In this document: piece after piece, positions 1-64,000 of the stretch
Layout: each line of letters opens with the position of its first letter
How positions within the stretch are numbered: position 1 is the first letter of the stretch
Assembly (NCBI GenBank): GCA_021773235.1
Contig: JAJFKL010000030.1
Coordinates: 62,001 to 126,000 of the forward strand
Reading direction: 5' to 3'
DNA: 64,000 bases
Origin: Gammaproteobacteria bacterium
GTDB taxonomy: Bacteria > Pseudomonadota > Gammaproteobacteria > Eutrophobiales > Eutrophobiaceae
Position numbers and translations under genes: made by a program
The notes under the pieces: generated by a model
What the model was told of the DNA's origin: nothing
The model's database searches: none
What the model saw: only the letters and a program-made list of their open reading frames with translations

Positions 1-1
1 A

Positions 2-1033
2 TTGAGTGCGGCGGCGGCCACCGTTATCGGAGCAAACCTGGGGACAACATCAACTGCCTTAATCGCTGTTCTGGGTGCGACACCGACAGCAAAGCGGGTT
101 GCAGTCTGTCATATATTGTTTAATGTCATCACTGCGGTCATTGCTATTATTATGATGTCGCCGATCTTATGGTTAGTCGCCTGGGTACAATCGTCCTTGA
201 ATATAGTGCCATCTATTTCTACAACCCTGGCCATATTCCATACAGTGTTTAATATCCTTGGTGTGATCCTGATGTTGCCCCTGGCTAAACGACTGGTGAA
301 ATTTCTACAGTTACAGTTCATTTCCAGAGAAGAACTTGCCGGTAAGCCGAAATACCTGGATAAAAATGTTATCACCATACCGGCGGTCGCTATCGATGCC
401 CTGTTTAAAGAGTTAATCAATATTAACGAATTTGCTATTAGCGCAACGACGTCAATACTGAGTCAGGAAGACGCAAACTGTAGCAATCTCGATAAAGATA
501 CGGGCATTATAGTTAATCTAACGACCGAGGTGGGAAGCTTTATAGCAGGCCTAAGTAAACAGGATCTGTCAGATGACATTGCACATTCGTTACCAGAGAT
601 GATCCTGATTGCGCAACAATATGTATTGTTAATGGACTTGGCAAAAGATGTTGTCGCCCTGCAAAATAAGATACACGTCTCCGAAGAAGAACAAACCGTT
701 ATTGAAGCTATGACCAATTTGAGAAAGCTGACAGTGTATACATTAGAAAATACAATCTATAGCGAGGCTGATAAAAAAGATGAGGCCCTGAACAAGGCCT
801 TTGATGAACTGGAAGATATGTACGAGGGTTTTAAACTGATTGTTTTCAAGGTTGGTGCAAAAGGTAAATTGGGAATGGTAACGGTTGATGCCATAGTACA
901 TCAGGCCAGCCTTATCAAGCGTATGGGCAAGCTCAGTATTAAATCAATAAGAGGCATGAATAAGATTGCAGAGTTGATGGAGATTACGGTAGAGAAAAAT
1001 GATGATGGAATTGAAGAGGAGGCTGATGCATAA
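2..1033 (+). CDS. Na/Pi cotransporter family protein, 3' part (5' end outside window)
   Basis: The reading frame is open from the left edge, so the N-terminus is missing and 343 residues remain. The visible start carries a G-A-N-L-G-T-T-S-T motif, typical of the repeated core of NptA/YjbB-type sodium-phosphate symporters. It is followed by hydrophobic segments at about residues 30-60 and 75-100. The rest is a soluble, helix-rich PhoU-like domain (about 135-335), the usual tail of this family. By family it would move phosphate into or out of the cell with sodium across the inner membrane. It ends in TAA, faces trmB tail to tail, and is followed by a small hairpin. Confidence 0.85.
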   Translation: MSAAAATVIGANLGTTSTALIAVLGATPTAKRVAVCHILFNVITAVIAIIMMSPILWLVAWVQSSLNIVPSISTTLAIFHTVFNILGVILMLPLAKRLVKFLQLQFISREELAGKPKYLDKNVITIPAVAIDALFKELININEFAISATTSILSQEDANCSNLDKDTGIIVNLTTEVGSFIAGLSKQDLSDDIAHSLPEMILIAQQYVLLMDLAKDVVALQNKIHVSEEEQTVIEAMTNLRKLTVYTLENTIYSEADKKDEALNKAFDELEDMYEGFKLIVFKVGAKGKLGMVTVDAIVHQASLIKRMGKLSIKSIRGMNKIAELMEITVEKNDDGIEEEADA

Positions 1034-1049
1034 AAATATATAATTCAGA

Positions 1050-1067
1050 TTTCGCCTAAAGGCGAAA
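1050..1067. terminator. hairpin between convergent genes, possible terminator
   Basis: A 7-bp perfect stem (TTTCGCC / GGCGAAA, loop TAAA) lies between the stop of the Na/Pi symporter gene and the stop of trmB. The flanks are AT-rich but there is no strong T-run on either strand, so terminator function is inferred from position. Confidence 0.45.
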
Positions 1068-1083
1068 CCAATTTAAAGAAAAA

Positions 1084-1746
1084 CTAGAAAGTAGAAACTC
1101 GATATAACTCGTGCCCACTATCATAATACTTTTTTTCAAATGGACTGATAAAATCAATTGTTTCAACACTATCCATTATCACATTTTTATTCGTTACTAT
1201 TTCCATTGCTTGTTTATATTCTTCTGCATAGATCTGCCAATTGGTTCTTAATTCAATTTGATCACATAGGCTAATCATTTCCGGAAACACAGGATGGCCA
1301 TGCCAGCGGCGTTTTAGTTGGTTTTTCTTTGGCCAAGGATTTGGATAAAGCAGATAGTGTTTTTTAATATTCCAGTTTGATTGTTTAATCATTCGCCAGA
1401 TATCAATGACGTCGGCTCTTATCAATATCAAATTATCTTTATCATAAAAATTATCATTTGATATAAATTTATCTAGACGTTTTTCTGATTTGTCGATACC
1501 GACTATTAATGCATCAGTATTTTGTTTAGATAAAATGTGGCTGCTTTCACCAGTGCCACAACCAGAGTCGAGTATTATAGGCATGTCTAAACTATTTATT
1601 ATTTCATTCGTTTTATGAAATATTTCAGCACTAAATGGCCGGTACGGTTTTCTAAACGAATTAGTTAGATGCTTTCTTACACTGTTTTCAAGATCTTTAT
1701 GAACGGCGGTCTGGTTGCTGGTAACGATGCTTGACTTAGTGGTCAT
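1084..1746 (-). CDS. trmB: tRNA (guanine-N7-)-methyltransferase, TrmB family
   Basis: This 220-residue protein has the class I methyltransferase SAM-binding motif D-S-G-C-G-T-G-E-S-S near residue 60. It also has the TrmB signature Y-P-N-P-W-P-K-K-N-Q followed by R-R-W-H-G-H-P near residues 130-150, which marks the tRNA m7G46 methylase. Length is close to the usual 210-240. Its ATG lies only about 10 bp from the left terminal repeat of a MITE-like element, so its promoter probably sits in that element. It is convergent with the phosphate symporter gene. The N-terminal 30 residues are less conserved-looking than the rest. Confidence 0.85.
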   Translation of the reverse strand: MTTKSSIVTSNQTAVHKDLENSVRKHLTNSFRKPYRPFSAEIFHKTNEIINSLDMPIILDSGCGTGESSHILSKQNTDALIVGIDKSEKRLDKFISNDNFYDKDNLILIRADVIDIWRMIKQSNWNIKKHYLLYPNPWPKKNQLKRRWHGHPVFPEMISLCDQIELRTNWQIYAEEYKQAMEIVTNKNVIMDSVETIDFISPFEKKYYDSGHELYRVSTF

Positions 1747-1755
1747 TAATCCGGA

Positions 1756-1997
1756 AGGGTACTTCTAAAAATTAGTATTTATTCGTGAGAGCGAGGAAGC
1801 ACCGCGCACACGACTGCATGGATGCAGGAGATAGAGCGACGCAGGAAGCCAAAGCCGAGAACCGCAGTGTATAATTAATACATGAGGAGATCCTGCCCTG
1901 TGGGTATTCGAGCACGGAGCTGACGCGGCTTACCATGAATGATTTAGTATGGAACGGCATATTAATCGCGGAAAAAGACAATTTTAAGAGGTACCCT
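1756..1997. mobile_element. MITE-like element with 18-bp terminal inverted repeats
   Basis: The left end AGGGTACTTCTAAAAATT (1756-1773) matches the reverse complement of 1980-1997 at 16 of 18 positions. The 242-bp unit has no convincing coding sequence. It contains a CTGCAT-GG-ATGCAG inverted repeat (1814-1827) and a near-palindromic GTATAATTAATAC. The right end lies inside pyrK and supplies its last codons and stop. No transposase is present, and target-site duplications could not be recognised with confidence. Confidence 0.55.
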
Positions 1998-2877
1998 GAA
2001 ATTGGATGACAGTCTCTGCTTCGAACACTGGGCCATCGACACAGACACGTTTCATAGCTGGGCCTTTGTCTGTTTCTATGAGTACGGTACAACCAGCGCA
2101 GCCACCAACGGCACAAGCCATGTATTCTTCCAAAGAGACCTGGCAAGGTAAGTCATATTCTTTTGCCAATTGTGCGACTGCTTTTAACATCGGTGTTGGC
2201 CCGCAGGTAAATATTTCGACTTCCTTACGCTCATCTTCATCAAGATTATCTAACCAATGACGAGTTAAGTCTGTTACGTATCCATTAAAGCATCCAGGAT
2301 AATCTTGCAGACTGGTTAAACGAGAGGGTATGCCCCAATCATCCAGTAAAGGCATTGATGCAATTACATCCGATGGCATTTCTTTTACCATGATCTGTGA
2401 TGGGCGGCTTTTGAATGGGAAGGGAATCTCAGAACCCATAATAACCAATGGGCTAATATCCTTTGCAGTATTTTTAATATGTTCTGCAAGAAATACCATT
2501 GGTGGAATACCTACGCCGCCACCGATTAACAATGGACGTTTCTTGTAGCCTTCCATTTTAAATGATTGACCAATAGGGCCAATCAAATCAATTTTGTCGC
2601 CAACTTTTCGTTTTGATAATAAATCTGTGCCTTGGCCATGTACTTTATAAAGAACATCGATGGTTTTGCTTTTCGGATTACTACGCATGATCGACATGGG
2701 TCGGCGCATGTATAAGGCCGGGTCGCATTGCATATGAATAAAATGACCGGGCTTGGCGTGCGCTGCTGTTTCTGGTGCGTGCAGTCGCATATGGTATTGC
2801 CCATCGGCATACTCGTCTTGCGATATTAGTTCTGCCTGCTCTACATAGAGCGTATTACGTGTTGCGGGGTGTTTCAT
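1984..2877 (-). CDS. pyrK: dihydroorotate dehydrogenase electron-transfer subunit-like protein (PyrK family)
   Basis: The protein has an FAD-binding ferredoxin-reductase fold with R-R-P-M-S-I near residue 60 for flavin, then an NAD-binding part with G-G-G-V-G-I-P-P. A C-terminal Cys cluster, C-A-V-G-G-C-A-G-C plus a later Cys, fits the PyrK [2Fe-2S] site. PyrK passes electrons between class 1B dihydroorotate dehydrogenase and NAD. The start at 2877 is preferred over an upstream ATG at 2931 because AGGAA precedes it at good spacing and homologues begin near here. The final residues G-T-S and the stop are encoded by the right end of the MITE-like element. It follows pyrC' but is separated from it by a second repeat element. 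Confidence 0.8.
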   Translation of the reverse strand: MKHPATRNTLYVEQAELISQDEYADGQYHMRLHAPETAAHAKPGHFIHMQCDPALYMRRPMSIMRSNPKSKTIDVLYKVHGQGTDLLSKRKVGDKIDLIGPIGQSFKMEGYKKRPLLIGGGVGIPPMVFLAEHIKNTAKDISPLVIMGSEIPFPFKSRPSQIMVKEMPSDVIASMPLLDDWGIPSRLTSLQDYPGCFNGYVTDLTRHWLDNLDEDERKEVEIFTCGPTPMLKAVAQLAKEYDLPCQVSLEEYMACAVGGCAGCTVLIETDKGPAMKRVCVDGPVFEAETVIQFQGTS

Positions 2878-2907
2878 CAATATTCCTGTTTTATAAATCT
2901 CAAAAAT

Positions 2908-3054
2908 TGCCACAGAGGACACGGAGTGCACAGAGGAAAAAATTAAAAATAAAAGTATTTAGAGTTTAAATACTACTGTTCTTTATAAATAAAAATTTAT
3001 GCTTTTTAATTTAGCTGTTCGTTTTTCTCTGTGCACTCCGTGTCCTCTGTGGCA
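2908..3054. mobile_element. 147-bp element with perfect 28-bp terminal inverted repeats
   Basis: Positions 2908-2935 (beginning TGCCACAGAGGACACGG) are the exact reverse complement of 3027-3054. Between them lie about 90 bp of AT-rich DNA without an ORF. The unit fills the pyrC'-pyrK gap almost exactly and ends 2 bp from the pyrC' stop. It looks like a non-autonomous mobile element or a palindromic intergenic repeat. On RNA it could form a very stable hairpin between the two cistrons. Confidence 0.65.
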
Positions 3055-3056
3055 GA

Positions 3057-4334
3057 TTAATCTTGTTGAAATACAACGTTACCATTAAATAAAGTATGAG
3101 TGATTTGTCCGGGTAATTCCCAGCCTTTGAATGGCGTGTTTTTCCCGGCGCTGAGTAGTGACGCTTTATCAACGCTATTGCTGGAATCTAAATCGAGTAT
3201 ACATATGTCTGCATCACTTCCAACTGCTAGTGTGCCTTTATCAATGCCGAGTATATTTGCCGGCTGCGAGCTTAATACTGCGATCGCTTGTTCCAATTTT
3301 ATTTCTTTGCGATTAACCAGATGTAACATCAGTGGCAACAAGTGTTCAATCGTTGAAGCCCCTGCTTCGGTTTGACTAAACGGTGCTGCTTTAGCATCGG
3401 CGTCGTGTGGTTGGTGATCAGAACATACTGCTGCGATGACGCCCTTATTAATGCCTTCTATCAATCCTTTACGATCACGTTCGTTTCGTAGAGGTGGTTG
3501 TAAGTGACAATCATTGTTGTAATCGGCGACGTCCATTTCTGTTAGGTGGAGATTACAAATTGAAACATCGGCAGTTACAGGCAGGCCTTGTTCTTGTGCT
3601 GTTGCAATCATAGATACACTGCGTGCACTTGATAGCCTACAGAAATGTGCTTTTACTTGTGTTTGTTCAACTAATAACAATGCACGGCTAAGTGCAATCG
3701 TTTCAGCAGTTTCAGGTATACCAGGAAGCCCAAGCCGAGTACTGACAGGGCCTTCATGTACAACACCGTTATTTTTTAGTGAGTAATCTTCTGCGAAAAA
3801 GAAAACCGTCAGTCCACAACTGTGTGCGTACTCGAATGCACGCCTTAATACCTCGGTGCTTTCAATCGGTGCGAGACCATTGCTAACGCCTATGCAGCCT
3901 GCTCGTCTTAACGTATCCATTTCTGCCAGATGTTCACCCTTCAAACCAAGTGTGAGTGCCGCTAAAGGATAGACATTGGTTCTGTTGGCATTGCGTGTGC
4001 GTTGATGAATCAGATCGACTACAGCTGTTGTATCTATAACCGGTTTTGTGTCAGGTGGACAGCAGATAGAGGTGATGCCGCTGCTATTAGCCGCTTGGCA
4101 TTCAGACTGAAATGTTGCTTTATATGTATGGCCTGGTTCACGTAAGCGTGCGCAGAGATCGACTAGACCAGGTAAGACGACCTTATCTTTAGCATCGATT
4201 TGTAGATCACTTTCAAAACCTTCGGGTTCCTTTTTGAGACCAACGATTTTTCCATCAGCAATAAAGAGATCTTGTTTTCCATCTAGCGAATTTGCAGTGT
4301 CAATTACCCTGCCACCTTTAATAACGATGCGCAT
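3057..4334 (-). CDS. pyrX: dihydroorotase-like protein, probably non-catalytic (PyrC'/PyrX)
   Basis: This 425-residue amidohydrolase-fold protein resembles class I dihydroorotase. In the first metal-binding motif, where active enzymes read H-x-H before R-E-P-G, this protein reads D-L-C-A-R-L-R-E-P-G, so both histidine ligands are absent. That is the known signature of the inactive PyrC' subunit that associates with PyrB in Pseudomonas-type aspartate transcarbamoylase. The start codon overlaps the pyrB stop as TAATG, supporting translational coupling and a 1:1 complex. An active PyrC would have to be encoded elsewhere. The later S-D-H-Q-P-H-D segment is retained. Confidence 0.85.
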   Translation of the reverse strand: MRIVIKGGRVIDTANSLDGKQDLFIADGKIVGLKKEPEGFESDLQIDAKDKVVLPGLVDLCARLREPGHTYKATFQSECQAANSSGITSICCPPDTKPVIDTTAVVDLIHQRTRNANRTNVYPLAALTLGLKGEHLAEMDTLRRAGCIGVSNGLAPIESTEVLRRAFEYAHSCGLTVFFFAEDYSLKNNGVVHEGPVSTRLGLPGIPETAETIALSRALLLVEQTQVKAHFCRLSSARSVSMIATAQEQGLPVTADVSICNLHLTEMDVADYNNDCHLQPPLRNERDRKGLIEGINKGVIAAVCSDHQPHDADAKAAPFSQTEAGASTIEHLLPLMLHLVNRKEIKLEQAIAVLSSQPANILGIDKGTLAVGSDADICILDLDSSNSVDKASLLSAGKNTPFKGWELPGQITHTLFNGNVVFQQD

Positions 4335-5314
4335 TACTTCTTGTCCCCCGAATCTTCAGGACTACGGCCCATGGTCATTGCCATGACCGCCATACGCACG
4401 GCGATGCCATGACTGACTTGTTGCAGGATGACAGAGCGTTCACCGTCGGCGACATCGGAAGCTATTTCAACACCGCGGTTAATCGGGCCAGGATGCATAA
4501 CGATGGCATCTGGTTTTGCTTTTTCCAGTCGTTTGCTGGTTAGACCGTAACGTTGAAAGTATTCATACTCACTCGGCAACAAGGCGCCGCGCATTCGTTC
4601 TTTTTGCAGGCGTAACATCATCACTACATCTACCCCATTCAGTCCTTCATCCATGTCATGGAAAACCTGTACACCTAGGTTCTCAACATCTTTTGGAATC
4701 AGCGTCTGCGGCGCAATAATGCGTGTTTCAAGCGCACCCAGTGTACTCAAGGCGTGTATTTCAGAGCGTGCGACGCGTGAATGCAAGATGTCTCCAACGA
4801 TTGCGACGCGTAGATTTTCAAAAGTTTTTTTATGGCGACGTATGGTAAACATGTCTAGCATTGCTTGAGTGGGATGGGCATGGCGGCCATCACCGGCATT
4901 GATGATACTAATGTGAGGTGCGACTTGTGTGGCGATATAATGAGCGGCACCACTATTGGCATGGCGCACAACAAACATATCGCAATGCATGGCTTCAAGC
5001 GTGTGTAGTGTATCGCTAAGTGTTTCACCCTTACTCGTAGCTGAGGTAGCGATATTCAGATTGAGAATATCAGCAGATAATCTTTTTGCAGCAAGCTCAA
5101 AGGTAGTGCGAGTGCGCGTACTTGGCTCGAAGAATAAATTGGCGATGGTCTTGCCGCGTAATAAGGGGACTTTTTTTACAGCTCTTTCGCCGACACTGGC
5201 AAACGATTCGGCGTGATCAAGAATACTTTGGAGTAATGATTGGCTAAGACCTTCTGTAGTAAGAAAATGCTTCAGGTTGCCGTTTTTGTCGAGTTGAATT
5301 TTGTTTCCAGTCAT
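4334..5314 (-). CDS. pyrB: aspartate carbamoyltransferase catalytic subunit
   Basis: This 326-residue protein catalyses carbamoyl phosphate plus aspartate to carbamoyl aspartate in pyrimidine synthesis. It carries the carbamoyl-phosphate motif [11 protein letters not shown] near residue 62, the H-P-T-Q-A motif and the C-terminal H-P-G-P-I-N-R-G motif. No pyrI gene follows. Instead it is coupled to the pseudo-dihydroorotase gene, as in class A ATCases. The start overlaps the end of pyrR by 4 bp. Confidence 0.95.
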
Positions 5315-5844
5315 CCCGTATTTTGCGTTCCAGTATTTCTAACAGTATCTATTGATATAGTCAGTGGCTCTGGGCCAAGGAGCTTAACATGCTCCCCTGC
5401 TTTTAGAGCAATAGTTTTTCCAATTATATCAGCCTGTATTGGGAGTTCTCTGGTACTACTACGGTCAATTAATACCGCCAGAGTGACACTCGCAGGTCGA
5501 CCATAATCAAAAATCTCATTCATAGCGGCTCTAATAGTACGGCCTGTGTAGAGTACGTCATCAATGAGAATAATATGTCGATCATTCACATCTACGGGTA
5601 ATTGGCTAGGACTCACTTCCGGATGCATACCCAAGGTGCTGAAATCATCGCGATAGAATGCGATGTTTAACTCTCCCAGAGGATCTTTATATTCGAGTTG
5701 TTGATGTAATCGATTGGCTACCCATGCCCCGCCGGTTTTAATACCGATCATTAGTGGTGCAGCGTAGTTATTGGAAATGGTATGAGACTGGATGGCGGTC
5801 ACCATCTCGCTTATTAATTGCTTAACATCCGTCTCATCTGACAT
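5311..5844 (-). CDS. pyrR: bifunctional pyr regulator / uracil phosphoribosyltransferase
   Basis: A 177-residue type I phosphoribosyltransferase with the PRPP loop [12 protein letters not shown] near residue 95 followed by R-A-A-M, characteristic of PyrR. PyrR converts uracil and PRPP to UMP and, in many bacteria, binds RNA to attenuate pyr transcription. It is the first pyr gene of the operon, 6 bp after ruvX and overlapping pyrB. No attenuator hairpin could be convincingly placed, as the upstream sequence is ruvX coding DNA. Confidence 0.9.
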
Positions 5845-5850
5845 GGGGCG

Positions 5851-6285
5851 CTAGTTTTCCCTATTTACCTCTGTTTGTCGATGATTCTGATCAATATTTT
5901 CGCTTAACCATGTCTCCAGAATCAGTCTGGCAGCGACGGCATCCAAATCGCGAGTGGATTTTAGTTCTCGTCTGGCTTCATAAGAGGAAAGTTGCTCTTC
6001 AACCAATTCTACCGGCAATTTAAATCGACCTTCCAATTGTCGTACAAATTTCTCTGCGGCATCAGTCATTTCTTGTCTGTCACCCTCCAGTGTAAAGGGG
6101 TGTCCGACTATTAATTTATTTGGTTGCCATTCTTTTATGAGAAGCTCAATTTTTCCCCAATTAGGTTTATTGTTAACAACCTTAATGATTTCTAATGCCG
6201 TAGCCGTAGCCGTAATCGTTTGACCAACTGCTGAGCCTATTCGTTTTTTACCGTAATCGAAGCAGAGCAGGGTCTGATTTTTCAC
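5851..6285 (-). CDS. ruvX: putative Holliday junction resolvase / pre-16S rRNA nuclease YqgF
   Basis: A 144-residue RNase H-fold protein starting with C-F-D-Y-G-K-K-R-I-G-S-A-V-G, the first catalytic Asp motif of YqgF, with V-G-H-P in the middle and E-E-Q-L-S-S-Y-E-A and a late L-D-A-V-A-A motif. In Escherichia coli the homologue processes the 5' end of 16S rRNA. It overlaps yqgE by 4 bp and precedes pyrR by 6 bp, the standard gammaproteobacterial order. Confidence 0.93.
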   Translation of the reverse strand: MKNQTLLCFDYGKKRIGSAVGQTITATATALEIIKVVNNKPNWGKIELLIKEWQPNKLIVGHPFTLEGDRQEMTDAAEKFVRQLEGRFKLPVELVEEQLSSYEARRELKSTRDLDAVAARLILETWLSENIDQNHRQTEVNREN

Positions 6286-6842
6286 GCGTGACCAATATCA
6301 AGAGATAGTTTTTCAATATCGATACCCATATGATCGACGGCGGTGTTCCAACATTGGTCGAAAGGCGTTTTGAATATAATTTCACTATCTGCTGGGCCAG
6401 ATAGCCAGGCATTATCCATAATCTCCTGTTCCAGTTGTCCTTCGGCCCAACCCGCATAACCCAATGCGATGAGTGATTCTGTGGGGCCATCTCCAACTGC
6501 TATTGCTTCAAGAATATCCTTCGAGGTTGTTACACATATTTCGTCAGAGATGATGATTGATGAATCCCAATCGTTATTTGTTTGGTGCAAAATAAAGCCT
6601 CGGTCAGTATGGACTGGGCCACCATGAAAGATGGTTCTATTCTTGGTTTTCTGATTAGTGGCGGGGATATCCATCTGTTGGAAGATTTCACCAAGATCGA
6701 TATCCAAGGGCTTATTAATCACTATTCCCATTGCTCCTTCTTCATTATGGGCACAGATATAAGTCACTGATTTTTCAAAGTTGGGGTCTTTGAGGCTGGG
6801 CATTGCTATTAAAAAATGACTGGTAAGATCTGTTTGCTGCAT
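6282..6842 (-). CDS. yqgE: YqgE/AlgH family protein
   Basis: A 186-residue YqgE/AlgH (DUF179) protein with the family start S-H-F-L-I-A-M-P-S-L-K-D-P-N-F and the G-I-V-I-N-K-P motif. AlgH was named for an effect on alginate synthesis in Pseudomonas, but its biochemical role is not settled. The start at 6842 is chosen because homologues begin here; an in-frame ATG at 6878 would add 12 residues. It sits between tonB and ruvX. Confidence 0.9.
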   Translation of the reverse strand: MQQTDLTSHFLIAMPSLKDPNFEKSVTYICAHNEEGAMGIVINKPLDIDLGEIFQQMDIPATNQKTKNRTIFHGGPVHTDRGFILHQTNNDWDSSIIISDEICVTTSKDILEAIAVGDGPTESLIALGYAGWAEGQLEQEIMDNAWLSGPADSEIIFKTPFDQCWNTAVDHMGIDIEKLSLDIGHA

Positions 6843-6897
6843 ACTAAATAGTATTAGCGGTAATCCTGATTTCCACAAGTACTGTCTTTAGTGGATC

Positions 6898-6920
6898 TCT
6901 AAAAATGCACTATTTTTAGA
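6898..6920. repeat. AT-rich hairpin between tonB and yqgE
   Basis: A perfect 9-bp stem TCTAAAAAT / ATTTTTAGA with a 5-nt loop. Very similar hairpins occur at 24261-24285 and, degraded, at the left end of the MITE-like element (1763-1782). This suggests a small repeat family rather than a simple terminator. Confidence 0.4.
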
Positions 6921-6928
6921 AAGACCCT

Positions 6929-7945
6929 TTATCTAAAACCTTTATTATTTATAAATTGCCAAGTACGCATAATATGTAAAATATCTGTTTCGTCCTTGAT
7001 GTGTTGTGGGAAGGCGCCATAAGGGGCTGCAAGTTCTACGATTCTAATGGCTGCATCATCGAGGACTTTTTCCCCGGAAGATCGGCGGATGGTAATTTCA
7101 TTGATGGATCCATCCGGGTTCAAGGCGACATCCAGTACCAGACTGCCTGATAAGCCTTGCTTACGTGCTTGTTCCGGGTAGTTAATATTACCGACACGCT
7201 CTACTTTTGAGCGCCAGGCTTCCATATAGGCCGCATATTTGTATTCTTTTGTTGTCGCTGAGATAAATTTGCGTCTGGGGCGTTTTGCTTTTGCCTCCAT
7301 TTTTCGTCGAATTTCTGCACTTAAAGAAGCTATCTTGAAACTGTTGGTTAATAACTCTGTAGCGGAGGGTGTTCTGGGTTTTTTGATTGTCTTTTTGACG
7401 CGTGTCTTTTTTTGTTCAGGCGTACTTTGTGTCTCGGTTGTTTTTATATCTTGGGTTTCAGCGACCTGTTTTTCTTTACTCGGTTTGTCCACTTTTTCAG
7501 CTAGTGAGTCCGGGCTTTTGATATCTTCAACGGCAATTTTTTCAACGACATCCTTTTTAACCGGAGCAGGATCGGGGACTTCAGCCTCAGCTGATGCCGG
7601 CTCTGGTGGTTGAGGCGGTTCAGCCTCAATTGGGGGTGGTGTTGTTATCTCGGGTTTTGGATCTGGAAAAGGTGCTGGCATAGGTGCCGCTGGATTCATT
7701 ACTTCATCAACGTTACCACCTCCTTCAAGGTTGGCTTGGGCCAACATATCTGCTTCTTTGGGTGCAACACTCTTTTGTTGAACCAGCACGATCTCCATTG
7801 AATCGAAACGCGCGCGCGACCGGTCTTCCTCAATAAAAGTAATACCGAGGATAATCAAGGCATGGACCAAAATAGCGAGACTTAAGGTCAAGCCAAATCG
7901 ATCTAGCGGGGTAATTATGGGTTCAACGGATTGTGCTGCTGCCAC
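6929..7945 (-). CDS. tonB: energy transducer TonB
   Basis: A 338-residue protein with a short cytoplasmic start and one transmembrane helix at about residues 15-37. A long periplasmic linker rich in Pro, Glu and Lys (about 80-200) follows, then a C-terminal TonB domain (about 240-335) containing Y-P-E-Q-A-R-K-Q-G-L-S-G. It couples the proton-motive force to outer-membrane receptors such as the one at 42122. The start codon is GTG. It lies 48 bp after gshB; exbB and exbD are not in the window. Confidence 0.9.
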   Translation of the reverse strand: MAAAQSVEPIITPLDRFGLTLSLAILVHALIILGITFIEEDRSRARFDSMEIVLVQQKSVAPKEADMLAQANLEGGGNVDEVMNPAAPMPAPFPDPKPEITTPPPIEAEPPQPPEPASAEAEVPDPAPVKKDVVEKIAVEDIKSPDSLAEKVDKPSKEKQVAETQDIKTTETQSTPEQKKTRVKKTIKKPRTPSATELLTNSFKIASLSAEIRRKMEAKAKRPRRKFISATTKEYKYAAYMEAWRSKVERVGNINYPEQARKQGLSGSLVLDVALNPDGSINEITIRRSSGEKVLDDAAIRIVELAAPYGAFPQHIKDETDILHIMRTWQFINNKGFR

Positions 7946-7993
7946 GTTTAATTTGCTTACCGATAGGTGAGTGAGTTATTACAATTAACAATG

Positions 7994-8941
7994 TTATTGT
8001 GCCTGTTTGTGTTTTTCCAAAACGTCCATCAGCTGTCCGCTGATATCGATATTATACAGGCTATCCAATTCACGAATACAGGTAGGGCTGGTGACATTGA
8101 TCTCTGTTAAATAATCACCAATCACATCCAATCCGACGAAGAATAGCCCCATCTCACGAAGTTTTGGCCCAACTTGCTGGCAAATCCAGCGATCACGATC
8201 TGATAGTTCAACGCCTTTGCCAGTTCCTCCGCGCGCGAGATTTCCCCTAAATTCACCTTCAGCAGGTATTCTCGCGAGGGCATACGGGACAGGTTCGCCG
8301 TTGATTAACAATATCCGTTTATCACCCGCTGAGATTTCAGGCAGATATTTTTGCGCCATAACATAACTCGTTTGATTTTTGGTGATGGTTTCCAGTATGA
8401 CCTTGGTATTTGGATCTGAGGCACAAACTCGAAAAATACCTTGTCCGCCCATTCCATCTAATGGCTTTATAATCGTATTTTCATGTTGAGCGACAAAATC
8501 GAGTAAGACTTCCATATTACGACTAACCTGGGTCGGTGCAATACAGTCAGGAAAGTGTGTAATAAAAAATTTTTCATTTACATTTCTAAGTGCTGACGGG
8601 CTATTTACGACAATGGTACCAAGCCGTTCGGCGTGTTCCAAAATGTAGGTAGAATAGATATATTCGAGATCAAAAGGAGGGTCCTTGCGCATTAATATTA
8701 TGTCAAGACTAGACAATTCCTGAGTCCTTGCGTCTGATAAGGTAAACCACTGCTCAGGATTCTCTTCTACAGTGAGAGATTGTAGGTTTGCCATTGGCTC
8801 ATCATTATTAATAAACAGATCTTTTTGCTCCATATAATGGATGTCCCAACCACGTTTCTGTGCGGCTAGCAGCATGGCAAATGAGCTGTCTTTTTTAAAA
8901 TTGATCCCGCTAATGGGATCCATCACTATTCCGAGTTTCAT
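7994..8941 (-). CDS. gshB: glutathione synthetase
   Basis: A 315-residue ATP-grasp enzyme joining gamma-glutamylcysteine and glycine. It begins M-K-L-G-I-V-M-D-P-I like other GshB proteins and has the glycine-rich loop K-P-L-D-G-M-G-G-Q-G-I-F and the late D-V-I-G-D-Y-L-T-E-I-N-V-T motif. ATG 8941 is preferred to an upstream TTG at 8953 because of alignment and an AAGAG ribosome site. It is the first gene of the minus-strand run and diverges from hemC across about 110 bp that should hold both promoters. Confidence 0.95.
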   Translation of the reverse strand: MKLGIVMDPISGINFKKDSSFAMLLAAQKRGWDIHYMEQKDLFINNDEPMANLQSLTVEENPEQWFTLSDARTQELSSLDIILMRKDPPFDLEYIYSTYILEHAERLGTIVVNSPSALRNVNEKFFITHFPDCIAPTQVSRNMEVLLDFVAQHENTIIKPLDGMGGQGIFRVCASDPNTKVILETITKNQTSYVMAQKYLPEISAGDKRILLINGEPVPYALARIPAEGEFRGNLARGGTGKGVELSDRDRWICQQVGPKLREMGLFFVGLDVIGDYLTEINVTSPTCIRELDSLYNIDISGQLMDVLEKHKQAQ

Positions 8942-9049
8942 TTGACTCTTCAATTTATTAAATGAAGCAACTATAAATTGCTTTCTGAAAAATATCCAAA
9001 GTGTATGATAATAAAACCAATTAACGCACTATTTAAACTATAACTTACA

Positions 9050-9970
9050 GTGAAGACACTAAAAATAGCGACACGTAACAGTCCACTTGCCCTTTGGCAG
9101 GCTGAGCACGTCAAACAACAATTGATAGAACTCCATCCAGACTTGAATGTTGAGTTGGTAAGCATGACAACAGAAGGCGACCGGTTTCTCGATGCGCCAC
9201 TGATTGCTGTTGGTGGGAAAGGACTGTTCATAAAGGAACTCGAACAGGCCTTATTAAATGGAGAAGCCGATATCGCAGTGCATTCTATGAAGGATGTGAC
9301 CATCGATTTGCCCGATGAGCTTGCCATGCCAGTGATCTTGAAACGTGAAGATGTGAGAGATGTATTTATATCTAACAACTATAAGCAGATCGAAGATCTT
9401 CCTGATGGTGCTGTTTTAGGTACATCAAGCCTGCGTCGTCAATCGCAAGTAAAAGCACTACGCCCTGAAATAGAGTTAAAAGACCTACGGGGAAATGTGG
9501 GTACGCGTTTGCGTAAACTGGACGGTGGTGAATATGATGCAATCATGCTCGCCGCTGCCGGTATCATTCGGCTTGGACTAAAAGAACGTATAACTCAATT
9601 AATACCGGAATCAGTATTGTTGCCTGCCATTGGACAGGGCGCTATTGGTATTGAATGCCGTGCCGGGGATTCTAAAGTCCAAGAATTGATTGCACCACTT
9701 AATGACCAGGAAACATCGCTTTGTGTTGAAACAGAACGGGCCTTTAGTCGCCGTCTTTTCGGTGGTTGTCAATTACCCATTGCGGGACAGGCTTCAATCA
9801 AAGGTAATCAGATAAACCTGGTTGGATTGGTTGCAAAAATTGATGGTAGTGAAGTGATTAAATCTGAGCTTAGCGGTGATATAGAAAAGCGTGATGAGAT
9901 CGGGACGACATTAGCCGAAAGCTTATTAGAACGCGGTGCTGATGAGATATTAAAAGAACTCTTACACTAG
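9050..9970 (+). CDS. hemC: hydroxymethylbilane synthase (porphobilinogen deaminase)
   Basis: A 306-residue enzyme polymerising four porphobilinogens to hydroxymethylbilane in heme synthesis. Recognised by the start I-A-T-R-N-S-P-L-A-L-W-Q-A, the G-T-S-S-L-R-R-Q-S-Q motif and F-G-G-C-Q-L-P-I-A, whose Cys (about residue 239) anchors the dipyrromethane cofactor. The start codon is GTG. First gene of hemCDXY, 2 bp from hemD. Confidence 0.96.
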   Translation: MKTLKIATRNSPLALWQAEHVKQQLIELHPDLNVELVSMTTEGDRFLDAPLIAVGGKGLFIKELEQALLNGEADIAVHSMKDVTIDLPDELAMPVILKREDVRDVFISNNYKQIEDLPDGAVLGTSSLRRQSQVKALRPEIELKDLRGNVGTRLRKLDGGEYDAIMLAAAGIIRLGLKERITQLIPESVLLPAIGQGAIGIECRAGDSKVQELIAPLNDQETSLCVETERAFSRRLFGGCQLPIAGQASIKGNQINLVGLVAKIDGSEVIKSELSGDIEKRDEIGTTLAESLLERGADEILKELLH

Positions 9971-9972
9971 TC

Positions 9973-10752
9973 GTGAGTGTATCGTTAGACAAAAAACGAA
10001 TACTAGTAACCAGGCCAAAGCATCAGGCCGAGCATTTATGTGAATTAATTACGGCTAATGGGGGACAAGCTATTGCTTACCCGACTATCGAGATTCAGCC
10101 AGTAAAAGATCATGACAAAATACTTGTAAACAGTAACGCGCTTTCTGAATATAATTTTATCGTGTTTGTTAGTCGTAATGCTGTAAAGATGGCTTTTGAT
10201 CATTATTTGAGTCTTGCTAGTCTGCCAGCGCACATCACAGTTTTTGCTATAGGTGCCGGGACAGCAGAAACGCTATCTAGTTTGAATATTAAGAATGTTA
10301 TTCATGCTGGTACACAAGCCGACAGTGAGGCATTGTTGAATTTGTCAGAAATGCAGGAAGAAAGGCTGACGAGCAAAAAAGCGTTGATTATTCGTGGTGT
10401 TGGTGGACGTGAATATTTAGCGGATAATCTAAAAAGTCGTGGTGCATCAGTCGATTATGCTGAGGTGTATAAACGCTGTTTACCTGAATATGATGTTAAG
10501 GATAGCCATGAAATATGGCAAGATATAAAGCCTGATGCGACTGTCATTACCAGTAATGATGGGCTTAATAATCTGGTGCACCTGACACCAGAAACTGATC
10601 AGCCGCAATTATTTTCTACGCCTTTAGTTTTAATGTCGGCTCGAAGTGATAATCTTGCTAAAGAACTAGGCTTTGTCTCAGTTACGAGTACTGCCATAGA
10701 TAAAAATGATGAAGGTCTTTTGTCAGCACTTTTAGACCTTGTAGGAGAATAG
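9973..10752 (+). CDS. hemD: uroporphyrinogen-III synthase
   Basis: A 259-residue HemD-fold protein that closes and inverts ring D of hydroxymethylbilane. The family is divergent; support comes from the start I-L-V-T-R-P-K-H-Q-A, the V-F-V-S-R-N-A-V motif near residue 58, the F-A-I-G-A-G-T-A segment, and its position directly after hemC. The start codon is GTG. HemX follows 6 bp later. Confidence 0.9.
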   Translation: MSVSLDKKRILVTRPKHQAEHLCELITANGGQAIAYPTIEIQPVKDHDKILVNSNALSEYNFIVFVSRNAVKMAFDHYLSLASLPAHITVFAIGAGTAETLSSLNIKNVIHAGTQADSEALLNLSEMQEERLTSKKALIIRGVGGREYLADNLKSRGASVDYAEVYKRCLPEYDVKDSHEIWQDIKPDATVITSNDGLNNLVHLTPETDQPQLFSTPLVLMSARSDNLAKELGFVSVTSTAIDKNDEGLLSALLDLVGE

Positions 10753-10758
10753 GAATAA

Positions 10759-11850
10759 ATGAGTGAAGAAATAGAAGGCAAGGTATTGGAAGAAGATAAT
10801 AATGAGCCTGTAATGACGGAAGAAGTTGCAACTAAAAAGAGTGGTAATAAGATAGTTTTAATTTTACTGCTGCTTTTTATTGTCATTTTTTCCGGCGCAT
10901 TTAATTACGGCTATCAACAAATCGTAATACTCGAAGAAAAGCTAGCGTCAACAAACTCTATCGAAGAGCGCGTTCTTGCTGATGTCGATAATCGTATTAA
11001 ACAATCAAGTTCTACTTTTCTTGAGCTCAGAAACAAACTGAATGAATTGACAACAAACCAGAAAATGTTGACGGATGCTGTTAACCAACCTGTCGAGCAG
11101 CAAATTCATATCAATGAAGATTATGCGCTTGCGGAAGTTGAACACCTATTAATCATAGCCAGTTACAACCTTCAACTCGATCACGATGCGGCAACTGCGT
11201 TAGCGGCTATGGAAGCGGCAGACTCGAGATTGAAAGGTCTGCGTGATCCTATGGTGTTAAGTGTGCGCGAGCAGTTGATCGCAGACATGAATGAGCTTAG
11301 ATCATTAAATCAGGCAGACTTGAGTGGCTTAGGTCTGTTTTTATCGGATCTAATAAATCGTGTTGATCAGCTTCCTCTTAAAGAGAATGTTGTCGTGCAA
11401 AAACCAGAGATAGTTGCTGAACAAAATAAAGCGCAATCAGCAGGAATGAAAAATTTCTTTGTGCTGGTTTGGGAAGAGTTGAAAAGTCTGGTGGTAATAA
11501 CGCGTGATACAGAAGTTAATAAGGCTCGCTTATTACCAGATGAAATATATTTTCTACGTGCAAACTTAAAGCTCGAATTAGCCAATGCCCGATTTGCTGT
11601 CTTTAATCGTGACACAAATAATTTACATGCCTCTATAGGCCACATAGAGACCTGGATAAATGAGTATTTTGATTTGTCAGATGCATCTGCTCAAAATATT
11701 TATGATTCATTAAACAAGATGAAAGGTTTGGAACTTGATTTTCCGCCTATGGATATTAGTTCATCACTTGAATCGGTTCGCGCACTCATACGTTCTCAAG
11801 ATGAGACTAGTAGTGCAATTAATAATAATGAGTTAGAGCCGATACAATGA
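10759..11850 (+). CDS. hemX: HemX-like membrane protein
   Basis: A 363-residue protein with an acidic cytoplasmic N-terminus, one transmembrane helix at about residues 31-50, then a coiled-coil-prone periplasmic region with the conserved A-E-V-E-H-L-L-I-I-A-S-Y-N-L segment. This is the gammaproteobacterial HemX family (once labelled uroporphyrinogen methylase); its true role is unclear. Good ribosome site AGGAATAA before ATG. Its end overlaps hemY by 4 bp. Confidence 0.88.
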   Translation: MSEEIEGKVLEEDNNEPVMTEEVATKKSGNKIVLILLLLFIVIFSGAFNYGYQQIVILEEKLASTNSIEERVLADVDNRIKQSSSTFLELRNKLNELTTNQKMLTDAVNQPVEQQIHINEDYALAEVEHLLIIASYNLQLDHDAATALAAMEAADSRLKGLRDPMVLSVREQLIADMNELRSLNQADLSGLGLFLSDLINRVDQLPLKENVVVQKPEIVAEQNKAQSAGMKNFFVLVWEELKSLVVITRDTEVNKARLLPDEIYFLRANLKLELANARFAVFNRDTNNLHASIGHIETWINEYFDLSDASAQNIYDSLNKMKGLELDFPPMDISSSLESVRALIRSQDETSSAINNNELEPIQ

Positions 11851-13043
11851 AATTATTGCTGTTAAGTCTGCTGGCTTTAATAACAGCTGTTGTCATAGGA
11901 CAACTAGCAGGTTCTGATACTGGATACGTCATGATGACCATCTCGGGTTGGACAATACAAACCACAGCAACCTTGTTTGTTATTGCTTTATTTTTGGCCT
12001 TTCTCGCAACTTATTTTACTGTGCGTAGTTTGGTACGATTTTTTGAAATGCCAAAGGAGGTAAAGATCTGGCGCCAGCATCGACATCAACGTCGTGCTGA
12101 AAAATATCTGACTCAAGGTTTAATCAATATGACAGAAGGTCGTTGGAAACAGGCTGAACGCGATTTTTGTAAAGCGGCCCCTTACAGTCGAGCGCCCTAT
12201 GTTAATTATCTTTGTGCGGCTCGTGCGGCACAGGAATTACATGCCGTTGATCGTCGTGATGAATATTTACGTTTGGCCTATCATAACAATCCCGATGCGA
12301 GTCTTGCTGTAGGTATCACTCAAGCAGAACTACAGTTAAGCGAACAACAAACAGAACAAGCGCTGGCAACTCTAAAGCACCTGGAAAACAAGCAACCAAA
12401 CCAAAACCAGGTCAAACAATTATTATTAGAAACATATACTGATCTCAATGACTGGCAATCTGTATTGAATATAATTCCTTCTATTGAAAAAACCAGTCTC
12501 TATCCACGCGAGCAGATCCAGGCAAAACAACTTGACGCCTATGCGGGTTTGTTAAAGGAAGCTGGTAACAGAAAAGATAAGCAAACGCTAAACACGATAT
12601 GGTCTAATATCCCACGTAAGTTAAAACTACATTTTTATTTAATTGAAGTGTATGTCACTGAACGACTTAAGTTTGATGATACTGCAGATTGCGAATTGTT
12701 ATTAAAGTCTGCACTAAAACGTCAATGGGATAATTTGTTAGTACGATTATATGGGCTTGTAGTTGCATCTGACCTGGCAAAACAACAGGCTACGGCTGAA
12801 TCCTGGTTAAGTAATCATTCGCGTGATGCAGTCTTGTTATTAACACTTGGTCGTATCTGTATGCGTAATCAATTGTGGGGTAAGGCAAGGGATTACTTGC
12901 GAGAAAGCCTCGATGTTCAGGCGAACCCAGAAGCATTTTATGAATTTGCCCGACTACATGAACAAGAGGGTAATCGTGAAGCAGCGGCTGAATGTTATGA
13001 AAAGGGTCTTACACTTGCGACAGGAATGTCTAGCGTAAATTAA
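11847..13043 (+). CDS. hemY: HemY-like TPR membrane protein
   Basis: A 398-residue protein with two N-terminal hydrophobic segments (about 1-22 and 36-62), the HemY_N family start, and a TPR-rich remainder, including a clear final repeat A-A-E-C-Y-E-K-G-L. The function of this proteobacterial HemY is not established; it is distinct from protoporphyrinogen oxidase of the same name. Last gene of the heme operon. Its stop overlaps the convergent stop of the next gene within TTAATTAA. Confidence 0.9.
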   Translation: MKLLLLSLLALITAVVIGQLAGSDTGYVMMTISGWTIQTTATLFVIALFLAFLATYFTVRSLVRFFEMPKEVKIWRQHRHQRRAEKYLTQGLINMTEGRWKQAERDFCKAAPYSRAPYVNYLCAARAAQELHAVDRRDEYLRLAYHNNPDASLAVGITQAELQLSEQQTEQALATLKHLENKQPNQNQVKQLLLETYTDLNDWQSVLNIIPSIEKTSLYPREQIQAKQLDAYAGLLKEAGNRKDKQTLNTIWSNIPRKLKLHFYLIEVYVTERLKFDDTADCELLLKSALKRQWDNLLVRLYGLVVASDLAKQQATAESWLSNHSRDAVLLLTLGRICMRNQLWGKARDYLRESLDVQANPEAFYEFARLHEQEGNREAAAECYEKGLTLATGMSSVN

Positions 13044-14050
13044 TTAGCAGCAAATTCAAATGAGTCTGAATATAGTTGCTCTCTAATTAAACCATTTGCC
13101 GGGAATGAATCAACAATTGCATTGATCATTGGTGGTGGTCCGCAGGCATAGATGTCATATGAAGATAAGTCGGCATGATCATTCAATACAGCGTCATGAA
13201 CAAAGCCTGTTTTACCCGCCCAGCCATTCAATTTTTCAATCTCCGATAATACTGGATGATATTGAATATGTTCATTATTGCTTGACCATGCTTCAGCCAT
13301 TTCATTGAGGTATAGATCGTCGACTGTGCGCGCACCCCAATAAAACTGGATAGGACGTTTGTGATTGCTTTTAAGTGAGTATTCAATCAGGCTTTTAACG
13401 GGAGCAAAGCCGGTGCCACCTGCAATCATTATAATAGGCCTATCCGATTCATGCAGTGTAAATTGACCTAATGGCCCTTCGATACGTAATAATGTTTTTT
13501 CAGTCAAATCTGTAAAGGCGTATTCAGAGAATAAGCCACCACCATAATGACGAATATGTAATTCCAGTTGTTGATCTTGATCTGGCGCGTTGGCCAAAGA
13601 GAATGAACGACGTTTGTCATCTTGCATAAGAATATCGATGTACTGACCCGCAAGAAATTGTAGTCGTTCTGTCTTTGGTAGTTCGAGTATTAAACGCATG
13701 ACATCAGCATTAAGTTTTTCACATTTAGTCACACGACAGGGGAACTGGCGGATTTTTATATCGGTAGCAGTTTCCACAGTACGGGCCTTGATAGTAAGAT
13801 CGCAATCTGCTTTTGCCTGGCACAGGAAAGCATAATCTTGTTTGATGTCCTTTTCTTTTAGCCCTTCAGGGGTTCCATTCGGGTAAGAAATATTTCCTGA
13901 AATTATTTTGGCTTTGCATGCGCCACAAACACCATCGCGACAACCATAGGGTAAACCATGTCCCTGACGTAAGGCGGCTTCAAGTATGGTTTCATGTTCT
14001 TCTACATCGAAGACAATATCTTGATCTGAAAGTTGAGCTTTATATGACAT
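13040..14050 (-). CDS. 2Fe-2S ferredoxin / FAD-NAD reductase fusion
   Basis: A 336-residue oxidoreductase. A plant-type [2Fe-2S] ferredoxin domain comes first (G-C-R-D-G-V-C-G-A-C-K-A near residues 36-47, fourth Cys near 76). A ferredoxin-NADP reductase-like domain follows, with R-S-F-S-L-A-N for FAD and G-G-T-G-F-A-P-V-K-S and a late C-G-P-P-P-M-I for NAD(P)H. It resembles CDP-6-deoxy-delta-3,4-glucoseen reductase and oxygenase electron-transfer components. The partner oxygenase or reductase cannot be told from context. Confidence 0.85.
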   Translation of the reverse strand: MSYKAQLSDQDIVFDVEEHETILEAALRQGHGLPYGCRDGVCGACKAKIISGNISYPNGTPEGLKEKDIKQDYAFLCQAKADCDLTIKARTVETATDIKIRQFPCRVTKCEKLNADVMRLILELPKTERLQFLAGQYIDILMQDDKRRSFSLANAPDQDQQLELHIRHYGGGLFSEYAFTDLTEKTLLRIEGPLGQFTLHESDRPIIMIAGGTGFAPVKSLIEYSLKSNHKRPIQFYWGARTVDDLYLNEMAEAWSSNNEHIQYHPVLSEIEKLNGWAGKTGFVHDAVLNDHADLSSYDIYACGPPPMINAIVDSFPANGLIREQLYSDSFEFAAN

Positions 14051-14099
14051 AACAAACTTTATGTTAACAGCAGGTCTTGCTGTAATGCGGTGAGATTAA

Positions 14100-14756
14100 T
14101 TATTTAGGCAGACTTTTGCTACTGTTTAACCAACGAAGCAAAGGTTCCCATTGTTCGCGGTCATAATATGTTTTTGAAGGTGGTAATTCAAATATACTTA
14201 AACCTCGTTCTGCTGCATGAATATAATTCTGACTCTGTCGCAGCATCGTCATAAAGGGTAAACGTTTGCCATCAGGCAATTTTAGTTTATCCAGATAATA
14301 TTCAAGTTTTGCGGCTATTAAGGTGTCTTCTCTTACACGATTTGCAACCGTTGCAATCTTGATCTTGTTATTAATAGATCCTTTTAGTGAAAACAGCTCA
14401 TCAAGAAATCGTTCGGCTGCACGAATGTCTATTGGCGAAGCAATGACGGGCATTACCATGGTCTGCGCCTGGCTGAGAAATTTACTGAGTCTTTTGTCGG
14501 TGACGCCAGCAGGCGTATCCATGATCAGGATGTCTGTCTCTTGTGGGATCTGCAAACTACCTTTTGCTAATACGGCGTTATTAATAGGACTTTGCTTATC
14601 AGATCGTACATTAAGCCAATCCTGGCTCGAACCCTGAGGGTCACAATCTGCTAGCGTAACTTTTTTGCCACTAATAGAGAAATAGCTGGCGATGTTGGTT
14701 GCCAGTGTACTTTTCCCACTTCCGCCTTTTGGATTTAGAACCAGTATGGTGCGCAT
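14100..14756 (-). CDS. ParA/MinD-family P-loop ATPase
   Basis: A 218-residue ATPase with the deviant Walker A motif N-P-K-G-G-S-G-K-S-T at residues 7-16 and the switch D-T-P-A-G-V. Most similar in layout to short solitary ParA/VirC1-like proteins rather than the chromosomal ParA paired with ParB. No parB lies beside it. It sits between the ferredoxin reductase and phosphoribulokinase genes, all on the same strand with small gaps, so they could be co-transcribed. Cargo unknown. Confidence 0.8.
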   Translation of the reverse strand: MRTILVLNPKGGSGKSTLATNIASYFSISGKKVTLADCDPQGSSQDWLNVRSDKQSPINNAVLAKGSLQIPQETDILIMDTPAGVTDKRLSKFLSQAQTMVMPVIASPIDIRAAERFLDELFSLKGSINNKIKIATVANRVREDTLIAAKLEYYLDKLKLPDGKRLPFMTMLRQSQNYIHAAERGLSIFELPPSKTYYDREQWEPLLRWLNSSKSLPK

Positions 14757-14805
14757 GAGGCTATTAAAACATTGTTATCAAATGATTGTAAATGAACATT
14801 TATAC

Positions 14806-15684
14806 TTATATGAAGGTGCCCTTTTGGGTATATAACTTCATTATCAAGGGTGTCAGAATCAATTGCATGGCAAATATCATTTTTCCTGCAGGTACTACAA
14901 TTGTCTCTGGGCCGGACATCATCGAGCCTTCAAGCATCTCTAACAGGTAACGAAAATCAACCTCGATTTTTTCCTGGTTTCTTATATGAATTACACTAAA
15001 GCTTTCATCATTATTGGGTATGTACTCTGCTGCGAACGGATTCGACGTATCTATCGTTGGCACGCGTTGGAAATTAATATCTGTACGAGAGAACTGAGGA
15101 GTAATGTAATGCATATAATCGTGCATACGATCCAGAATAAGCTTGGTCGCGTCTTCTGTTGAATAGCCTCTTAGTGCACGATCTCTATGGATCTTTTGCA
15201 TCCATTCCAGATTGATGATTGGTGTAAACCCTATTAGCAGATCAACGTGTTGGCACACATCGACGTCATCAGTTACCAGACCACCATGTAGTCCCTCATA
15301 AAAAAGTAAATCAGAATTCTCTTCAATAGGCTCCCAAGGGGTTATAGAGCCAGGCGGTAAGCCATGCTGCGACGCCTCTTTTACATCATGAATGTAAAAC
15401 CGACGTTTACCGGTCCCCTTCTCACCATACTCTCTGAATAATGCTTCCAGTTCGTAGAAAACATTGCCTTCGGGACCAAAGTGCGTCAGGTTTTCTCCTT
15501 TGCTCGCTGCTTCTGCGCTCCGTTTTTCCATTTCAGCGCGATCATATCGATGAAAACAATCGCCCTCTATATAAGCGGGGTTGATTCCAATCTTGCGAAA
15601 CATGGTTTCAAATGCGTCTCTGGCGATACTGGTACCGGCCCCGGATGAACCGGTTACGGCAATTATTGGATGTTTGTGTGACAT
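14806..15684 (-). CDS. prkB: phosphoribulokinase
   Basis: A 292-residue enzyme, the usual length of the proteobacterial octameric form, phosphorylating ribulose 5-phosphate to ribulose 1,5-bisphosphate in the Calvin cycle. It shows the P-loop G-S-S-G-A-G-T-S, the conserved E-G-D-C-F-H-R-Y-D-R-A-E-M segment near residue 40, H-F-G-P-E-G-N, and Y-E-G-L-H-G-G. Its presence suggests CO2 fixation, although RuBisCO genes are not in the window. It diverges from msbA. Confidence 0.93.
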   Translation of the reverse strand: MSHKHPIIAVTGSSGAGTSIARDAFETMFRKIGINPAYIEGDCFHRYDRAEMEKRSAEAASKGENLTHFGPEGNVFYELEALFREYGEKGTGKRRFYIHDVKEASQHGLPPGSITPWEPIEENSDLLFYEGLHGGLVTDDVDVCQHVDLLIGFTPIINLEWMQKIHRDRALRGYSTEDATKLILDRMHDYMHYITPQFSRTDINFQRVPTIDTSNPFAAEYIPNNDESFSVIHIRNQEKIEVDFRYLLEMLEGSMMSGPETIVVPAGKMIFAMQLILTPLIMKLYTQKGTFI

Positions 15685-15851
15685 GTTGTCTAGATTATCC
15701 TCAGAAGAACGCAGCTTCTATGTTTTTTTCGTATTTTATTTAATCGCCTAGTCTCGACACTGTGATGGATTTACTATCGCAATGCATTGCACAATTCCAC
15801 TCTCACGGGCATTATAAGCCATATAACACGCTGATTTACAAGGGGAATAGT

Positions 15852-17615
15852 TTGGGCTCGTCAATGAATACAGATATTATCTTATATCGTAGGCTGTTAA
15901 GCCATGTTGTTCCCTATTGGCGCGTATTTCTATTATCTATCATCAGCATGATAGTGCTGGCGGCGACTGATCCACTTATCCCGGCTCTAATGCAGCCACT
16001 TCTAAATGGTGCTTTTATTGAAAAGGATCCCCAAACAATAGCGACTATGCCGTTTTTGTTTGTTGGTTTATTTGTCATTCGAGGGTTGGCTAGCTATGTC
16101 AGTGGTTTGTCCTTAAATTGGGTTGCTAATAAAGTAATCATGGACCTTCGCCAATTGATGTTTGACCGATTGATTGATTACCCAACTTCTTTTTTTGATG
16201 CCAATCGTTCCGGCAGTTTAATGTCACGGTTTACCTATGATGTTACCCAGATAAAAGACGCGTCAGCCAATGCTATTTCAACACTGGTTCGAGACTCCTT
16301 ATCAGTTATAGGTCTATTGGCATGGATGTTTTATATAGACTGGTCATTGGCCTTGATCTGCATGATCGGGGGCCCGTTTATCGGCATTATCATCTCAATT
16401 ATCCGACGTCGTTTGCGTAAGATGAGTCGCAAAGTGCAGGACACGATGGGTGATATTCATCACGTCCTAGCAGAATGTTTCGACGCGCAAAAAGTGATCA
16501 AACTCTATGGTGGGCAGGAGGTTGAAAAACAACGGTTCTTTAAGACCATTAATGCGCATCGTCGTTTTTCCATGAAATTTTTAAGTGCTTCTGTTGCAAC
16601 CGGCCCGGCGATACAAATATTTACTGCTTTTCTTCTCGCTATTATTATTTATGTCGCTACTCAACAGGCTAGTTCAAATAGTTTGCTGGTGGGTGATTTT
16701 GTCTCATTCTTTGCAGCAATAGCGATGATATTAGGCCCGTTAAAACGATTGGCTGGTGTTAATGAACATATTCAAAAAGGACTTGCCGCAAGTGAAAGCG
16801 TATTCAATATACTTGATACAGATATCGAGTCTCAATCAGGCGATAGGAATTTAACGGAAGTAAAAGGAAAACTTGAATTTAAAAATGTCTCATACCGTTA
16901 CACCGAAGCAGAGACTCAGGCATTAGATTCAATCAGTTTAAAAATTAGACCGGGTGAAACCGTCGCATTGGTCGGTGAATCTGGTAGTGGCAAGACGACG
17001 TTGGCAAATTTAATTCCAAGGTTTTATGAGTTGGGTGCGGGCGCAATATTCTACGACGATATTGATATTAGTGAGTTGTCATTATTATCACTACGAAAAA
17101 ACATCGCTTATGTTAGTCAGGACGTTGTGCTGTTTAATGATAGCGTTAGAAATAATATTGCCTATGGTGATGTAAATGATGCATCAGATGAAGCAATCTG
17201 GGCAGCAGCAGAAGAGGCTTGTGCAACAGAGTTTATAAATGAGTTACCAGAGAAGATGGATACTCTTGTTGGCGAAGATGGTACGCGTTTATCCGGTGGT
17301 CAACGTCAGCGCTTAGCTATTGCTCGTGCCTTGTTAAAAGATGCAAAGCTATTAATTCTGGATGAAGCAACATCATCACTAGATACACGTTCAGAGCGAC
17401 ACATTCAATCTGCATTAGAAAATGTTAAAAAAGGCCGTACATCGTTAATCATTGCGCACCGCTTATCAACAATTGAGAACGCAGATCATATTATTGTGTT
17501 AGATAAAGGACATATCGTTGAAGAAGGCAAGCATGATGATTTATTAAAACTACAAAATCATTATGCACGATTGCATCAAGTGCAGTTTCGGGAGAAGGAA
17601 GTTAATAGTAGTTAA
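15852..17615 (+). CDS. msbA: lipid A export ABC transporter MsbA (permease-ATPase)
   Basis: A transporter half-molecule: six-helix ABC membrane domain (about 20-310) and nucleotide-binding domain with Walker A G-E-S-G-S-G-K-T-T, signature L-S-G-G-Q-R-Q-R and Walker B L-L-I-L-D-E-A-T-S. It flips lipid A-core across the inner membrane as a dimer. The frame is open back to 15762, but AAGGGG (15840-15845) lies 6 nt before an in-frame TTG at 15852. ATG 15864 is the alternative and gives the familiar start M-N-T-D. No lpxK follows; a repeat-rich stretch does. Confidence 0.93.
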   Translation: MGSSMNTDIILYRRLLSHVVPYWRVFLLSIISMIVLAATDPLIPALMQPLLNGAFIEKDPQTIATMPFLFVGLFVIRGLASYVSGLSLNWVANKVIMDLRQLMFDRLIDYPTSFFDANRSGSLMSRFTYDVTQIKDASANAISTLVRDSLSVIGLLAWMFYIDWSLALICMIGGPFIGIIISIIRRRLRKMSRKVQDTMGDIHHVLAECFDAQKVIKLYGGQEVEKQRFFKTINAHRRFSMKFLSASVATGPAIQIFTAFLLAIIIYVATQQASSNSLLVGDFVSFFAAIAMILGPLKRLAGVNEHIQKGLAASESVFNILDTDIESQSGDRNLTEVKGKLEFKNVSYRYTEAETQALDSISLKIRPGETVALVGESGSGKTTLANLIPRFYELGAGAIFYDDIDISELSLLSLRKNIAYVSQDVVLFNDSVRNNIAYGDVNDASDEAIWAAAEEACATEFINELPEKMDTLVGEDGTRLSGGQRQRLAIARALLKDAKLLILDEATSSLDTRSERHIQSALENVKKGRTSLIIAHRLSTIENADHIIVLDKGHIVEEGKHDDLLKLQNHYARLHQVQFREKEVNSS

Positions 17616-17634
17616 TGTTTTGATCTGCTTTCGC

Positions 17635-17860
17635 CTTTTTCGGCGAGTCACTTTTCTTTGAGTGGTCAAAGAAAAGTAACCAAAAGAAAGACCACCCCAA
17701 TGCCTTGTCCTACGGATACCCTCAACATTCTTCTATTTCAATGGCACACGCATACGGACTCCTGTCCTAATGCGCTTTCGCAACATCCATGTTGCTCAAC
17801 CATTGAAATAGAATAATGCTTCGGCAAGTCATAAGGGGGTTGATAGAGCCTACCTCATAT
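17635..17860. repeat. long structured intergenic repeat with two nested hairpins
   Basis: A coding-free stretch after msbA. It contains ACTTTTCTTTG / CAAAGAAAAGT (17650-17660 / 17667-17677, perfect 11-bp arms, 6-nt loop) and a second long inverted repeat, 17727-17744 with 17800-17817, 17 of 18 pairs, centred on TCTATTTCAATGG. The CTTTTCTTTG...CAAAGAAAAGTAACCAAAAG sequence type is widespread between genes in gammaproteobacteria. No ORF, transposase or target duplication was seen. Confidence 0.6.
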
Positions 17861-17928
17861 GAAGTAGGTTAGAAGAACTTAAAGATCCTCTTTTATGTTG
17901 AATTGCAACAAGACCAATTGATATTAAC

Positions 17929-17991
17929 AACGTCCGCTTTTCGTTATTGGCATAAATGTTAATATGCAGCTACCGACCCAATGCGGACATT
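17929..17991. repeat. GTCCGC hairpin repeat, copy 1 (diverged)
   Basis: GTCCGC (17932-17937) pairs with GCGGAC (17983-17988). The interior differs from copies 2 and 3 and the span is 57 nt instead of 51, so this is the most diverged member. It precedes the small ORF at 18012 by about 20 nt. Confidence 0.5.
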
Positions 17992-18011
17992 ACTAAATAA
18001 GAAAGTTAGAT

Positions 18012-18146
18012 ATGGAAAGTAGCAAGTCAGTATTGAGTTTTATAGGGAGAGAGGTTGGTTCAATTTCTCTTCTGTTAGCATTGTTTCAATTTTATGCAGG
18101 CCCATTTTTTCCTCATCCTACCTTAGAAGATACTGTCAGATGGTAG
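18012..18146 (+). CDS. possible small membrane protein, 44 aa
   Basis: ATG to TAG, 44 codons, with a hydrophobic stretch (S-I-S-L-L-L-A-L-F-Q-F-Y-A) at about residues 17-29 and no recognisable domain. It lies between hairpin repeat copy 1 and the 221-aa gene, in the same orientation. There is no strong ribosome site (GAAAGTTAGAT before ATG). It may be a short real gene, a remnant, or chance. Confidence 0.3.
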   Translation: MESSKSVLSFIGREVGSISLLLALFQFYAGPFFPHPTLEDTVRW

Positions 18147-18188
18147 CGAATCAAAAAACGACACATAAACTAAACAAAGGAACATCGA

Positions 18189-18854
18189 ATGGACTCAAGT
18201 ACAACAAATAAGAACTCAACTATCACTGTTATCGCTTGGCTAGGGATGTTTATAGCTGGCTATGGTATCTATGTTTACGGTTCATACCTGTTTTTTTATA
18301 TATATTTAGCTAATGATTTTTATAGTGAAGACTATGCAGATCAATTTACCGGATACGTTAAGTTTGTTTTAGAGAACAACGATTTCCTTGTTTACCCTTC
18401 GTGTATATTGGCGTTAACCGCCTTCATCGCTGCTATTGGTTTACTTAAACGAAAAAACTGGGCGCGGATTTTATTAGTAGCCTGCATTATTATTCAAATG
18501 GGCTTAATAATAAATGGCTCAGCTTTTAATTATCTATTGAAACAACAGATTGAGCAATTAAGGGCTAACATGACCTCTGATAGAAAATCTTATAATACTG
18601 AAAGCGTTGCAGAGATTGTTGAGCGAACAATCAGTATGACAGAGATTGATATGGGGAAATCAATCGAAAAAGGAAATGTGCGTACAGGTAAAGCCGATAA
18701 AAAATTACACGAAATTAAAATGAAACAACAATCGGTTGTAAGAATTGCTTACCTGGTAGAAATTGTTTTCCATATTGTTTTTTTAATCTTTCTCAGTTGG
18801 GTTGCTTGGAAATTAACGCGTCCCAACGTTATTACAGAATGTAACCAATCTTGA
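18189..18854 (+). CDS. hypothetical membrane protein, 221 aa
   Basis: Not recognised as a named family. Three to four hydrophobic helices are visible (about 13-33, 61-82, 90-112 and 184-208), with a charged, probably extramembrane segment in between (about 120-180). A clean ribosome site AAAGGA precedes the ATG. It is followed 11 bp later by a secreted TPR-protein gene in the same direction, so the two are probably one transcript. Accessory character: no housekeeping neighbour, and repeats on both sides of the block. Confidence 0.65.
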   Translation: MDSSTTNKNSTITVIAWLGMFIAGYGIYVYGSYLFFYIYLANDFYSEDYADQFTGYVKFVLENNDFLVYPSCILALTAFIAAIGLLKRKNWARILLVACIIIQMGLIINGSAFNYLLKQQIEQLRANMTSDRKSYNTESVAEIVERTISMTEIDMGKSIEKGNVRTGKADKKLHEIKMKQQSVVRIAYLVEIVFHIVFLIFLSWVAWKLTRPNVITECNQS

Positions 18855-18865
18855 GGTGAATTAAA

Positions 18866-19855
18866 TTGAATACTTTATTAAAAAGAATTTTTATTATCAT
18901 TACACTTATTTTAAGCCAGCCTGCAGTGGCTGTTGAAGCAGAATTAACCGAAGTTGACTACAAAAAAAGTCTCCATGAACGTACATTGGAAGCGGAAGAT
19001 CTTATTTATTCATGGCAAGGTAAAGACGCGCCTCTTCGGCGAGCTGCTAATTTACTTGAATCTGTTATCAAGGAAGATAATGACTATGCGCCAGCTTTAA
19101 TACAATTGTCTCGGTTAGCCCGCAAAAAAAGAGTAGACCAGGCATCGGCTTATGCTAATGAACTGTTAAAGCGAGCTGAAGAGATTAACCCTGACGATCC
19201 TAATTTGATTTCTCAAAAAATCTATCTTACAGCTTCCTCTAGTAGGAATATTAAAGAAACAGAAAGGTTAGCAAAAAGAGCAAAGGAATTGGGCATCGTT
19301 AACGATCCATGGATTTATATCGGTCACGCTAAAGTGTATATGCTGAATTATAATTTTAAGCCAGCGGACACTATACTTCAGCAAGCAGTCGATTTAGGCC
19401 CAGGTAGTACTGAAAAACAACGAAACGGTTATATTACTGCCTTACAAGATCAGGTAAAAATTACGTATAACCAGTCAGACAATAAACGTTTACTTGAATT
19501 GGCAGAAAAAGCGACCAGCGCTGCATCATCAGATAATGCATGGGTTTGGGGGAATCTTGCAACTACAATGTATCGTGCGAATGAAATTGATAAAGGTATC
19601 GAATATTTCCGGAAAGCACTCTCTATTATGAATTATGGTCGTGCCAAACGTGAACTAGGATTAGCTTTGCATGCAAAAGCAGCGAAACTGGCTATGGAAA
19701 ATAAAAAAAATGAAGCACAAAAAACATTCGAGGAAGCACTCACGTATTGGGATGATATTGAACTTGTACAACATCAGTTTAAAAACACTGACATTGAGTA
19801 CTTAGTTGAGCATCATATCAGGCATTTTGTTTTCCCAAATAAAGCCTCGTTTTAA
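18866..19855 (+). CDS. secreted TPR-containing hypothetical protein
   Basis: 329 residues beginning at a TTG codon with GAGGTGAA upstream. A signal peptide is visible (hydrophobic 7-18, probable cleavage after A-V-A near residue 23). The mature part is helical with TPR-like repeats at about 50-110 (A-P-A-L-I-Q-L-S-R-L-A), 150-190, 225-265 and 270-300. Such proteins are periplasmic scaffolds; partners are unknown. It is probably co-transcribed with the 221-aa membrane protein. Hairpin repeat copy 2 begins 8 bp after its stop. Confidence 0.65.
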   Translation: MNTLLKRIFIIITLILSQPAVAVEAELTEVDYKKSLHERTLEAEDLIYSWQGKDAPLRRAANLLESVIKEDNDYAPALIQLSRLARKKRVDQASAYANELLKRAEEINPDDPNLISQKIYLTASSSRNIKETERLAKRAKELGIVNDPWIYIGHAKVYMLNYNFKPADTILQQAVDLGPGSTEKQRNGYITALQDQVKITYNQSDNKRLLELAEKATSAASSDNAWVWGNLATTMYRANEIDKGIEYFRKALSIMNYGRAKRELGLALHAKAAKLAMENKKNEAQKTFEEALTYWDDIELVQHQFKNTDIEYLVEHHIRHFVFPNKASF

Positions 19856-19860
19856 TTAGG

Positions 19861-19917
19861 AGCGTCCGCTTCTGGCCGATTTGAGAGTTATTATGAGAAC
19901 AACCCAAAGCGGACATA
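19861..19917. repeat. GTCCGCTT hairpin repeat, copy 2
   Basis: An 8-bp perfect stem GTCCGCTT (19864-19871) / AAGCGGAC (19907-19914) with a 35-nt interior beginning CTGGCCGATTTGAGAGTTA. It starts 8 bp after the TPR gene stop and ends about 10 bp before the ATG of the next gene, exactly filling the gap. Confidence 0.7.
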
Positions 19918-19924
19918 TTAAAGA

Positions 19925-20218
19925 ATGAAACTTTATGAAGAGAACTTTCAGGCTAGGATAAAGTATTTTTTCCCAGTCTGGCTGTTCCCCTTTCTTGCGA
20001 TTTTTGCAGCGACTAATGAACAGTTAAATGGTACGGAAGAAACATGGTTCAATGAATCATTTATTCTCTGGATATTTTTTGTTGTTAACTTACCAGTAAT
20101 GTATGGATGGATGTCAAGAAAGATACCTATAAGAGAAATGGTAATATTTTGGTGGCTTGGGCCTTTCGTTTTATGGGTAGTTCTTGTTATTCTGAAAGTA
20201 GAAATAATTGGAACATAA
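19925..20218 (+). CDS. small hypothetical membrane protein, 97 aa
   Basis: Unrecognised. Three hydrophobic helices (about 15-30, 45-61 and 71-92) with few charged residues suggest an integral inner-membrane protein. It is enclosed between hairpin repeat copies 2 and 3, only a few bases from each, giving a cassette-like unit of about 360 bp. The ribosome site is weak (AAAGA before ATG), so its own promoter and expression are uncertain. Confidence 0.55.
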   Translation: MKLYEENFQARIKYFFPVWLFPFLAIFAATNEQLNGTEETWFNESFILWIFFVVNLPVMYGWMSRKIPIREMVIFWWLGPFVLWVVLVILKVEIIGT

Positions 20219-20219
20219 C

Positions 20220-20276
20220 CATGTCTGCTTCTGGCCGAATGGAGAGTTAAAATAAAAATCGCTTAAAGCAGACGTA
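20220..20276. repeat. GTCTGCTT hairpin repeat, copy 3
   Basis: An 8-bp perfect stem GTCTGCTT (20223-20230) / AAGCAGAC (20266-20273), again with a 35-nt interior that starts CTGGCCGAATGGAGAGTTA. Relative to copy 2, the fourth base pair has changed from C-G to T-A on both arms, a compensatory change that keeps the stem. Confidence 0.7.
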
Positions 20277-20306
20277 ATCGAAATTAAGAGATCAGGGACT
20301 TGATAT

Positions 20307-21215
20307 TTAACTACAGACTTTATCGCGGCCTGAATGCTTTGCTTTGTACATTGCTTTGTCTGCGTCTTCGATAAGTTGGTGAGGGTCATCATGAATTGTC
20401 ATTTCGGCTACCCCAATTGATATGGTCACGCTTGGTAATGGCTGATCATCTTTGTCTGTAATGCTGGTTTGTTTAATTGCTTCGCGTAGACGTTCAGCAA
20501 CTGTCACGGTGGACTTGATGTCCATGCCGGGTAGGAGCGCGAATAATTCTTCGCCACCATAACGAGTCACTAGATCTTCCGGGCGTAAATATTGAATGAT
20601 GGTTTGTGATACGGTGCGTAGGGCGATATCGCCTGCCAAATGACCGTTCTTGTCGTTGTAATCTTTGAAGCTGTCTATATCGATCATCATGACGGAGAGT
20701 GCTTCATTGTTTTTATGACAGCGTTGCATAACGCGTGCTTGCATATTGTCTAGCCAGCGGCGGTTATAAAGACTGGTTAATGCATCAACGGTGGCATGAT
20801 GTTCGTATTCTTTAAGCAAGCCTTTTATTTTATTGATAACAGAATTGCCATGGCGTAAGCGCTGTGACAAGACGACGAGTAAGTTGTTTGCGATCGCATG
20901 TGAACTGCCAATTAATGACCACATGACTTCTTCATCGATAACTAGTACACGCGATTCTTTAACAGCAGACACATAAGCTGATGCCGGTTGGTGATCAATG
21001 ATTGAAATTTCGCCGATGCTTTGGCCTGGCTCAAGCACTGTTACCGGATCAGTGCAATCTGGTGTCAGGTGCACATTGAATTCGCCGGATAATATTAAAT
21101 AAACATTGTCATTTATTTCTCCGGTTTTTATTAAGGTTTCACGATCAGCAATGTTTCTGATATTACAATCAGAGAGCAGCGGCATGATTGAGTTGAAGCT
21201 CACACCGTTAAACAA
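20307..21215 (-). CDS. cyclic-nucleotide-binding-domain diguanylate cyclase
   Basis: 302 residues: a Crp-like cNMP-binding fold (about 10-120, with G-Q-S-I-G-E-I-S-I near 70), a short helix, and a GGDEF domain (about 140-300). The active site reads G-G-E-E-L, and the inhibitory RxxD site (R-P-E-D, five residues upstream) is intact, so it should make cyclic di-GMP under product inhibition. The cNMP-type domain probably senses a small molecule or protein. The start is uncertain. TTG 21215 is the only ordinary start codon found; the frame is open back to 21320, overlapping the end of tgpA, without an ATG or GTG. Confidence 0.85.
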   Translation of the reverse strand: MFNGVSFNSIMPLLSDCNIRNIADRETLIKTGEINDNVYLILSGEFNVHLTPDCTDPVTVLEPGQSIGEISIIDHQPASAYVSAVKESRVLVIDEEVMWSLIGSSHAIANNLLVVLSQRLRHGNSVINKIKGLLKEYEHHATVDALTSLYNRRWLDNMQARVMQRCHKNNEALSVMMIDIDSFKDYNDKNGHLAGDIALRTVSQTIIQYLRPEDLVTRYGGEELFALLPGMDIKSTVTVAERLREAIKQTSITDKDDQPLPSVTISIGVAEMTIHDDPHQLIEDADKAMYKAKHSGRDKVCS

Positions 21216-21274
21216 TTCTTGTTCGCCAATATCTATTTCTGATAATGACGATGCCTTGCCGTCAATATTGTTGT

Positions 21275-23266
21275 TCAGCTCGTAGCTATCTTTTTCGGGG
21301 TGAAAGATTTTATTGCCGCCTTAAATTGTAATAGGTTTTTATTGTTCGAATAATATCGAATACTTATATATAAATCCGTTATCTTTTTTATTTCACTTTT
21401 AAGATCTTGTCGTGATATTGATACACGTTCAGCAAAATCAACCGGGCCTTCATGAGATTTTCTAGGCATTCCGGTCTTAGCCAACTTCTTACAGAAAATA
21501 TCATAATACATTTTTGCAGGTTCAGTTGACTTGGGTGTTTTGTTAAATACATAAGCTGCAATAGCAGCAATTATAGTGCCAAGAAAAATAAAAAGTGTAA
21601 GCGTGAGTTGTTTCCAATCAATTGAATTAAACCCAAACTTTTTCATGAAAAGTTTTTGTCGTTCCGGGCCATAGCCTAATACCCATTGAGCCCATTGATA
21701 ATTGATCATGTCGACAGTATTGCGTAGCCGTTGCCAAAGACGTATCGCTGTTTCGTTATTCTCAAGACCAAGCGGTATGCTAATGATAGCTTCAGGAAGA
21801 ACATTCTCAATGCCTTCATTTATTCGTGTCGGTGACACGGCTGAGGTAGGGTCAATGCGAATCCAGCCCTTGTTTTCAAGCCAAACTTCTGTCCATGCGT
21901 GTGCGTCATATTGTCTTACGATTAAATAGTTTCCAACCGGATTGATTTCACCACCTTGATATCCCGTTACTACACGCGCCGGAATGCCAGCGGCACGCAT
22001 TAATATAGTAAACGCAGAAGCATAGTGTTCGCAGAATCCCTGTTGCTTATCAAATAAAAATTCATCGACCATATCTTCAACCATTAAAGGAGGTTGTAAG
22101 GTATATACGAAACTTTCTTGTTTTAACCATTCAAGTGCGGCGTCAAGAATTAAACCGGGTTCTTTGAATTCGTCACGTAATTTTGACGCAAGCTCCCGGG
22201 TTTTGGGGTGGCTGAGCTCAGGTAACCTTAAAGCACGTTCCAGATCTGTATCACTCTTCGTCCCAAGGGTGTAAGAACTGTGGGAAGTTAATGTAAATGC
22301 CTTCCTCGCTTGTAGTAGTTTACGGGTTTTTAATTGATAGTCATGAGTCAGGTAGGTGTTTTCAGGTGGTGCTGAAACCATCTCAAGAGCAAACAACCAC
22401 CTTTTGTTTGTCGGTTCGATGGTGACGTCATAGCTCAAAGGCTCACCAGTGAGTTCGATTGGTGCCGGATCTCTGCCCGATACAGATTTTCCGGTGATCC
22501 ATTTACGTCCATCTGTCTGCCATAGGACTGGTCCACGCCAATATAATGAAAACTGCTCTGGAATTTTTTCTTCAAAGGTGACACGAAAAGCGACATCCCT
22601 TGATTGCACAAGTTTACTAATAGAGCCCGGTGACATTTGATCATCAATACCGGTGGTGCCAGTGTGAGCATCTTTGGGGAGGCCCCATAACGGACCATTG
22701 ATACGCGGAAACAAAATGAACAAGACCAATAAAATTGGTATTGACTGTATCAAAAGTGACGATGAAAGTTTAAAACGTTGAAGTAGGGTGAGTTGTTCCT
22801 CTGTATCATTAAAATTAATTAAGCCGGCAGTCATAATAATGATCACAACCATCATATATGCCGCTGTTGGGATAGTCTGACTGTAAAAGAAATTTGTGAT
22901 GATCAGAAAATAACCAAGATACGAACAAATGTAATAATCTCGCTTAGATTTGCTCTCAAAAACTTTAAGTGCTGCCAGCATTACTAATAATGCGACACCA
23001 ACATCACGCCCAGCCAGCGTTCCATAATTACTATAGATACTAAAGACACCGCCAAGCATTATGACCAGGCGGACTATATTGATGGTGTTTTTTTTCTTTT
23101 CCCAGAACAAGGATAAACGCAGTGGAATATAAATACGCGCTACCAATAAACCGACATGTAATATTGGGATCCAGATAGGCAAACGTTGCCAATGTGGAAA
23201 GCTAGCTAAGGCAACTCCAATTGCCAGCCATAATACTTCATTAATAGTGAGCGCTCGTTGGTTCAT
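21275..23266 (-). CDS. tgpA: TgpA-type membrane transglutaminase-like protein (DUF3488/DUF4129)
   Basis: 663 residues. The N-terminal half has several transmembrane helices (about 10-200). A periplasmic transglutaminase-like domain follows with Cys in G-F-C-E-H-Y-A, His in Y-D-A-H-A-W-T-E and Asp in R-I-D-P-T, a complete catalytic triad. A further helix (about 555-577) and a cytoplasmic DUF4129-like tail follow. Homologue TgpA is essential in Pseudomonas aeruginosa; its substrate is not settled. Its ATG overlaps the last base of the DUF58 gene, and moxR lies upstream: the classic moxR-DUF58-tgpA set. Confidence 0.9.
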   Translation of the reverse strand: MNQRALTINEVLWLAIGVALASFPHWQRLPIWIPILHVGLLVARIYIPLRLSLFWEKKKNTINIVRLVIMLGGVFSIYSNYGTLAGRDVGVALLVMLAALKVFESKSKRDYYICSYLGYFLIITNFFYSQTIPTAAYMMVVIIIMTAGLINFNDTEEQLTLLQRFKLSSSLLIQSIPILLVLFILFPRINGPLWGLPKDAHTGTTGIDDQMSPGSISKLVQSRDVAFRVTFEEKIPEQFSLYWRGPVLWQTDGRKWITGKSVSGRDPAPIELTGEPLSYDVTIEPTNKRWLFALEMVSAPPENTYLTHDYQLKTRKLLQARKAFTLTSHSSYTLGTKSDTDLERALRLPELSHPKTRELASKLRDEFKEPGLILDAALEWLKQESFVYTLQPPLMVEDMVDEFLFDKQQGFCEHYASAFTILMRAAGIPARVVTGYQGGEINPVGNYLIVRQYDAHAWTEVWLENKGWIRIDPTSAVSPTRINEGIENVLPEAIISIPLGLENNETAIRLWQRLRNTVDMINYQWAQWVLGYGPERQKLFMKKFGFNSIDWKQLTLTLFIFLGTIIAAIAAYVFNKTPKSTEPAKMYYDIFCKKLAKTGMPRKSHEGPVDFAERVSISRQDLKSEIKKITDLYISIRYYSNNKNLLQFKAAIKSFTPKKIATS

Positions 23267-24252
23267 TACTGATTTCCGTAACGTGCTAATGCTTCAAGGC
23301 AGTATTCTTTATGATGAGCGCCCAGGCCGGGATCAATTTTCTTGTCGGGGATTTCTAAGCCGTAATGTATCGATGATTTTTCGGCAAGCAGTATCCAATA
23401 GCATAATTGAGATAATCGAGACTCTACATCGTTGATGTATGAAACCGCATCCCAGCTCAGCATTAATGTTTGTGAACCTTTACCACTGAATTGCTTCACT
23501 AATAAGCCCTGCTCTCTTGCAAAAGCCTTCCAAGCTATAGAGTTAACTGGGTCACCAGCACGGTATTTTCTAAAACCAGAAAAATCATCTGTACCCAACT
23601 GCATTCCATAATCGACGTTTTCTTTTTGTAATACATTCTGTGGTAATTGTTTATTTCCCTTGGGTGCTGGATAAACCAGACAATAAAACTCAGGCTCGAA
23701 ATATGCCCATGCGCTAAAGAGACCTAGAGGAAAATTTGTTGATAGCTTCAGTCGCTCCAACTTCAATATGCCACGTCTACTAGTTGCTACTGGGTAGTAG
23801 TTAGTCGATGGTTTGCCAGCTTTGACGCTAACAGAATCGATATGGTGTTGTTTTCTTTTGCGGAATAATTTTTTTACGGTTTCAAATGATTCTATTTGTA
23901 TAGAGTATCTTGCCAAGCCTAGGCGATTATCAAGCTGTATAGGAAATAAAGCTTGTTGCTCGGCAAATACGGGTTTGGGTGTCGTAGAGGTGAGTATCAA
24001 GCCTGTAAGATTACGATAAGTATTAATCATACAGACCAAGCCGAGGCTGGCTAGTAAGAAACAAAGCATAAATGCCATGCTGTTGTTGTAGTTTATGGCG
24101 CCTAACAACATAACAACTAGCATCACTGCATATAGCCAGCCTTGGAGTGTAGGAAAGATGTAGACACGTTGGCGTTTAAGTTGATTTGATAATATTCCGA
24201 TCCTGCCTGAAGGATCAGTAGGTAGGCGTTCTAATACAACCGACATTCCCAT
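23266..24252 (-). CDS. DUF58 domain-containing membrane protein
   Basis: 328 residues with two N-terminal transmembrane helices (about 36-80) and a C-terminal vWA-like DUF58 domain marked by D-D-F-S-G-F-R-K-Y-R-A-G-D-P-V and S-I-A-W-K-A-F-A-R-E. DUF58 proteins are companions of MoxR ATPases and TgpA in cell-envelope quality control, although the mechanism is unknown. It lies 48 bp after moxR; an AT-rich hairpin similar to the one beside tonB occupies that gap. Confidence 0.88.
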   Translation of the reverse strand: MGMSVVLERLPTDPSGRIGILSNQLKRQRVYIFPTLQGWLYAVMLVVMLLGAINYNNSMAFMLCFLLASLGLVCMINTYRNLTGLILTSTTPKPVFAEQQALFPIQLDNRLGLARYSIQIESFETVKKLFRKRKQHHIDSVSVKAGKPSTNYYPVATSRRGILKLERLKLSTNFPLGLFSAWAYFEPEFYCLVYPAPKGNKQLPQNVLQKENVDYGMQLGTDDFSGFRKYRAGDPVNSIAWKAFAREQGLLVKQFSGKGSQTLMLSWDAVSYINDVESRLSQLCYWILLAEKSSIHYGLEIPDKKIDPGLGAHHKEYCLEALARYGNQ

Positions 24253-24260
24253 TAGAGCAC

Positions 24261-24285
24261 CTCTAAAAAATCACAATTTTTAAAG
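24261..24285. repeat. AT-rich hairpin between moxR and DUF58 gene
   Basis: CTCTAAAAAAT and ATTTTTAAAG form an imperfect stem with a short loop. The sequence resembles the hairpin at 6898-6920. It may be a small repeat or a transcript-processing site. Confidence 0.35.
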
Positions 24286-24300
24286 CCGCTCATAAAACCT

Positions 24301-25302
24301 TTAAGGAATAGGAACGTTTTGAATTAAATGTTCCGCAGCTTGTAATGCCTGTTTATCTGAAACGTCATGCACGAACTGAAGTCGATGACCAATGACGCTA
24401 GGTAAAATTGCTTGTATGTCTTCTGGTAAAACATGTAGTTGTTCATCGGCTTTGACTCCATGTGTCGCTCTACCTCCTGCATCCATGCTGTCGTGAATGA
24501 GCGCCCATGCTTTTGCTGCACTTAATATCGCAATGCCTGCACGTGGTGATAAGCCATGTAAGTAGTTACCAGAGCTACGACTGAACTCAAGTAAGTCTTG
24601 TAGGTAGTCAAGTATGGCGTCTGCAGCATGAACATTTTCCAGTTGTTTTTGTATTTGTATTAGTTCATCGCCGAAAAATACGGGCTGTATATTTTCCAGT
24701 AACTCTTTTCGATCCTTACCATTTAATAATTCACGCTCAGCAGCGTTATCTGGATAACCTAACTCTATTCGCATGAGGAAGCGATCCAATTGAGATTCTG
24801 GTAATGGATAAGTACCTACCTGATTCTGTGGGTTTTGTGTGGCAATGACAAAAAATGGGTCGGGCAGTGCTCTCGTTTCGTTGTCGACAGTGACTTGATA
24901 TTCTGCCATGGCCTCTAATAAAGCACTTTGTGTTCTTGGTGTTGCACGATTGATTTCATCAGCAAGTAGGACATTCGAAAAAACAGGCCCCGGATGGAAA
25001 TCAAACTTACTGTTATCGCGGTTATAAACTGAAACACCGAGGATATCTGCCGGCAACAAGTCACTGGTGAATTGAATACGTTGGTAATTTAAGCCCAATA
25101 CTTTAGCAAGAGTATGTGCGAGCGTTGTTTTTCCAACACCAGGCGTGTCTTCTATTAGTAAATGACCTCTGGCTATCAAACAGGCCAACGAAAGTTTAAT
25201 TGCAGTGTTCTTGCCGAGAATTATTTCGCCAATGGCATCAATGACATTATCAAGCTTGGCAGTATTAGCTGATGATGAATTAATATCTTCATTCATATTC
25301 AT
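24301..25302 (-). CDS. moxR: MoxR-family AAA+ ATPase
   Basis: 333 residues with Walker A D-T-P-G-V-G-K-T-T near residue 57, Walker B L-L-A-D-E-I-N-R-A, and the MoxR-specific A-T-Q-N-P plus Y-P-L-P-E-S-Q-L-D-R-F segment. MoxR ATPases act as chaperones that remodel or activate proteins, typically with vWA partners such as DUF58 proteins. It is the first gene of the moxR-DUF58-tgpA operon, 29 bp downstream of pmbA on the same strand. Confidence 0.93.
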   Translation of the reverse strand: MNMNEDINSSSANTAKLDNVIDAIGEIILGKNTAIKLSLACLIARGHLLIEDTPGVGKTTLAHTLAKVLGLNYQRIQFTSDLLPADILGVSVYNRDNSKFDFHPGPVFSNVLLADEINRATPRTQSALLEAMAEYQVTVDNETRALPDPFFVIATQNPQNQVGTYPLPESQLDRFLMRIELGYPDNAAERELLNGKDRKELLENIQPVFFGDELIQIQKQLENVHAADAILDYLQDLLEFSRSSGNYLHGLSPRAGIAILSAAKAWALIHDSMDAGGRATHGVKADEQLHVLPEDIQAILPSVIGHRLQFVHDVSDKQALQAAEHLIQNVPIP

Positions 25303-25331
25303 GGTTATTCTGGATCTTTTAGTTGAATCAA

Positions 25332-26681
25332 TTATTCCCCTGCAACAGTCATTGCATCGATCATCACTGAACCGGTCAAGACGTTCCCTCGTGGGTCAAC
25401 ATCATTACCGATACTAGTAATGTTTTTATACATATCTATTAAACTCCCGGCAACAGTGATCTCTTCAACGGGATAAGCTAGTTCTCCATTCTCAACCCAG
25501 AAACCGGATGCTCCGCGTGAATAATCGCCAGTGACTTGGTTGACACCAAAACCAATCATGTCGGTTATCAATAAACCGGTATTCATTTCTTTAATCATAC
25601 TGTCTAGATTATTCTGGCCAGACTCAATAACAAGGTTATGTACACCACCTGCATTACCCGTGGTTTGTAATCCAAGCTTACGCGCAGAGTAACCACTCAA
25701 TACATAATCCTGAAGTATGCCGTCTTTAATAATGTCGCGTGCCTTGGTTGCGACACCGTCATTATCAAACGGGGCACTACCCAATGCTTTTTTCATATGT
25801 GGCTGTTCACGAATATTGATATGATTCGCAAAAACTTGCTCACCTTTTTTATCCAGCAAAAAACTGGCTCGGCGGTAGAGACTGCCACCAGCGATCGCCG
25901 TAATGAATGCTGAGAATAGACCCGATGCAACGGGTGCTTCAAAGATAACCGGAACTTGTCGCGTAGAGAGTTTACGAGAACCTAATCGAGAGACGGTTCT
26001 TCTTACCGCCTCTTTACTAATATCATTGATGGATTCCAAATCATTAAAGTCACGCGTCTTGCTATACCAGCCATCACGTTGCATACCATTTTTATCTTCG
26101 GCAATGACCGTGCAGTCGATGGTGTGGCTCGACCAGTTCCAGCCATCGATAAAACCATTGGTATTTCCATAAAGATTGATACCTGAATAGGTGCTTACTA
26201 CAGATCCATCTGAATTAGAAATTCGTTTGTCGCAGGCAAATGCGGCTTGTTCACATTCAATGGCCAGATTGATAGCGGCTTCAGGTGAAATAGACCAGGG
26301 ATGGTACAAATCAAGGTCAGGGACTTCTGTTGCCATGAGTTCGGGTTCTATTAGACCGGCACAATCGTCACGACTGGCATGTTGTGCAATTCTGATGGCC
26401 GCTTGCACTGACTCTTTCAATGCGGCCTCACTAAAGTCGGAACTACTGGCATTACCCTTTTGACCGTCGATATAAACAGTAATCCCGAGTCCTTTGTCAC
26501 GCTCGTATTCGAGCTTATCGATCTCGCCTTTTCGGACATTGGCAGATAAACCAGAGCCTGCACCAATATCGGCTTCTGCCGAAGTGGCGCCCATTGTCTT
26601 TGCCTGAGTTAAAACGGAATCAATGATGCGGATGAGTTCATCACGATTATCAGTTAACGCGCTTGAGTTGTTAGCTTCCAT
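25332..26681 (-). CDS. pmbA: PmbA/TldE-like metalloprotease-complex protein
   Basis: 449 residues of the TldD/PmbA family, with the N-terminal V-R-K-G-E-I-D segment and C-terminal G-A-S-G-F-W-V-E-N-G-E. PmbA (TldE) partners TldD to trim peptides, including microcin B17 in Escherichia coli. PmbA itself lacks the TldD zinc-site motif. No tldD is nearby. It diverges from uvrD, with about 105 bp between the two starts. Confidence 0.92.
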   Translation of the reverse strand: MEANNSSALTDNRDELIRIIDSVLTQAKTMGATSAEADIGAGSGLSANVRKGEIDKLEYERDKGLGITVYIDGQKGNASSSDFSEAALKESVQAAIRIAQHASRDDCAGLIEPELMATEVPDLDLYHPWSISPEAAINLAIECEQAAFACDKRISNSDGSVVSTYSGINLYGNTNGFIDGWNWSSHTIDCTVIAEDKNGMQRDGWYSKTRDFNDLESINDISKEAVRRTVSRLGSRKLSTRQVPVIFEAPVASGLFSAFITAIAGGSLYRRASFLLDKKGEQVFANHINIREQPHMKKALGSAPFDNDGVATKARDIIKDGILQDYVLSGYSARKLGLQTTGNAGGVHNLVIESGQNNLDSMIKEMNTGLLITDMIGFGVNQVTGDYSRGASGFWVENGELAYPVEEITVAGSLIDMYKNITSIGNDVDPRGNVLTGSVMIDAMTVAGE

Positions 26682-26786
26682 AATTATTTATTATTAATAC
26701 TTTATAAAGTGAGTATTCTAACATTCAGTTGGATTCATTTAGCAGTTTAATTCAATAGTCTGATGGTTTTGCGTACAATCCGTTCC

Positions 26787-28952
26787 ATGGATATTTCTCA
26801 TGTGCTCGACCCCCTGAATACTGATCAACGCGAAGCCGTCGGCGCACCAGCCGGCAATATGCTCGTATTAGCTGGTGCCGGTAGTGGCAAAACCCGTGTA
26901 TTAGTGCATCGGATTGCCTGGTATATCGAAACAGGTCAGTCTAGCCCATACAGCATCATGGCGGTGACCTTCACCAATAAAGCCGCAGCAGAGATGCGCA
27001 CTCGAATTGAAAATTTATTAGGTCAATCAATTAGAGGTATGTGGGTGGGCACTTTCCACAGCTTGGCGCATCGTTTATTGCGCGCACATTGGCAAGAAGC
27101 GGGTTTGCCGCAAAGCTTTCAGATCATAGACAGTGAAGATCAATTCCGCATGATCCGCCGTTTGATACGGTCGATGATGATAGATGAATCACAATATCCG
27201 CCAAGAGAGGCGCAATGGTTTATTAATGCGCGTAAGGATGAAGGTCTTAGACCAGAACATATCGATGATCATGGCGATGTGACCATTGCGCAGATGGTAC
27301 AGATCTATAAAACCTATCAGGATGCCTGTGAACGATCGGGTTTAGTTGATTTTGCCGAGTTATTACTACGAACCTTTGAATTGTTTCGTGAGCAAGGCGC
27401 TGTCCGTGAACATTATCAACATCGATTTAAACATGTCCTGGTCGATGAATTTCAAGACACCAATACACTGCAATACAGCTGGTTGAGATTGTTGGTGGGC
27501 AAAGACAGCACATTATTTGCAGTCGGTGATGACGATCAATCCATTTATAGTTGGCGAGGCGCCCGTGTTGAAAACATGCAGGCCTTCGAACGAGATTTTG
27601 ATAATACGAAGTTAATAAAACTCGAACAAAATTATCGTTCAACAGCAACTATCTTAAAGGCTGCTAATAAGCTGATCGCAAATAACAATGCGCGTTTAGG
27701 AAAAGATCTTTGGACCGATGGTGAAGATGGTGATCGCATTGGTATCTACATGGCCTATAACGAGACCGATGAAGCACGTTACGTCATAGATCAAATTCGC
27801 CAAGCACCCGATCAAGGTAAAGAATTTAATGATTACGCCATTCTATATCGCGTAAGTGCTCAATCGCGTGTTATTGAAGAAGCATTAATGCAAGCACGTA
27901 TACCTTATCGTGTTTATGGTGGTATGCGGTTCTATGAACGTGCCGAGATTAAAGATGCACTAGCCTATGTACGCCTTGCTCGTTTTAAAGATGATGATGC
28001 ATCGTTTGAACGTATTATCAATACACCAACACGCGGCATTGGTAATCGAACGGTTGAAGAATTGCGCGTTACAGCAAGAAAAGATAATTGCTCTTTGTGG
28101 AAAGCAGCACAACATATTGTTGAGCATAAATTAATGAGCGCGCGTGCTTTAAATGCACTTGAAAATTTTATTATTCTCATTCAGAAAATGACTGCCGCTG
28201 AATCTGAAGCGACTTTAAATGAACATGTCGATCAGGTTATTCAATTAAGTGGCTTAATTGAACATTTTAAAAAAGAAAAAGGTGAAAAAGGTCTGGCGCG
28301 AGTAGAGAACCTGGAAGAACTGATCACTGCCGCAGGCGAGTTTGAAATAGGTGACGATGAAGAACTTGCAGAGATGGATGCCTTGTCCGCTTTCATGGCT
28401 CACGCGGCATTAGAGTCAGGAGAAACACAGGCAGGTGATAGTTCCGATTGTGTGCATATGATGACCTTACATTCTGCGAAAGGCCTAGAGTTTCCCGATG
28501 TGTATCTTGTCGGCCTGGAAGAAGGTTTATTTCCACATCAACGCAGTAGTGAAGATTTGGTTCAGTTAGAAGAAGAACGTCGGCTTTGTTATGTCGGTAT
28601 TACACGTGCGAAACAAACGCTGACATTAACTCATGCACAACATCGCCGAATGCATGGTTCTGATTACTACCCGTCACCGTCAAGATTTATAGATGAAATC
28701 CCACCCGAGTTACTTAACGATATTCGTCTAGGTGGTAGTGTTACCGAATCATTATTTAGTAAGAGTGAGGTCTCAGCACCCAATAGCGATGGCTCATTAT
28801 CACTCGGACAACGTGTGTCGCATGCCAAGTTTGGCGAAGGTATTGTACTTAACCTTGAAGGTAGTGGTGGGCATATGCGTATACAAGTTAACTTTGAACA
28901 AGCGGGGAGTAAGTGGTTGGTAGCATCTTACGCAAACCTCCAACCCGCTTAG
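26787..28952 (+). CDS. uvrD: DNA helicase II, UvrD
   Basis: 721 residues, the normal UvrD length. Superfamily 1 motifs are all visible: Walker A A-G-A-G-S-G-K-T-R, the DEFQDTN Walker B, G-D-D-D-Q-S-I-Y-S-W-R-G-A, and the late V-G-I-T-R-A-K motif. It unwinds DNA in mismatch and nucleotide-excision repair. The frame opens at 26763, but homologues start M-D-I-S-H-V-L-D, so ATG 26787 is preferred although no clear ribosome site precedes it. A C-terminal Tudor-like region (V-S-H-A-K-F-G-E-G) is present. Confidence 0.94.
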   Translation: MDISHVLDPLNTDQREAVGAPAGNMLVLAGAGSGKTRVLVHRIAWYIETGQSSPYSIMAVTFTNKAAAEMRTRIENLLGQSIRGMWVGTFHSLAHRLLRAHWQEAGLPQSFQIIDSEDQFRMIRRLIRSMMIDESQYPPREAQWFINARKDEGLRPEHIDDHGDVTIAQMVQIYKTYQDACERSGLVDFAELLLRTFELFREQGAVREHYQHRFKHVLVDEFQDTNTLQYSWLRLLVGKDSTLFAVGDDDQSIYSWRGARVENMQAFERDFDNTKLIKLEQNYRSTATILKAANKLIANNNARLGKDLWTDGEDGDRIGIYMAYNETDEARYVIDQIRQAPDQGKEFNDYAILYRVSAQSRVIEEALMQARIPYRVYGGMRFYERAEIKDALAYVRLARFKDDDASFERIINTPTRGIGNRTVEELRVTARKDNCSLWKAAQHIVEHKLMSARALNALENFIILIQKMTAAESEATLNEHVDQVIQLSGLIEHFKKEKGEKGLARVENLEELITAAGEFEIGDDEELAEMDALSAFMAHAALESGETQAGDSSDCVHMMTLHSAKGLEFPDVYLVGLEEGLFPHQRSSEDLVQLEEERRLCYVGITRAKQTLTLTHAQHRRMHGSDYYPSPSRFIDEIPPELLNDIRLGGSVTESLFSKSEVSAPNSDGSLSLGQRVSHAKFGEGIVLNLEGSGGHMRIQVNFEQAGSKWLVASYANLQPA

Positions 28953-29023
28953 TCAGAATGTCTATTTTATCCGATGATCGCCATGGAAGGTGGAAATGCA
29001 AATTATGCAGGAGCAAAAAATTT

Positions 29024-29098
29024 CTAGGCGTTACAATACTTTTTGCGATGCTCATTGACTTGATGTCAACTCCGCTTCTCAAAAAGCATTGCGCCTAG
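29024..29098. repeat. 75-bp imperfect palindrome downstream of uvrD
   Basis: CTAGGCG (29024-29030) pairs with CGCCTAG (29092-29098), and CAATACTTTTTG (29034-29045) pairs with CAAAAAGCATTG (29080-29091) with one mismatch; a 3-nt bulge separates the arms. It could be a terminator-like structure or a repeated palindromic element. Confidence 0.5.
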
Positions 29099-29118
29099 TA
29101 CTCGAATAAACTAGCTCA

Positions 29119-29133
29119 TTCTTAATTTAAGAA
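29119..29133. promoter_or_regulatory. inverted repeat upstream of SUFU-domain gene, possible operator
   Basis: TTCTTAA-T-TTAAGAA is a perfect 7-bp inverted repeat with one central base, 33 bp before the ATG at 29166. Size and place suit a repressor-type operator, but no regulator gene is beside it. Confidence 0.3.
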
Positions 29134-29165
29134 CATAATTATAAATAGTTAGAGAAGGAAAAATC

Positions 29166-29720
29166 ATGGCGGCAGAGATAGAAAATATTGTTCAACATTT
29201 TAAGACTTATTTTGAAGGGCATGACTTTGAATTAATGTCTTGGGATACTGGGCCTATTAAAGACATTATCCCTGAGTTTCAGGTGATAAAGTTTTCACCC
29301 GGCAAGAGATGTGACCAATGGGTTTATTGTTCGGTCGGCACATCGAAAATTAATCATGAGACTGCGGGTCGATACGAGTTCATTGTCATATCGCCCATTG
29401 AAACAGATCGCATGGTTCAAATGCTTGCGATGGTGACCTACTTCCATTCGCAGCACGGCCTTGAATATACAGCGACAGTTCCTATTGGTGAGCCTTGGTT
29501 AGAAGGGTCACTTTGTGAAAATTGGTTAGTGTCATTGCCATACTCTTTTGAACAAGCAATTGAGTTAATTCCGGATAATCGAACTCGTGTTGCTTGTTTA
29601 ATACCGATAACTGGTGTTGAACGTGAATTTATAGCAGAGAATGGACTGGAAGCGCTTGAGCGACAATTTGATGAAGTAAAAATAAAGTATTGGGAAATAG
29701 ACAGAGCCTCTGTGGTTTGA
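29166..29720 (+). CDS. suppressor-of-fused (SUFU) domain protein
   Basis: 184 residues resembling bacterial SUFU-domain proteins: an alpha/beta domain with G-R-Y-E-F-I-V-I-S-P followed by Y-F-H-S-Q-H-G-L and P-I-G-E-P-W-L-E-G-S. Bacterial members are often linked to contact-dependent or polymorphic-toxin immunity, but many are solitary and uncharacterised. Here no toxin gene is adjacent: it stands alone between uvrD and a TRAP receptor. Ribosome site AGAAGGAAAA before ATG is good. Function not assigned. Confidence 0.7.
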   Translation: MAAEIENIVQHFKTYFEGHDFELMSWDTGPIKDIIPEFQVIKFSPGKRCDQWVYCSVGTSKINHETAGRYEFIVISPIETDRMVQMLAMVTYFHSQHGLEYTATVPIGEPWLEGSLCENWLVSLPYSFEQAIELIPDNRTRVACLIPITGVEREFIAENGLEALERQFDEVKIKYWEIDRASVV

Positions 29721-29779
29721 AAACATAGCTAGTAATTGTATTACTGGCAGACAGAATTTATTAAAGGTAAAAATTATTT

Positions 29780-30883
29780 ATGAACAAACGCAATATCATT
29801 TTATATGCATTACTCACGTTAATATTAACGGCTTGTGGTGGTGCATCTGAGCCTAGTGTGAGTAGTGAAGCTGGCGCTGATCTTTCTAAAAAGTTTAAGT
29901 GGAAGATGGTAACGACTTGGCCCGCTAATTTTCCAATATTTCAGGAAGGAGCTGAGCGATTTGCTGATGATGTGCGCACCATGAGTAATGGTCGTTTGGA
30001 TGTTCATGTGTATGCCGGTGGTGAGCTTGTTCCGGCATTACAGGTGTTTGATGCTGTTTCGGCAGGAACAGTTGAGATGGGTCATGGATCTCCCTATTAC
30101 TGGGCGGGCAAGGTGCCCGAAGCGCAATTCTTTTCATCCGTGCCATTTGGTATGACGGCAAAAGGGATGAATGCCTGGTTATACAATGCAGGCGGCCTGG
30201 AACTTTGGAATGAGATCTATAAGCCATTTAATTTAATGGCCTTGCCCATGGGTAATACCGGCGTGCAAATGGGAGGGTGGTTTAACAAACAGATCAATTC
30301 TATGGAAGATATTAAGGGATTACGTATGCGTATCCCGGGTCTGGGTGGCAAGGTATTTAAAAAGGCTGGTGGGAACCCAGTATTAATGGCGGGCAGTGAG
30401 GTATATACGGCTTTGGAACGTGGGACAATTGATGCGACTGAATGGGTTGGACCATTTCATGATATGCGACTAGGTCTTAATCGTGCTGCTAATTTTTATT
30501 ACTATCCTGGATGGCATGAGCCGGGTACGGTCTTTGAATTGATGATCAATGATGCAAAATGGTCTTTATTGCCTAAGGATTTACAGAAGATTGTTGAGAC
30601 TGCTGCCGCTGCCACTAGTGAATGGATCTATGCGCAGATGGAATTTCACAACCAACAGGCATTAACCGAGCTAAAGACGAAACAAAATGTACAGATCCTT
30701 GAATTTCCGGAAGAGGTATTGTCTAGCTTAAAACAGCTGACCAAGGAAACACTTGATGAAGAAGCTGCAGCTAGCCCAGCGTTCAAACGAGTTTATGATG
30801 CGTATGAGAGTTTTCGAGCAAACTATGCGGGTTGGGATGAATTATCCGAAGAATCTTATCAATCGAGTTTAAGGTTGGATTAA
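29780..30883 (+). CDS. TRAP transporter solute-binding lipoprotein (DctP family)
   Basis: 367 residues with a lipoprotein signal (L-T-A-C, Cys19) and a DctP-type receptor fold. It contains W-P-A-N-F-P-I-F-Q-E-G near residue 47, G-L-R-M-R-I-P-G and E-W-V-G-P. The layout is that of receptors for alpha-keto or organic acids such as TakP. The membrane subunits (DctQ, DctM) are not adjacent, so it must work with a transporter encoded elsewhere or be an orphan. A lipid anchor is unusual for Gram-negative TRAP receptors. Confidence 0.88.
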   Translation: MNKRNIILYALLTLILTACGGASEPSVSSEAGADLSKKFKWKMVTTWPANFPIFQEGAERFADDVRTMSNGRLDVHVYAGGELVPALQVFDAVSAGTVEMGHGSPYYWAGKVPEAQFFSSVPFGMTAKGMNAWLYNAGGLELWNEIYKPFNLMALPMGNTGVQMGGWFNKQINSMEDIKGLRMRIPGLGGKVFKKAGGNPVLMAGSEVYTALERGTIDATEWVGPFHDMRLGLNRAANFYYYPGWHEPGTVFELMINDAKWSLLPKDLQKIVETAAAATSEWIYAQMEFHNQQALTELKTKQNVQILEFPEEVLSSLKQLTKETLDEEAAASPAFKRVYDAYESFRANYAGWDELSEESYQSSLRLD

Positions 30884-30888
30884 ATAAT

Positions 30889-30912
30889 AAAGGGAGCCAA
30901 AGGCTCCCTTTA
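30889..30912. terminator. bidirectional intrinsic terminator
   Basis: AAAGGGAGCC-AAA-GGCTCCCTTT forms a strong GC-core stem flanked by A-run and T-run on both strands. It lies between the convergent TRAP receptor and cytochrome genes. Confidence 0.85.
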
Positions 30913-30938
30913 ATTTACTTAAAGATTGTAAAAAAGAC

Positions 30939-31454
30939 TTATTGAACTTGGCCAACCATGTAGTCTACAGCTGCCTTAACTTCATCATCGGTGAGCGATT
31001 GGTTCATTCCTCTAGCTGGCATCATGCCCATCTCACCTTGAAACCCGTTAATGGCATTGTTATATAAGGTCTCAATACCCTTTTCTATACGAGGACCCCA
31101 TGCGGCGGCATCGCCAACTTGAGGAATCATCGCAGCCATAGCGGCTATACCATGGCAGCCCATACAAATACCTTCATAGACTGTCTTGCCAACATCGCCA
31201 CTAGCTTCACCACCCGCTGGAGCTTCTTCTGCAGCTACTGCTTCAACGGCAACTTCCATTTCATCGCCTACCGCTGTGACCTGTCCTACAGGTTCAGTAA
31301 TCTCTGCTACTTTTGTTGAGCGCATCTTGGCCTCAGCTTCATCATCCGAAGCGGCAAATTGTGCGACAACGAAAAATACCACCATCATTACGGCAATAAC
31401 GCCAAGTGCCAGTGAAAAGTTTCTGAAAAATATCTGATCTTGTTCTTTACTCAT
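30939..31454 (-). CDS. membrane-anchored cytochrome c5 family protein
   Basis: 171 residues: an N-terminal transmembrane anchor (about 12-32), an Ala/Glu-rich periplasmic linker (about 35-85), and a single c-type heme domain with C-M-G-C-H near residue 97 and a late M-M-P-A-R-G-M that can supply the axial Met. Similar c5 cytochromes carry electrons in the periplasm to terminal oxidases or reductases. The gene is monocistronic as far as visible. Confidence 0.88.
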   Translation of the reverse strand: MSKEQDQIFFRNFSLALGVIAVMMVVFFVVAQFAASDDEAEAKMRSTKVAEITEPVGQVTAVGDEMEVAVEAVAAEEAPAGGEASGDVGKTVYEGICMGCHGIAAMAAMIPQVGDAAAWGPRIEKGIETLYNNAINGFQGEMGMMPARGMNQSLTDDEVKAAVDYMVGQVQ

Positions 31455-31562
31455 GCTTTATCCCCAAGGGTATGTTCCAAATTTTTGGTGTTTTCTATAT
31501 TTAAGGGGCAAAAGTATACCTATAGTCTGTATCCGAGGGAATACTCGACATTCGAGGGATTA

Positions 31563-32432
31563 TCAGACGGCTATTTTTAATTGGGGTATAGGTAATAGGG
31601 ATAAGGCCTCTATATAGAGGTCTTTTGCCTCGTTACGGACGTGATCATAGTCGAAATGGTCAATATTCGACTGAATCAGCGTTTCATCATCGATCATATT
31701 GGGAAATTCATCCTCATCAGGTCGTAAACGTCCGGCACAATAAACAATCGCCGCTTCCTGTTTAAATTCCGGTGCTATCTCGGGACAATTTTGGTAACGA
31801 ATCCCGGAAATAATTGAATTGGGGATAGACCAACCCTCAAGTATATCTGCGCCGAGCTCGGCAAAATCAAAACCAAAAGTAGAACGCTCAAAAAGATGAA
31901 GGGGATAGCCGGTCTTCTGATGTTGAGTCATCACCTTTTGCATCAAAATCGGGTCACGAATACCCATAACCATGTGACCTATGTTAGATAGTAAGCCCAA
32001 AATGAACAATCTGTCAGGATCATGGATGTTCAATTCTTTAGCACATGACTTTGCTATAACGCCGCGCATGATGGAATCTTGCCAAAAACTGGGAACATCA
32101 AAATTCACACCGACCATAGATTGAAAGACGTGTGAGAGGGTAATAGCTAACACAGTGTCATGAATGGTCTTTGTCCCCAGTAATGAAACGGCCCTATTCA
32201 AACTGTCAATATCGGCTACCTGCCCATAAAAAGGGCTATTGGCCATTTTCAAAAGCCGTGTTGTTATAGCGGGGTCAATTGAAATGACCCCAGTCAGTTC
32301 TTTCATATCGCTTTCTGGATCTTCAATCGTTTCCTTAATTGCGATGTATATATCCGGCAGGGTTATTAATTCGGCAACATCGACTAGATAGTCTTGTGTA
32401 TTTGGCACTTGCGGCACCTCCATGTTTATCAT
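31563..32432 (-). CDS. HDOD domain protein
   Basis: 289 residues made almost entirely of an HDOD domain (about 12-220), seen in L-P-D-I-Y, I-S-I-D-P-A-I-T-T-R-L-L-K-M-A-N-S-P-F-Y and the central I-L-G-L-L-S-N-I-G-H-M. HDOD proteins are non-catalytic HD-superfamily relatives used in signalling scaffolds, often with cyclic di-GMP or chemotaxis systems. No output domain is fused. The start could be the second Met (M4). Confidence 0.88.
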   Translation of the reverse strand: MINMEVPQVPNTQDYLVDVAELITLPDIYIAIKETIEDPESDMKELTGVISIDPAITTRLLKMANSPFYGQVADIDSLNRAVSLLGTKTIHDTVLAITLSHVFQSMVGVNFDVPSFWQDSIMRGVIAKSCAKELNIHDPDRLFILGLLSNIGHMVMGIRDPILMQKVMTQHQKTGYPLHLFERSTFGFDFAELGADILEGWSIPNSIISGIRYQNCPEIAPEFKQEAAIVYCAGRLRPDEDEFPNMIDDETLIQSNIDHFDYDHVRNEAKDLYIEALSLLPIPQLKIAV

Positions 32433-32979
32433 TTATTTGTAATACATTAATGTTGAATTTATATTCAGGATCTGTACCAAAAGAGGGGGTTTTTAAAAAA
32501 ATTAAGTTTGAGATGGGGTATGCGATTGCATAACAAGTCAAAAATTACTTTTTATTAAACTTGATATTTAATTTTCAGATTGGCGATTACTTTAATTGTT
32601 TCAATGTCTTATGTGGCTATTGCAGCTGAGTGTGGTCTTCAGGAGTATTTATTTTATTTCTGGATCATCGTTCTAAATCAATTTCTCTTGCCTTCTTAAA
32701 TCATCTCCATTCTGGCCTGGACTCATTGGCTAGCTGTAGAGCGGCAATCTCGGTCAGTACTCCAGGATATTCAAACAAGGGCACAGAATTCACGTCAGCC
32801 ACTTATTAATTAATTTAAAATATTAATCGATAGGGTATCTCTCCCCAAACGAGTCATTAAATTTATTAATGTTAAGCATAGGTAAATGTAATTAGACGTT
32901 GCGATATATTGAACTATATTCAGTTAAATACCTTTAACAGCCGCTGTTAACCATATTAATAAATTTTAAGGACAGAATT
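32433..32979. other. 547-bp intergenic region without a supported gene
   Basis: Very AT-rich, between the divergent HDOD and STAS-like genes. The only ORF with any protein-like look is a short TTG-started one at 32580-32699 with a hydrophobic start, too weak to call. The region near 32930-32979 must hold the promoter and ribosome site (AAGGA) for the gene at 32980. No repeat or RNA gene was recognised. Confidence 0.6.
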
Positions 32980-33345
32980 ATGCAACACAGTATTACAGTA
33001 AATGATGAAAATCAGACGATAATAGTTAAATTTTCGGGAAATGTAAGTCTGGAAGAAAGACTGTCAATGCGTGATCAGGTCTTATCTATTCACGATTCTA
33101 CAAGCTATAATAATATATTTCTGGATATGAGAGATTCTGTCATGGAATTATCAATGAGAGACATTTTGCGTTACATCCATAGTTGTAGAAGCATTAGTAA
33201 ATTAAGAGATCTAAGAATAAGCGGCGTTATAAACTCGAAAGATGAGGTTAATAATTATATTCAATTATTCTTATCTTCCATTGGCTATAGAATACATTTT
33301 TTCTATCGACATGATGACGCAGTAACATGGTTACAGGCTGCTTGA
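32980..33345 (+). CDS. small STAS/SpoIIAA-like protein
   Basis: 121 residues with the alternating strand-helix pattern of STAS or SpoIIAA-like proteins: a start with two beta strands (S-I-T-V-N-D-E-N-Q-T-I-I-V-K-F-S-G), a helix, a strand F-L-D-M-R-D-S at about 47-53, and a C-terminal helix D-D-A-V-T-W-L. Many such small proteins of marine gammaproteobacteria are annotated only as hypothetical. Clear ribosome site AAGGA upstream. A regulatory role is inference. Confidence 0.6.
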   Translation: MQHSITVNDENQTIIVKFSGNVSLEERLSMRDQVLSIHDSTSYNNIFLDMRDSVMELSMRDILRYIHSCRSISKLRDLRISGVINSKDEVNNYIQLFLSSIGYRIHFFYRHDDAVTWLQAA

Positions 33346-33618
33346 ATTAATAAAAGAAATATTGAGTTCACTCTAGTTTCAATATACAAGCAATGAAAAT
33401 AAAGATTTAGTACTACGCCTTCCCACTGTCTACATTATCCAGCGTATGCTGTCATAACCATTTCCTGATACATACTTAAACCATCCTTTTATGAAATATT
33501 CTAATATGGATATAAATGAGGCACACTACTTGCGTTAGTACCTGTATTAGCGCCTATACTTTAAGTAAGAAACTTGGTTTTTCCTTAGGTATTTTTAGAT
33601 GACAAAGGTGGGTTCTCG

Positions 33619-35940
33619 ATGGATGAAGAGTATGTATTACATCCTCCGACATATGAGTGGACAGTAAGGCTTTTTAGTCGGCTCAGAAAAATGCTTGGTA
33701 TTAATATCAAGCTTCATGGCGATCCTGCATTATTGGCGCAAGGAGAGATCTTTCTATTTAATCACTTCGCACACATAGAAACATTCCTGCCACATTATCT
33801 TATATATCGTGAAACCGGTGCCTTTTGTAGATGCATAGCAAAGGAGGCGTTATTTAAAGGTAATGAATCATTCAGTAAATATCTTACTCGTGTCGGTGTT
33901 ATTCCTAATGATCATGAAGAATTGTTGCCTATGTTGGTTGCAGAGATCATTCGTGGTCGGAAAGTAATTATTTTTCCTGAAGGCGGCATGATTAAAGACA
34001 GACGCGTCATGAATGATAAGGGTAAATTCATGGTTTATTCGCGAAAGACAGAAGCATACAGAAAACACCACATTGGTGCGGCAGTATTGGCGACAGCAGT
34101 TGATACTTTCAAGCTCGCTGTGAATACAGCAGAAAAGGCCAAAGATTGGGATCGTATTGATGCCTGGGTGAAGATGTTGGGCCTTAAAAACAGGGAGCGT
34201 TTGTTATTTTCTGCACGTCGACCATCACGAATCATTCCAGGCAATATTACCTTCTATCCACTCAATACCAGTGATAATTTCCTGAACAAGGGTGCTGGTT
34301 TTTTAAACTCAGAACTAAGTCCCAGAATAAATGAGGAATTAATAATAGAAGCAAACTTATTATTAAAAGATACCGATATGGATATGCGCCTAGGTAGTCC
34401 TGTCGATTTGGCTGAAGGAAGACATTGGTGGGAAAGAAACCTCCAAAAATATCTGGCACGTAATTTAGATACTGTGGAAGACTATTTTACGCTTAAAGGG
34501 TTAAACCGTCCCTGGGTTGAAAAAATAATCAGAAAAACAATTCGACATAGTAGTGAAAAGATACGAGACAAATATATGGAAGGGATCTATAAAGAGGTAA
34601 CCATTAATTTAAGTCACCTCGCATCTTCCTTAATACTCGGTTTGGTAGATAGAAAAATTACCGAGATAGAAGCAAAAAAGTTTTATTTAATGGTGTATCT
34701 AGCGATTAAATATATTCAACAACAATCTAGCGTACATTTGCATAGAAGTTTAAAAAACCCTGAAGTCTACGCAGACCTTATTGTTGGTAGAAAAGAATCA
34801 TTGAAACAGTTTCTTGAGATCGCTACTGAAAATGGATTGATTGAATTAAAGCACGGTAAGTTGAAATTCCTTCAAAAATTAAACGATGACTTTGAATCTG
34901 ATTCTGTTCGTATTGAAAACACGATACAGGTTTATGCAAATGAAATGGCGCCAGTTGACGGTGCAGTAGAGGCAGTAAACCAAGCATTAAGTGAATACGA
35001 ATTTATCAGTGATAGTGTTCTTGCTGGTTTACATTTTGATGATGAATTACGTTGCTATGACTGGAATCATCACTACTATAGTAAGCCGCGCTTTGATGAA
35101 ATTAATAAACAAGAGTCAGCAACAGAAAGTGGTCGCCCATTTTATATTCTTCCCGAAGGCGGTCGGCGCGATATAGGTGTCGTTTTGGTACATGGTTTTC
35201 TTGCCTCGCCTGCAGAGATGAAACCCTTGTCAGATAAACTTGTTGCTGCTGGGTACCCGGTTTATGGCGTACGTTTGCCGGGGCATGGCACCTCCCCGGT
35301 AGATCTACGTGAGCGTAGTTGGGAAGAATGGTTACGTGTTATTCAGCGCGGTTATGAAACATTAGGCACGCATGTTGATAGAGTGTGCGTCGTTGGTTTT
35401 TCTACCGGAGGAGCCTTGTCTCTAATTTTTGCCTCTGAGCATCCACCCAGTCTGGCCGGTGTTGTCGCGATCAATGCACCTGTCAAATTTCAAAACAAGA
35501 CAATGAAGTTCGTACCTATTTTACATGGTGTATCACGTCTTATGCGTTGGACCTCATCTTTTGAAGGCGTCGTCCATTATCGAAGTAATAATCCTGAGCA
35601 TGGTCGTATAAATTATCGGAATATCCCTGTTAGAGGTTTGTATGAATTGGTTCGCATGAACCATGTACTTAATCATCAGCTTGATAGCGTTCATTGTTCT
35701 TGTCTTTTGATGCAATCAACAAACGATCCGGTTGTCGTGCCCGATAGCTCACAAATTTTAAAAGAGGGCCTGGTTAATTCCGATGCTAAATATGTTGAAA
35801 TAGATTCTGATCGTCATGGTATCGTTTATGAAGATAAGGGTGATACGCATAGGGTTATTATGGAATATATCGAGCAACTTTCAGAACCCTCTATGCAGAA
35901 AGAAGAACATCTAGAGGAACAACAAAAGAGAGCGAGTTGA
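33619..35940 (+). CDS. acyltransferase / alpha-beta hydrolase fusion
   Basis: 773 residues with two enzyme domains. The N-terminal part (about 20-230) is a PlsC/GPAT-like acyltransferase with N-H-F-A-H-I-E-T, an H-X4-E form of the usual H-X4-D motif, and F-P-E-G-G near residue 118. A helical linker (about 240-500) follows. The C-terminal part (about 510-760) is a serine hydrolase: oxyanion H-G-F-L-A-S-P, nucleophile G-F-S-T-G-G, acid in S-T-N-D-P-V, and base in D-R-H-G. It probably acts on lipids or acyl esters. fadI and fadJ follow in the same direction. Confidence 0.85.
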   Translation: MDEEYVLHPPTYEWTVRLFSRLRKMLGINIKLHGDPALLAQGEIFLFNHFAHIETFLPHYLIYRETGAFCRCIAKEALFKGNESFSKYLTRVGVIPNDHEELLPMLVAEIIRGRKVIIFPEGGMIKDRRVMNDKGKFMVYSRKTEAYRKHHIGAAVLATAVDTFKLAVNTAEKAKDWDRIDAWVKMLGLKNRERLLFSARRPSRIIPGNITFYPLNTSDNFLNKGAGFLNSELSPRINEELIIEANLLLKDTDMDMRLGSPVDLAEGRHWWERNLQKYLARNLDTVEDYFTLKGLNRPWVEKIIRKTIRHSSEKIRDKYMEGIYKEVTINLSHLASSLILGLVDRKITEIEAKKFYLMVYLAIKYIQQQSSVHLHRSLKNPEVYADLIVGRKESLKQFLEIATENGLIELKHGKLKFLQKLNDDFESDSVRIENTIQVYANEMAPVDGAVEAVNQALSEYEFISDSVLAGLHFDDELRCYDWNHHYYSKPRFDEINKQESATESGRPFYILPEGGRRDIGVVLVHGFLASPAEMKPLSDKLVAAGYPVYGVRLPGHGTSPVDLRERSWEEWLRVIQRGYETLGTHVDRVCVVGFSTGGALSLIFASEHPPSLAGVVAINAPVKFQNKTMKFVPILHGVSRLMRWTSSFEGVVHYRSNNPEHGRINYRNIPVRGLYELVRMNHVLNHQLDSVHCSCLLMQSTNDPVVVPDSSQILKEGLVNSDAKYVEIDSDRHGIVYEDKGDTHRVIMEYIEQLSEPSMQKEEHLEEQQKRAS

Positions 35941-36036
35941 ATTGACTATATTGCTAGACTGTATGTTTTCGATGACTATAAATATGAATAGCACTGCGTG
36001 TGTTACTTCACAAATAGATTTTGTGGGAGTCAGTTA

Positions 36037-37344
36037 ATGTCTAGAGAAAATACGGGAAATAAACAGAGTGTTTATGTTGTTGATGGTGCACGTACACCTT
36101 TCTTACGTGCGCGAGGTCGTCCCGGTAAATTTGCAGCAGCAGATCTGGCATTGCAATCAGCACAACCTTTAATGTTACGTCAGTCTTTTAATTCCGATGA
36201 ACTTGATGAAGTAATATTAGGGTGTGTTGGAGCGGCAGCTAATGAGGCGAATATAGCGCGTGTCGTTTCATTACGATTAGGTTGCGGTAATGCGGTGCCT
36301 GCCTGGACCGTACAGCGTAACTGTGGTTCCGGCCTTCAGGCAGTGGATACCGCCTTTCGTAATATAACAAATGGTTATTCCAATATGATACTTGCCGGCG
36401 GTGTCGAGGCAATGAGTCAGGCGCCTTTAATGTTTAACAGATCAATGGTCGATGTAATAAGTGATCTCTATCAAGCAAAAAGTGTTGGGCAAAAAATTTC
36501 GGCAATAGCCAAGATCAGGCCGGCGCATCTAAAACCGGTTATTTCGTTACTCATAGGATTGACCGATCCTGTCGTTGGATTATCGATGGGCAAGACGGCA
36601 GAGATATTGGCCAATCGATTTAATATAAGCAAGGAAGAGATGGATGCGTATGCAGTTAGAAGTCATCTGCGCCTGGCAGCAGCACAAAATGAAGGTCGGT
36701 TAGATGAAATTGAAGCTGTCTATGATGAGAAGGGTAACACTTATGTCGCAGATGACGGTGTCAGACCAGATAGTAACGCTGACTCATTAGCCAAGCTTAA
36801 ACCTGTATTTGATCGAAATCATGGATTAGTGACAGCGGGTAATAGTGCCCAGGTCTCTGATGGTGCGGCATGGGTATTGTTAGCTAGTGAAGCAGCCGTT
36901 AAGCAACATAAACTGACACCATTAGGAAGAATTGTTGATTGCGATTGGGCAGGACTGTCACCAGCAGAAATGGGGCTGGGTCCGGCTTACGCAGCATCCG
37001 CTTTAATGAAAAACAATAAACTCGGTATTAGCGATATTGATTATTGGGAAATTAATGAAGCCTTTGCCGCCCAAGTTTTAGCCTGTGTTCAGGCGATGGC
37101 GGATAAAGAATTTTGCCGCTCTGAATTGGACCGCAGTAGTGCTATAGGTGAGATTGATCAGGAACGACTTAATGTTGATGGTGGTGGTATTAGTTTGGGT
37201 CATCCGGTAGGAGCAAGCGGCGCTCGAATTGTTTTACATATGTTGAAAACATTACAGCGGACTAAATCCAAAAAAGGTATTGCTTCTCTTTGTATCGGTG
37301 GTGGACAAGGTGGCGCCATGTTGTTGGAGAATACAAATGTCTAG
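36037..37344 (+). CDS. fadI: acetyl-CoA acyltransferase (3-ketoacyl-CoA thiolase)
   Basis: 435 residues. Thiolase catalytic residues are visible: nucleophilic Cys in Q-R-N-C-G-S-G-L-Q-A, His in N-E-A-F-A-A-Q and G-H-P-V-G-A-S-G, and C-terminal Cys in L-C-I-G-G-G-Q-G-G. It cleaves 3-ketoacyl-CoA in beta-oxidation, or condenses in reverse. ATG 36037 with TGGGAG upstream is preferred to the in-frame 35998. Its end overlaps fadJ by 8 bp, so the two subunits are coupled. Confidence 0.92.
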   Translation: MSRENTGNKQSVYVVDGARTPFLRARGRPGKFAAADLALQSAQPLMLRQSFNSDELDEVILGCVGAAANEANIARVVSLRLGCGNAVPAWTVQRNCGSGLQAVDTAFRNITNGYSNMILAGGVEAMSQAPLMFNRSMVDVISDLYQAKSVGQKISAIAKIRPAHLKPVISLLIGLTDPVVGLSMGKTAEILANRFNISKEEMDAYAVRSHLRLAAAQNEGRLDEIEAVYDEKGNTYVADDGVRPDSNADSLAKLKPVFDRNHGLVTAGNSAQVSDGAAWVLLASEAAVKQHKLTPLGRIVDCDWAGLSPAEMGLGPAYAASALMKNNKLGISDIDYWEINEAFAAQVLACVQAMADKEFCRSELDRSSAIGEIDQERLNVDGGGISLGHPVGASGARIVLHMLKTLQRTKSKKGIASLCIGGGQGGAMLLENTNV

Positions 37345-39406
37345 TGAGAATAAAACTCAAAGACGCGAGTATAAAAATATTTTTATTGAGCGTAATGCAG
37401 AAGGCATAGCATGGCTTTACTTTGATCAATCGGAGAGTAGTGCCAATGTTTTATCAGCAGAGATGTTTATTGATCTGGATGCCGCTATGGATGATTTGCT
37501 TAAGGATCCGCCCGCAGGCCTGGTTTTTTTATCTAATAAAAAATCTGGTTTTATTGCAGGTGCCGATGTTAAGGCGTTTACACGTGTCGATACCGAGGCT
37601 CAAGTGAAAGAGAGTATCGAAGTCGGACAATCCATGTTTAATAGAATTGAGGCATTTGGTGTACCTACAGTGGCAGTAATCCATGGCTTTTGTCTTGGTG
37701 GTGGTCTGGAGTTGGCACTAGCCTGTGATTACCGGATTGTCTGTGACGATGAGCCAGCACGTATAGGTCTACCAGAAGTACTATTGGGAATTCACCCGGG
37801 TTTTGGTGGCAGTGTAAGACTGATACGTCTCATTGGTGCGTTGTCCGCAATGCCAATTATGTTAACGGGGCGAAGTCTGAATGCAAGAAGAGCAAAACGG
37901 CTAGGTGTCGTTGATGATTCAGTACCGCGCAGACATTTAAGATCAGCAGCGATAAAGTTGATTAATAATAAACCGGTATTAAAACGAAAAGGTTTTATTG
38001 CAACATTAGTCAATACGTCTTTGGCTCGATCGTTGATAGCACGGTATATGAAACAACAAACGGCAAAGAAAGTCAGTGAAGAACACTACCCTGCCCCGTT
38101 TGCATTAATTGATTTATGGCAATCTAAAGGTGGCAACGATCAGGCAATGATGAAGGGTGAGGCTGACTCGATAGCAAAATTGTTTATGCACCCAACCACT
38201 AAACGACTCGTTAGAGTATTCATGTTACAAGAACAACTAAAAGGTCTGGTTGTAAATGAGGCAGATTTTGAGACACGACACGTACATGTCATCGGTGCCG
38301 GTGTCATGGGTGGAGATATCGCTGCATGGTGTGCGCTAAAAGGAATGCGAGTGACTTTGCAGGATCGTGCGCCTGAATATATTGAATCGGCGATGCAGCG
38401 TGCAAATAAACTTTTTAAACGACGATTAAAAGACAAATATGAAAGGCAATCTGCCAAGGATCGTTTAATACCTGATCATAAAAGTTATGGTCTTGAGCAT
38501 GCAGATGTCGTGATCGAAGTGATCATAGAAGATTTGAATGCAAAAGTAGCACTTTATAAAGAAATAGAACCGCGTTTAAAAAAGAACGCAGTACTCGCAA
38601 CGAACACATCTAGTATCGCTTTGGAAGACATTGCAAACCACCTGGAGAATCCATCACGGTTGATTGGTCTGCATTTTTTTAATCCAGTTGCCAAGATGCA
38701 GTTGGTTGAGGTGCTAAAGGCAGATATCACTGATACCGTACAGCATCAAAAGGGAATTAGTTTTGTCCGCGCCATTGATCGTTTGCCTTTGCCCGCAAAA
38801 AGTTCTCCGGGGTTTCTGGTTAACAGAATTCTATTGCCCTATTTACTAGAAGCAGTCGAGTTGTACGATGAAGGTGTGCCAATGACATTCATTGATGATG
38901 CGGCCACCCGTTTTGGTATGCCTATGGGGCCGATACTATTAGCTGATACGGTTGGTCTGGATATTTGTCATTCGGTTGCATTGATATTATCAAAAGCTCT
39001 GGGTATGCCAATGCCGAGTATTTTATCAAAGATGATTGATGAAGAACGCCTGGGAGTAAAGTCAGGCAGGGGCTTCTATAAATATAATAAAGGCAAACCT
39101 ATTTATGGCAAGAAGCAAACTAATTCACCCTTATCAGAAAAAGAAGTACAGGACAGAATGATCTTAAGGTTATTGAATGAATGTGTTGCTTGCATGCGTG
39201 AGGGGATAGTTGAAAAGACCGCTTTTCTTGACGCAGGAATGATCTTTGGTACTGGCTTTGCTCCTTTTACAGGTGGGCCAATGCATTATCTGGAGGATCG
39301 TGGGATTAGTGAAACAAGAAATGAACTGGAATTACTTGAACAAAAATACGGCGACCGTTTTAAACCCGATGTCGGCTGGACAGACCTACATACATACTTA
39401 AAATAA
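37337..39406 (+). CDS. fadJ: enoyl-CoA hydratase / 3-hydroxyacyl-CoA dehydrogenase
   Basis: 689 residues: an N-terminal crotonase domain (I-A-G-A-D-V-K-A-F and G-F-C-L-G-G-G-L-E-L-A-L oxyanion motifs), then an NAD-binding dehydrogenase domain (G-A-G-V-M-G-G-D-I near residue 335; catalytic H-F-F-N-P). It pairs with the thiolase upstream as the FadIJ multienzyme. ATG 37337 overlaps the fadI stop and has TTGGAGA before it; the frame opens earlier at 37280 inside fadI but homologues start here. Confidence 0.92.
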   Translation: MSSENKTQRREYKNIFIERNAEGIAWLYFDQSESSANVLSAEMFIDLDAAMDDLLKDPPAGLVFLSNKKSGFIAGADVKAFTRVDTEAQVKESIEVGQSMFNRIEAFGVPTVAVIHGFCLGGGLELALACDYRIVCDDEPARIGLPEVLLGIHPGFGGSVRLIRLIGALSAMPIMLTGRSLNARRAKRLGVVDDSVPRRHLRSAAIKLINNKPVLKRKGFIATLVNTSLARSLIARYMKQQTAKKVSEEHYPAPFALIDLWQSKGGNDQAMMKGEADSIAKLFMHPTTKRLVRVFMLQEQLKGLVVNEADFETRHVHVIGAGVMGGDIAAWCALKGMRVTLQDRAPEYIESAMQRANKLFKRRLKDKYERQSAKDRLIPDHKSYGLEHADVVIEVIIEDLNAKVALYKEIEPRLKKNAVLATNTSSIALEDIANHLENPSRLIGLHFFNPVAKMQLVEVLKADITDTVQHQKGISFVRAIDRLPLPAKSSPGFLVNRILLPYLLEAVELYDEGVPMTFIDDAATRFGMPMGPILLADTVGLDICHSVALILSKALGMPMPSILSKMIDEERLGVKSGRGFYKYNKGKPIYGKKQTNSPLSEKEVQDRMILRLLNECVACMREGIVEKTAFLDAGMIFGTGFAPFTGGPMHYLEDRGISETRNELELLEQKYGDRFKPDVGWTDLHTYLK

Positions 39407-39497
39407 TAACAAACTTAGCATGCAACATGCGTGGCAAGTATAATCTCGGAAACATTCACAATATTATTTTCCACTGTAAATTAATTATCTCAATGTC

Positions 39498-40331
39498 ATG
39501 AATTCAATTAATCTCATTATTGGTTGTGGTTATTTAGGACAAAGACTACTCGCCTTGTTGCATGATCAACATTGCTGGACTGCGAATCGATCAGAAAACT
39601 CATTTATTGGAAATGAGACAGCAAATACACATCGCTTAGTTATTGATATAAATAATGAGTCAAGCTGGCGAAATATAAATGCACTATCAGAAAAACAAGA
39701 CATAATAATTTACTTTATGGTGCCACCTAGCAAAATAGACCTCACAATTTTTTCTGATTTTATTAAACGACTTAATCAACTCGATATAAAAAGATCAGTT
39801 ATCATTTCTTCAACGGTTGTGTATGGTAATGTTGATCGAATAGTTGATGCGGATAGTGAAGTAATAATAGACAGTGAAAGAGCAAAGCGACAATACCAGA
39901 TAGAGCAAGATTGCTTAGATAATATGGAATCCGGGTCTGTAATTCGATTAGCTGGGCTCTATGGACCTGATCGTGTGATTGGACGTAGTGGAATAATTAA
40001 TAATGAAATTATTAATGGTGAGCCCGAAGGCTGGCTTAATTTGATTCATGTTGAAGATGCAGCACAATTAGTAAAGCGCATTAGTGAAATGGACAAGCCA
40101 GAATCAATTGAATTGGGCTGCGATGGTAATCCAATCAAACGCCGCGAATATTATTCATTTTTAGCAGAACAATTAAATCAAGCGCCACCAAAATTTTCTC
40201 ATGACAGTAATGCGCGTGGTCTGGGTCGAAGGTGTGATAACAGCATTACTATCTCTCGTTCTGGTTGGCAGCCGATGCATGTAGATTTTCGCAAAGCAGT
40301 TTCTAACTTGATTAAAGAGAATGAAGATTAA
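39498..40331 (+). CDS. NAD-dependent epimerase/dehydratase-like SDR protein
   Basis: 277 residues of the YeeZ-like extended short-chain dehydrogenase group. It starts I-I-G-C-G-Y-L-G-Q-R-L-L, the nucleotide-binding glycine motif, and has S-S-T-V-V-Y-G-N near residue 105 with a shifted active site. Substrate unknown. First of a compact group with the amidotransferase (11-bp overlap) and DUF1289 genes. Confidence 0.82.
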   Translation: MNSINLIIGCGYLGQRLLALLHDQHCWTANRSENSFIGNETANTHRLVIDINNESSWRNINALSEKQDIIIYFMVPPSKIDLTIFSDFIKRLNQLDIKRSVIISSTVVYGNVDRIVDADSEVIIDSERAKRQYQIEQDCLDNMESGSVIRLAGLYGPDRVIGRSGIINNEIINGEPEGWLNLIHVEDAAQLVKRISEMDKPESIELGCDGNPIKRREYYSFLAEQLNQAPPKFSHDSNARGLGRRCDNSITISRSGWQPMHVDFRKAVSNLIKENED

Positions 40332-41046
40332 TCGCATACTTGTTTTTCAACACTTGCAAATAGAACATCCGGGCATATTCCGTGAGTTTTTTAAAGAAGA
40401 CGGCATTGAGTCAACTATTATTGAGCTTGATGAAGGCGATCTGATTCCTGATTTAAAAGATTTTGATGCATTGTGGGTGATGGGCGGTCCTATGGATGTC
40501 TGGGAGGAAGCAGAATACCCCTGGTTGATTGATGAAAAAGTAGCGATCCGAAAAGCTGTAAGTGAATTAAAGATTCCTTATGTTGGCATATGTCTTGGTC
40601 ACCAATTACTGGCCGATGCACTTGGAGGTGATGTTGGCCCGGGAGATCATGCCGAGGTTGGTGTTATGGCAATTCATAAGACTGACTCAGGAAAGCATAG
40701 CCCCTATTTGAAAAATCTACCGGGCAAGATGAATTGTTTACAATGGCATAGTGCTGAAGTAAAAAGCGCACCAGCCGGAATGGATGTTTTAAGTTATTCG
40801 GATAAATGTGCTATACAATCCTTATCGTTAGGAGGACAAGTATTCACCATGCAATATCATCAGGAAATTAATACGTCGACGGTATCAAACTGGAGCACTA
40901 TTCCAGTTTATAAAGATGCACTGGAAAAAAACCTGGGTGAAAATGCCGTGAATAAACTTGAACAAGATGCGTTGGAAAATATGGATGATTTTAATAATAT
41001 AGCAAGGCAGTTATACGATAACTGGAAAACAACAGTATCGGAATAA
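40321..41046 (+). CDS. class I glutamine amidotransferase-like protein
   Basis: 241 residues with G-G-P-M-D-V near residue 58, nucleophile in G-I-C-L-G-H-Q-L-L-A near 90, and the late Q-Y-H-Q-E motif giving His and Glu, so the triad looks complete. It resembles GuaA-type amidotransferase domains that occur alone (YfeJ/gamma-glutamyl hydrolase type). The acceptor reaction is unknown. It overlaps the upstream SDR gene by 11 bp, which suggests coupled expression. Confidence 0.85.
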   Translation: MKINRILVFQHLQIEHPGIFREFFKEDGIESTIIELDEGDLIPDLKDFDALWVMGGPMDVWEEAEYPWLIDEKVAIRKAVSELKIPYVGICLGHQLLADALGGDVGPGDHAEVGVMAIHKTDSGKHSPYLKNLPGKMNCLQWHSAEVKSAPAGMDVLSYSDKCAIQSLSLGGQVFTMQYHQEINTSTVSNWSTIPVYKDALEKNLGENAVNKLEQDALENMDDFNNIARQLYDNWKTTVSE

Positions 41047-41053
41047 TTAAATT

Positions 41054-41242
41054 ATGGATAATGGAAGTAATGTAGAATCTCCGTGCGTAAGAAACTGTTG
41101 TTTGGATCAAAATGATATTTGCTTAGGCTGCTTTAGATCTATTTCTGAAATCATTGCCTGGGGTGAATCGAGCCAAGATCAACGTAAGGTGATTCTTGCA
41201 AATGCCAATAAGCGGAGTAGACGCAGTTTAGATAAGGATTAG
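41054..41242 (+). CDS. DUF1289 family protein
   Basis: 62 residues with the family pattern E-S-P-C-V-R-N-C-C-L, D-I-C-L-G-C-F-R-S and I-A-W-G; four or more Cys suggest metal binding. The function of DUF1289 is unknown. It lies 7 bp after the amidotransferase gene and is probably in the same transcript. Confidence 0.85.
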   Translation: MDNGSNVESPCVRNCCLDQNDICLGCFRSISEIIAWGESSQDQRKVILANANKRSRRSLDKD

Positions 41243-41315
41243 TTAGTGATGAGGTTTTAAGTTTGTATAGTTAGATGAATGCCATAAATAATCATAATAA
41301 ATAAGGGGAGTTAAG

Positions 41316-41762
41316 ATGAGTGCAAGAAACGAGATTTTAAGCTTATTAAACAATTATTGTTATTGTGTTGATACCGGTGACCTGGATGGTTTTATCAAAC
41401 TTTATGAGAATGCAGAATGGTCAGTTGAAGGCTCTCCGATAAGTCGAGGCGGCAAAGAAATATATGATAATGTAATTTCTAATATTATTATTTATGACGA
41501 TGGAACACCTAAGACTAAACATATGACAGCAAATGTTGAGCTAACTATTGATGAGGCAAAAGGAACCGCGAATTGTCAACGTTACATAACAGTAATGCAA
41601 CAGACGAAATCGTTTCCTTTGCAAGCTATCTTTTCTGGGCACTACTTCGATGAATTTGTTAATGAAAATGGTCAGTGGCGATACGCAACAACAGTAATCC
41701 GACACCCTCTTGTTGGTGACATGAGCGAACACATGAAGGCCACCGAAGGTTTAAGTTCTTAA
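41316..41762 (+). CDS. SnoaL/NTF2-like domain protein
   Basis: 148 residues with the NTF2-like cone fold: a helical start N-E-I-L-S-L-L-N-N-Y-C-Y-C-V-D-T-G-D-L-D, then strands including K-H-M-T-A-N-V-E-L and F-S-G-H-Y-F-D-E-F. Such proteins are small isomerases, dehydratases or ligand binders; the substrate cannot be told. Good ribosome site AAGGGGAG before ATG. Confidence 0.75.
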   Translation: MSARNEILSLLNNYCYCVDTGDLDGFIKLYENAEWSVEGSPISRGGKEIYDNVISNIIIYDDGTPKTKHMTANVELTIDEAKGTANCQRYITVMQQTKSFPLQAIFSGHYFDEFVNENGQWRYATTVIRHPLVGDMSEHMKATEGLSS

Positions 41763-41795
41763 AGGCTTAATAAAGTTGAGAGAAATGACCGTAAA

Positions 41796-42035
41796 TTGAT
41801 GAATGGGCATACAGCAAAACGGATTAAATTTAAAATTGCTTTAGATGCTGATAAGTATCTCTCCTACTACAGAGGGTCGGCGCAAAATATAGTAGTACGT
41901 ACTGAAGATAATCGAAATTTAAAATTTCCAGCCAGTGCGGTTAAAAAATTTCTCACACACGATGGCATATTTGGTTTATTTGAAATTCAGTTTGATGAGA
42001 ACAATAAACTGATAAAAATCATTCAGATAAACTGA
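41796..42035 (+). CDS. DUF2835 family protein
   Basis: 79 residues matching the short DUF2835 family: a beta-rich protein with Y-L-S-Y-Y-R-G-S-A-Q-N-I-V-V and P-A-S-A-V-K-K-F-L-T, ending G-L-F-E-I-Q-F. Function unknown; common in marine gammaproteobacteria. An alternative start is the Met-Asn at the same position minus one residue. Confidence 0.8.
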   Translation: MMNGHTAKRIKFKIALDADKYLSYYRGSAQNIVVRTEDNRNLKFPASAVKKFLTHDGIFGLFEIQFDENNKLIKIIQIN

Positions 42036-42121
42036 CTAATGGCGGTTCGTATTATTGTAGACAGTATTATTTACAGACGTATCTTTATTGCATGATGCAG
42101 TAATTCAACTTCTGAAATGAA

Positions 42122-44353
42122 TTAATCAAAACGATAAGTAAAGTTCAAACCGTAAGTGCGTGGCATGCCATAGTTAAATATGTAAACACCTTGCCCACTC
42201 TGGTCAAAAGCATCGATGACATAGACTTCATCGGTCAGGTTATTCGCCCACGCAGCTAACTCCCAATGTTTGCCTTGTTGTAATGATACTCGTGTATTGA
42301 CTAACCAATAGTCATCCGACTGTATTAATGGTGTATTCTCTACTGATTTAAATGTTTCTGCCTGATACGAAGTTATTAACATCGGCGTTAATGTGAAATT
42401 ATTCGATAGCGCATACTCATAACGAATAATATTACTAAAATTGAGTTTCGGCGCATTAGGTAAATCTTTATCATTAAAACGAGAATCTTTAATCTGGTGA
42501 TCAAGCCAGCCTATATTAGTATTAATTTCCAGTTCGTCTATCGGTTGCCAAATAATATTGGAGTCCACTCCCAATACAGTTGCTTTTTCGGCATTGGTTA
42601 AACGTGAACGCTGGACAGTTGCATTAAAAGGTATAGTAACGACTTGCATTCCTCGATAATCATAATAAAAGAAAGCGCTATTAAACCCGAGCGTACGGTT
42701 AAACAAGTTTGCTTTAAATCCCAACTCATAGGCATAGAGTTCTTCTTGATCATACGGATCCAGTTGTGCCTGTGAGCTTGTTGCCAGACCACTAAAGCCA
42801 CCGCCTTTGAACCCTTTGCTGAATTTAAAATAACTTAGCAAGTTTTCCGTAGGTGTATATTCAAGGCTGATACTGCCGGTAAATGCATTAGCGGAAATAC
42901 GATTATCGCGACTATTGGAAAAAGGATTGGTAGAACCTGTTAAACCACTTGTACCACCAAAAGGAACCGTGGTTGCAGTTTTGGCAAAAAACTCTTTTTC
43001 TTCCCAGGTATAACGTGTACCAAAAACCAGTTGCCATTGCTCTGTAAATTGCCATTCATTATTGGTAAATAACGCGGCCGAAGTAGTGGACTGATCAAAA
43101 TCAACTAGCAAGACATCATTTAACCAATCTCGAAAATTAAAACGTTGGCTCGGATTACCAACACGCGTGTCATAATGATAAAAGCCACCAATTATCCAGT
43201 TTAACTTACCTGGTAATACCTCGATATTAAACGGCTTGGTCGAGGCAAGACGAACTTCCTGAGAAAACTGTTCAATAAAATAATCTGATTCAATGTGAAA
43301 TCCGACAGCAGTACTGCCATCAACATCTTCTTGTAAAGATTGATCGAAACCTTCATAGGCACTGATCGACGTGAGTTGCGTTTTGTCGAATTGCCATTCA
43401 GCATTAAGAGAAACACCATATTGATAAGATTCCTTTTCCGGTTCCAGATCCCAAGTGCCGGTAAAAGGGTCATTGTCCTTATCCTGAAAATTAAGTCTAT
43501 CTACGCACTGATTAAGGGTTTGTTGCAAATTGCCGGCTAATGCTGGCGCACACAACGTAGTCGTGCCCGGATTATAAACACCGACAGCAACCCAGTTTGT
43601 CAACGCATCGGAACCATCATGTCCACTATGTAGATTAAGCAAAAATTGATTATTTTTACTAAGTGACCAGCTTAATTGACCACGCACAGCCCACCGTGAT
43701 AATTCACCGTAGTCATTTCTGGTAAAGGTATTCTCAAAATGACCGGAAGTGCTCCAGTCGCCGGTCATCGACAAACGCCCGTTCAGATTATCAGTGATAC
43801 CACCATTAATCACCGCATCCGTACTGTAACGTTCGTAATTCCCATAACCGATAGCGACATCCGCATAAAAATCGTCTGTTGGTTTTTTACTGGTAAAATT
43901 GATATTACCCGCAGTGCTATTGCGTCCATATTCATTGCCCTGTGGACCGAGTAATGCCTCTGCCCGTTCGACATCAAATAGTTGAAAGCTCATCATTGCT
44001 GGCGACACCAATAATATTTCATCAACATAAACATTGGCGCTTTGATCATTGTTGGGAAGAGAATCGTGCAAGCCAACACCGCGAATAGTAATAACCGGAT
44101 TACTATTACCCAGAACATTCTTTATATCGACATTCGGAATGTAAATGCTGATATCAGCGGCTTGCTGTATCTGTAGTTCTTCTATTGACCGTGAGTCCAG
44201 TGAAAAGTAACTACTACCGATATTCAGCCCCGGCTGCTCTTGACCGGTGACGACTAATGTCTCAGCCGCCAAAGCGGGCAAGCCAAAAGTAAGGCTGAGC
44301 AAGGCAATAATGCCAACCATTAGCTTGGTATTTAACGAAAAAGGTTTGTTCAC
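42122..44353 (-). CDS. TonB-dependent outer-membrane receptor
   Basis: 743 residues with a signal peptide (cleavage near A-L-A-A, residue 29), a plug domain (about 35-160, with V-I-T-I-R-G-V-G and Y-V-D-E-I) and a 22-strand barrel ending in Y-R-F-D. It imports an unknown ligand using TonB. Unlike FecA-type transducers it has no N-terminal STN signalling domain. Start GTG, 10 bp after the kinase gene, so it is the third gene of the sigma-kinase-receptor operon. By sequence it belongs to the broad receptor class used for siderophores, cobalamin, sugars and other ligands; the substrate cannot be inferred. Confidence 0.9.
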   Translation of the reverse strand: MNKPFSLNTKLMVGIIALLSLTFGLPALAAETLVVTGQEQPGLNIGSSYFSLDSRSIEELQIQQAADISIYIPNVDIKNVLGNSNPVITIRGVGLHDSLPNNDQSANVYVDEILLVSPAMMSFQLFDVERAEALLGPQGNEYGRNSTAGNINFTSKKPTDDFYADVAIGYGNYERYSTDAVINGGITDNLNGRLSMTGDWSTSGHFENTFTRNDYGELSRWAVRGQLSWSLSKNNQFLLNLHSGHDGSDALTNWVAVGVYNPGTTTLCAPALAGNLQQTLNQCVDRLNFQDKDNDPFTGTWDLEPEKESYQYGVSLNAEWQFDKTQLTSISAYEGFDQSLQEDVDGSTAVGFHIESDYFIEQFSQEVRLASTKPFNIEVLPGKLNWIIGGFYHYDTRVGNPSQRFNFRDWLNDVLLVDFDQSTTSAALFTNNEWQFTEQWQLVFGTRYTWEEKEFFAKTATTVPFGGTSGLTGSTNPFSNSRDNRISANAFTGSISLEYTPTENLLSYFKFSKGFKGGGFSGLATSSQAQLDPYDQEELYAYELGFKANLFNRTLGFNSAFFYYDYRGMQVVTIPFNATVQRSRLTNAEKATVLGVDSNIIWQPIDELEINTNIGWLDHQIKDSRFNDKDLPNAPKLNFSNIIRYEYALSNNFTLTPMLITSYQAETFKSVENTPLIQSDDYWLVNTRVSLQQGKHWELAAWANNLTDEVYVIDAFDQSGQGVYIFNYGMPRTYGLNFTYRFD

Positions 44354-44363
44354 GACAGTAATA

Positions 44364-47306
44364 TTATTCTTTTTCTTGCCATTGGCTGACGATTATTTTT
44401 TCAGAACTTTCGTCATAGCTTAACGTAAATCTTTCCATTATAACAAAAAGGGTAATTAACTGGCCGAGATTGTATACACCAACCAATTCGATACTTGCGT
44501 TTACGGTATGTTGAATGCTGGGGTCAATTTCAAAATTAAATAGGCTCAGCTCATCCAGCATCAAAAAAAATTCATTGGGTATTTTTTTAACACCGGTTTC
44601 AATTTTAATGTCACGCTCGATCTCTTGTTTAAGAGACGCTGGCATGGAATCAGAATTATTAATGTATGAAAGAGGATTAGTAATTCGCAGCGGCGTCGCC
44701 GACGTAATCGATGGAAAGATATCTGGTGCGGCAACAAAAAGCGTATTACCTTCAATACCGCAAGTTACATTATAGGCCATGCAGACCAACATCAATAACT
44801 CGCGAGCTGTTAAAGGATCTTGATTTAACGTCAAGCCATCTTTACCAATGCTGACATGATGTATATAAAGATTCAGACCCAGACGGTGAGCGATATCCGA
44901 AAATAAGTTTGGTTTATCAACATCGTAGTAGTTGTATATTTCTGTATCGTCCAGACGTTCTAATGGATATTGGATATGACGCGGACTATTTTTCCCGCTA
45001 CGCTTTACCATTTCCAGTTCATTATCACGCGGAATAATAACTGCGATTGAATCATTAATCGCATTACTAAAGAACAAGCGGTTATTGCTACCTAATGTGA
45101 TTGCTGATGTTGTTTGCGTTTCCAAAGAATTTGCCGAATGTGCGAATAGTTTTTCGTGAGCCAGAATTTCAATTTCGCCTGATGTCTTATCAACACGGGT
45201 GATTGGAAAACCGGTTTCATCGCTGATATAAATATTGCCTTTATTATCGAGGCTGATATCGGTCGGTTCTAAAAATCCTTCAGCAAGCGTGGTAAGCGTG
45301 CCAGCCTTGTCCAACTTCTGTAGTCGACCTGTATGCCCCTCAATAAAATAAAGCAGGCCTTCGTTATAGGCAATGGCACGAGGGAAAGGCATGAAATTTG
45401 TTGGCGTATTAGGGCGTTTATTTTTAAATACGCTGGAAATTATCTTTTTCTCTTTATTGTTATAGCGGATGCGTTGATTAAACGCATCAGCAATAAAATA
45501 CTCATCAGCAGAGACAATATTCACATCACTGGGGTAACACAGGTCAGGGATAGTCTTAAAAAATAATTGTTCACTGCAACCGATACCTCCAAACAGTGTG
45601 GTGATGATACCGTTGGTATTGACCACGCGCAGGGCATGATTGCCACGATCAGTAATATAAAGATTACCATTCACATCAACATCCAACCCTGTTGGTTGAT
45701 TCAAGGTGGCGTCTCGAGCCGGGCCGTTATCGCCACTGTAACTTTCCTCGCCATGACCGGCCACATGTGCGATATCACCCGTTGTTAAATCGACCATCAA
45801 TACACGGTGCTGCAAAGTATCTGCAATATACAGATAGCGATCCTGAAACAGTGCTAAACCTTGTGGTGATTTAAGTGAAAAATCAGGTATTCCTGAAACA
45901 GCAATAGGCAACAAGTTGACTAGTTTAAAATCCTCTTCGCCTTGATAAGGCGTGTTTAAGGAAGCAAGTACAGTTAAGTCGAGTTGCCCAATTACTTTGC
46001 TGGCTAGCAGGCTGGTTTTGTTATTGATTTCGACCGTCGTTTGCGTTGTTCTTTCTATCAGGTATCCAACACCGGTTAACAACGCTGCACCCAGTATCAC
46101 TGGCGCAAGGTATCGGTCGATATATTTTCTATAAGGTGTTTGGCGGCTAACAGTCTGTCCAGATTGCAAACGCTTTAAATCATTTAACAAAACAGACGCC
46201 GATTGATACCGGTGCTTAGGTTGTTTTTCCAGACAGCGTAAGCATACCGTCATCAGCGCCTTATCGATATTATGTTCAAGTAAATATGTTTTCGGCACAT
46301 CTTTTTCTGAGGTGAGCTCTTTTAAGAGTTCTGGTGCGCTAAGCCCATCATAAGGTGTTACGTCAGTCAGCAAGCTATGCAGCAGCACGCCTATGCTATA
46401 GATATCACTTTGCTCACTGATCTCGCCAAAACGTTTATCCACCTGTTCAGGTGCCATATAGGCCGGTGTCCCCATTAAGTTTTGTGTGTGCGTGAGTTCA
46501 GTTGTAGCGGACATGTCCTTGGCCAAGCCAAAGTCACTGATCTTGATGTTGCTATGTTTGTCAAAAAGTATATTTGAAGGTTTAATATCCCGGTGTAAAA
46601 AACCGTTCTCATGAATAAACTCAATGGTCTTGGCTAATATCATCATGACTTCGATGATTTCATCTTGTTGTAGCGGGTCATTTACAAGACGATCATTTAA
46701 AGTACCACCATTGGCATACTCTAAAACCAGATAAGGTTGACCGTGATGTTCGCCAACGGAAAATATTTGGATAATGTTGCGGTGATGCAAGGCACCAATG
46801 GCTGTGGCCTCCATTTGGAAGCGCTTAGTCTCTGCTTCCGACATACTATCGCTAGATAACATTTTGATTGCGACTTCGCGGCCTAGAGATAAATCGTGTG
46901 CACGATAAACGACACCCATGCCGCCTCGAGCTAGTCGTTCAATTACTTTATAACCGGGAATAGATAAACCACTATTAATAGTGTCCGATAAACTATCAGG
47001 GTTAGTTGAGCTACTGGGAAGTTTTTTATCTGTAAACATGTCCGACCAAACGTCATCAATTTGAACGGTAAAATCAGGAAATCGACCAGTGTATACATCC
47101 TTGTTTATTGACTCACCGTGTTGACGACGATACGCCAGATCCTGATAGAGTAATTCTTTGAAAAGAGGTTGCTGGATATCGGGTACTGCCGACTGCAATA
47201 TTTCTTCAATCGGTATAGCTTGTTTACTATTTAGTGCCTGTTCGTATTGTGTACAGTATTTATCAATCTGAATGAGTTGTGAAGTATTGAGTTCTTTAAA
47301 TACCAT
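44364..47306 (-). CDS. membrane Ser/Thr protein kinase with NHL propeller and STN-like C-terminus
   Basis: 980 residues. Domains in order: N-terminal helical region (1-110); Hanks-type kinase (about 118-380) with A-R-G-G-M-G-V-V-Y, Lys148, H-R-D-I-K-P-S-N (Asp240) and D-F-G (258-260), all catalytic residues present; one transmembrane helix (about 398-417); six or so NHL repeats in the periplasm (about 475-775, such as P-T-G-L-D-V-D-V-N-G-N-L-Y-I-T-D); a secretin/TonB N-terminal (STN)-like domain (about 799-860); and a second similar segment (about 905-975). The kinase-TM-NHL order recalls PknD of Mycobacterium; the STN end is unusual. It starts 20 bp after the sigma gene. Confidence 0.88.
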   Translation of the reverse strand: MVFKELNTSQLIQIDKYCTQYEQALNSKQAIPIEEILQSAVPDIQQPLFKELLYQDLAYRRQHGESINKDVYTGRFPDFTVQIDDVWSDMFTDKKLPSSSTNPDSLSDTINSGLSIPGYKVIERLARGGMGVVYRAHDLSLGREVAIKMLSSDSMSEAETKRFQMEATAIGALHHRNIIQIFSVGEHHGQPYLVLEYANGGTLNDRLVNDPLQQDEIIEVMMILAKTIEFIHENGFLHRDIKPSNILFDKHSNIKISDFGLAKDMSATTELTHTQNLMGTPAYMAPEQVDKRFGEISEQSDIYSIGVLLHSLLTDVTPYDGLSAPELLKELTSEKDVPKTYLLEHNIDKALMTVCLRCLEKQPKHRYQSASVLLNDLKRLQSGQTVSRQTPYRKYIDRYLAPVILGAALLTGVGYLIERTTQTTVEINNKTSLLASKVIGQLDLTVLASLNTPYQGEEDFKLVNLLPIAVSGIPDFSLKSPQGLALFQDRYLYIADTLQHRVLMVDLTTGDIAHVAGHGEESYSGDNGPARDATLNQPTGLDVDVNGNLYITDRGNHALRVVNTNGIITTLFGGIGCSEQLFFKTIPDLCYPSDVNIVSADEYFIADAFNQRIRYNNKEKKIISSVFKNKRPNTPTNFMPFPRAIAYNEGLLYFIEGHTGRLQKLDKAGTLTTLAEGFLEPTDISLDNKGNIYISDETGFPITRVDKTSGEIEILAHEKLFAHSANSLETQTTSAITLGSNNRLFFSNAINDSIAVIIPRDNELEMVKRSGKNSPRHIQYPLERLDDTEIYNYYDVDKPNLFSDIAHRLGLNLYIHHVSIGKDGLTLNQDPLTARELLMLVCMAYNVTCGIEGNTLFVAAPDIFPSITSATPLRITNPLSYINNSDSMPASLKQEIERDIKIETGVKKIPNEFFLMLDELSLFNFEIDPSIQHTVNASIELVGVYNLGQLITLFVIMERFTLSYDESSEKIIVSQWQEKE

Positions 47307-47325
47307 AACATTTACGTCTTACTTT

Positions 47326-47922
47326 TTAATTCTGTCCTTCATCCAGAGCATCAACCAGCAAAGAACGGATAACAGTGAGACGCCGCTGCACGGTACGCAA
47401 GTTGGTATTAAGTTCCTGGGCAATCTCCGCACTGGAATAACCTTCCATCTTGCGTAAGGCAATAAGCCGCATTTCATCATCCAGTAAACGCTCATTGAGT
47501 TGGCGGTATTCATCGGTAATGGCTAATACAAATTCCGGCGTTGGTTCTGAGCCGATGAGTTCTTCAACTGGCATGGCGTCATGATGAAATTTTCCTGCCT
47601 CCCCTTGTCGTTTGTTTCGAGATTCATAACGTATTTGTTTAATAGCTTTTCGGGCAGTCAAAGTGACAAGTAGGCGCCAAATTTCATCTTCGCTCTGTAA
47701 TTTCGGTGCGCGGTTGTTATCTAGGCCACGGAAAAAACTCTTAAAGGCGGAAACAACCACATCTTCTTCATCGGCCATTGTACGGGTTGAACCAGACAAG
47801 CGTTTATAGGCGATCTTAATCATTTTCTGATAGTAACGTTGCCACAGGTCTTCGGCGGCGACATGATCCCCTGCCTGTAAACGACCTATCCAGCTATCCA
47901 TCACAATGGCATTGTCGTTCAA
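47326..47922 (-). CDS. ECF-type RNA polymerase sigma factor
   Basis: 198 residues. Region 2 is seen in D-L-W-Q-R-Y-Y and D-E-E-D-V-V-V-S-A-F-K-S-F-F-R-G, and region 4 in M-E-G-Y-S-S-A-E-I-A-Q-E-L-N and R-T-V-Q-R-R-L. The D-E-E-D-V-V form resembles the ECF group common in Planctomycetes, where such factors pair with Ser/Thr kinases. TTG 47922 is chosen because GAGGAAA lies 6 nt upstream; TTG 47937 and ATG 47901 are alternatives. First gene of the operon. No FecR-type anti-sigma gene adjoins it. Confidence 0.85.
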   Translation of the reverse strand: MNDNAIVMDSWIGRLQAGDHVAAEDLWQRYYQKMIKIAYKRLSGSTRTMADEEDVVVSAFKSFFRGLDNNRAPKLQSEDEIWRLLVTLTARKAIKQIRYESRNKRQGEAGKFHHDAMPVEELIGSEPTPEFVLAITDEYRQLNERLLDDEMRLIALRKMEGYSSAEIAQELNTNLRTVQRRLTVIRSLLVDALDEGQN

Positions 47923-47937
47923 AGTTAGTTTCCTCAA

Positions 47938-48170
47938 AAAAAATCCCGTTTCGTGTCGTCATTTTTGAAATAAAGCTATATCAGTCAATAAGGGGTGAGT
48001 TAACCCGGATTGTATAACGAATCGACTTATGGCTGGGCGTATTTTTAATTGATGTTGCGGTAGGTAAAACAGACAAACGATGTTAATCACAAAGTTTGCA
48101 GTCAGAATTTCGTGAATACATAGACAAGATATGTAAATAAGAATGAATCGAATAAGACCATAAGAGAATT
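47938..48170. promoter_or_regulatory. divergent control region of the sigma-kinase-receptor and lectin operons
   Basis: About 230 bp between the ECF gene (minus) and the hemopexin-repeat gene (plus) must contain both promoters. No confident -35/-10 pair could be assigned by eye. An ECF-type promoter read by the local sigma factor is expected but unproven. Confidence 0.4.
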
Positions 48171-48941
48171 ATGAATCAGGCAGATGTAGCGCAACACTAT
48201 TACAGGGTTTCCAATTGGGAATTGTTTTCCATTGTCATACTTCTTGTGTCAAATATTTGGGTGCCGAATGCGCATGCAGCTGATTCTAAATCGACTGAAA
48301 TTGCGGAATTGTTCTTTAACACGCCGATAAGTGCTGCGATTACATTGGAAAGTGGTGTCACTTACCTTTTTTCAGGCAGGACTTACGCAAAAACAAATAA
48401 AGATTCTAAAGCAGGTTTTGCTAAAGGTTATCCCAAGATACTGCCCGGTGGCTGGAAAGGCTTTCCCAGAGTTTGGCCAGGGATTAGTGCGGGTTTTTCC
48501 GAAAAGGGTAAAACCTTATATATGTTTAGTGGTAAGGACAAATTTGGCAAAGAAACGTACTACCAACTGACAGACATTAAGGTCGATAAGGGTTATCCCA
48601 AGGAAATCACCGATGATTGGATAATGCTGCCTAAAGGATGGAGTAAAGGGGAACTCGCCGTAGTTGACGCCGCATTCTATCACGCACCAACCAAAAAACA
48701 TTACATGTTCAAAGACAATCAATATGCGCGATTGAAAGATCTTGCTATCGAGAAGGCGTATCCGAAAAAACTACCCGGGATCTGGAAAGGTATGCCCAAG
48801 AATTTTGCCAAAGGTATTGATGCAGCAACTTTTCGTAATGGTCATATTTATATGTTTAAAGACGATGAATATATCCGTTTTACAAAAACAAAAATGGATA
48901 AAGGCTATCCCAAAAAGATTAAAGACAATTGGCCTAATTAA
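48171..48941 (+). CDS. secreted hemopexin-repeat protein
   Basis: 256 residues with a signal sequence (hydrophobic 19-33, cleavage near N-A-H-A, residue 36). The mature part is four hemopexin-like repeats forming one four-bladed propeller. Each repeat has the pattern Ala-Ala-x-x ... Y-M-F-K-D-x-x-Y-x-R ... K-G-Y-P-K-x-(L/I) ... W-x-G-(M/F)-P, most clearly at about 160-200 and 207-250. Bacterial hemopexin-like proteins bind diverse ligands and are not necessarily heme proteins. Ribosome site AAGAGAA precedes the ATG. The giant protein gene follows 47 bp later. Confidence 0.85.
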   Translation: MNQADVAQHYYRVSNWELFSIVILLVSNIWVPNAHAADSKSTEIAELFFNTPISAAITLESGVTYLFSGRTYAKTNKDSKAGFAKGYPKILPGGWKGFPRVWPGISAGFSEKGKTLYMFSGKDKFGKETYYQLTDIKVDKGYPKEITDDWIMLPKGWSKGELAVVDAAFYHAPTKKHYMFKDNQYARLKDLAIEKAYPKKLPGIWKGMPKNFAKGIDAATFRNGHIYMFKDDEYIRFTKTKMDKGYPKKIKDNWPN

Positions 48942-48988
48942 CCAACGACATTGAATTATCAAAAATAACTTAAAGTGAAATCAGGATT

Positions 48989-51900
48989 ATGAATAGACAA
49001 ATAAAGCAAACTATTTTTCTGTGTGCATTATCAATATTAAATATTAATACGGCTTTTGCAGGCGATACTGAAAGTGGTTGGACATCTTCAACGACGCCCA
49101 CCGAGGGACCAACATCTGGTATCAATATAGGTGATCACAGGAATACAACAGGTTGGTCTGAAGATAAAAAGAAGAGCTGGGCCAAGAGAAAGGTGGCTTA
49201 TGTTCTGAAACTACTTGCCGGTGCAGGAAAAAACCCAACAGATAAATGGGCACCAAAAAAATTCTCGGGCACTTCGACTTCGATTGGTTTTGAAGTTGCA
49301 ATACCCGGAACTGACTTTGATGTTTCCACATTTTATACCCGTTCCGGATCTCCCATTGAAGAAACCTGGCATGTTGCCCTTAGTCTGGATACTACCAAAC
49401 TCAAGAGCTCTCCCCTTACATCGGTCTATCAAGATATTACTGCGATTTTAGGTACACCAGAATATGAAAGCCTAGTCCTTGTCACCAGTGAAGGTAGTGG
49501 CAAGGTTAATGTTGCTGATCTACCTGCCAATCTGAAGACAGTATTAGATCCGTTTAAAGGCAATAAAGCGGCTAACAACACAAAAACTAAAGTAATCAGT
49601 CTTGCCAAAGGCGTTAACTTTTTTGCCACGATCAAACCACCCGAAGATGGCCCGTTTAAAGTGATGGAGCAAGCCCTGTTATTGGGCGGTAAAGTCAGCG
49701 ATGGGTCTTTGCACTTGACTGGATCAGTCGGCTACGATCTGCTCGGTAAGTTGATGGATGATGGCAAGCTTGAGGCGGATAAAACGGCACAACAAACGGC
49801 ACAAACAGAAGTCAATGCAAGCAAGGAGGATAAAACTATTCCTCCTGTCGCCCTGAAGATTATATTTCCTTCCGTGATTCCTGCTCCGTTTAGCCTGATG
49901 GATGCGACTCAGGCAAAGAAAACATTTTTTATGGAGATTGATAAAACAGTCCTTGGCATTAAATATGATAAGGCCTCTAACAATCTCGCATTAGACGCGG
50001 GTCAGGATGTCACGCTTTGGATTAACAAAGAAGATTATACCACCAAGCGTAAGATCTCCTTCTCGAAAGATAAGTCTGATCCAAACGATAGTGCTTATGA
50101 GTTAAAAGCCACTGGCTCAGTAGAAGATATGAACGTTACGCTGTTTGAAGGCTTTACGCTGGAAAAACTGAGTCTGAACGGTAGCACCAAAGTCAATTTC
50201 AAAACACCTGCACCGGAAGGCGAAGAAACCACCTGGCAAACCGGCAGTGTGAGTGATGATGCCACACGCAATGGCGGTATTCAGATCGGTGGCAATCGTG
50301 AAACGACTAAGGCAGAAACCGATAGCTGGCAAGCAGCTAAACCAAGTACCGATGCAAAACGAACTGACGTTGCGATAGGCGAGCATCGTAATACCGGCTC
50401 TGAGAAGAAAAAAGCAACCGAGTTAAAGATCGTTTTTGGCGTTACTGTTAATTCAACTGATGTCGGCGATCTAACTGGCGCGCTTGGTTTAACCACGATT
50501 AAGGAAGGGGCTTCCAAACCACGCGTCAAAGAAGTGTTCATGCAATTTGATGGTGACGCTAAAGTTGGCGGATTGAATTTGGCAGATATAAGGCCCCTAA
50601 GAAATATTCCCATCGTCAATGAAATTGCGATCAATGGACTAGGGATTGGCATGAGTGAAACAGCCGGAAATAGTGAGGGCCTGGATTTTTATCTCTACAG
50701 TGGTCTTACCTGGACCAAGCCCGATATTAAAGGGCAGTTGGCGGTGATGAAACGGGGCAGAGATTTTTATGTAATGTCGCGCGTTACTGATTTCTCCGAT
50801 AAAAAAGTTGTTGATACCTTACCCGGTTCAGAGGCACTCGATGCATTCTCTGGACCTTTAGAGTCATTTGAAATGCCAAATGCGATGTTGGTGTTTAGTA
50901 CTGCAGCGGGAGATAGCGGTCGAGGTGGTGCATTAAACCTGAGTGATCTTCCTACTCAAATACAAACTATGTTTAATGGCATTGTGGGTAGTAGTGGCAA
51001 GGTGCCTCTCTATGGCGATGGTATCAGTATTATTGCTGGAATTGACCTTAGCAAAGATGAGAATCTGAAAAATGCAGTCGCCGATTTAGGTATTAGTACT
51101 TCCAGTCCATTAGTCATGGGTGGGTCGCTTGGTGGCTTTGAATCGGGCAAGATTAAAGTCGCCTTTTTTCTGGATATCCCCACGATCGAGTTTCCCAAAA
51201 AGAATGACAAAGACCATGAAATGAATGATCTGATCAGTGTTAATAATGCCGGTGGACAGTTTTTCATTAGTATCGATGCGGTTGGCCCTGTCTTTAAAAC
51301 AGGCATACGAGCCAATGTAGAAATGTCGTTGCCACGTGTTGGTGGGGAAGGAAAAGAACCCGATATTGTTGCTGTGGGCGGTGATTTTTACCTGAACATT
51401 GACGCAGTCGGTGTCGGAGTGCGGTTCGCAGGTTATGTAAACGGCGATTGGCATGACCCGCTCGGCTTTGAAGGTATTACATTAAAAGAAACAGCAATAT
51501 TAGTCGGAACAGATGTCAGCGGTGGTGTTGAGATAGGTCTTGGCACGACATTGAGTTTTGCATTGGTCGATGATAAAGGTAAGGCGAAAGCGGTCAAGAC
51601 AAACGATTTTAAGAAGGTCTTTGATAAAGGTGAATTGGAAGCACGTCTGAAAGAACTGCAGGCGCAAATGGCAACTGGCGAAGTTGAAACTAAAGAGGTT
51701 GATATTAGTGCTGGTTTTATCATTGCAATTAATACGACACCCGCACTGGGTATCCCCGTACCTAAAAAACTGGGCATGGCCTTTAAGAATAGTGAAATTT
51801 CTTTGCCTAATACCATTGATATCTTTGACTTGTTTCTGAAAGGATTAATGACGGGGCCTGCACAACAGGAATTGTTAGAGAGCACCCCTAAAGGTAGTCC

Positions 51901-54900
51901 ACAACGAGAAGTATTAAACGTTTTGATAGATGGTTTCAACGACGGGAAGTGGGTGCCTGCATCACAGAAGGTACAGATGGTTGCTCCTGTGCCCTTAGAT
52001 GTTATTTATTTTAAAAATGTCGACATATTCTTTGCCACACCGGGTGCAATCTTGCCTGGCTATGCGGCGCTTGATGGCAATATTGGTTTGCGTTTAGGTG
52101 GCGAACTCTGGGTCACTGATCTAGAAGGTAAGAATGATAAAAAGGTAGTTGACGCGGTTATTGACTTAACATTAAACGGCCTTGATTTCGGCAAGTTTGC
52201 TAAGGATCTGGAAAAAACTTATTTATCTATTGCCTCGGTCACAATAGATCCGCTTAGGGAAGAATTGAATTGTCCGAAAGGCGCCTTTTATGATGTTGGC
52301 TTGGCTTCGTGTTGGTCCTGTCCCAAAGATTATAAACGAACATTAGCGGCAGTAACGGCAGATAATGCCTGTAAGCAAACGATTTTTCACCATAGCAAGG
52401 CAAAGTTCGAACAAGATGCAAACCTGGCATGGAATTGCCCAACAGGGACATTTTATGATGCGCGAAATCAGGGTGAGTGCTGGTCGTGTCCTGTTGGTTA
52501 TTCTCGAGGTCTAACAGCCGTTGATCATGACAAGGCCTGTTACAACGTCGATTTAAGCAAGGTAACGAGTTATGCAAAAGCCACCAAAAAGAAAAAGGCA
52601 ACCGGTTTGATAGGGACGGATTGTCCGGCTGGACAGTTCTGGCATTTTGATAACGGCTATTGTTATAGCTGTCCAAGCAAGCATGTTCGAACAGGAACCG
52701 CGATTGGTAGTAACAAGGCTTGTATGGCTGTAGGGGCACAATCTATCACTGGTGAAGAGCCTGCGACCTTAGTTAAACCAGGTCGACCCGAAGGTAGTTT
52801 TCTTGATATTGGCAAAGGTAAATTCTATTCCTGCCCTGAAGGTTATAAACGAACCGTTTTTGCGGTTGACGATAAAAAAGGTAGAGCCTGTCAGAAAGTC
52901 GAGGTGAATTTGGCCAATGGTAAAAGTGAGCCACGTGGACAGATCAAGACTAAACCTGCAAAGAACAAATTATGCTTTGGCGCAGAGGATAATGATCTCT
53001 CTATAGGTGATAACGTCGTTATGCAGCCTTGTTACGATGAGGATAGCCGTTTCCAAAGTTGGTATCTCGATAGTCTGAATAGGTTGCGACCGTTGCAGCA
53101 GTTAAGCCTGAAAAAAGATAAGGGTGCGCCGATGTGTCTGGAAATCGAATATACAGTAAGCGACGAAGACGCCAACGTACACATAGCTGCAAGCGACAGC
53201 GGTAGCAATGTACAGATAGGAAAATGCAGTTTTTATAAAGAGGATAATCTCGCTGGAGTTCAATGGTATGTCGATCAAAAAGATCGCATCGTTAACAAGC
53301 AGAACAGTAAATGTCTTAATTTCAAGAGCAAGGAGAAAAACCTGGAGATCTGGGACTGTCTCGACAAGGGCAATCAGTTCTGGGAATTTGGCGATAATAT
53401 CGTAAAACCAAAAGATATCGCCAAAGCAGAAAACGGCCCAATCATGCTGACGACCTCAGGTGAACGGGAGCTTTGTCTACAAACTGCTAAGCCGGTAAAG
53501 AATGGTAATGCTGTAGAAATGGATAGCTGTGGTGGTGAGCAAAATCAGGTTTGGTATTGGAACGCGAAAGGCCAGGTTACGGATGAGAGCAAAAAGCTTT
53601 GTCTGGATATCGAAAAAGATGCCGATGATTCACCTTTGACAGTAGCGACTTGTCGAAGCATGGATGATTTGACGAACGTTGATTCACAAAGATGGTTGGC
53701 CGATACCAATGGGCGGGTTGCCAATGATCTAGGACGTTGTATCGATTTTGCTGATGGTAAAACCGAAGGCAAAAACGCAACTGTCATTATTGGGCAATGT
53801 AAGGATAGTGCCGCCGCAAATCAATTACTTGAAATGATGGATGCGCCTAAAGAGAGTATCGTCGTAAAAGCAAAAGAGATGACCAAAGAATGGCGCGAAA
53901 AAATGACAGCGGCGCAGGAAAAAACGAGTCAAGATGCCGGTAATTTGTTTGCAGGAATTTTGGATCCCGATTCAATGGTGCATACCGTTGCCACTAAACA
54001 GAAGAAAGGCACTGGCCTATTAAAAACAAATTGTCCAAAGGCAACCAAGGATAAAGACGCACAGTTTTGGGATGCAATCGATGGCGGTAACTGTTGGTCG
54101 TGCCCAAATAAATTTACTCGTACCGGGCATTCCGTGAAGAGTGATAAGGCATGTATCGGCAAGAAGTCGGATGCAGGTGAATTGATTGCCTCTGGTGAGG
54201 AGATATCCATTTCTTGGAAAAAGATTCCGGGTGCTGCTACAGATATCGCGATTGGTTCCATCGGTGATGTTTGGGTGGTCAACACGAAGGGGCAAGTCAA
54301 GTATCGTGATTTAGTGAAGAATAAGTGGTCTGCGAGTCAAAAAGGGAATGTAGAAAAGGTTGCGGTTGGTAAGAACAGTGATGTCTGGCTGCTGAATAAA
54401 TCAAACGAAATTTTCCGCGGTGGTGTAAACGGTTGGAAAAAAATTAAAGGCGGCTTAGCCGATATTGCCGCAGGTCCTAATGGTGCGGTCTGGGGCATTG
54501 GTAAAACAAAAAAACATGATAATGGTAATTACATTTATAAATGGAGTGGTAAAAAATGGGTCAAGCAAAAAGGTCATGCTGTTCAGATTGCCGTCACTCC
54601 AAAGGGACAAGTTTGGGTTGTCAGCGCTAAAGGTAAAATTTATAGCGGCAACGGTAAAAAATGGAAATTGAGACCCGGTTTAGCAAAGGAAGTTGCCATC
54701 GGTGCTGATGGTTCCGTATGGCGCTTGAGCGAAGATGATAGCCATGCCAATGGCAGCACGATATATCGATGGAATGTTGATGGTAGCAATTGGGAACTGA
54801 TGAAAGGTCATGCGACTTCTCTGGCAATTGCGCCAAGCGGTATGCCTTGGGTCACATCTAAGGTTAACAAAATCTATGATGGCAATCCGAAACGAAAGAA

Positions 54901-55711
54901 AACACCTAAGTTGGCTTCTGTCTGTGCATCGGGTTATCAGAGAGATATTTTGAAAAAAGAAACAGCAGACGATGCGTGTTTCAAGAAAGTGTTTAAAGCA
55001 GCAACAAAAAACTCTAAGCCGGTTATCTGTCCTGCTGGCCAGGAAAAACAATTAGTCGGTAACTGGAAAAATTATTGTGTTAGTTGTCCTACTGGGTTTA
55101 GCCGCGACCTATTGCACTTTGAGGCGAGCACGGCTGGTGCCTGTTTCAAAGTGAATAAGACGAGTGCAGTTTATAAAACAGTTGAAATACCTGAACGCTG
55201 GGATTCATGCCCGAGTGGCTATAAGAAAGATCCTAATAAATCATGTTTCAAATGTCCGACAGGATATGGTCGAAATGCAAACCCGGTAGGCCATGCCAAG
55301 GCTTGTACCAAGTGGCCCGATCCATTCAAAACTTCCAAAGCGACTATACATTCTAAAAAATGGGGATCATGCGCAAAGGGTTACAACAAAGACTTAAATG
55401 GTAATTGTTGGAAATGCCCTGCTGGGACGAAGAGAGATAAGTTGGTTGGAATAAAATCAGGAGCCAAAGCCTGTGTCATCCCTGCAGCAAGTGATACAGA
55501 GAAAGTCGCGGCTGCCAAACACAGTGGTGCGGGGAAGGCGAGTTGCCCAACAGGTAAGGGTAAATTCCAACATCTGTTGCCGTTACCAAAGGATTGGTTC
55601 TTACATTGTGGCGCTTGTCCTTCTGGATACGCGCGTAACGCGAATGATGTTTCTGGCGCGAAGGCATGTGACAAGATAGTTCGGACTGGCACGACGAAGG
55701 CATTGCGATGA
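48989..55711 (+). CDS. giant secreted multi-domain protein with Cys-rich, ricin-lectin and tectonin modules
   Basis: 2240 residues with a signal peptide (cleavage after A-F-A, residue 24). Layout: a beta-rich N-terminal half (about 30-1085) with two or more copies of a repeated domain and the recurring motif I-(N/Q)-I-G-x-x-R-(N/E)-T near 47, 430 and 460; Cys-rich repeats of the form C-P-x-G-x-F ... C-W-S-C-P ... A-C (about 1094-1300); two ricin B-type beta-trefoil lectin regions (about 1323-1617, with Q-x-W segments); another Cys repeat (about 1682); tectonin-like propeller repeats (about 1741-1963, W-K-K-I-x-G-x-A-x-D-I-A-I-G); and five further Cys-rich repeats (about 1976-2236). No catalytic domain was recognised. 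Probably a surface or secreted carbohydrate-binding protein. Confidence 0.85.
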   Translation: MNRQIKQTIFLCALSILNINTAFAGDTESGWTSSTTPTEGPTSGINIGDHRNTTGWSEDKKKSWAKRKVAYVLKLLAGAGKNPTDKWAPKKFSGTSTSIGFEVAIPGTDFDVSTFYTRSGSPIEETWHVALSLDTTKLKSSPLTSVYQDITAILGTPEYESLVLVTSEGSGKVNVADLPANLKTVLDPFKGNKAANNTKTKVISLAKGVNFFATIKPPEDGPFKVMEQALLLGGKVSDGSLHLTGSVGYDLLGKLMDDGKLEADKTAQQTAQTEVNASKEDKTIPPVALKIIFPSVIPAPFSLMDATQAKKTFFMEIDKTVLGIKYDKASNNLALDAGQDVTLWINKEDYTTKRKISFSKDKSDPNDSAYELKATGSVEDMNVTLFEGFTLEKLSLNGSTKVNFKTPAPEGEETTWQTGSVSDDATRNGGIQIGGNRETTKAETDSWQAAKPSTDAKRTDVAIGEHRNTGSEKKKATELKIVFGVTVNSTDVGDLTGALGLTTIKEGASKPRVKEVFMQFDGDAKVGGLNLADIRPLRNIPIVNEIAINGLGIGMSETAGNSEGLDFYLYSGLTWTKPDIKGQLAVMKRGRDFYVMSRVTDFSDKKVVDTLPGSEALDAFSGPLESFEMPNAMLVFSTAAGDSGRGGALNLSDLPTQIQTMFNGIVGSSGKVPLYGDGISIIAGIDLSKDENLKNAVADLGISTSSPLVMGGSLGGFESGKIKVAFFLDIPTIEFPKKNDKDHEMNDLISVNNAGGQFFISIDAVGPVFKTGIRANVEMSLPRVGGEGKEPDIVAVGGDFYLNIDAVGVGVRFAGYVNGDWHDPLGFEGITLKETAILVGTDVSGGVEIGLGTTLSFALVDDKGKAKAVKTNDFKKVFDKGELEARLKELQAQMATGEVETKEVDISAGFIIAINTTPALGIPVPKKLGMAFKNSEISLPNTIDIFDLFLKGLMTGPAQQELLESTPKGSPQREVLNVLIDGFNDGKWVPASQKVQMVAPVPLDVIYFKNVDIFFATPGAILPGYAALDGNIGLRLGGELWVTDLEGKNDKKVVDAVIDLTLNGLDFGKFAKDLEKTYLSIASVTIDPLREELNCPKGAFYDVGLASCWSCPKDYKRTLAAVTADNACKQTIFHHSKAKFEQDANLAWNCPTGTFYDARNQGECWSCPVGYSRGLTAVDHDKACYNVDLSKVTSYAKATKKKKATGLIGTDCPAGQFWHFDNGYCYSCPSKHVRTGTAIGSNKACMAVGAQSITGEEPATLVKPGRPEGSFLDIGKGKFYSCPEGYKRTVFAVDDKKGRACQKVEVNLANGKSEPRGQIKTKPAKNKLCFGAEDNDLSIGDNVVMQPCYDEDSRFQSWYLDSLNRLRPLQQLSLKKDKGAPMCLEIEYTVSDEDANVHIAASDSGSNVQIGKCSFYKEDNLAGVQWYVDQKDRIVNKQNSKCLNFKSKEKNLEIWDCLDKGNQFWEFGDNIVKPKDIAKAENGPIMLTTSGERELCLQTAKPVKNGNAVEMDSCGGEQNQVWYWNAKGQVTDESKKLCLDIEKDADDSPLTVATCRSMDDLTNVDSQRWLADTNGRVANDLGRCIDFADGKTEGKNATVIIGQCKDSAAANQLLEMMDAPKESIVVKAKEMTKEWREKMTAAQEKTSQDAGNLFAGILDPDSMVHTVATKQKKGTGLLKTNCPKATKDKDAQFWDAIDGGNCWSCPNKFTRTGHSVKSDKACIGKKSDAGELIASGEEISISWKKIPGAATDIAIGSIGDVWVVNTKGQVKYRDLVKNKWSASQKGNVEKVAVGKNSDVWLLNKSNEIFRGGVNGWKKIKGGLADIAAGPNGAVWGIGKTKKHDNGNYIYKWSGKKWVKQKGHAVQIAVTPKGQVWVVSAKGKIYSGNGKKWKLRPGLAKEVAIGADGSVWRLSEDDSHANGSTIYRWNVDGSNWELMKGHATSLAIAPSGMPWVTSKVNKIYDGNPKRKKTPKLASVCASGYQRDILKKETADDACFKKVFKAATKNSKPVICPAGQEKQLVGNWKNYCVSCPTGFSRDLLHFEASTAGACFKVNKTSAVYKTVEIPERWDSCPSGYKKDPNKSCFKCPTGYGRNANPVGHAKACTKWPDPFKTSKATIHSKKWGSCAKGYNKDLNGNCWKCPAGTKRDKLVGIKSGAKACVIPAASDTEKVAAAKHSGAGKASCPTGKGKFQHLLPLPKDWFLHCGACPSGYARNANDVSGAKACDKIVRTGTTKALR

Positions 55712-55766
55712 TGAACTTTGTTAAATTAGCTCAAAAATTACAATTAGAAAAGATGGGGAAACGATA

Positions 55767-57881
55767 ATGTTTGTAGAAAAAAAAATCAGCATGAAAATGT
55801 TGATGGGGGTTTCATCATTCTGTCTGGTGCTGACGCTAGGGGGATGTGTTCATAACGAGGATAAGCCCTCAAGCATGATAAACCAAAGTGGTGAGTATTT
55901 AACCTCTATCGATCTGCAAGGTGCGGCCCTAACAGACTCGGCGATTGATGACTACGCAACGCAAGCAATTGAAGCCATGCGGGCGGGAAAACTTCAGGAA
56001 GCCACAAAAAAATTTAATACCGCACTTAACAAGAACTTTAGCAGCTCATCACTACAGCTTTTGAATGGCATTAACTATCATTTGCGTGCTATTGGTGGCG
56101 ATAACGGATTGTTTGAGATGGCAGAACAGGGATATCTTGCTGCAATACGTTTCGATAAGAGTAATTGGACTGCTCGTTATTATTTGGGCATGTTTTATAT
56201 GGATACAAAACGTTATATGGATGCGCAACGTGAGTTTGGTGCCTATGTTGTCAATAACGATAGCGATCCGGAAGCGCTTTACTATCTTGCCAGAGCTTCT
56301 TACTACAGTGCAGATCCGGTGACTGCACACGCCGCTGCAATGCGACTTTGGGATCTAATGGAAACGCTTGATAGTTCGTCCATTGACTCAACTGAGATGT
56401 TACGACTGTTGGCAATGACTAAAGCGGCAGTTAATAAACCTGAAGAAGCCTCGAATCTGGTTGATGATTATCTTGCAAAGGGTGGTGAGGTAGACCACGC
56501 GGCCATGTTGCGCAAACGTCTCGGAGATTGGCGACATGTCTATGCCCAAAAAAGTGTTAATGCAAAACAGGAAGAGGCGCCAGCAGATGAGATGAAAGCA
56601 GCGATGGCAGCGGCAGATGAGGCTGTTGATTCAGAGATGGATGAGATGTCGGGTATGGAAGAATCAGATGGCATGTCAGAAACGGGCGAGATGATCGGCA
56701 TGGACGAGTCTGACGAGATGTCTGATATGGAAGAATCCGATGAGATGACCGCAATGGACGAATCAGAGAACGAAGAAGAAGCGGATAGTGAAGATGACGA
56801 ATTTGTTGAAAGTCAGATGGTCGCTGTGGATGTGGTTATCATCCGATCAGAAGAAATAGAGACGGAAGCTAAAGGTATTAATTTGCTAAATAGCCTACAG
56901 CTTCAATTTGGTGATCCGCAAAATGGTGTCAATGCATATAACTATGCAAAGACAAGAACTAGAGAAGCAACACTTGAAGGAACTGAAACACTCGATTTTT
57001 TAGACCCTGCAAATCCTACTGTACCTAGAATAGTGCCTGAAATAACAGAATTAACAAAAACACTCACCGATCTTAACCCGACTACAAAGTCGATCACCCG
57101 ATTAATCAGTATCCCTGCTGTTAGTTACACTTTGAACATATTAAATGAGCAGGGTGGTCGTAGTGAAGTGCTTGCACGCCCCACTCTGGTAGCTCGAGCA
57201 GGTCAAACCTCTGAATTTTTCTCAGGAGTGGAGGTCTCGGCTGCTGCAGTTTCGGGGGGCGCAGGTGATTCGGTATCAATCGAAAAAGAAATAGGTTTGA
57301 AACTGGCCATCACACCGGAATTAGGTTCTGACGGTGTTGTGCTATTACACGTGATTGCCGAAAGAACATTTTTAACGCAACCGAGTCGGTCGGTTGTTTT
57401 TGAGTTTCGTCTTGATACAACGAAGACATTGGTTGATGCGAATGTCGCAATGAGGTTTGGACAGACTTTAATTCTCAGTGGTTTGAATGAGCGTATTACA
57501 GAAAGTAACAATGATGGAGTTCCTGTGCTTAAGGAAACGCCCTTTATAAAACGATTTTTTTCTGAGGAAAGTTTATTAACTCAGAAGCGTTCAGTAATTA
57601 TATTACTCACACCGCGTCCGGCTTCCTACCTTTATAATAACCCTGGCACAGGTTTAACGACTGTGGGTGATCTCCATCCCAGATCTGAGATCAATCAACT
57701 GAATGAACGTTATGAAAGTTGGTTTAAACCCCTGTCTAATGCACAAACGGTTTTGGATGGCATATCGACCGGGAATTTGTATAAATATTTTCAAAGCAGG
57801 GATATTCCGGCGGATGCCTGGTATAGGAGTGATTCACATCCATTGCGGATGCGTGAAAATATTAAGCAGCTTTCAATCTAG
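55767..57881 (+). CDS. TPR-secretin outer-membrane lipoprotein
   Basis: 704 residues: lipoprotein signal (L-G-G-C, Cys27), TPR-like helices (about 60-260), a highly acidic Met/Asp/Glu/Ser-rich stretch (about 269-350), and a secretin core (about 356-640). The core is marked by E-V-L-A-R-P-T-L-V-A, the V-P-V-L-K-E-T-P-F-I-K-R-F-F gate-region motif and the terminal I-I-L-L-T-P. Secretins form outer-membrane channels in type II, III and pilus systems. No gsp or pil genes are in the window, so this looks like a free-standing pore for the secreted proteins beside it. It lies 55 bp after the giant gene. Confidence 0.85.
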   Translation: MFVEKKISMKMLMGVSSFCLVLTLGGCVHNEDKPSSMINQSGEYLTSIDLQGAALTDSAIDDYATQAIEAMRAGKLQEATKKFNTALNKNFSSSSLQLLNGINYHLRAIGGDNGLFEMAEQGYLAAIRFDKSNWTARYYLGMFYMDTKRYMDAQREFGAYVVNNDSDPEALYYLARASYYSADPVTAHAAAMRLWDLMETLDSSSIDSTEMLRLLAMTKAAVNKPEEASNLVDDYLAKGGEVDHAAMLRKRLGDWRHVYAQKSVNAKQEEAPADEMKAAMAAADEAVDSEMDEMSGMEESDGMSETGEMIGMDESDEMSDMEESDEMTAMDESENEEEADSEDDEFVESQMVAVDVVIIRSEEIETEAKGINLLNSLQLQFGDPQNGVNAYNYAKTRTREATLEGTETLDFLDPANPTVPRIVPEITELTKTLTDLNPTTKSITRLISIPAVSYTLNILNEQGGRSEVLARPTLVARAGQTSEFFSGVEVSAAAVSGGAGDSVSIEKEIGLKLAITPELGSDGVVLLHVIAERTFLTQPSRSVVFEFRLDTTKTLVDANVAMRFGQTLILSGLNERITESNNDGVPVLKETPFIKRFFSEESLLTQKRSVIILLTPRPASYLYNNPGTGLTTVGDLHPRSEINQLNERYESWFKPLSNAQTVLDGISTGNLYKYFQSRDIPADAWYRSDSHPLRMRENIKQLSI

Positions 57882-57904
57882 ATCGAATTCATTATTCAAT
57901 ATCT

Positions 57905-60328
57905 ATGATTTCCAGTTTAGAAATTAAACAGCACAGAAGCCAATTCTACAAATTTACAATTTGTTTATTGATGTGCTTTTTCTCTGTATCCATTTTCGCA
58001 GCTGAATCTAAACCATCAAAGGCAGTGCAATTTGATTGGACCAAAGTCCGTGGACAAGCTCAGGACATTGCTGTCGGCGCAAATGGAGAGATCTTTGTTG
58101 TCGCTGATGACAATGTTGTTTGGCGCTGGCGCCGTGAAGGTAGCGGTTGGAGTCGTCGTTCTGGTTTAATTCAACGGATTGCCGTTGATCCGAAAGGCAG
58201 TCATTGGGGAGTTGCCGAAGACGGACGGACATATCGTATGAGTGGACTGTGGTGGCGCCAGATTGATGGGCTTGCCCAGGATATTGCTATTGGTGGTGAC
58301 GGTACCATCATAAAAACAAACCAGGATGATTCACTTGCGCGCTGGGACAAATTTAGTGGACGTTGGAAGCTCATTACAGGATCGGGTAAACGGATTGCCG
58401 TAGGACCAAAGGGTAAGCCGTGGGTTGTAAAAGCCGATGGTAGTTTGGCGCGTTACGATGGACGTGAATGGCAAACATTACCCGGTCACGCAACCGACAT
58501 TGCAATTGGACCCAAAGGCAGCGTTTTTATTATCGACGCAGACGGACTACGCCAATGGGACAAGAAAGAAAGCCGATGGTTAGATGTGCCTGATACCACA
58601 GGTGGTATCGCTATCTCAGTAGGTATGGGAGAACACCCCTGGTACGTTGATACGACAGGTGCCATCTACGCTTCTTCACTTTTTTCGATTGATGATAACG
58701 AAACGGATACGACAGAGGCTGATGCCGTGACCTTTGTTGTTCCGGAGGCTGAAAAAGCCGAGTCTGAAGAGATTCTGGCCATACGACGCAGTAATAGTGC
58801 TGTCGATGATGATCCTGCTGCGATTACCAGTGATGAGCCAATTGTTTTTAAGAAAGTGAAAGGAACGGCTATTGATCTGGCGATTGGTGTCGAAGGCAGT
58901 GTCTTTGCTCTGCACTCTGACAGTGTAATATCTCGTTGGAATAATCAACGATCCATCTTTCAAAAATTTCCCGGGACGCTTATTCGTCTGGCTGTCGGCC
59001 CGGATGGATTGCCACTGGGTATTAATCTCAGTCGAGATATTTTCCGCCACGATGGCAAGGATTGGAAAAATATTAAAGGAAAGGCAGAAGATATTGCTGT
59101 TGGTGCCGATGGTACTGTGATCATTAGCGATTCTGACGAACGCTTGTTACAGTTAAATAGTGCAATGACGCGTTTCGAGCTTATTTCCGGGAAGAAGGGT
59201 AATAAACTAGCGGTAACGCCCGATGGTTCTCCTTGGGTAATCCGAAAGGATGCTTCAATCTTTCGTTGTGATACCGATCCCTGTACAAAGCTTAAACGCA
59301 AAGGGCGTGATATTGCGATTGGTCCCGATGGTAGTGTGTTTATGATTTCGACGCGCAATCAGTTATTTGTTTTTGATGATACTGAAGCGGATTGGCAACG
59401 CTTACTGATAAGTAAAAAGCCGATTGCCATTGCTGTTGGCCCACAAGGTCGGCCCTGGTTTGCAGACATAAAAAACGATGTGTATGCATCAACATTCTTC
59501 GAACGTGATGAAAGTAATGACACGGCGATTGCCAGAACAACGAATAAACCCACCGAGGTTAGTTCATCGTTGATTCCAACGACTTCTAAAAGTACATTTA
59601 CGTTTACCAAGAGGTTGAAATTTAAGGAAGTCACCATCGGCACCGCGACCACTGATAATATCGGTATTGGTCTTGATGGTTCAGTGTTTATTGTTGCTGA
59701 TAGTGGTTCTAGGCTTCAAAGGTATAACGAGAAATCTAAAGCTTTTGAAGATATATTTACACCTGTTAACAATGTAGATGCAATCACATCTGATGCAGAA
59801 GGTCGAGTCTGGACAATTGATTTTACTGAAGTACGGTTCCAAAAGAAAAAAGATGGTAGTTCATTTACTACGTATTCTTTACCCACTGCTGCGTTTGCTC
59901 AATCTCCCGACATAGATATTGGTGGCGATGGCAGTGTCTTTGCTGTTTGGATAACCGGCGAGCTGTATAAATTTAATCCATCAAAGAAGAAGTTTGAGAA
60001 ATTTACTTCAGGCACATTTCGGCGTGCCGCTGTCGGTGTTGATGGACGACCCTGGGTTATCGATGAGAGTACTTTTGTGGTGATGGAATATGATGGCACC
60101 AAGTTTATTAAGCCAGGAGGTATAACCCAAAAAGCGCGCAATATTGGTATTGGTGCGGGCGGTACCGTTTATATTGTGGACTCAGACAGTAAGTTGAGGA
60201 AATGGAATGCAACTAACAAGTCCTTTGATAAGGTTGATGTAACGGCAACTCATGTCGCGGTAGACCCGGATGGTCGTCCTTGGTACTTGAATACCGGTGC
60301 TACTGGAAATGCTTTTAGGGCACGATAA
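57905..60328 (+). CDS. secreted triple tectonin beta-propeller protein
   Basis: 807 residues with a signal peptide (hydrophobic 17-31, cleavage near I-F-A). Three sets of tectonin-type repeats fill about 45-260, 315-535 and 573-807. Each blade has a variant of W-x-x-(I/V)-x-G-x-A-x-D-I-A-(I/V)-G followed by G-x-x-(F/W). Tectonins bind sugars and lipopolysaccharide in lower eukaryotes and some bacteria. The gene begins 23 bp after the secretin gene, closing the plus-strand group. No enzymatic motif is seen. Confidence 0.85.
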   Translation: MISSLEIKQHRSQFYKFTICLLMCFFSVSIFAAESKPSKAVQFDWTKVRGQAQDIAVGANGEIFVVADDNVVWRWRREGSGWSRRSGLIQRIAVDPKGSHWGVAEDGRTYRMSGLWWRQIDGLAQDIAIGGDGTIIKTNQDDSLARWDKFSGRWKLITGSGKRIAVGPKGKPWVVKADGSLARYDGREWQTLPGHATDIAIGPKGSVFIIDADGLRQWDKKESRWLDVPDTTGGIAISVGMGEHPWYVDTTGAIYASSLFSIDDNETDTTEADAVTFVVPEAEKAESEEILAIRRSNSAVDDDPAAITSDEPIVFKKVKGTAIDLAIGVEGSVFALHSDSVISRWNNQRSIFQKFPGTLIRLAVGPDGLPLGINLSRDIFRHDGKDWKNIKGKAEDIAVGADGTVIISDSDERLLQLNSAMTRFELISGKKGNKLAVTPDGSPWVIRKDASIFRCDTDPCTKLKRKGRDIAIGPDGSVFMISTRNQLFVFDDTEADWQRLLISKKPIAIAVGPQGRPWFADIKNDVYASTFFERDESNDTAIARTTNKPTEVSSSLIPTTSKSTFTFTKRLKFKEVTIGTATTDNIGIGLDGSVFIVADSGSRLQRYNEKSKAFEDIFTPVNNVDAITSDAEGRVWTIDFTEVRFQKKKDGSSFTTYSLPTAAFAQSPDIDIGGDGSVFAVWITGELYKFNPSKKKFEKFTSGTFRRAAVGVDGRPWVIDESTFVVMEYDGTKFIKPGGITQKARNIGIGAGGTVYIVDSDSKLRKWNATNKSFDKVDVTATHVAVDPDGRPWYLNTGATGNAFRAR

Positions 60329-60548
60329 TTTCAGGTTTTAATTTAAAAGGAAATTGACAATGAAACATGAGGAAAAAGTAAGTGTTTCTTGTATATTCTA
60401 TTAATGTCCCACTTGAATTATTGTATTAAGAAAATAATAAAATTTAGTCAATAAAACGATATGGCGCACCATTCTACTCATTTTTAATTTCATAAATGAA
60501 ACGCCTGTTGCATCTGATCTTGCTTCGCTATTGTTATCTATAAACGAC

Positions 60549-61058
60549 TTATTTCTTTAATGTTTTATTTAAAGTGTTATCTTTGTTGCGTGATTCAACA
60601 GCAAGTTCTTTTTTATATTCAACCAATTTATTCATTAGTTTTGCATTACTCGTCGCGAGTATTTCAACGGCTAATAGTCCGGCATTTTTTCCTGCACCAA
60701 TTGCGACTGTTGCTACCGGAACGCCACCGGGCATTTGTACGATTGATAGTAATGAATCCATGCCACTTAGAGCATCAGTTTTTACCGGGACACCAATGAC
60801 AGGTAAGGGTGTTTGACTGGCAACCATGCCGGGTAAATGAGCTGCACCACCGGCGCCGGCAATAATAACCTTCAAGCCTTTTTTATAAGCGTTCTTTGCA
60901 TATCTGCCCATATCATCAGGTGTACGGTGTGCTGAGACAACGTGTACCTCATGGGCAACTGTAAACTGTTCACAGATATCTGCAGCTGCTTTTAAGGTTG
61001 GCCAGTCTGAATCACTGCCCATGATAATGCCGACGAGTGGTTTGGTTTGCGCTTTCAT
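60549..61058 (-). CDS. purE: N5-carboxyaminoimidazole ribonucleotide mutase
   Basis: 169 residues of class I PurE, with G-S-D-S-D-W near residue 14, S-A-H-R-T-P near 43 and the [11 protein letters not shown] segment. It rearranges N5-CAIR to CAIR in purine synthesis. ATG 61058, overlapping the purK stop as ATGA and preceded by GGAG, is preferred to an upstream in-frame ATG at 61082. Translationally coupled to purK. Confidence 0.94.
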
Positions 61059-62242
61059 TTTTGTGCTCCGAAACGAATACATGATGCAGCCTTTGATGCA
61101 ATTTGTTCAGCTTCATTAATATCTGAACCTAACGCTGTGATATGACCCATCTTGCGTCCTATGTTTGTTGTTGTCTTTCCATATACATGTATATGGGCGC
61201 CCTTCACTGCCAGAGCTTGTTCAATGCCAACCGGGTAGCCCGTGCCCTGCTCTTCGCCGAGCATGTTTATCATAACTGCTGCTGGCGCAATCATTTCTGT
61301 TGAACCAAGTGGCAGCCCAAGGATTGCCCTTACATGATTTTCAAACTGTGAACATTCACAAGCTTCAATCGTATAGTGCCCGGAATTATGTACCCTCGGC
61401 GCCATTTCGTTAAGAATAATCTGATTTTCTTTGGTGAGAAACATTTCGACGCCGATGGTGCCCACGCCATCAATAGTGGTTACTGCCTTGCGTGCGAGTT
61501 CAACCGCTGCATTGGCGAGTTCATCATCAATACGGGCAGGTGCACGTACGATATGGCAGATGTGCTCTTTCTGTACGGATTCAACCACGGGATAATTGAC
61601 CATTTCGCCATTCGATCCGCGTGTCACCATTACGGCTAATTCACCAGAGAAATTACAAAATCCTTCAACGTAGAGCTCTCGATTATTGCCATCCAATTTT
61701 GCCCAGGCATCATCAATATCTGCTGCGCTGTTTAAAGTGGCGTTTCCTTTACCGTCATAGCCATTGCGTCTCGTTTTTAAGACTAGTGGCCAGCCTAGCT
61801 GATCGGCGTGTAGCTTGATTTCATCTTGTGAGTTGACTGCCGCAAAAGGTGCAACCGCAATTCCGGCATCACTCAAGGCCTGCTTTTGAATCAGTTTATC
61901 TTGTACCAGTCCGATCGTTTTCGAGCTTGGGTATAACTGATGGCCTGCTTGTTCTACTGCTTTTAAACTGGTTGCATCGACAAATTCATTTTCCAGAGAT
62001 ACTAGGTCTACCTTGTCTGCCAGATTGAGTAGATTAGCCGGATCGTCCCAATCGCCATATAAAATATCTGCGGCAAGACTGGAAGACGGTGTGTTTTCGG
62101 TTTTTTCCAGGATGACGATCTCGCAACCCAGCTCCATCGCGGGTAGTGCGGTCATCTTTGCTAGCTGACCACCACCAACGATTCCAATGCGATGCCCGCT
62201 CGCAATATGCTTATTACTGGTCTTGTTATGATTATCTACCAT
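61055..62242 (-). CDS. purK: N5-carboxyaminoimidazole ribonucleotide synthase
   Basis: 395 residues of the ATP-grasp PurK family: [13 protein letters not shown] near residue 18, [13 protein letters not shown] in the ATP site, and [13 protein letters not shown] near 280. It carboxylates aminoimidazole ribonucleotide using ATP and bicarbonate. First gene of purKE; its start diverges from the pqqA promoter region. Confidence 0.94.
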
Positions 62243-62410
62243 GCGTTTTCTAAATACACACCCTTAAAAAAGTCGGCGAATTTAGCACAATCTGCGTAGT
62301 AAATCTGTAGTTCTGTAGCTAGTAGCCAAGAAAGCGGCATTAATTATGGTGCAGATAGGGTGGTTGTGGTTATAAAAAAGGTTGTAATGTGGTTATTTAA
62401 AACCAGTATA

Positions 62411-62437
62411 TTGGTTATTAACAACCAAATTAACCAA
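62411..62437 (+). promoter_or_regulatory. inverted repeat, possible enhancer-binding site for pqqA
   Basis: TTGGTT-(6 nt)-AACCAA at 62411-62428 followed by another AACCAA half-site ending at 62437. It lies about 100 bp upstream of the putative sigma-54 element, a usual distance for an activator of that class. The ligand of the site is unknown. Confidence 0.4.
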
Positions 62438-62513
62438 TAATAAGGACTCAATCTAATCAGCGAAATAATTATAAAGCATTGATATATAAAGCATTAATTC
62501 TTTTTTTGCGAAG

Positions 62514-62530
62514 CTGGCACACGATCTGCT
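62514..62530 (+). promoter_or_regulatory. putative sigma-54 (RpoN) promoter for the pqqA pair
   Basis: CTGGCAC-ACGATC-TGCT has the invariant GG (62516-62517) and GC (62528-62529) separated by exactly 10 nt, and full agreement with the TGGCAC -24 box. The start of transcription would be near 62541, about 50 nt before the first ATG. Two direct TATAAAGCATT repeats (62470 and 62486) lie just upstream. Confidence 0.6.
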
Positions 62531-62590
62531 CTATATAAGATAAGAAAAAACTTTATAACCGAACTTATAACTTAATACGAGGATACAACA

Positions 62591-62665
62591 ATGAATTGGC
62601 AAACACCTGAATACAACGACATCCGTTTTGGCTTTGAAGTAACAATGTACATCAACAACAAATAA
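62591..62665 (+). CDS. pqqA: PQQ precursor peptide PqqA, copy 1
   Basis: 24 codons and TAA. The peptide has the PqqA hallmark F-E-V-T-M-Y with Glu16 and Tyr20, the two residues cross-linked by PqqE and built into pyrroloquinoline quinone, plus the usual M-N-W start. Length matches PqqA (22-29 residues). GAGGA lies about 7 nt before the ATG. No pqqB-E genes follow; the maturation genes must be elsewhere. Confidence 0.88.
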   Translation: MNWQTPEYNDIRFGFEVTMYINNK

Positions 62666-62713
62666 GACTCCTCTTTAATCTTATTTAACACACTTAATAT
62701 AAGGAATACGACT

Positions 62714-62788
62714 ATGAATTGGCAAACACCTGAATATAACGACATCCGTTTTGGTTTTGAAGTAACAATGTACATCAACAACAAGTAA
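62714..62788 (+). CDS. pqqA: PQQ precursor peptide PqqA, copy 2
   Basis: A second 24-codon pqqA, 123 bp downstream, encoding exactly the same peptide as copy 1. The two differ at only three synonymous third positions (Tyr8, Gly14 and Lys24). AAGGA precedes the ATG. It is followed by a strong terminator, so the transcript probably carries only the two precursor genes. Confidence 0.88.
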   Translation: MNWQTPEYNDIRFGFEVTMYINNK

Positions 62789-62808
62789 GATTTCCTTCTC
62801 GGAATAAT

Positions 62809-62836
62809 AAAAAAGGGACCGTAAGGTCCCTTTTTT
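62809..62836 (+). terminator. intrinsic terminator after the pqqA pair
   Basis: AAAAGGGACC-GTAA-GGTCCCTTTTTT: a stable stem with a T-run on the plus strand and an A-run on the other side. It can also serve the convergent diguanylate cyclase gene. Confidence 0.9.
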
Positions 62837-62856
62837 ATTGCCTGATTTTTAAGTAA

Positions 62857-64000
62857 TTAAATTAAACGCAGTTGGTCTTCACTAATACAGCAATTACGCC
62901 CACTATTTTTTGCTTTATATAAGGCCTTATCTGCTCTCTTGAAAATGGTGTCCAGATTATCCTTACCCTTGAATTCAGCGAGGCCACAGGAAATGGTTAT
63001 TTTTACCGTTTTATCGCCGTACTGGAATGAACAGCCTTCTATACTTTCTCTTAATGATTCTGCGACAGTTATTGCAGAGGATAGATCTGTTTCAGGCAAG
63101 ATTAACGCGAATTCTTCACCACCATATCGGCAAAAAAAGTCACTGCCGCGTACTTTTGAATTGCATTTTCCCGCGACAGTTTGTAAAACAATATCACCTG
63201 CTTTGTGACCATATGTGTCGTTTACATTTTTAAACTTATCTATATCGATCAGGCATAGTGTTAATTTATTGTTGTATCGTTGCCAGCGACGGTATTCATG
63301 AGTAATGCGTTCATCAAACGACATACGATTTGGTATTTTTGTTAATGCATCGGTGTAGGCTTTGCTTCTTTCTTCCTCTACGCACTTTCTGAGTTTTTCA
63401 GTTTCTGACTCCATATTGCTTAGCCGTTCTGTCAGTTCCTTATGATTAATGTCAGATGTTTTTTTCCGGCCATGCTCAACAGTAATAAACTGATCCATAT
63501 TGTTTTGTATAACTTCAATTCGGCTATTGATTGTGTTTTTTATGTTTTCAATTGAGTCGGCTTCATCAACTCCTGTTTGAATCAAGTTAATTTGTTTTTC
63601 CATTTCTGTATTGAGTGATACTGAATTTGAAAATGATTCGTTCTCAAGGGTTTCTATATCAGCTACCTGTAAGGTGATTTCATTTAATTGCTGAGTTACT
63701 TTCTTCAAAAAGCCTTCAGTCTCTATTAGCTCAGCCTGCACCTCCATGTAGGCATTGCTTACCGTCAACGCTATGCGGCGTAGTAATTTGCCAATGTCCG
63801 CATCGTCGCTTCGTTGTTCAAGTTGTTGTTTTAGAGTGTCGAGCTTAGCTTGTGATTTGCCTGGGATTGTTATCCAGTCAAGCATAGTAACCAGGTGACC
63901 TATAGTAAATTCAGCTTCTTTCTCTGTTATAGCAGGCGTTGAAGTGTTGTTGTCTGATTGGGGAGACTGTAGATTTATTTTATCTATGCATTGATTAATT
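62857..64000 (-). CDS. coiled-coil diguanylate cyclase (GGDEF), 5' end beyond window
   Basis: The frame stays open from the ATG at 63885 through 38 more codons to the right edge, and no good ribosome site precedes that ATG, so the protein probably begins outside the window. Visible: helical N-terminal part with a coiled coil (about residues 60-190 from that Met) and a C-terminal GGDEF domain (last 165). The active site reads R-Y-G-G-E-E-F with an intact RxxD inhibitory site (R-G-S-D), so it should synthesise cyclic di-GMP. It is convergent with the pqqA pair across a shared terminator. Confidence 0.85.
   Translation of the reverse strand, partial: INQCIDKINLQSPQSDNNTSTPAITEKEAEFTIGHLVTMLDWITIPGKSQAKLDTLKQQLEQRSDDADIGKLLRRIALTVSNAYMEVQAELIETEGFLKKVTQQLNEITLQVADIETLENESFSNSVSLNTEMEKQINLIQTGVDEADSIENIKNTINSRIEVIQNNMDQFITVEHGRKKTSDINHKELTERLSNMESETEKLRKCVEEERSKAYTDALTKIPNRMSFDERITHEYRRWQRYNNKLTLCLIDIDKFKNVNDTYGHKAGDIVLQTVAGKCNSKVRGSDFFCRYGGEEFALILPETDLSSAITVAESLRESIEGCSFQYGDKTVKITISCGLAEFKGKDNLDTIFKRADKALYKAKNSGRNCCISEDQLRLI

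Follow-up and report, generated by a model that had tools for sequence, protein, structure and literature searches.

A rare ECF sigma factor–transmembrane Ser/Thr kinase pair, here followed by a TonB-dependent receptor gene, is a new variant of the known ECF–kinase pairs

The window, a stretch of 64,000 nucleotides from contig JAJFKL010000030.1 of a Gammaproteobacteria bacterium (assembly GCA_021773235.1, 2.87 Mb, 81% complete), contains three ORFs on the minus strand in the order ECF sigma factor, membrane kinase and TonB-dependent receptor, with about 20 bases between the first two genes and about 10 between the last two (Table 1). A preliminary description of this DNA had given the same order and had placed the kinase in the position of FecR, and both were confirmed; Pfam found no match to the FecR family (PF04773) in the kinase, a point on which the locus departs from the Fec type. 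The expectation that no FecR gene stands beside the sigma factor also held, since none was found near the locus, and the two weak FecR-domain matches elsewhere in this incomplete genome are not of Fec type. Similarly, the ORF list contains no separate anti-sigma gene adjoining the sigma factor or the kinase. The literature search found no described system of this make-up, in agreement with the preliminary description, which bounds the novelty of the arrangement and is no proof of it.

Table 1. Positions of the genes and predicted elements in the window.
Feature	Position	Strand	Basis
TonB-dependent receptor: signal peptide, plug and barrel, without N-terminal signalling domain	42122..44353	-	ORF list, Pfam, NCBIfam
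Transmembrane Hanks Ser/Thr kinase, 980 aa	44364..47306	-	ORF list, Pfam, alignment
Second STN/N0-like domain of kinase (putative), residues 899-974, weaker support	44385..44612	-	model, VIA-align
First STN/secretin-N0-like domain of kinase (putative), residues 791-862	44721..44936	-	model, Foldseek, VIA-align
NHL beta-propeller of kinase, predicted periplasmic, about residues 478-760	45027..45875	-	Pfam, model, fold match
Predicted single membrane helix of kinase, residues 399-417	46056..46112	-	hydrophobicity by eye, alignment
Kinase domain, residues 119-373	46188..46952	-	Pfam, ortholog alignment
ECF sigma factor, PF07638 type, DEED in region 2.2	47326..47922	-	ORF list, Pfam, alignment
Candidate ECF promoter ATAGCTTT-N13-CGACA before sigma gene	47954..47979	-	common to both orthologs' leaders
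Divergent cluster: hemopexin-repeat protein, 2240-aa ricin-B-lectin/tectonin protein, TPR-secretin, tectonin-propeller protein	48171..60328	+	ORF list, Pfam

The sigma factor matched PF07638 (Sigma70_ECF, E 1e-35 in Pfam), and its most likely start is the TTG at 47922, which follows a GAGGAA Shine-Dalgarno sequence; the extension of the ORF to 47937 is disfavoured. Its region 2.2 reads DEEDVVVSAF in all three sigma orthologs aligned, and the other gammaproteobacterial PF07638 sigma factors sampled are mostly uncharged and threonine-bearing there, in the form LQATALVNEA. That an adjoining kinase can control a sigma factor is already known from ECF43, whose members rely on an uncharged, threonine-bearing region 2.2 motif (PMC8999054, PMC13147305). 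The ECF43 pairs EcfP-PknT of Vibrio parahaemolyticus and EcfK-PknS of Xanthomonas citri resemble the present one in that an ECF gene adjoins the gene of a transmembrane Hanks kinase with a periplasmic sensor end, an adjacency seen at 3/3 loci here. They differ in region 2.2, which is the charge-poor QTTA in ECF43 and DEED here, and the present kinase has other periplasmic domains and a receptor gene behind it. A region 2.2 of the QTTA type, without the acidic DxxD and with a phospho-acceptor threonine, was found in none of the three orthologs. Thus, the sigma factor falls outside the definition of ECF43, and the ECF43 phospho-switch on the QTTA threonine is inapplicable to it. Candidate phosphorylation sites, numbered on the ORF from 47937, are Thr133 in the linker, a position held by Ser or Thr in each of the three orthologs, and Ser63 and Ser67 within region 2.2. 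Four planctomycete ECF groups with kinases have been described, and the groups other than ECF43 keep the acidic motif (PMC8999054). The motif found here is compatible with those of the planctomycete groups ECF59, 61, 62 and 217, which also have a kinase neighbour (PMC8999054), whereas the hosts here are Gammaproteobacteria.

The kinase gave a Pkinase match of 8e-56 together with NHL repeats in Pfam. The residues Lys148, Asp240, Asn245 and the DFG motif at 258-260 were found to be invariant in the alignment of the three kinase orthologs, and Pfam reported no known anti-sigma domain in the N-terminal 112 residues. The PADLOC matches of the kinase were generic kinase-domain matches only and were set aside. 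The NHL repeats that had been placed in the periplasmic end were borne out by the Pfam repeats and by the model, in which the propeller was well folded and matched NHL propellers, including that of Mycobacterium tuberculosis PknD, a transmembrane Ser/Thr kinase that carries its NHL propeller outside the cytoplasm. With a membrane helix located by eye, the predicted topology is that of a PknD-like NHL-propeller receptor kinase. To our knowledge, PknD has neither STN domains nor an adjoining ECF partner of this type.

The nature of the region behind the propeller was investigated at the level of both sequence and fold. No STN family was reported in the kinase by Pfam or NCBIfam, a PDB sequence search with the STN-like region returned nothing relevant, and profile–profile comparison of both STN-like regions with the STN domains of FecR and of receptors from an Exilibacterium genome did not rise above column-shuffled controls. 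When the C-terminal 221 residues were modelled by AlphaFold2 on a two-sequence alignment, the mean pLDDT was only 53, and the strand-helix-strand-strand-helix-strand-strand pattern was clear once and less clear a second time. In Foldseek against the PDB, secretin N0 domains came out on top and 4m0h, a FecR-like anti-sigma factor, was seventh; none of the matches reached E 0.001. VIA-align gave Z 8.6 with the GspD N0 domain (rmsd 2.0 over 75 residues), 8.1 with 4m0n (rmsd 2.3 over 74 residues), 7.3 with PupR (rmsd 2.6 over 72 residues), 6.9 with FpvA and 6.4 with FecA; a Z near 8 can arise from a common arrangement, and similar scores were obtained for phage baseplate proteins, so these values support the fold and not a function. 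The fold matches of the second domain were 7muc_AD, 6x62_Ad and 9ki1_G. When the periplasmic part was modelled in full, the propeller folded and the STN part did not (pLDDT about 30 there). The weak model thus hints at an STN-like fold in the C-terminal region. The STN-like end proposed in the preliminary description stood as a fold match but not in the sequence profiles; the fold resembles that of PupR, although secretin N0 domains are at least as close to it as FecR and PupR are.

Orthologous sigma–kinase pairs were found in two distant Cellvibrionaceae, with identities of 64 and 58% for the sigma factor and 42 and 49% for the kinase. One is in an Exilibacterium MAG (L079), recovered by a scan of GTDB contigs, and the other in a genome of the same family (G456). 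In both, the sigma gene is followed directly by the gene of a full-length kinase, which has NHL repeats and shares the C-terminal region, and the adjacency is therefore kept in three genomes of two orders. The pair is thus real and maintained in two distant relatives. Its surroundings are different at each locus. At the Exilibacterium locus, a convergent amidase lies downstream of the pair and no output gene follows in the same direction. An autotransporter-type repeat protein is encoded there divergently from the sigma gene, and a receptor 25% identical to that of the window is found further off on the other strand; the G456 pair is followed by TpsA/TpsB. The distribution of the pair is narrow. 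The sigma factor was absent from eleven genomes of the same genus and from the rest of the family (53 genomes searched), where PF07638 matches were far weaker. No further pair was found in samples of the class (369, PF07638), of the order of Exilibacterium (391) and of the phylum (398), and the PF07638 matches of the class sample had no tblastn match to the sigma factor of the window. A search of genome contigs with the kinase as the first query gave no match, viral contigs held no relatives, and plasmids gave only weak matches to ECF factors and kinases in general, none of them related to the pair. We regard the sigma–kinase pair as a rare new variant of the known ECF–kinase pairs.

The receptor consists of Plug and TonB_dep_Rec barrel domains in Pfam, and neither Pfam nor NCBIfam reported an N-terminal STN or signalling domain; the Plug begins at residue 48, directly after the signal peptide. 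In the taxonomic family of the host, the receptors that match it best share only 33-36% identity with it, and the 1.5 kb fetched to either side of them gave no match to a kinase or sigma factor. Neither orthologous pair adjoins a receptor, a further departure from the Fec type, and of the gene order expected in relatives only the sigma–kinase part was conserved. Because it carries no signalling domain and is missing beside the other pairs, the receptor is read as an output and not as a signal-giver, contrary to the FecA-like role first assigned to it.

The leaders of the sigma genes were compared for a common element. The arrangement ATAGCTTT-N13/14-YGACA was present in 3/3 leaders, and 0/3000 shuffles gave such a shared dyad, a test that describes the likeness of the leaders and is not an independent prediction, since the element was derived from the same sequences. 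It lies 57-58 bases ahead of the start codon in two leaders and 183 bases ahead of the assumed start at the Exilibacterium locus. A 10-mer shared by two sigma leaders, TTACCTACCG, was dropped as it is missing from the third. The element is rare genome-wide. Its three matches in the source genome lie before the sigma gene in sense, within the sigma gene in antisense and, wrongly oriented, at a GGDEF/EAL gene, and the matches in the relatives are at background except for the sigma and tpsA sites. In G456, two more copies precede tpsA, one on each strand. These tpsA copies (L102:16916-17013) face each other and form an imperfect inverted repeat. A copy before a Porin_7 gene of Exilibacterium (L108:1501-1525) may be a regulon member or chance.

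On balance, we consider it rather probable that the pair is a self-regulated ECF sigma–Ser/Thr kinase module whose envelope outputs are interchangeable and include the receptor. In such a module, the periplasmic propeller and N0/STN-type domains would let the kinase sense a ligand or a cue from the envelope, and the kinase would control the neighbouring sigma factor directly, most likely by phosphorylation, as the ECF43 precedent suggests. The active sigma factor would transcribe its own operon from ATAGCTTT-N13-CGACA, and the surface gene wired behind the pair, the receptor here and the TpsA/TpsB exoprotein system in a relative, would be co-transcribed. As an output, the receptor might serve in uptake and in indirect feedback, and would not be the signal-giving partner. 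This reading is favoured by the adjacency of the pair in three genomes, the invariant catalytic residues, the element shared by the sigma leaders and the precedents of EcfP-PknT and EcfK-PknS. Against it stand the DEED motif, which leaves the ECF43 switch inapplicable, the small number of examples (three, one with a receptor), the distant element and missing output gene at the Exilibacterium locus, and a divergent secretin cluster without the element. Tentatively, one may also propose a new type of transmembrane signalling, in which a Hanks kinase uses tandem N0/STN domains to monitor an outer-membrane machine or receptor and activates an uncharacterised type of DEED-bearing ECF sigma factor, phosphorylation replacing the anti-sigma step of FecR.

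Other explanations were weighed against the self-regulated module. The locus shares with FecI-FecR-FecA and PupI-PupR-PupB the order of sigma factor, single-pass membrane regulator and receptor, and, going by the weak model, a regulator whose periplasmic end has an STN-type fold. Together with the operon-like spacing and the fold likeness to PupR and to the signalling domains of FpvA and FecA, this would fit a loaded receptor that touches the STN domains of the kinase in the periplasm, upon which the kinase phosphorylates the sigma factor. However, PupB contacts PupR through its N-terminal signalling domain, both PupR subdomains being required (PMC7186176), and that part is missing from the present receptor; a kinase replaces FecR, the receptor is not conserved with the pair, and it is secretin N0 domains that match the fold best. 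We therefore consider signalling of this kind unlikely, and the FecI-FecR-FecA interpretation, right in its anatomy, is mostly unsupported as a whole. It is just as improbable that the kinase works as a classical anti-sigma factor and keeps the sigma factor bound, with its kinase activity serving another substrate or the release only. The retained DEED core-binding motif, by which the sigma factor may be active unless held, and the lack of an adjoining anti-sigma gene would suit such a role, but the N-terminal part has no reported anti-sigma domain and the catalytic residues are fully conserved. Least probable of all is a receptor that is an accidental neighbour, functionally unconnected with the pair. 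Its absence beside the other two pairs and its isolated family matches point that way, whereas it lies on the same strand only 10 bases behind the kinase, the element before the sigma gene likely promotes all three genes, and a simple promoter scan gave promoter-like sites no more often than in shuffles.

The kinase-linked ECF groups besides ECF43 are without a worked-out mechanism according to a 2022 review (PMC8999054). The compact pair described here keeps the acidic core-binding motif, offers candidates for a shared promoter and for outputs, and would make kinase control of DEED-type sigma factors directly testable. In its kinase, the NHL propeller is joined to the putative N0/STN fold, both being linked to known partners in signalling or in the outer membrane, which suggests that STN-type folds have been recruited into kinases.

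The cluster divergent from the sigma gene contains no good copy of the element, and its link to the sigma factor is putative. It has the look of a system dedicated to exporting a giant exoprotein, and the domain of its secretin (55767-57881) matched PilQ/GspD models at scores well below the cut-offs. The source genome as a whole gave 19 kinase-domain matches, some of them clustered (contigs C33 and C36).
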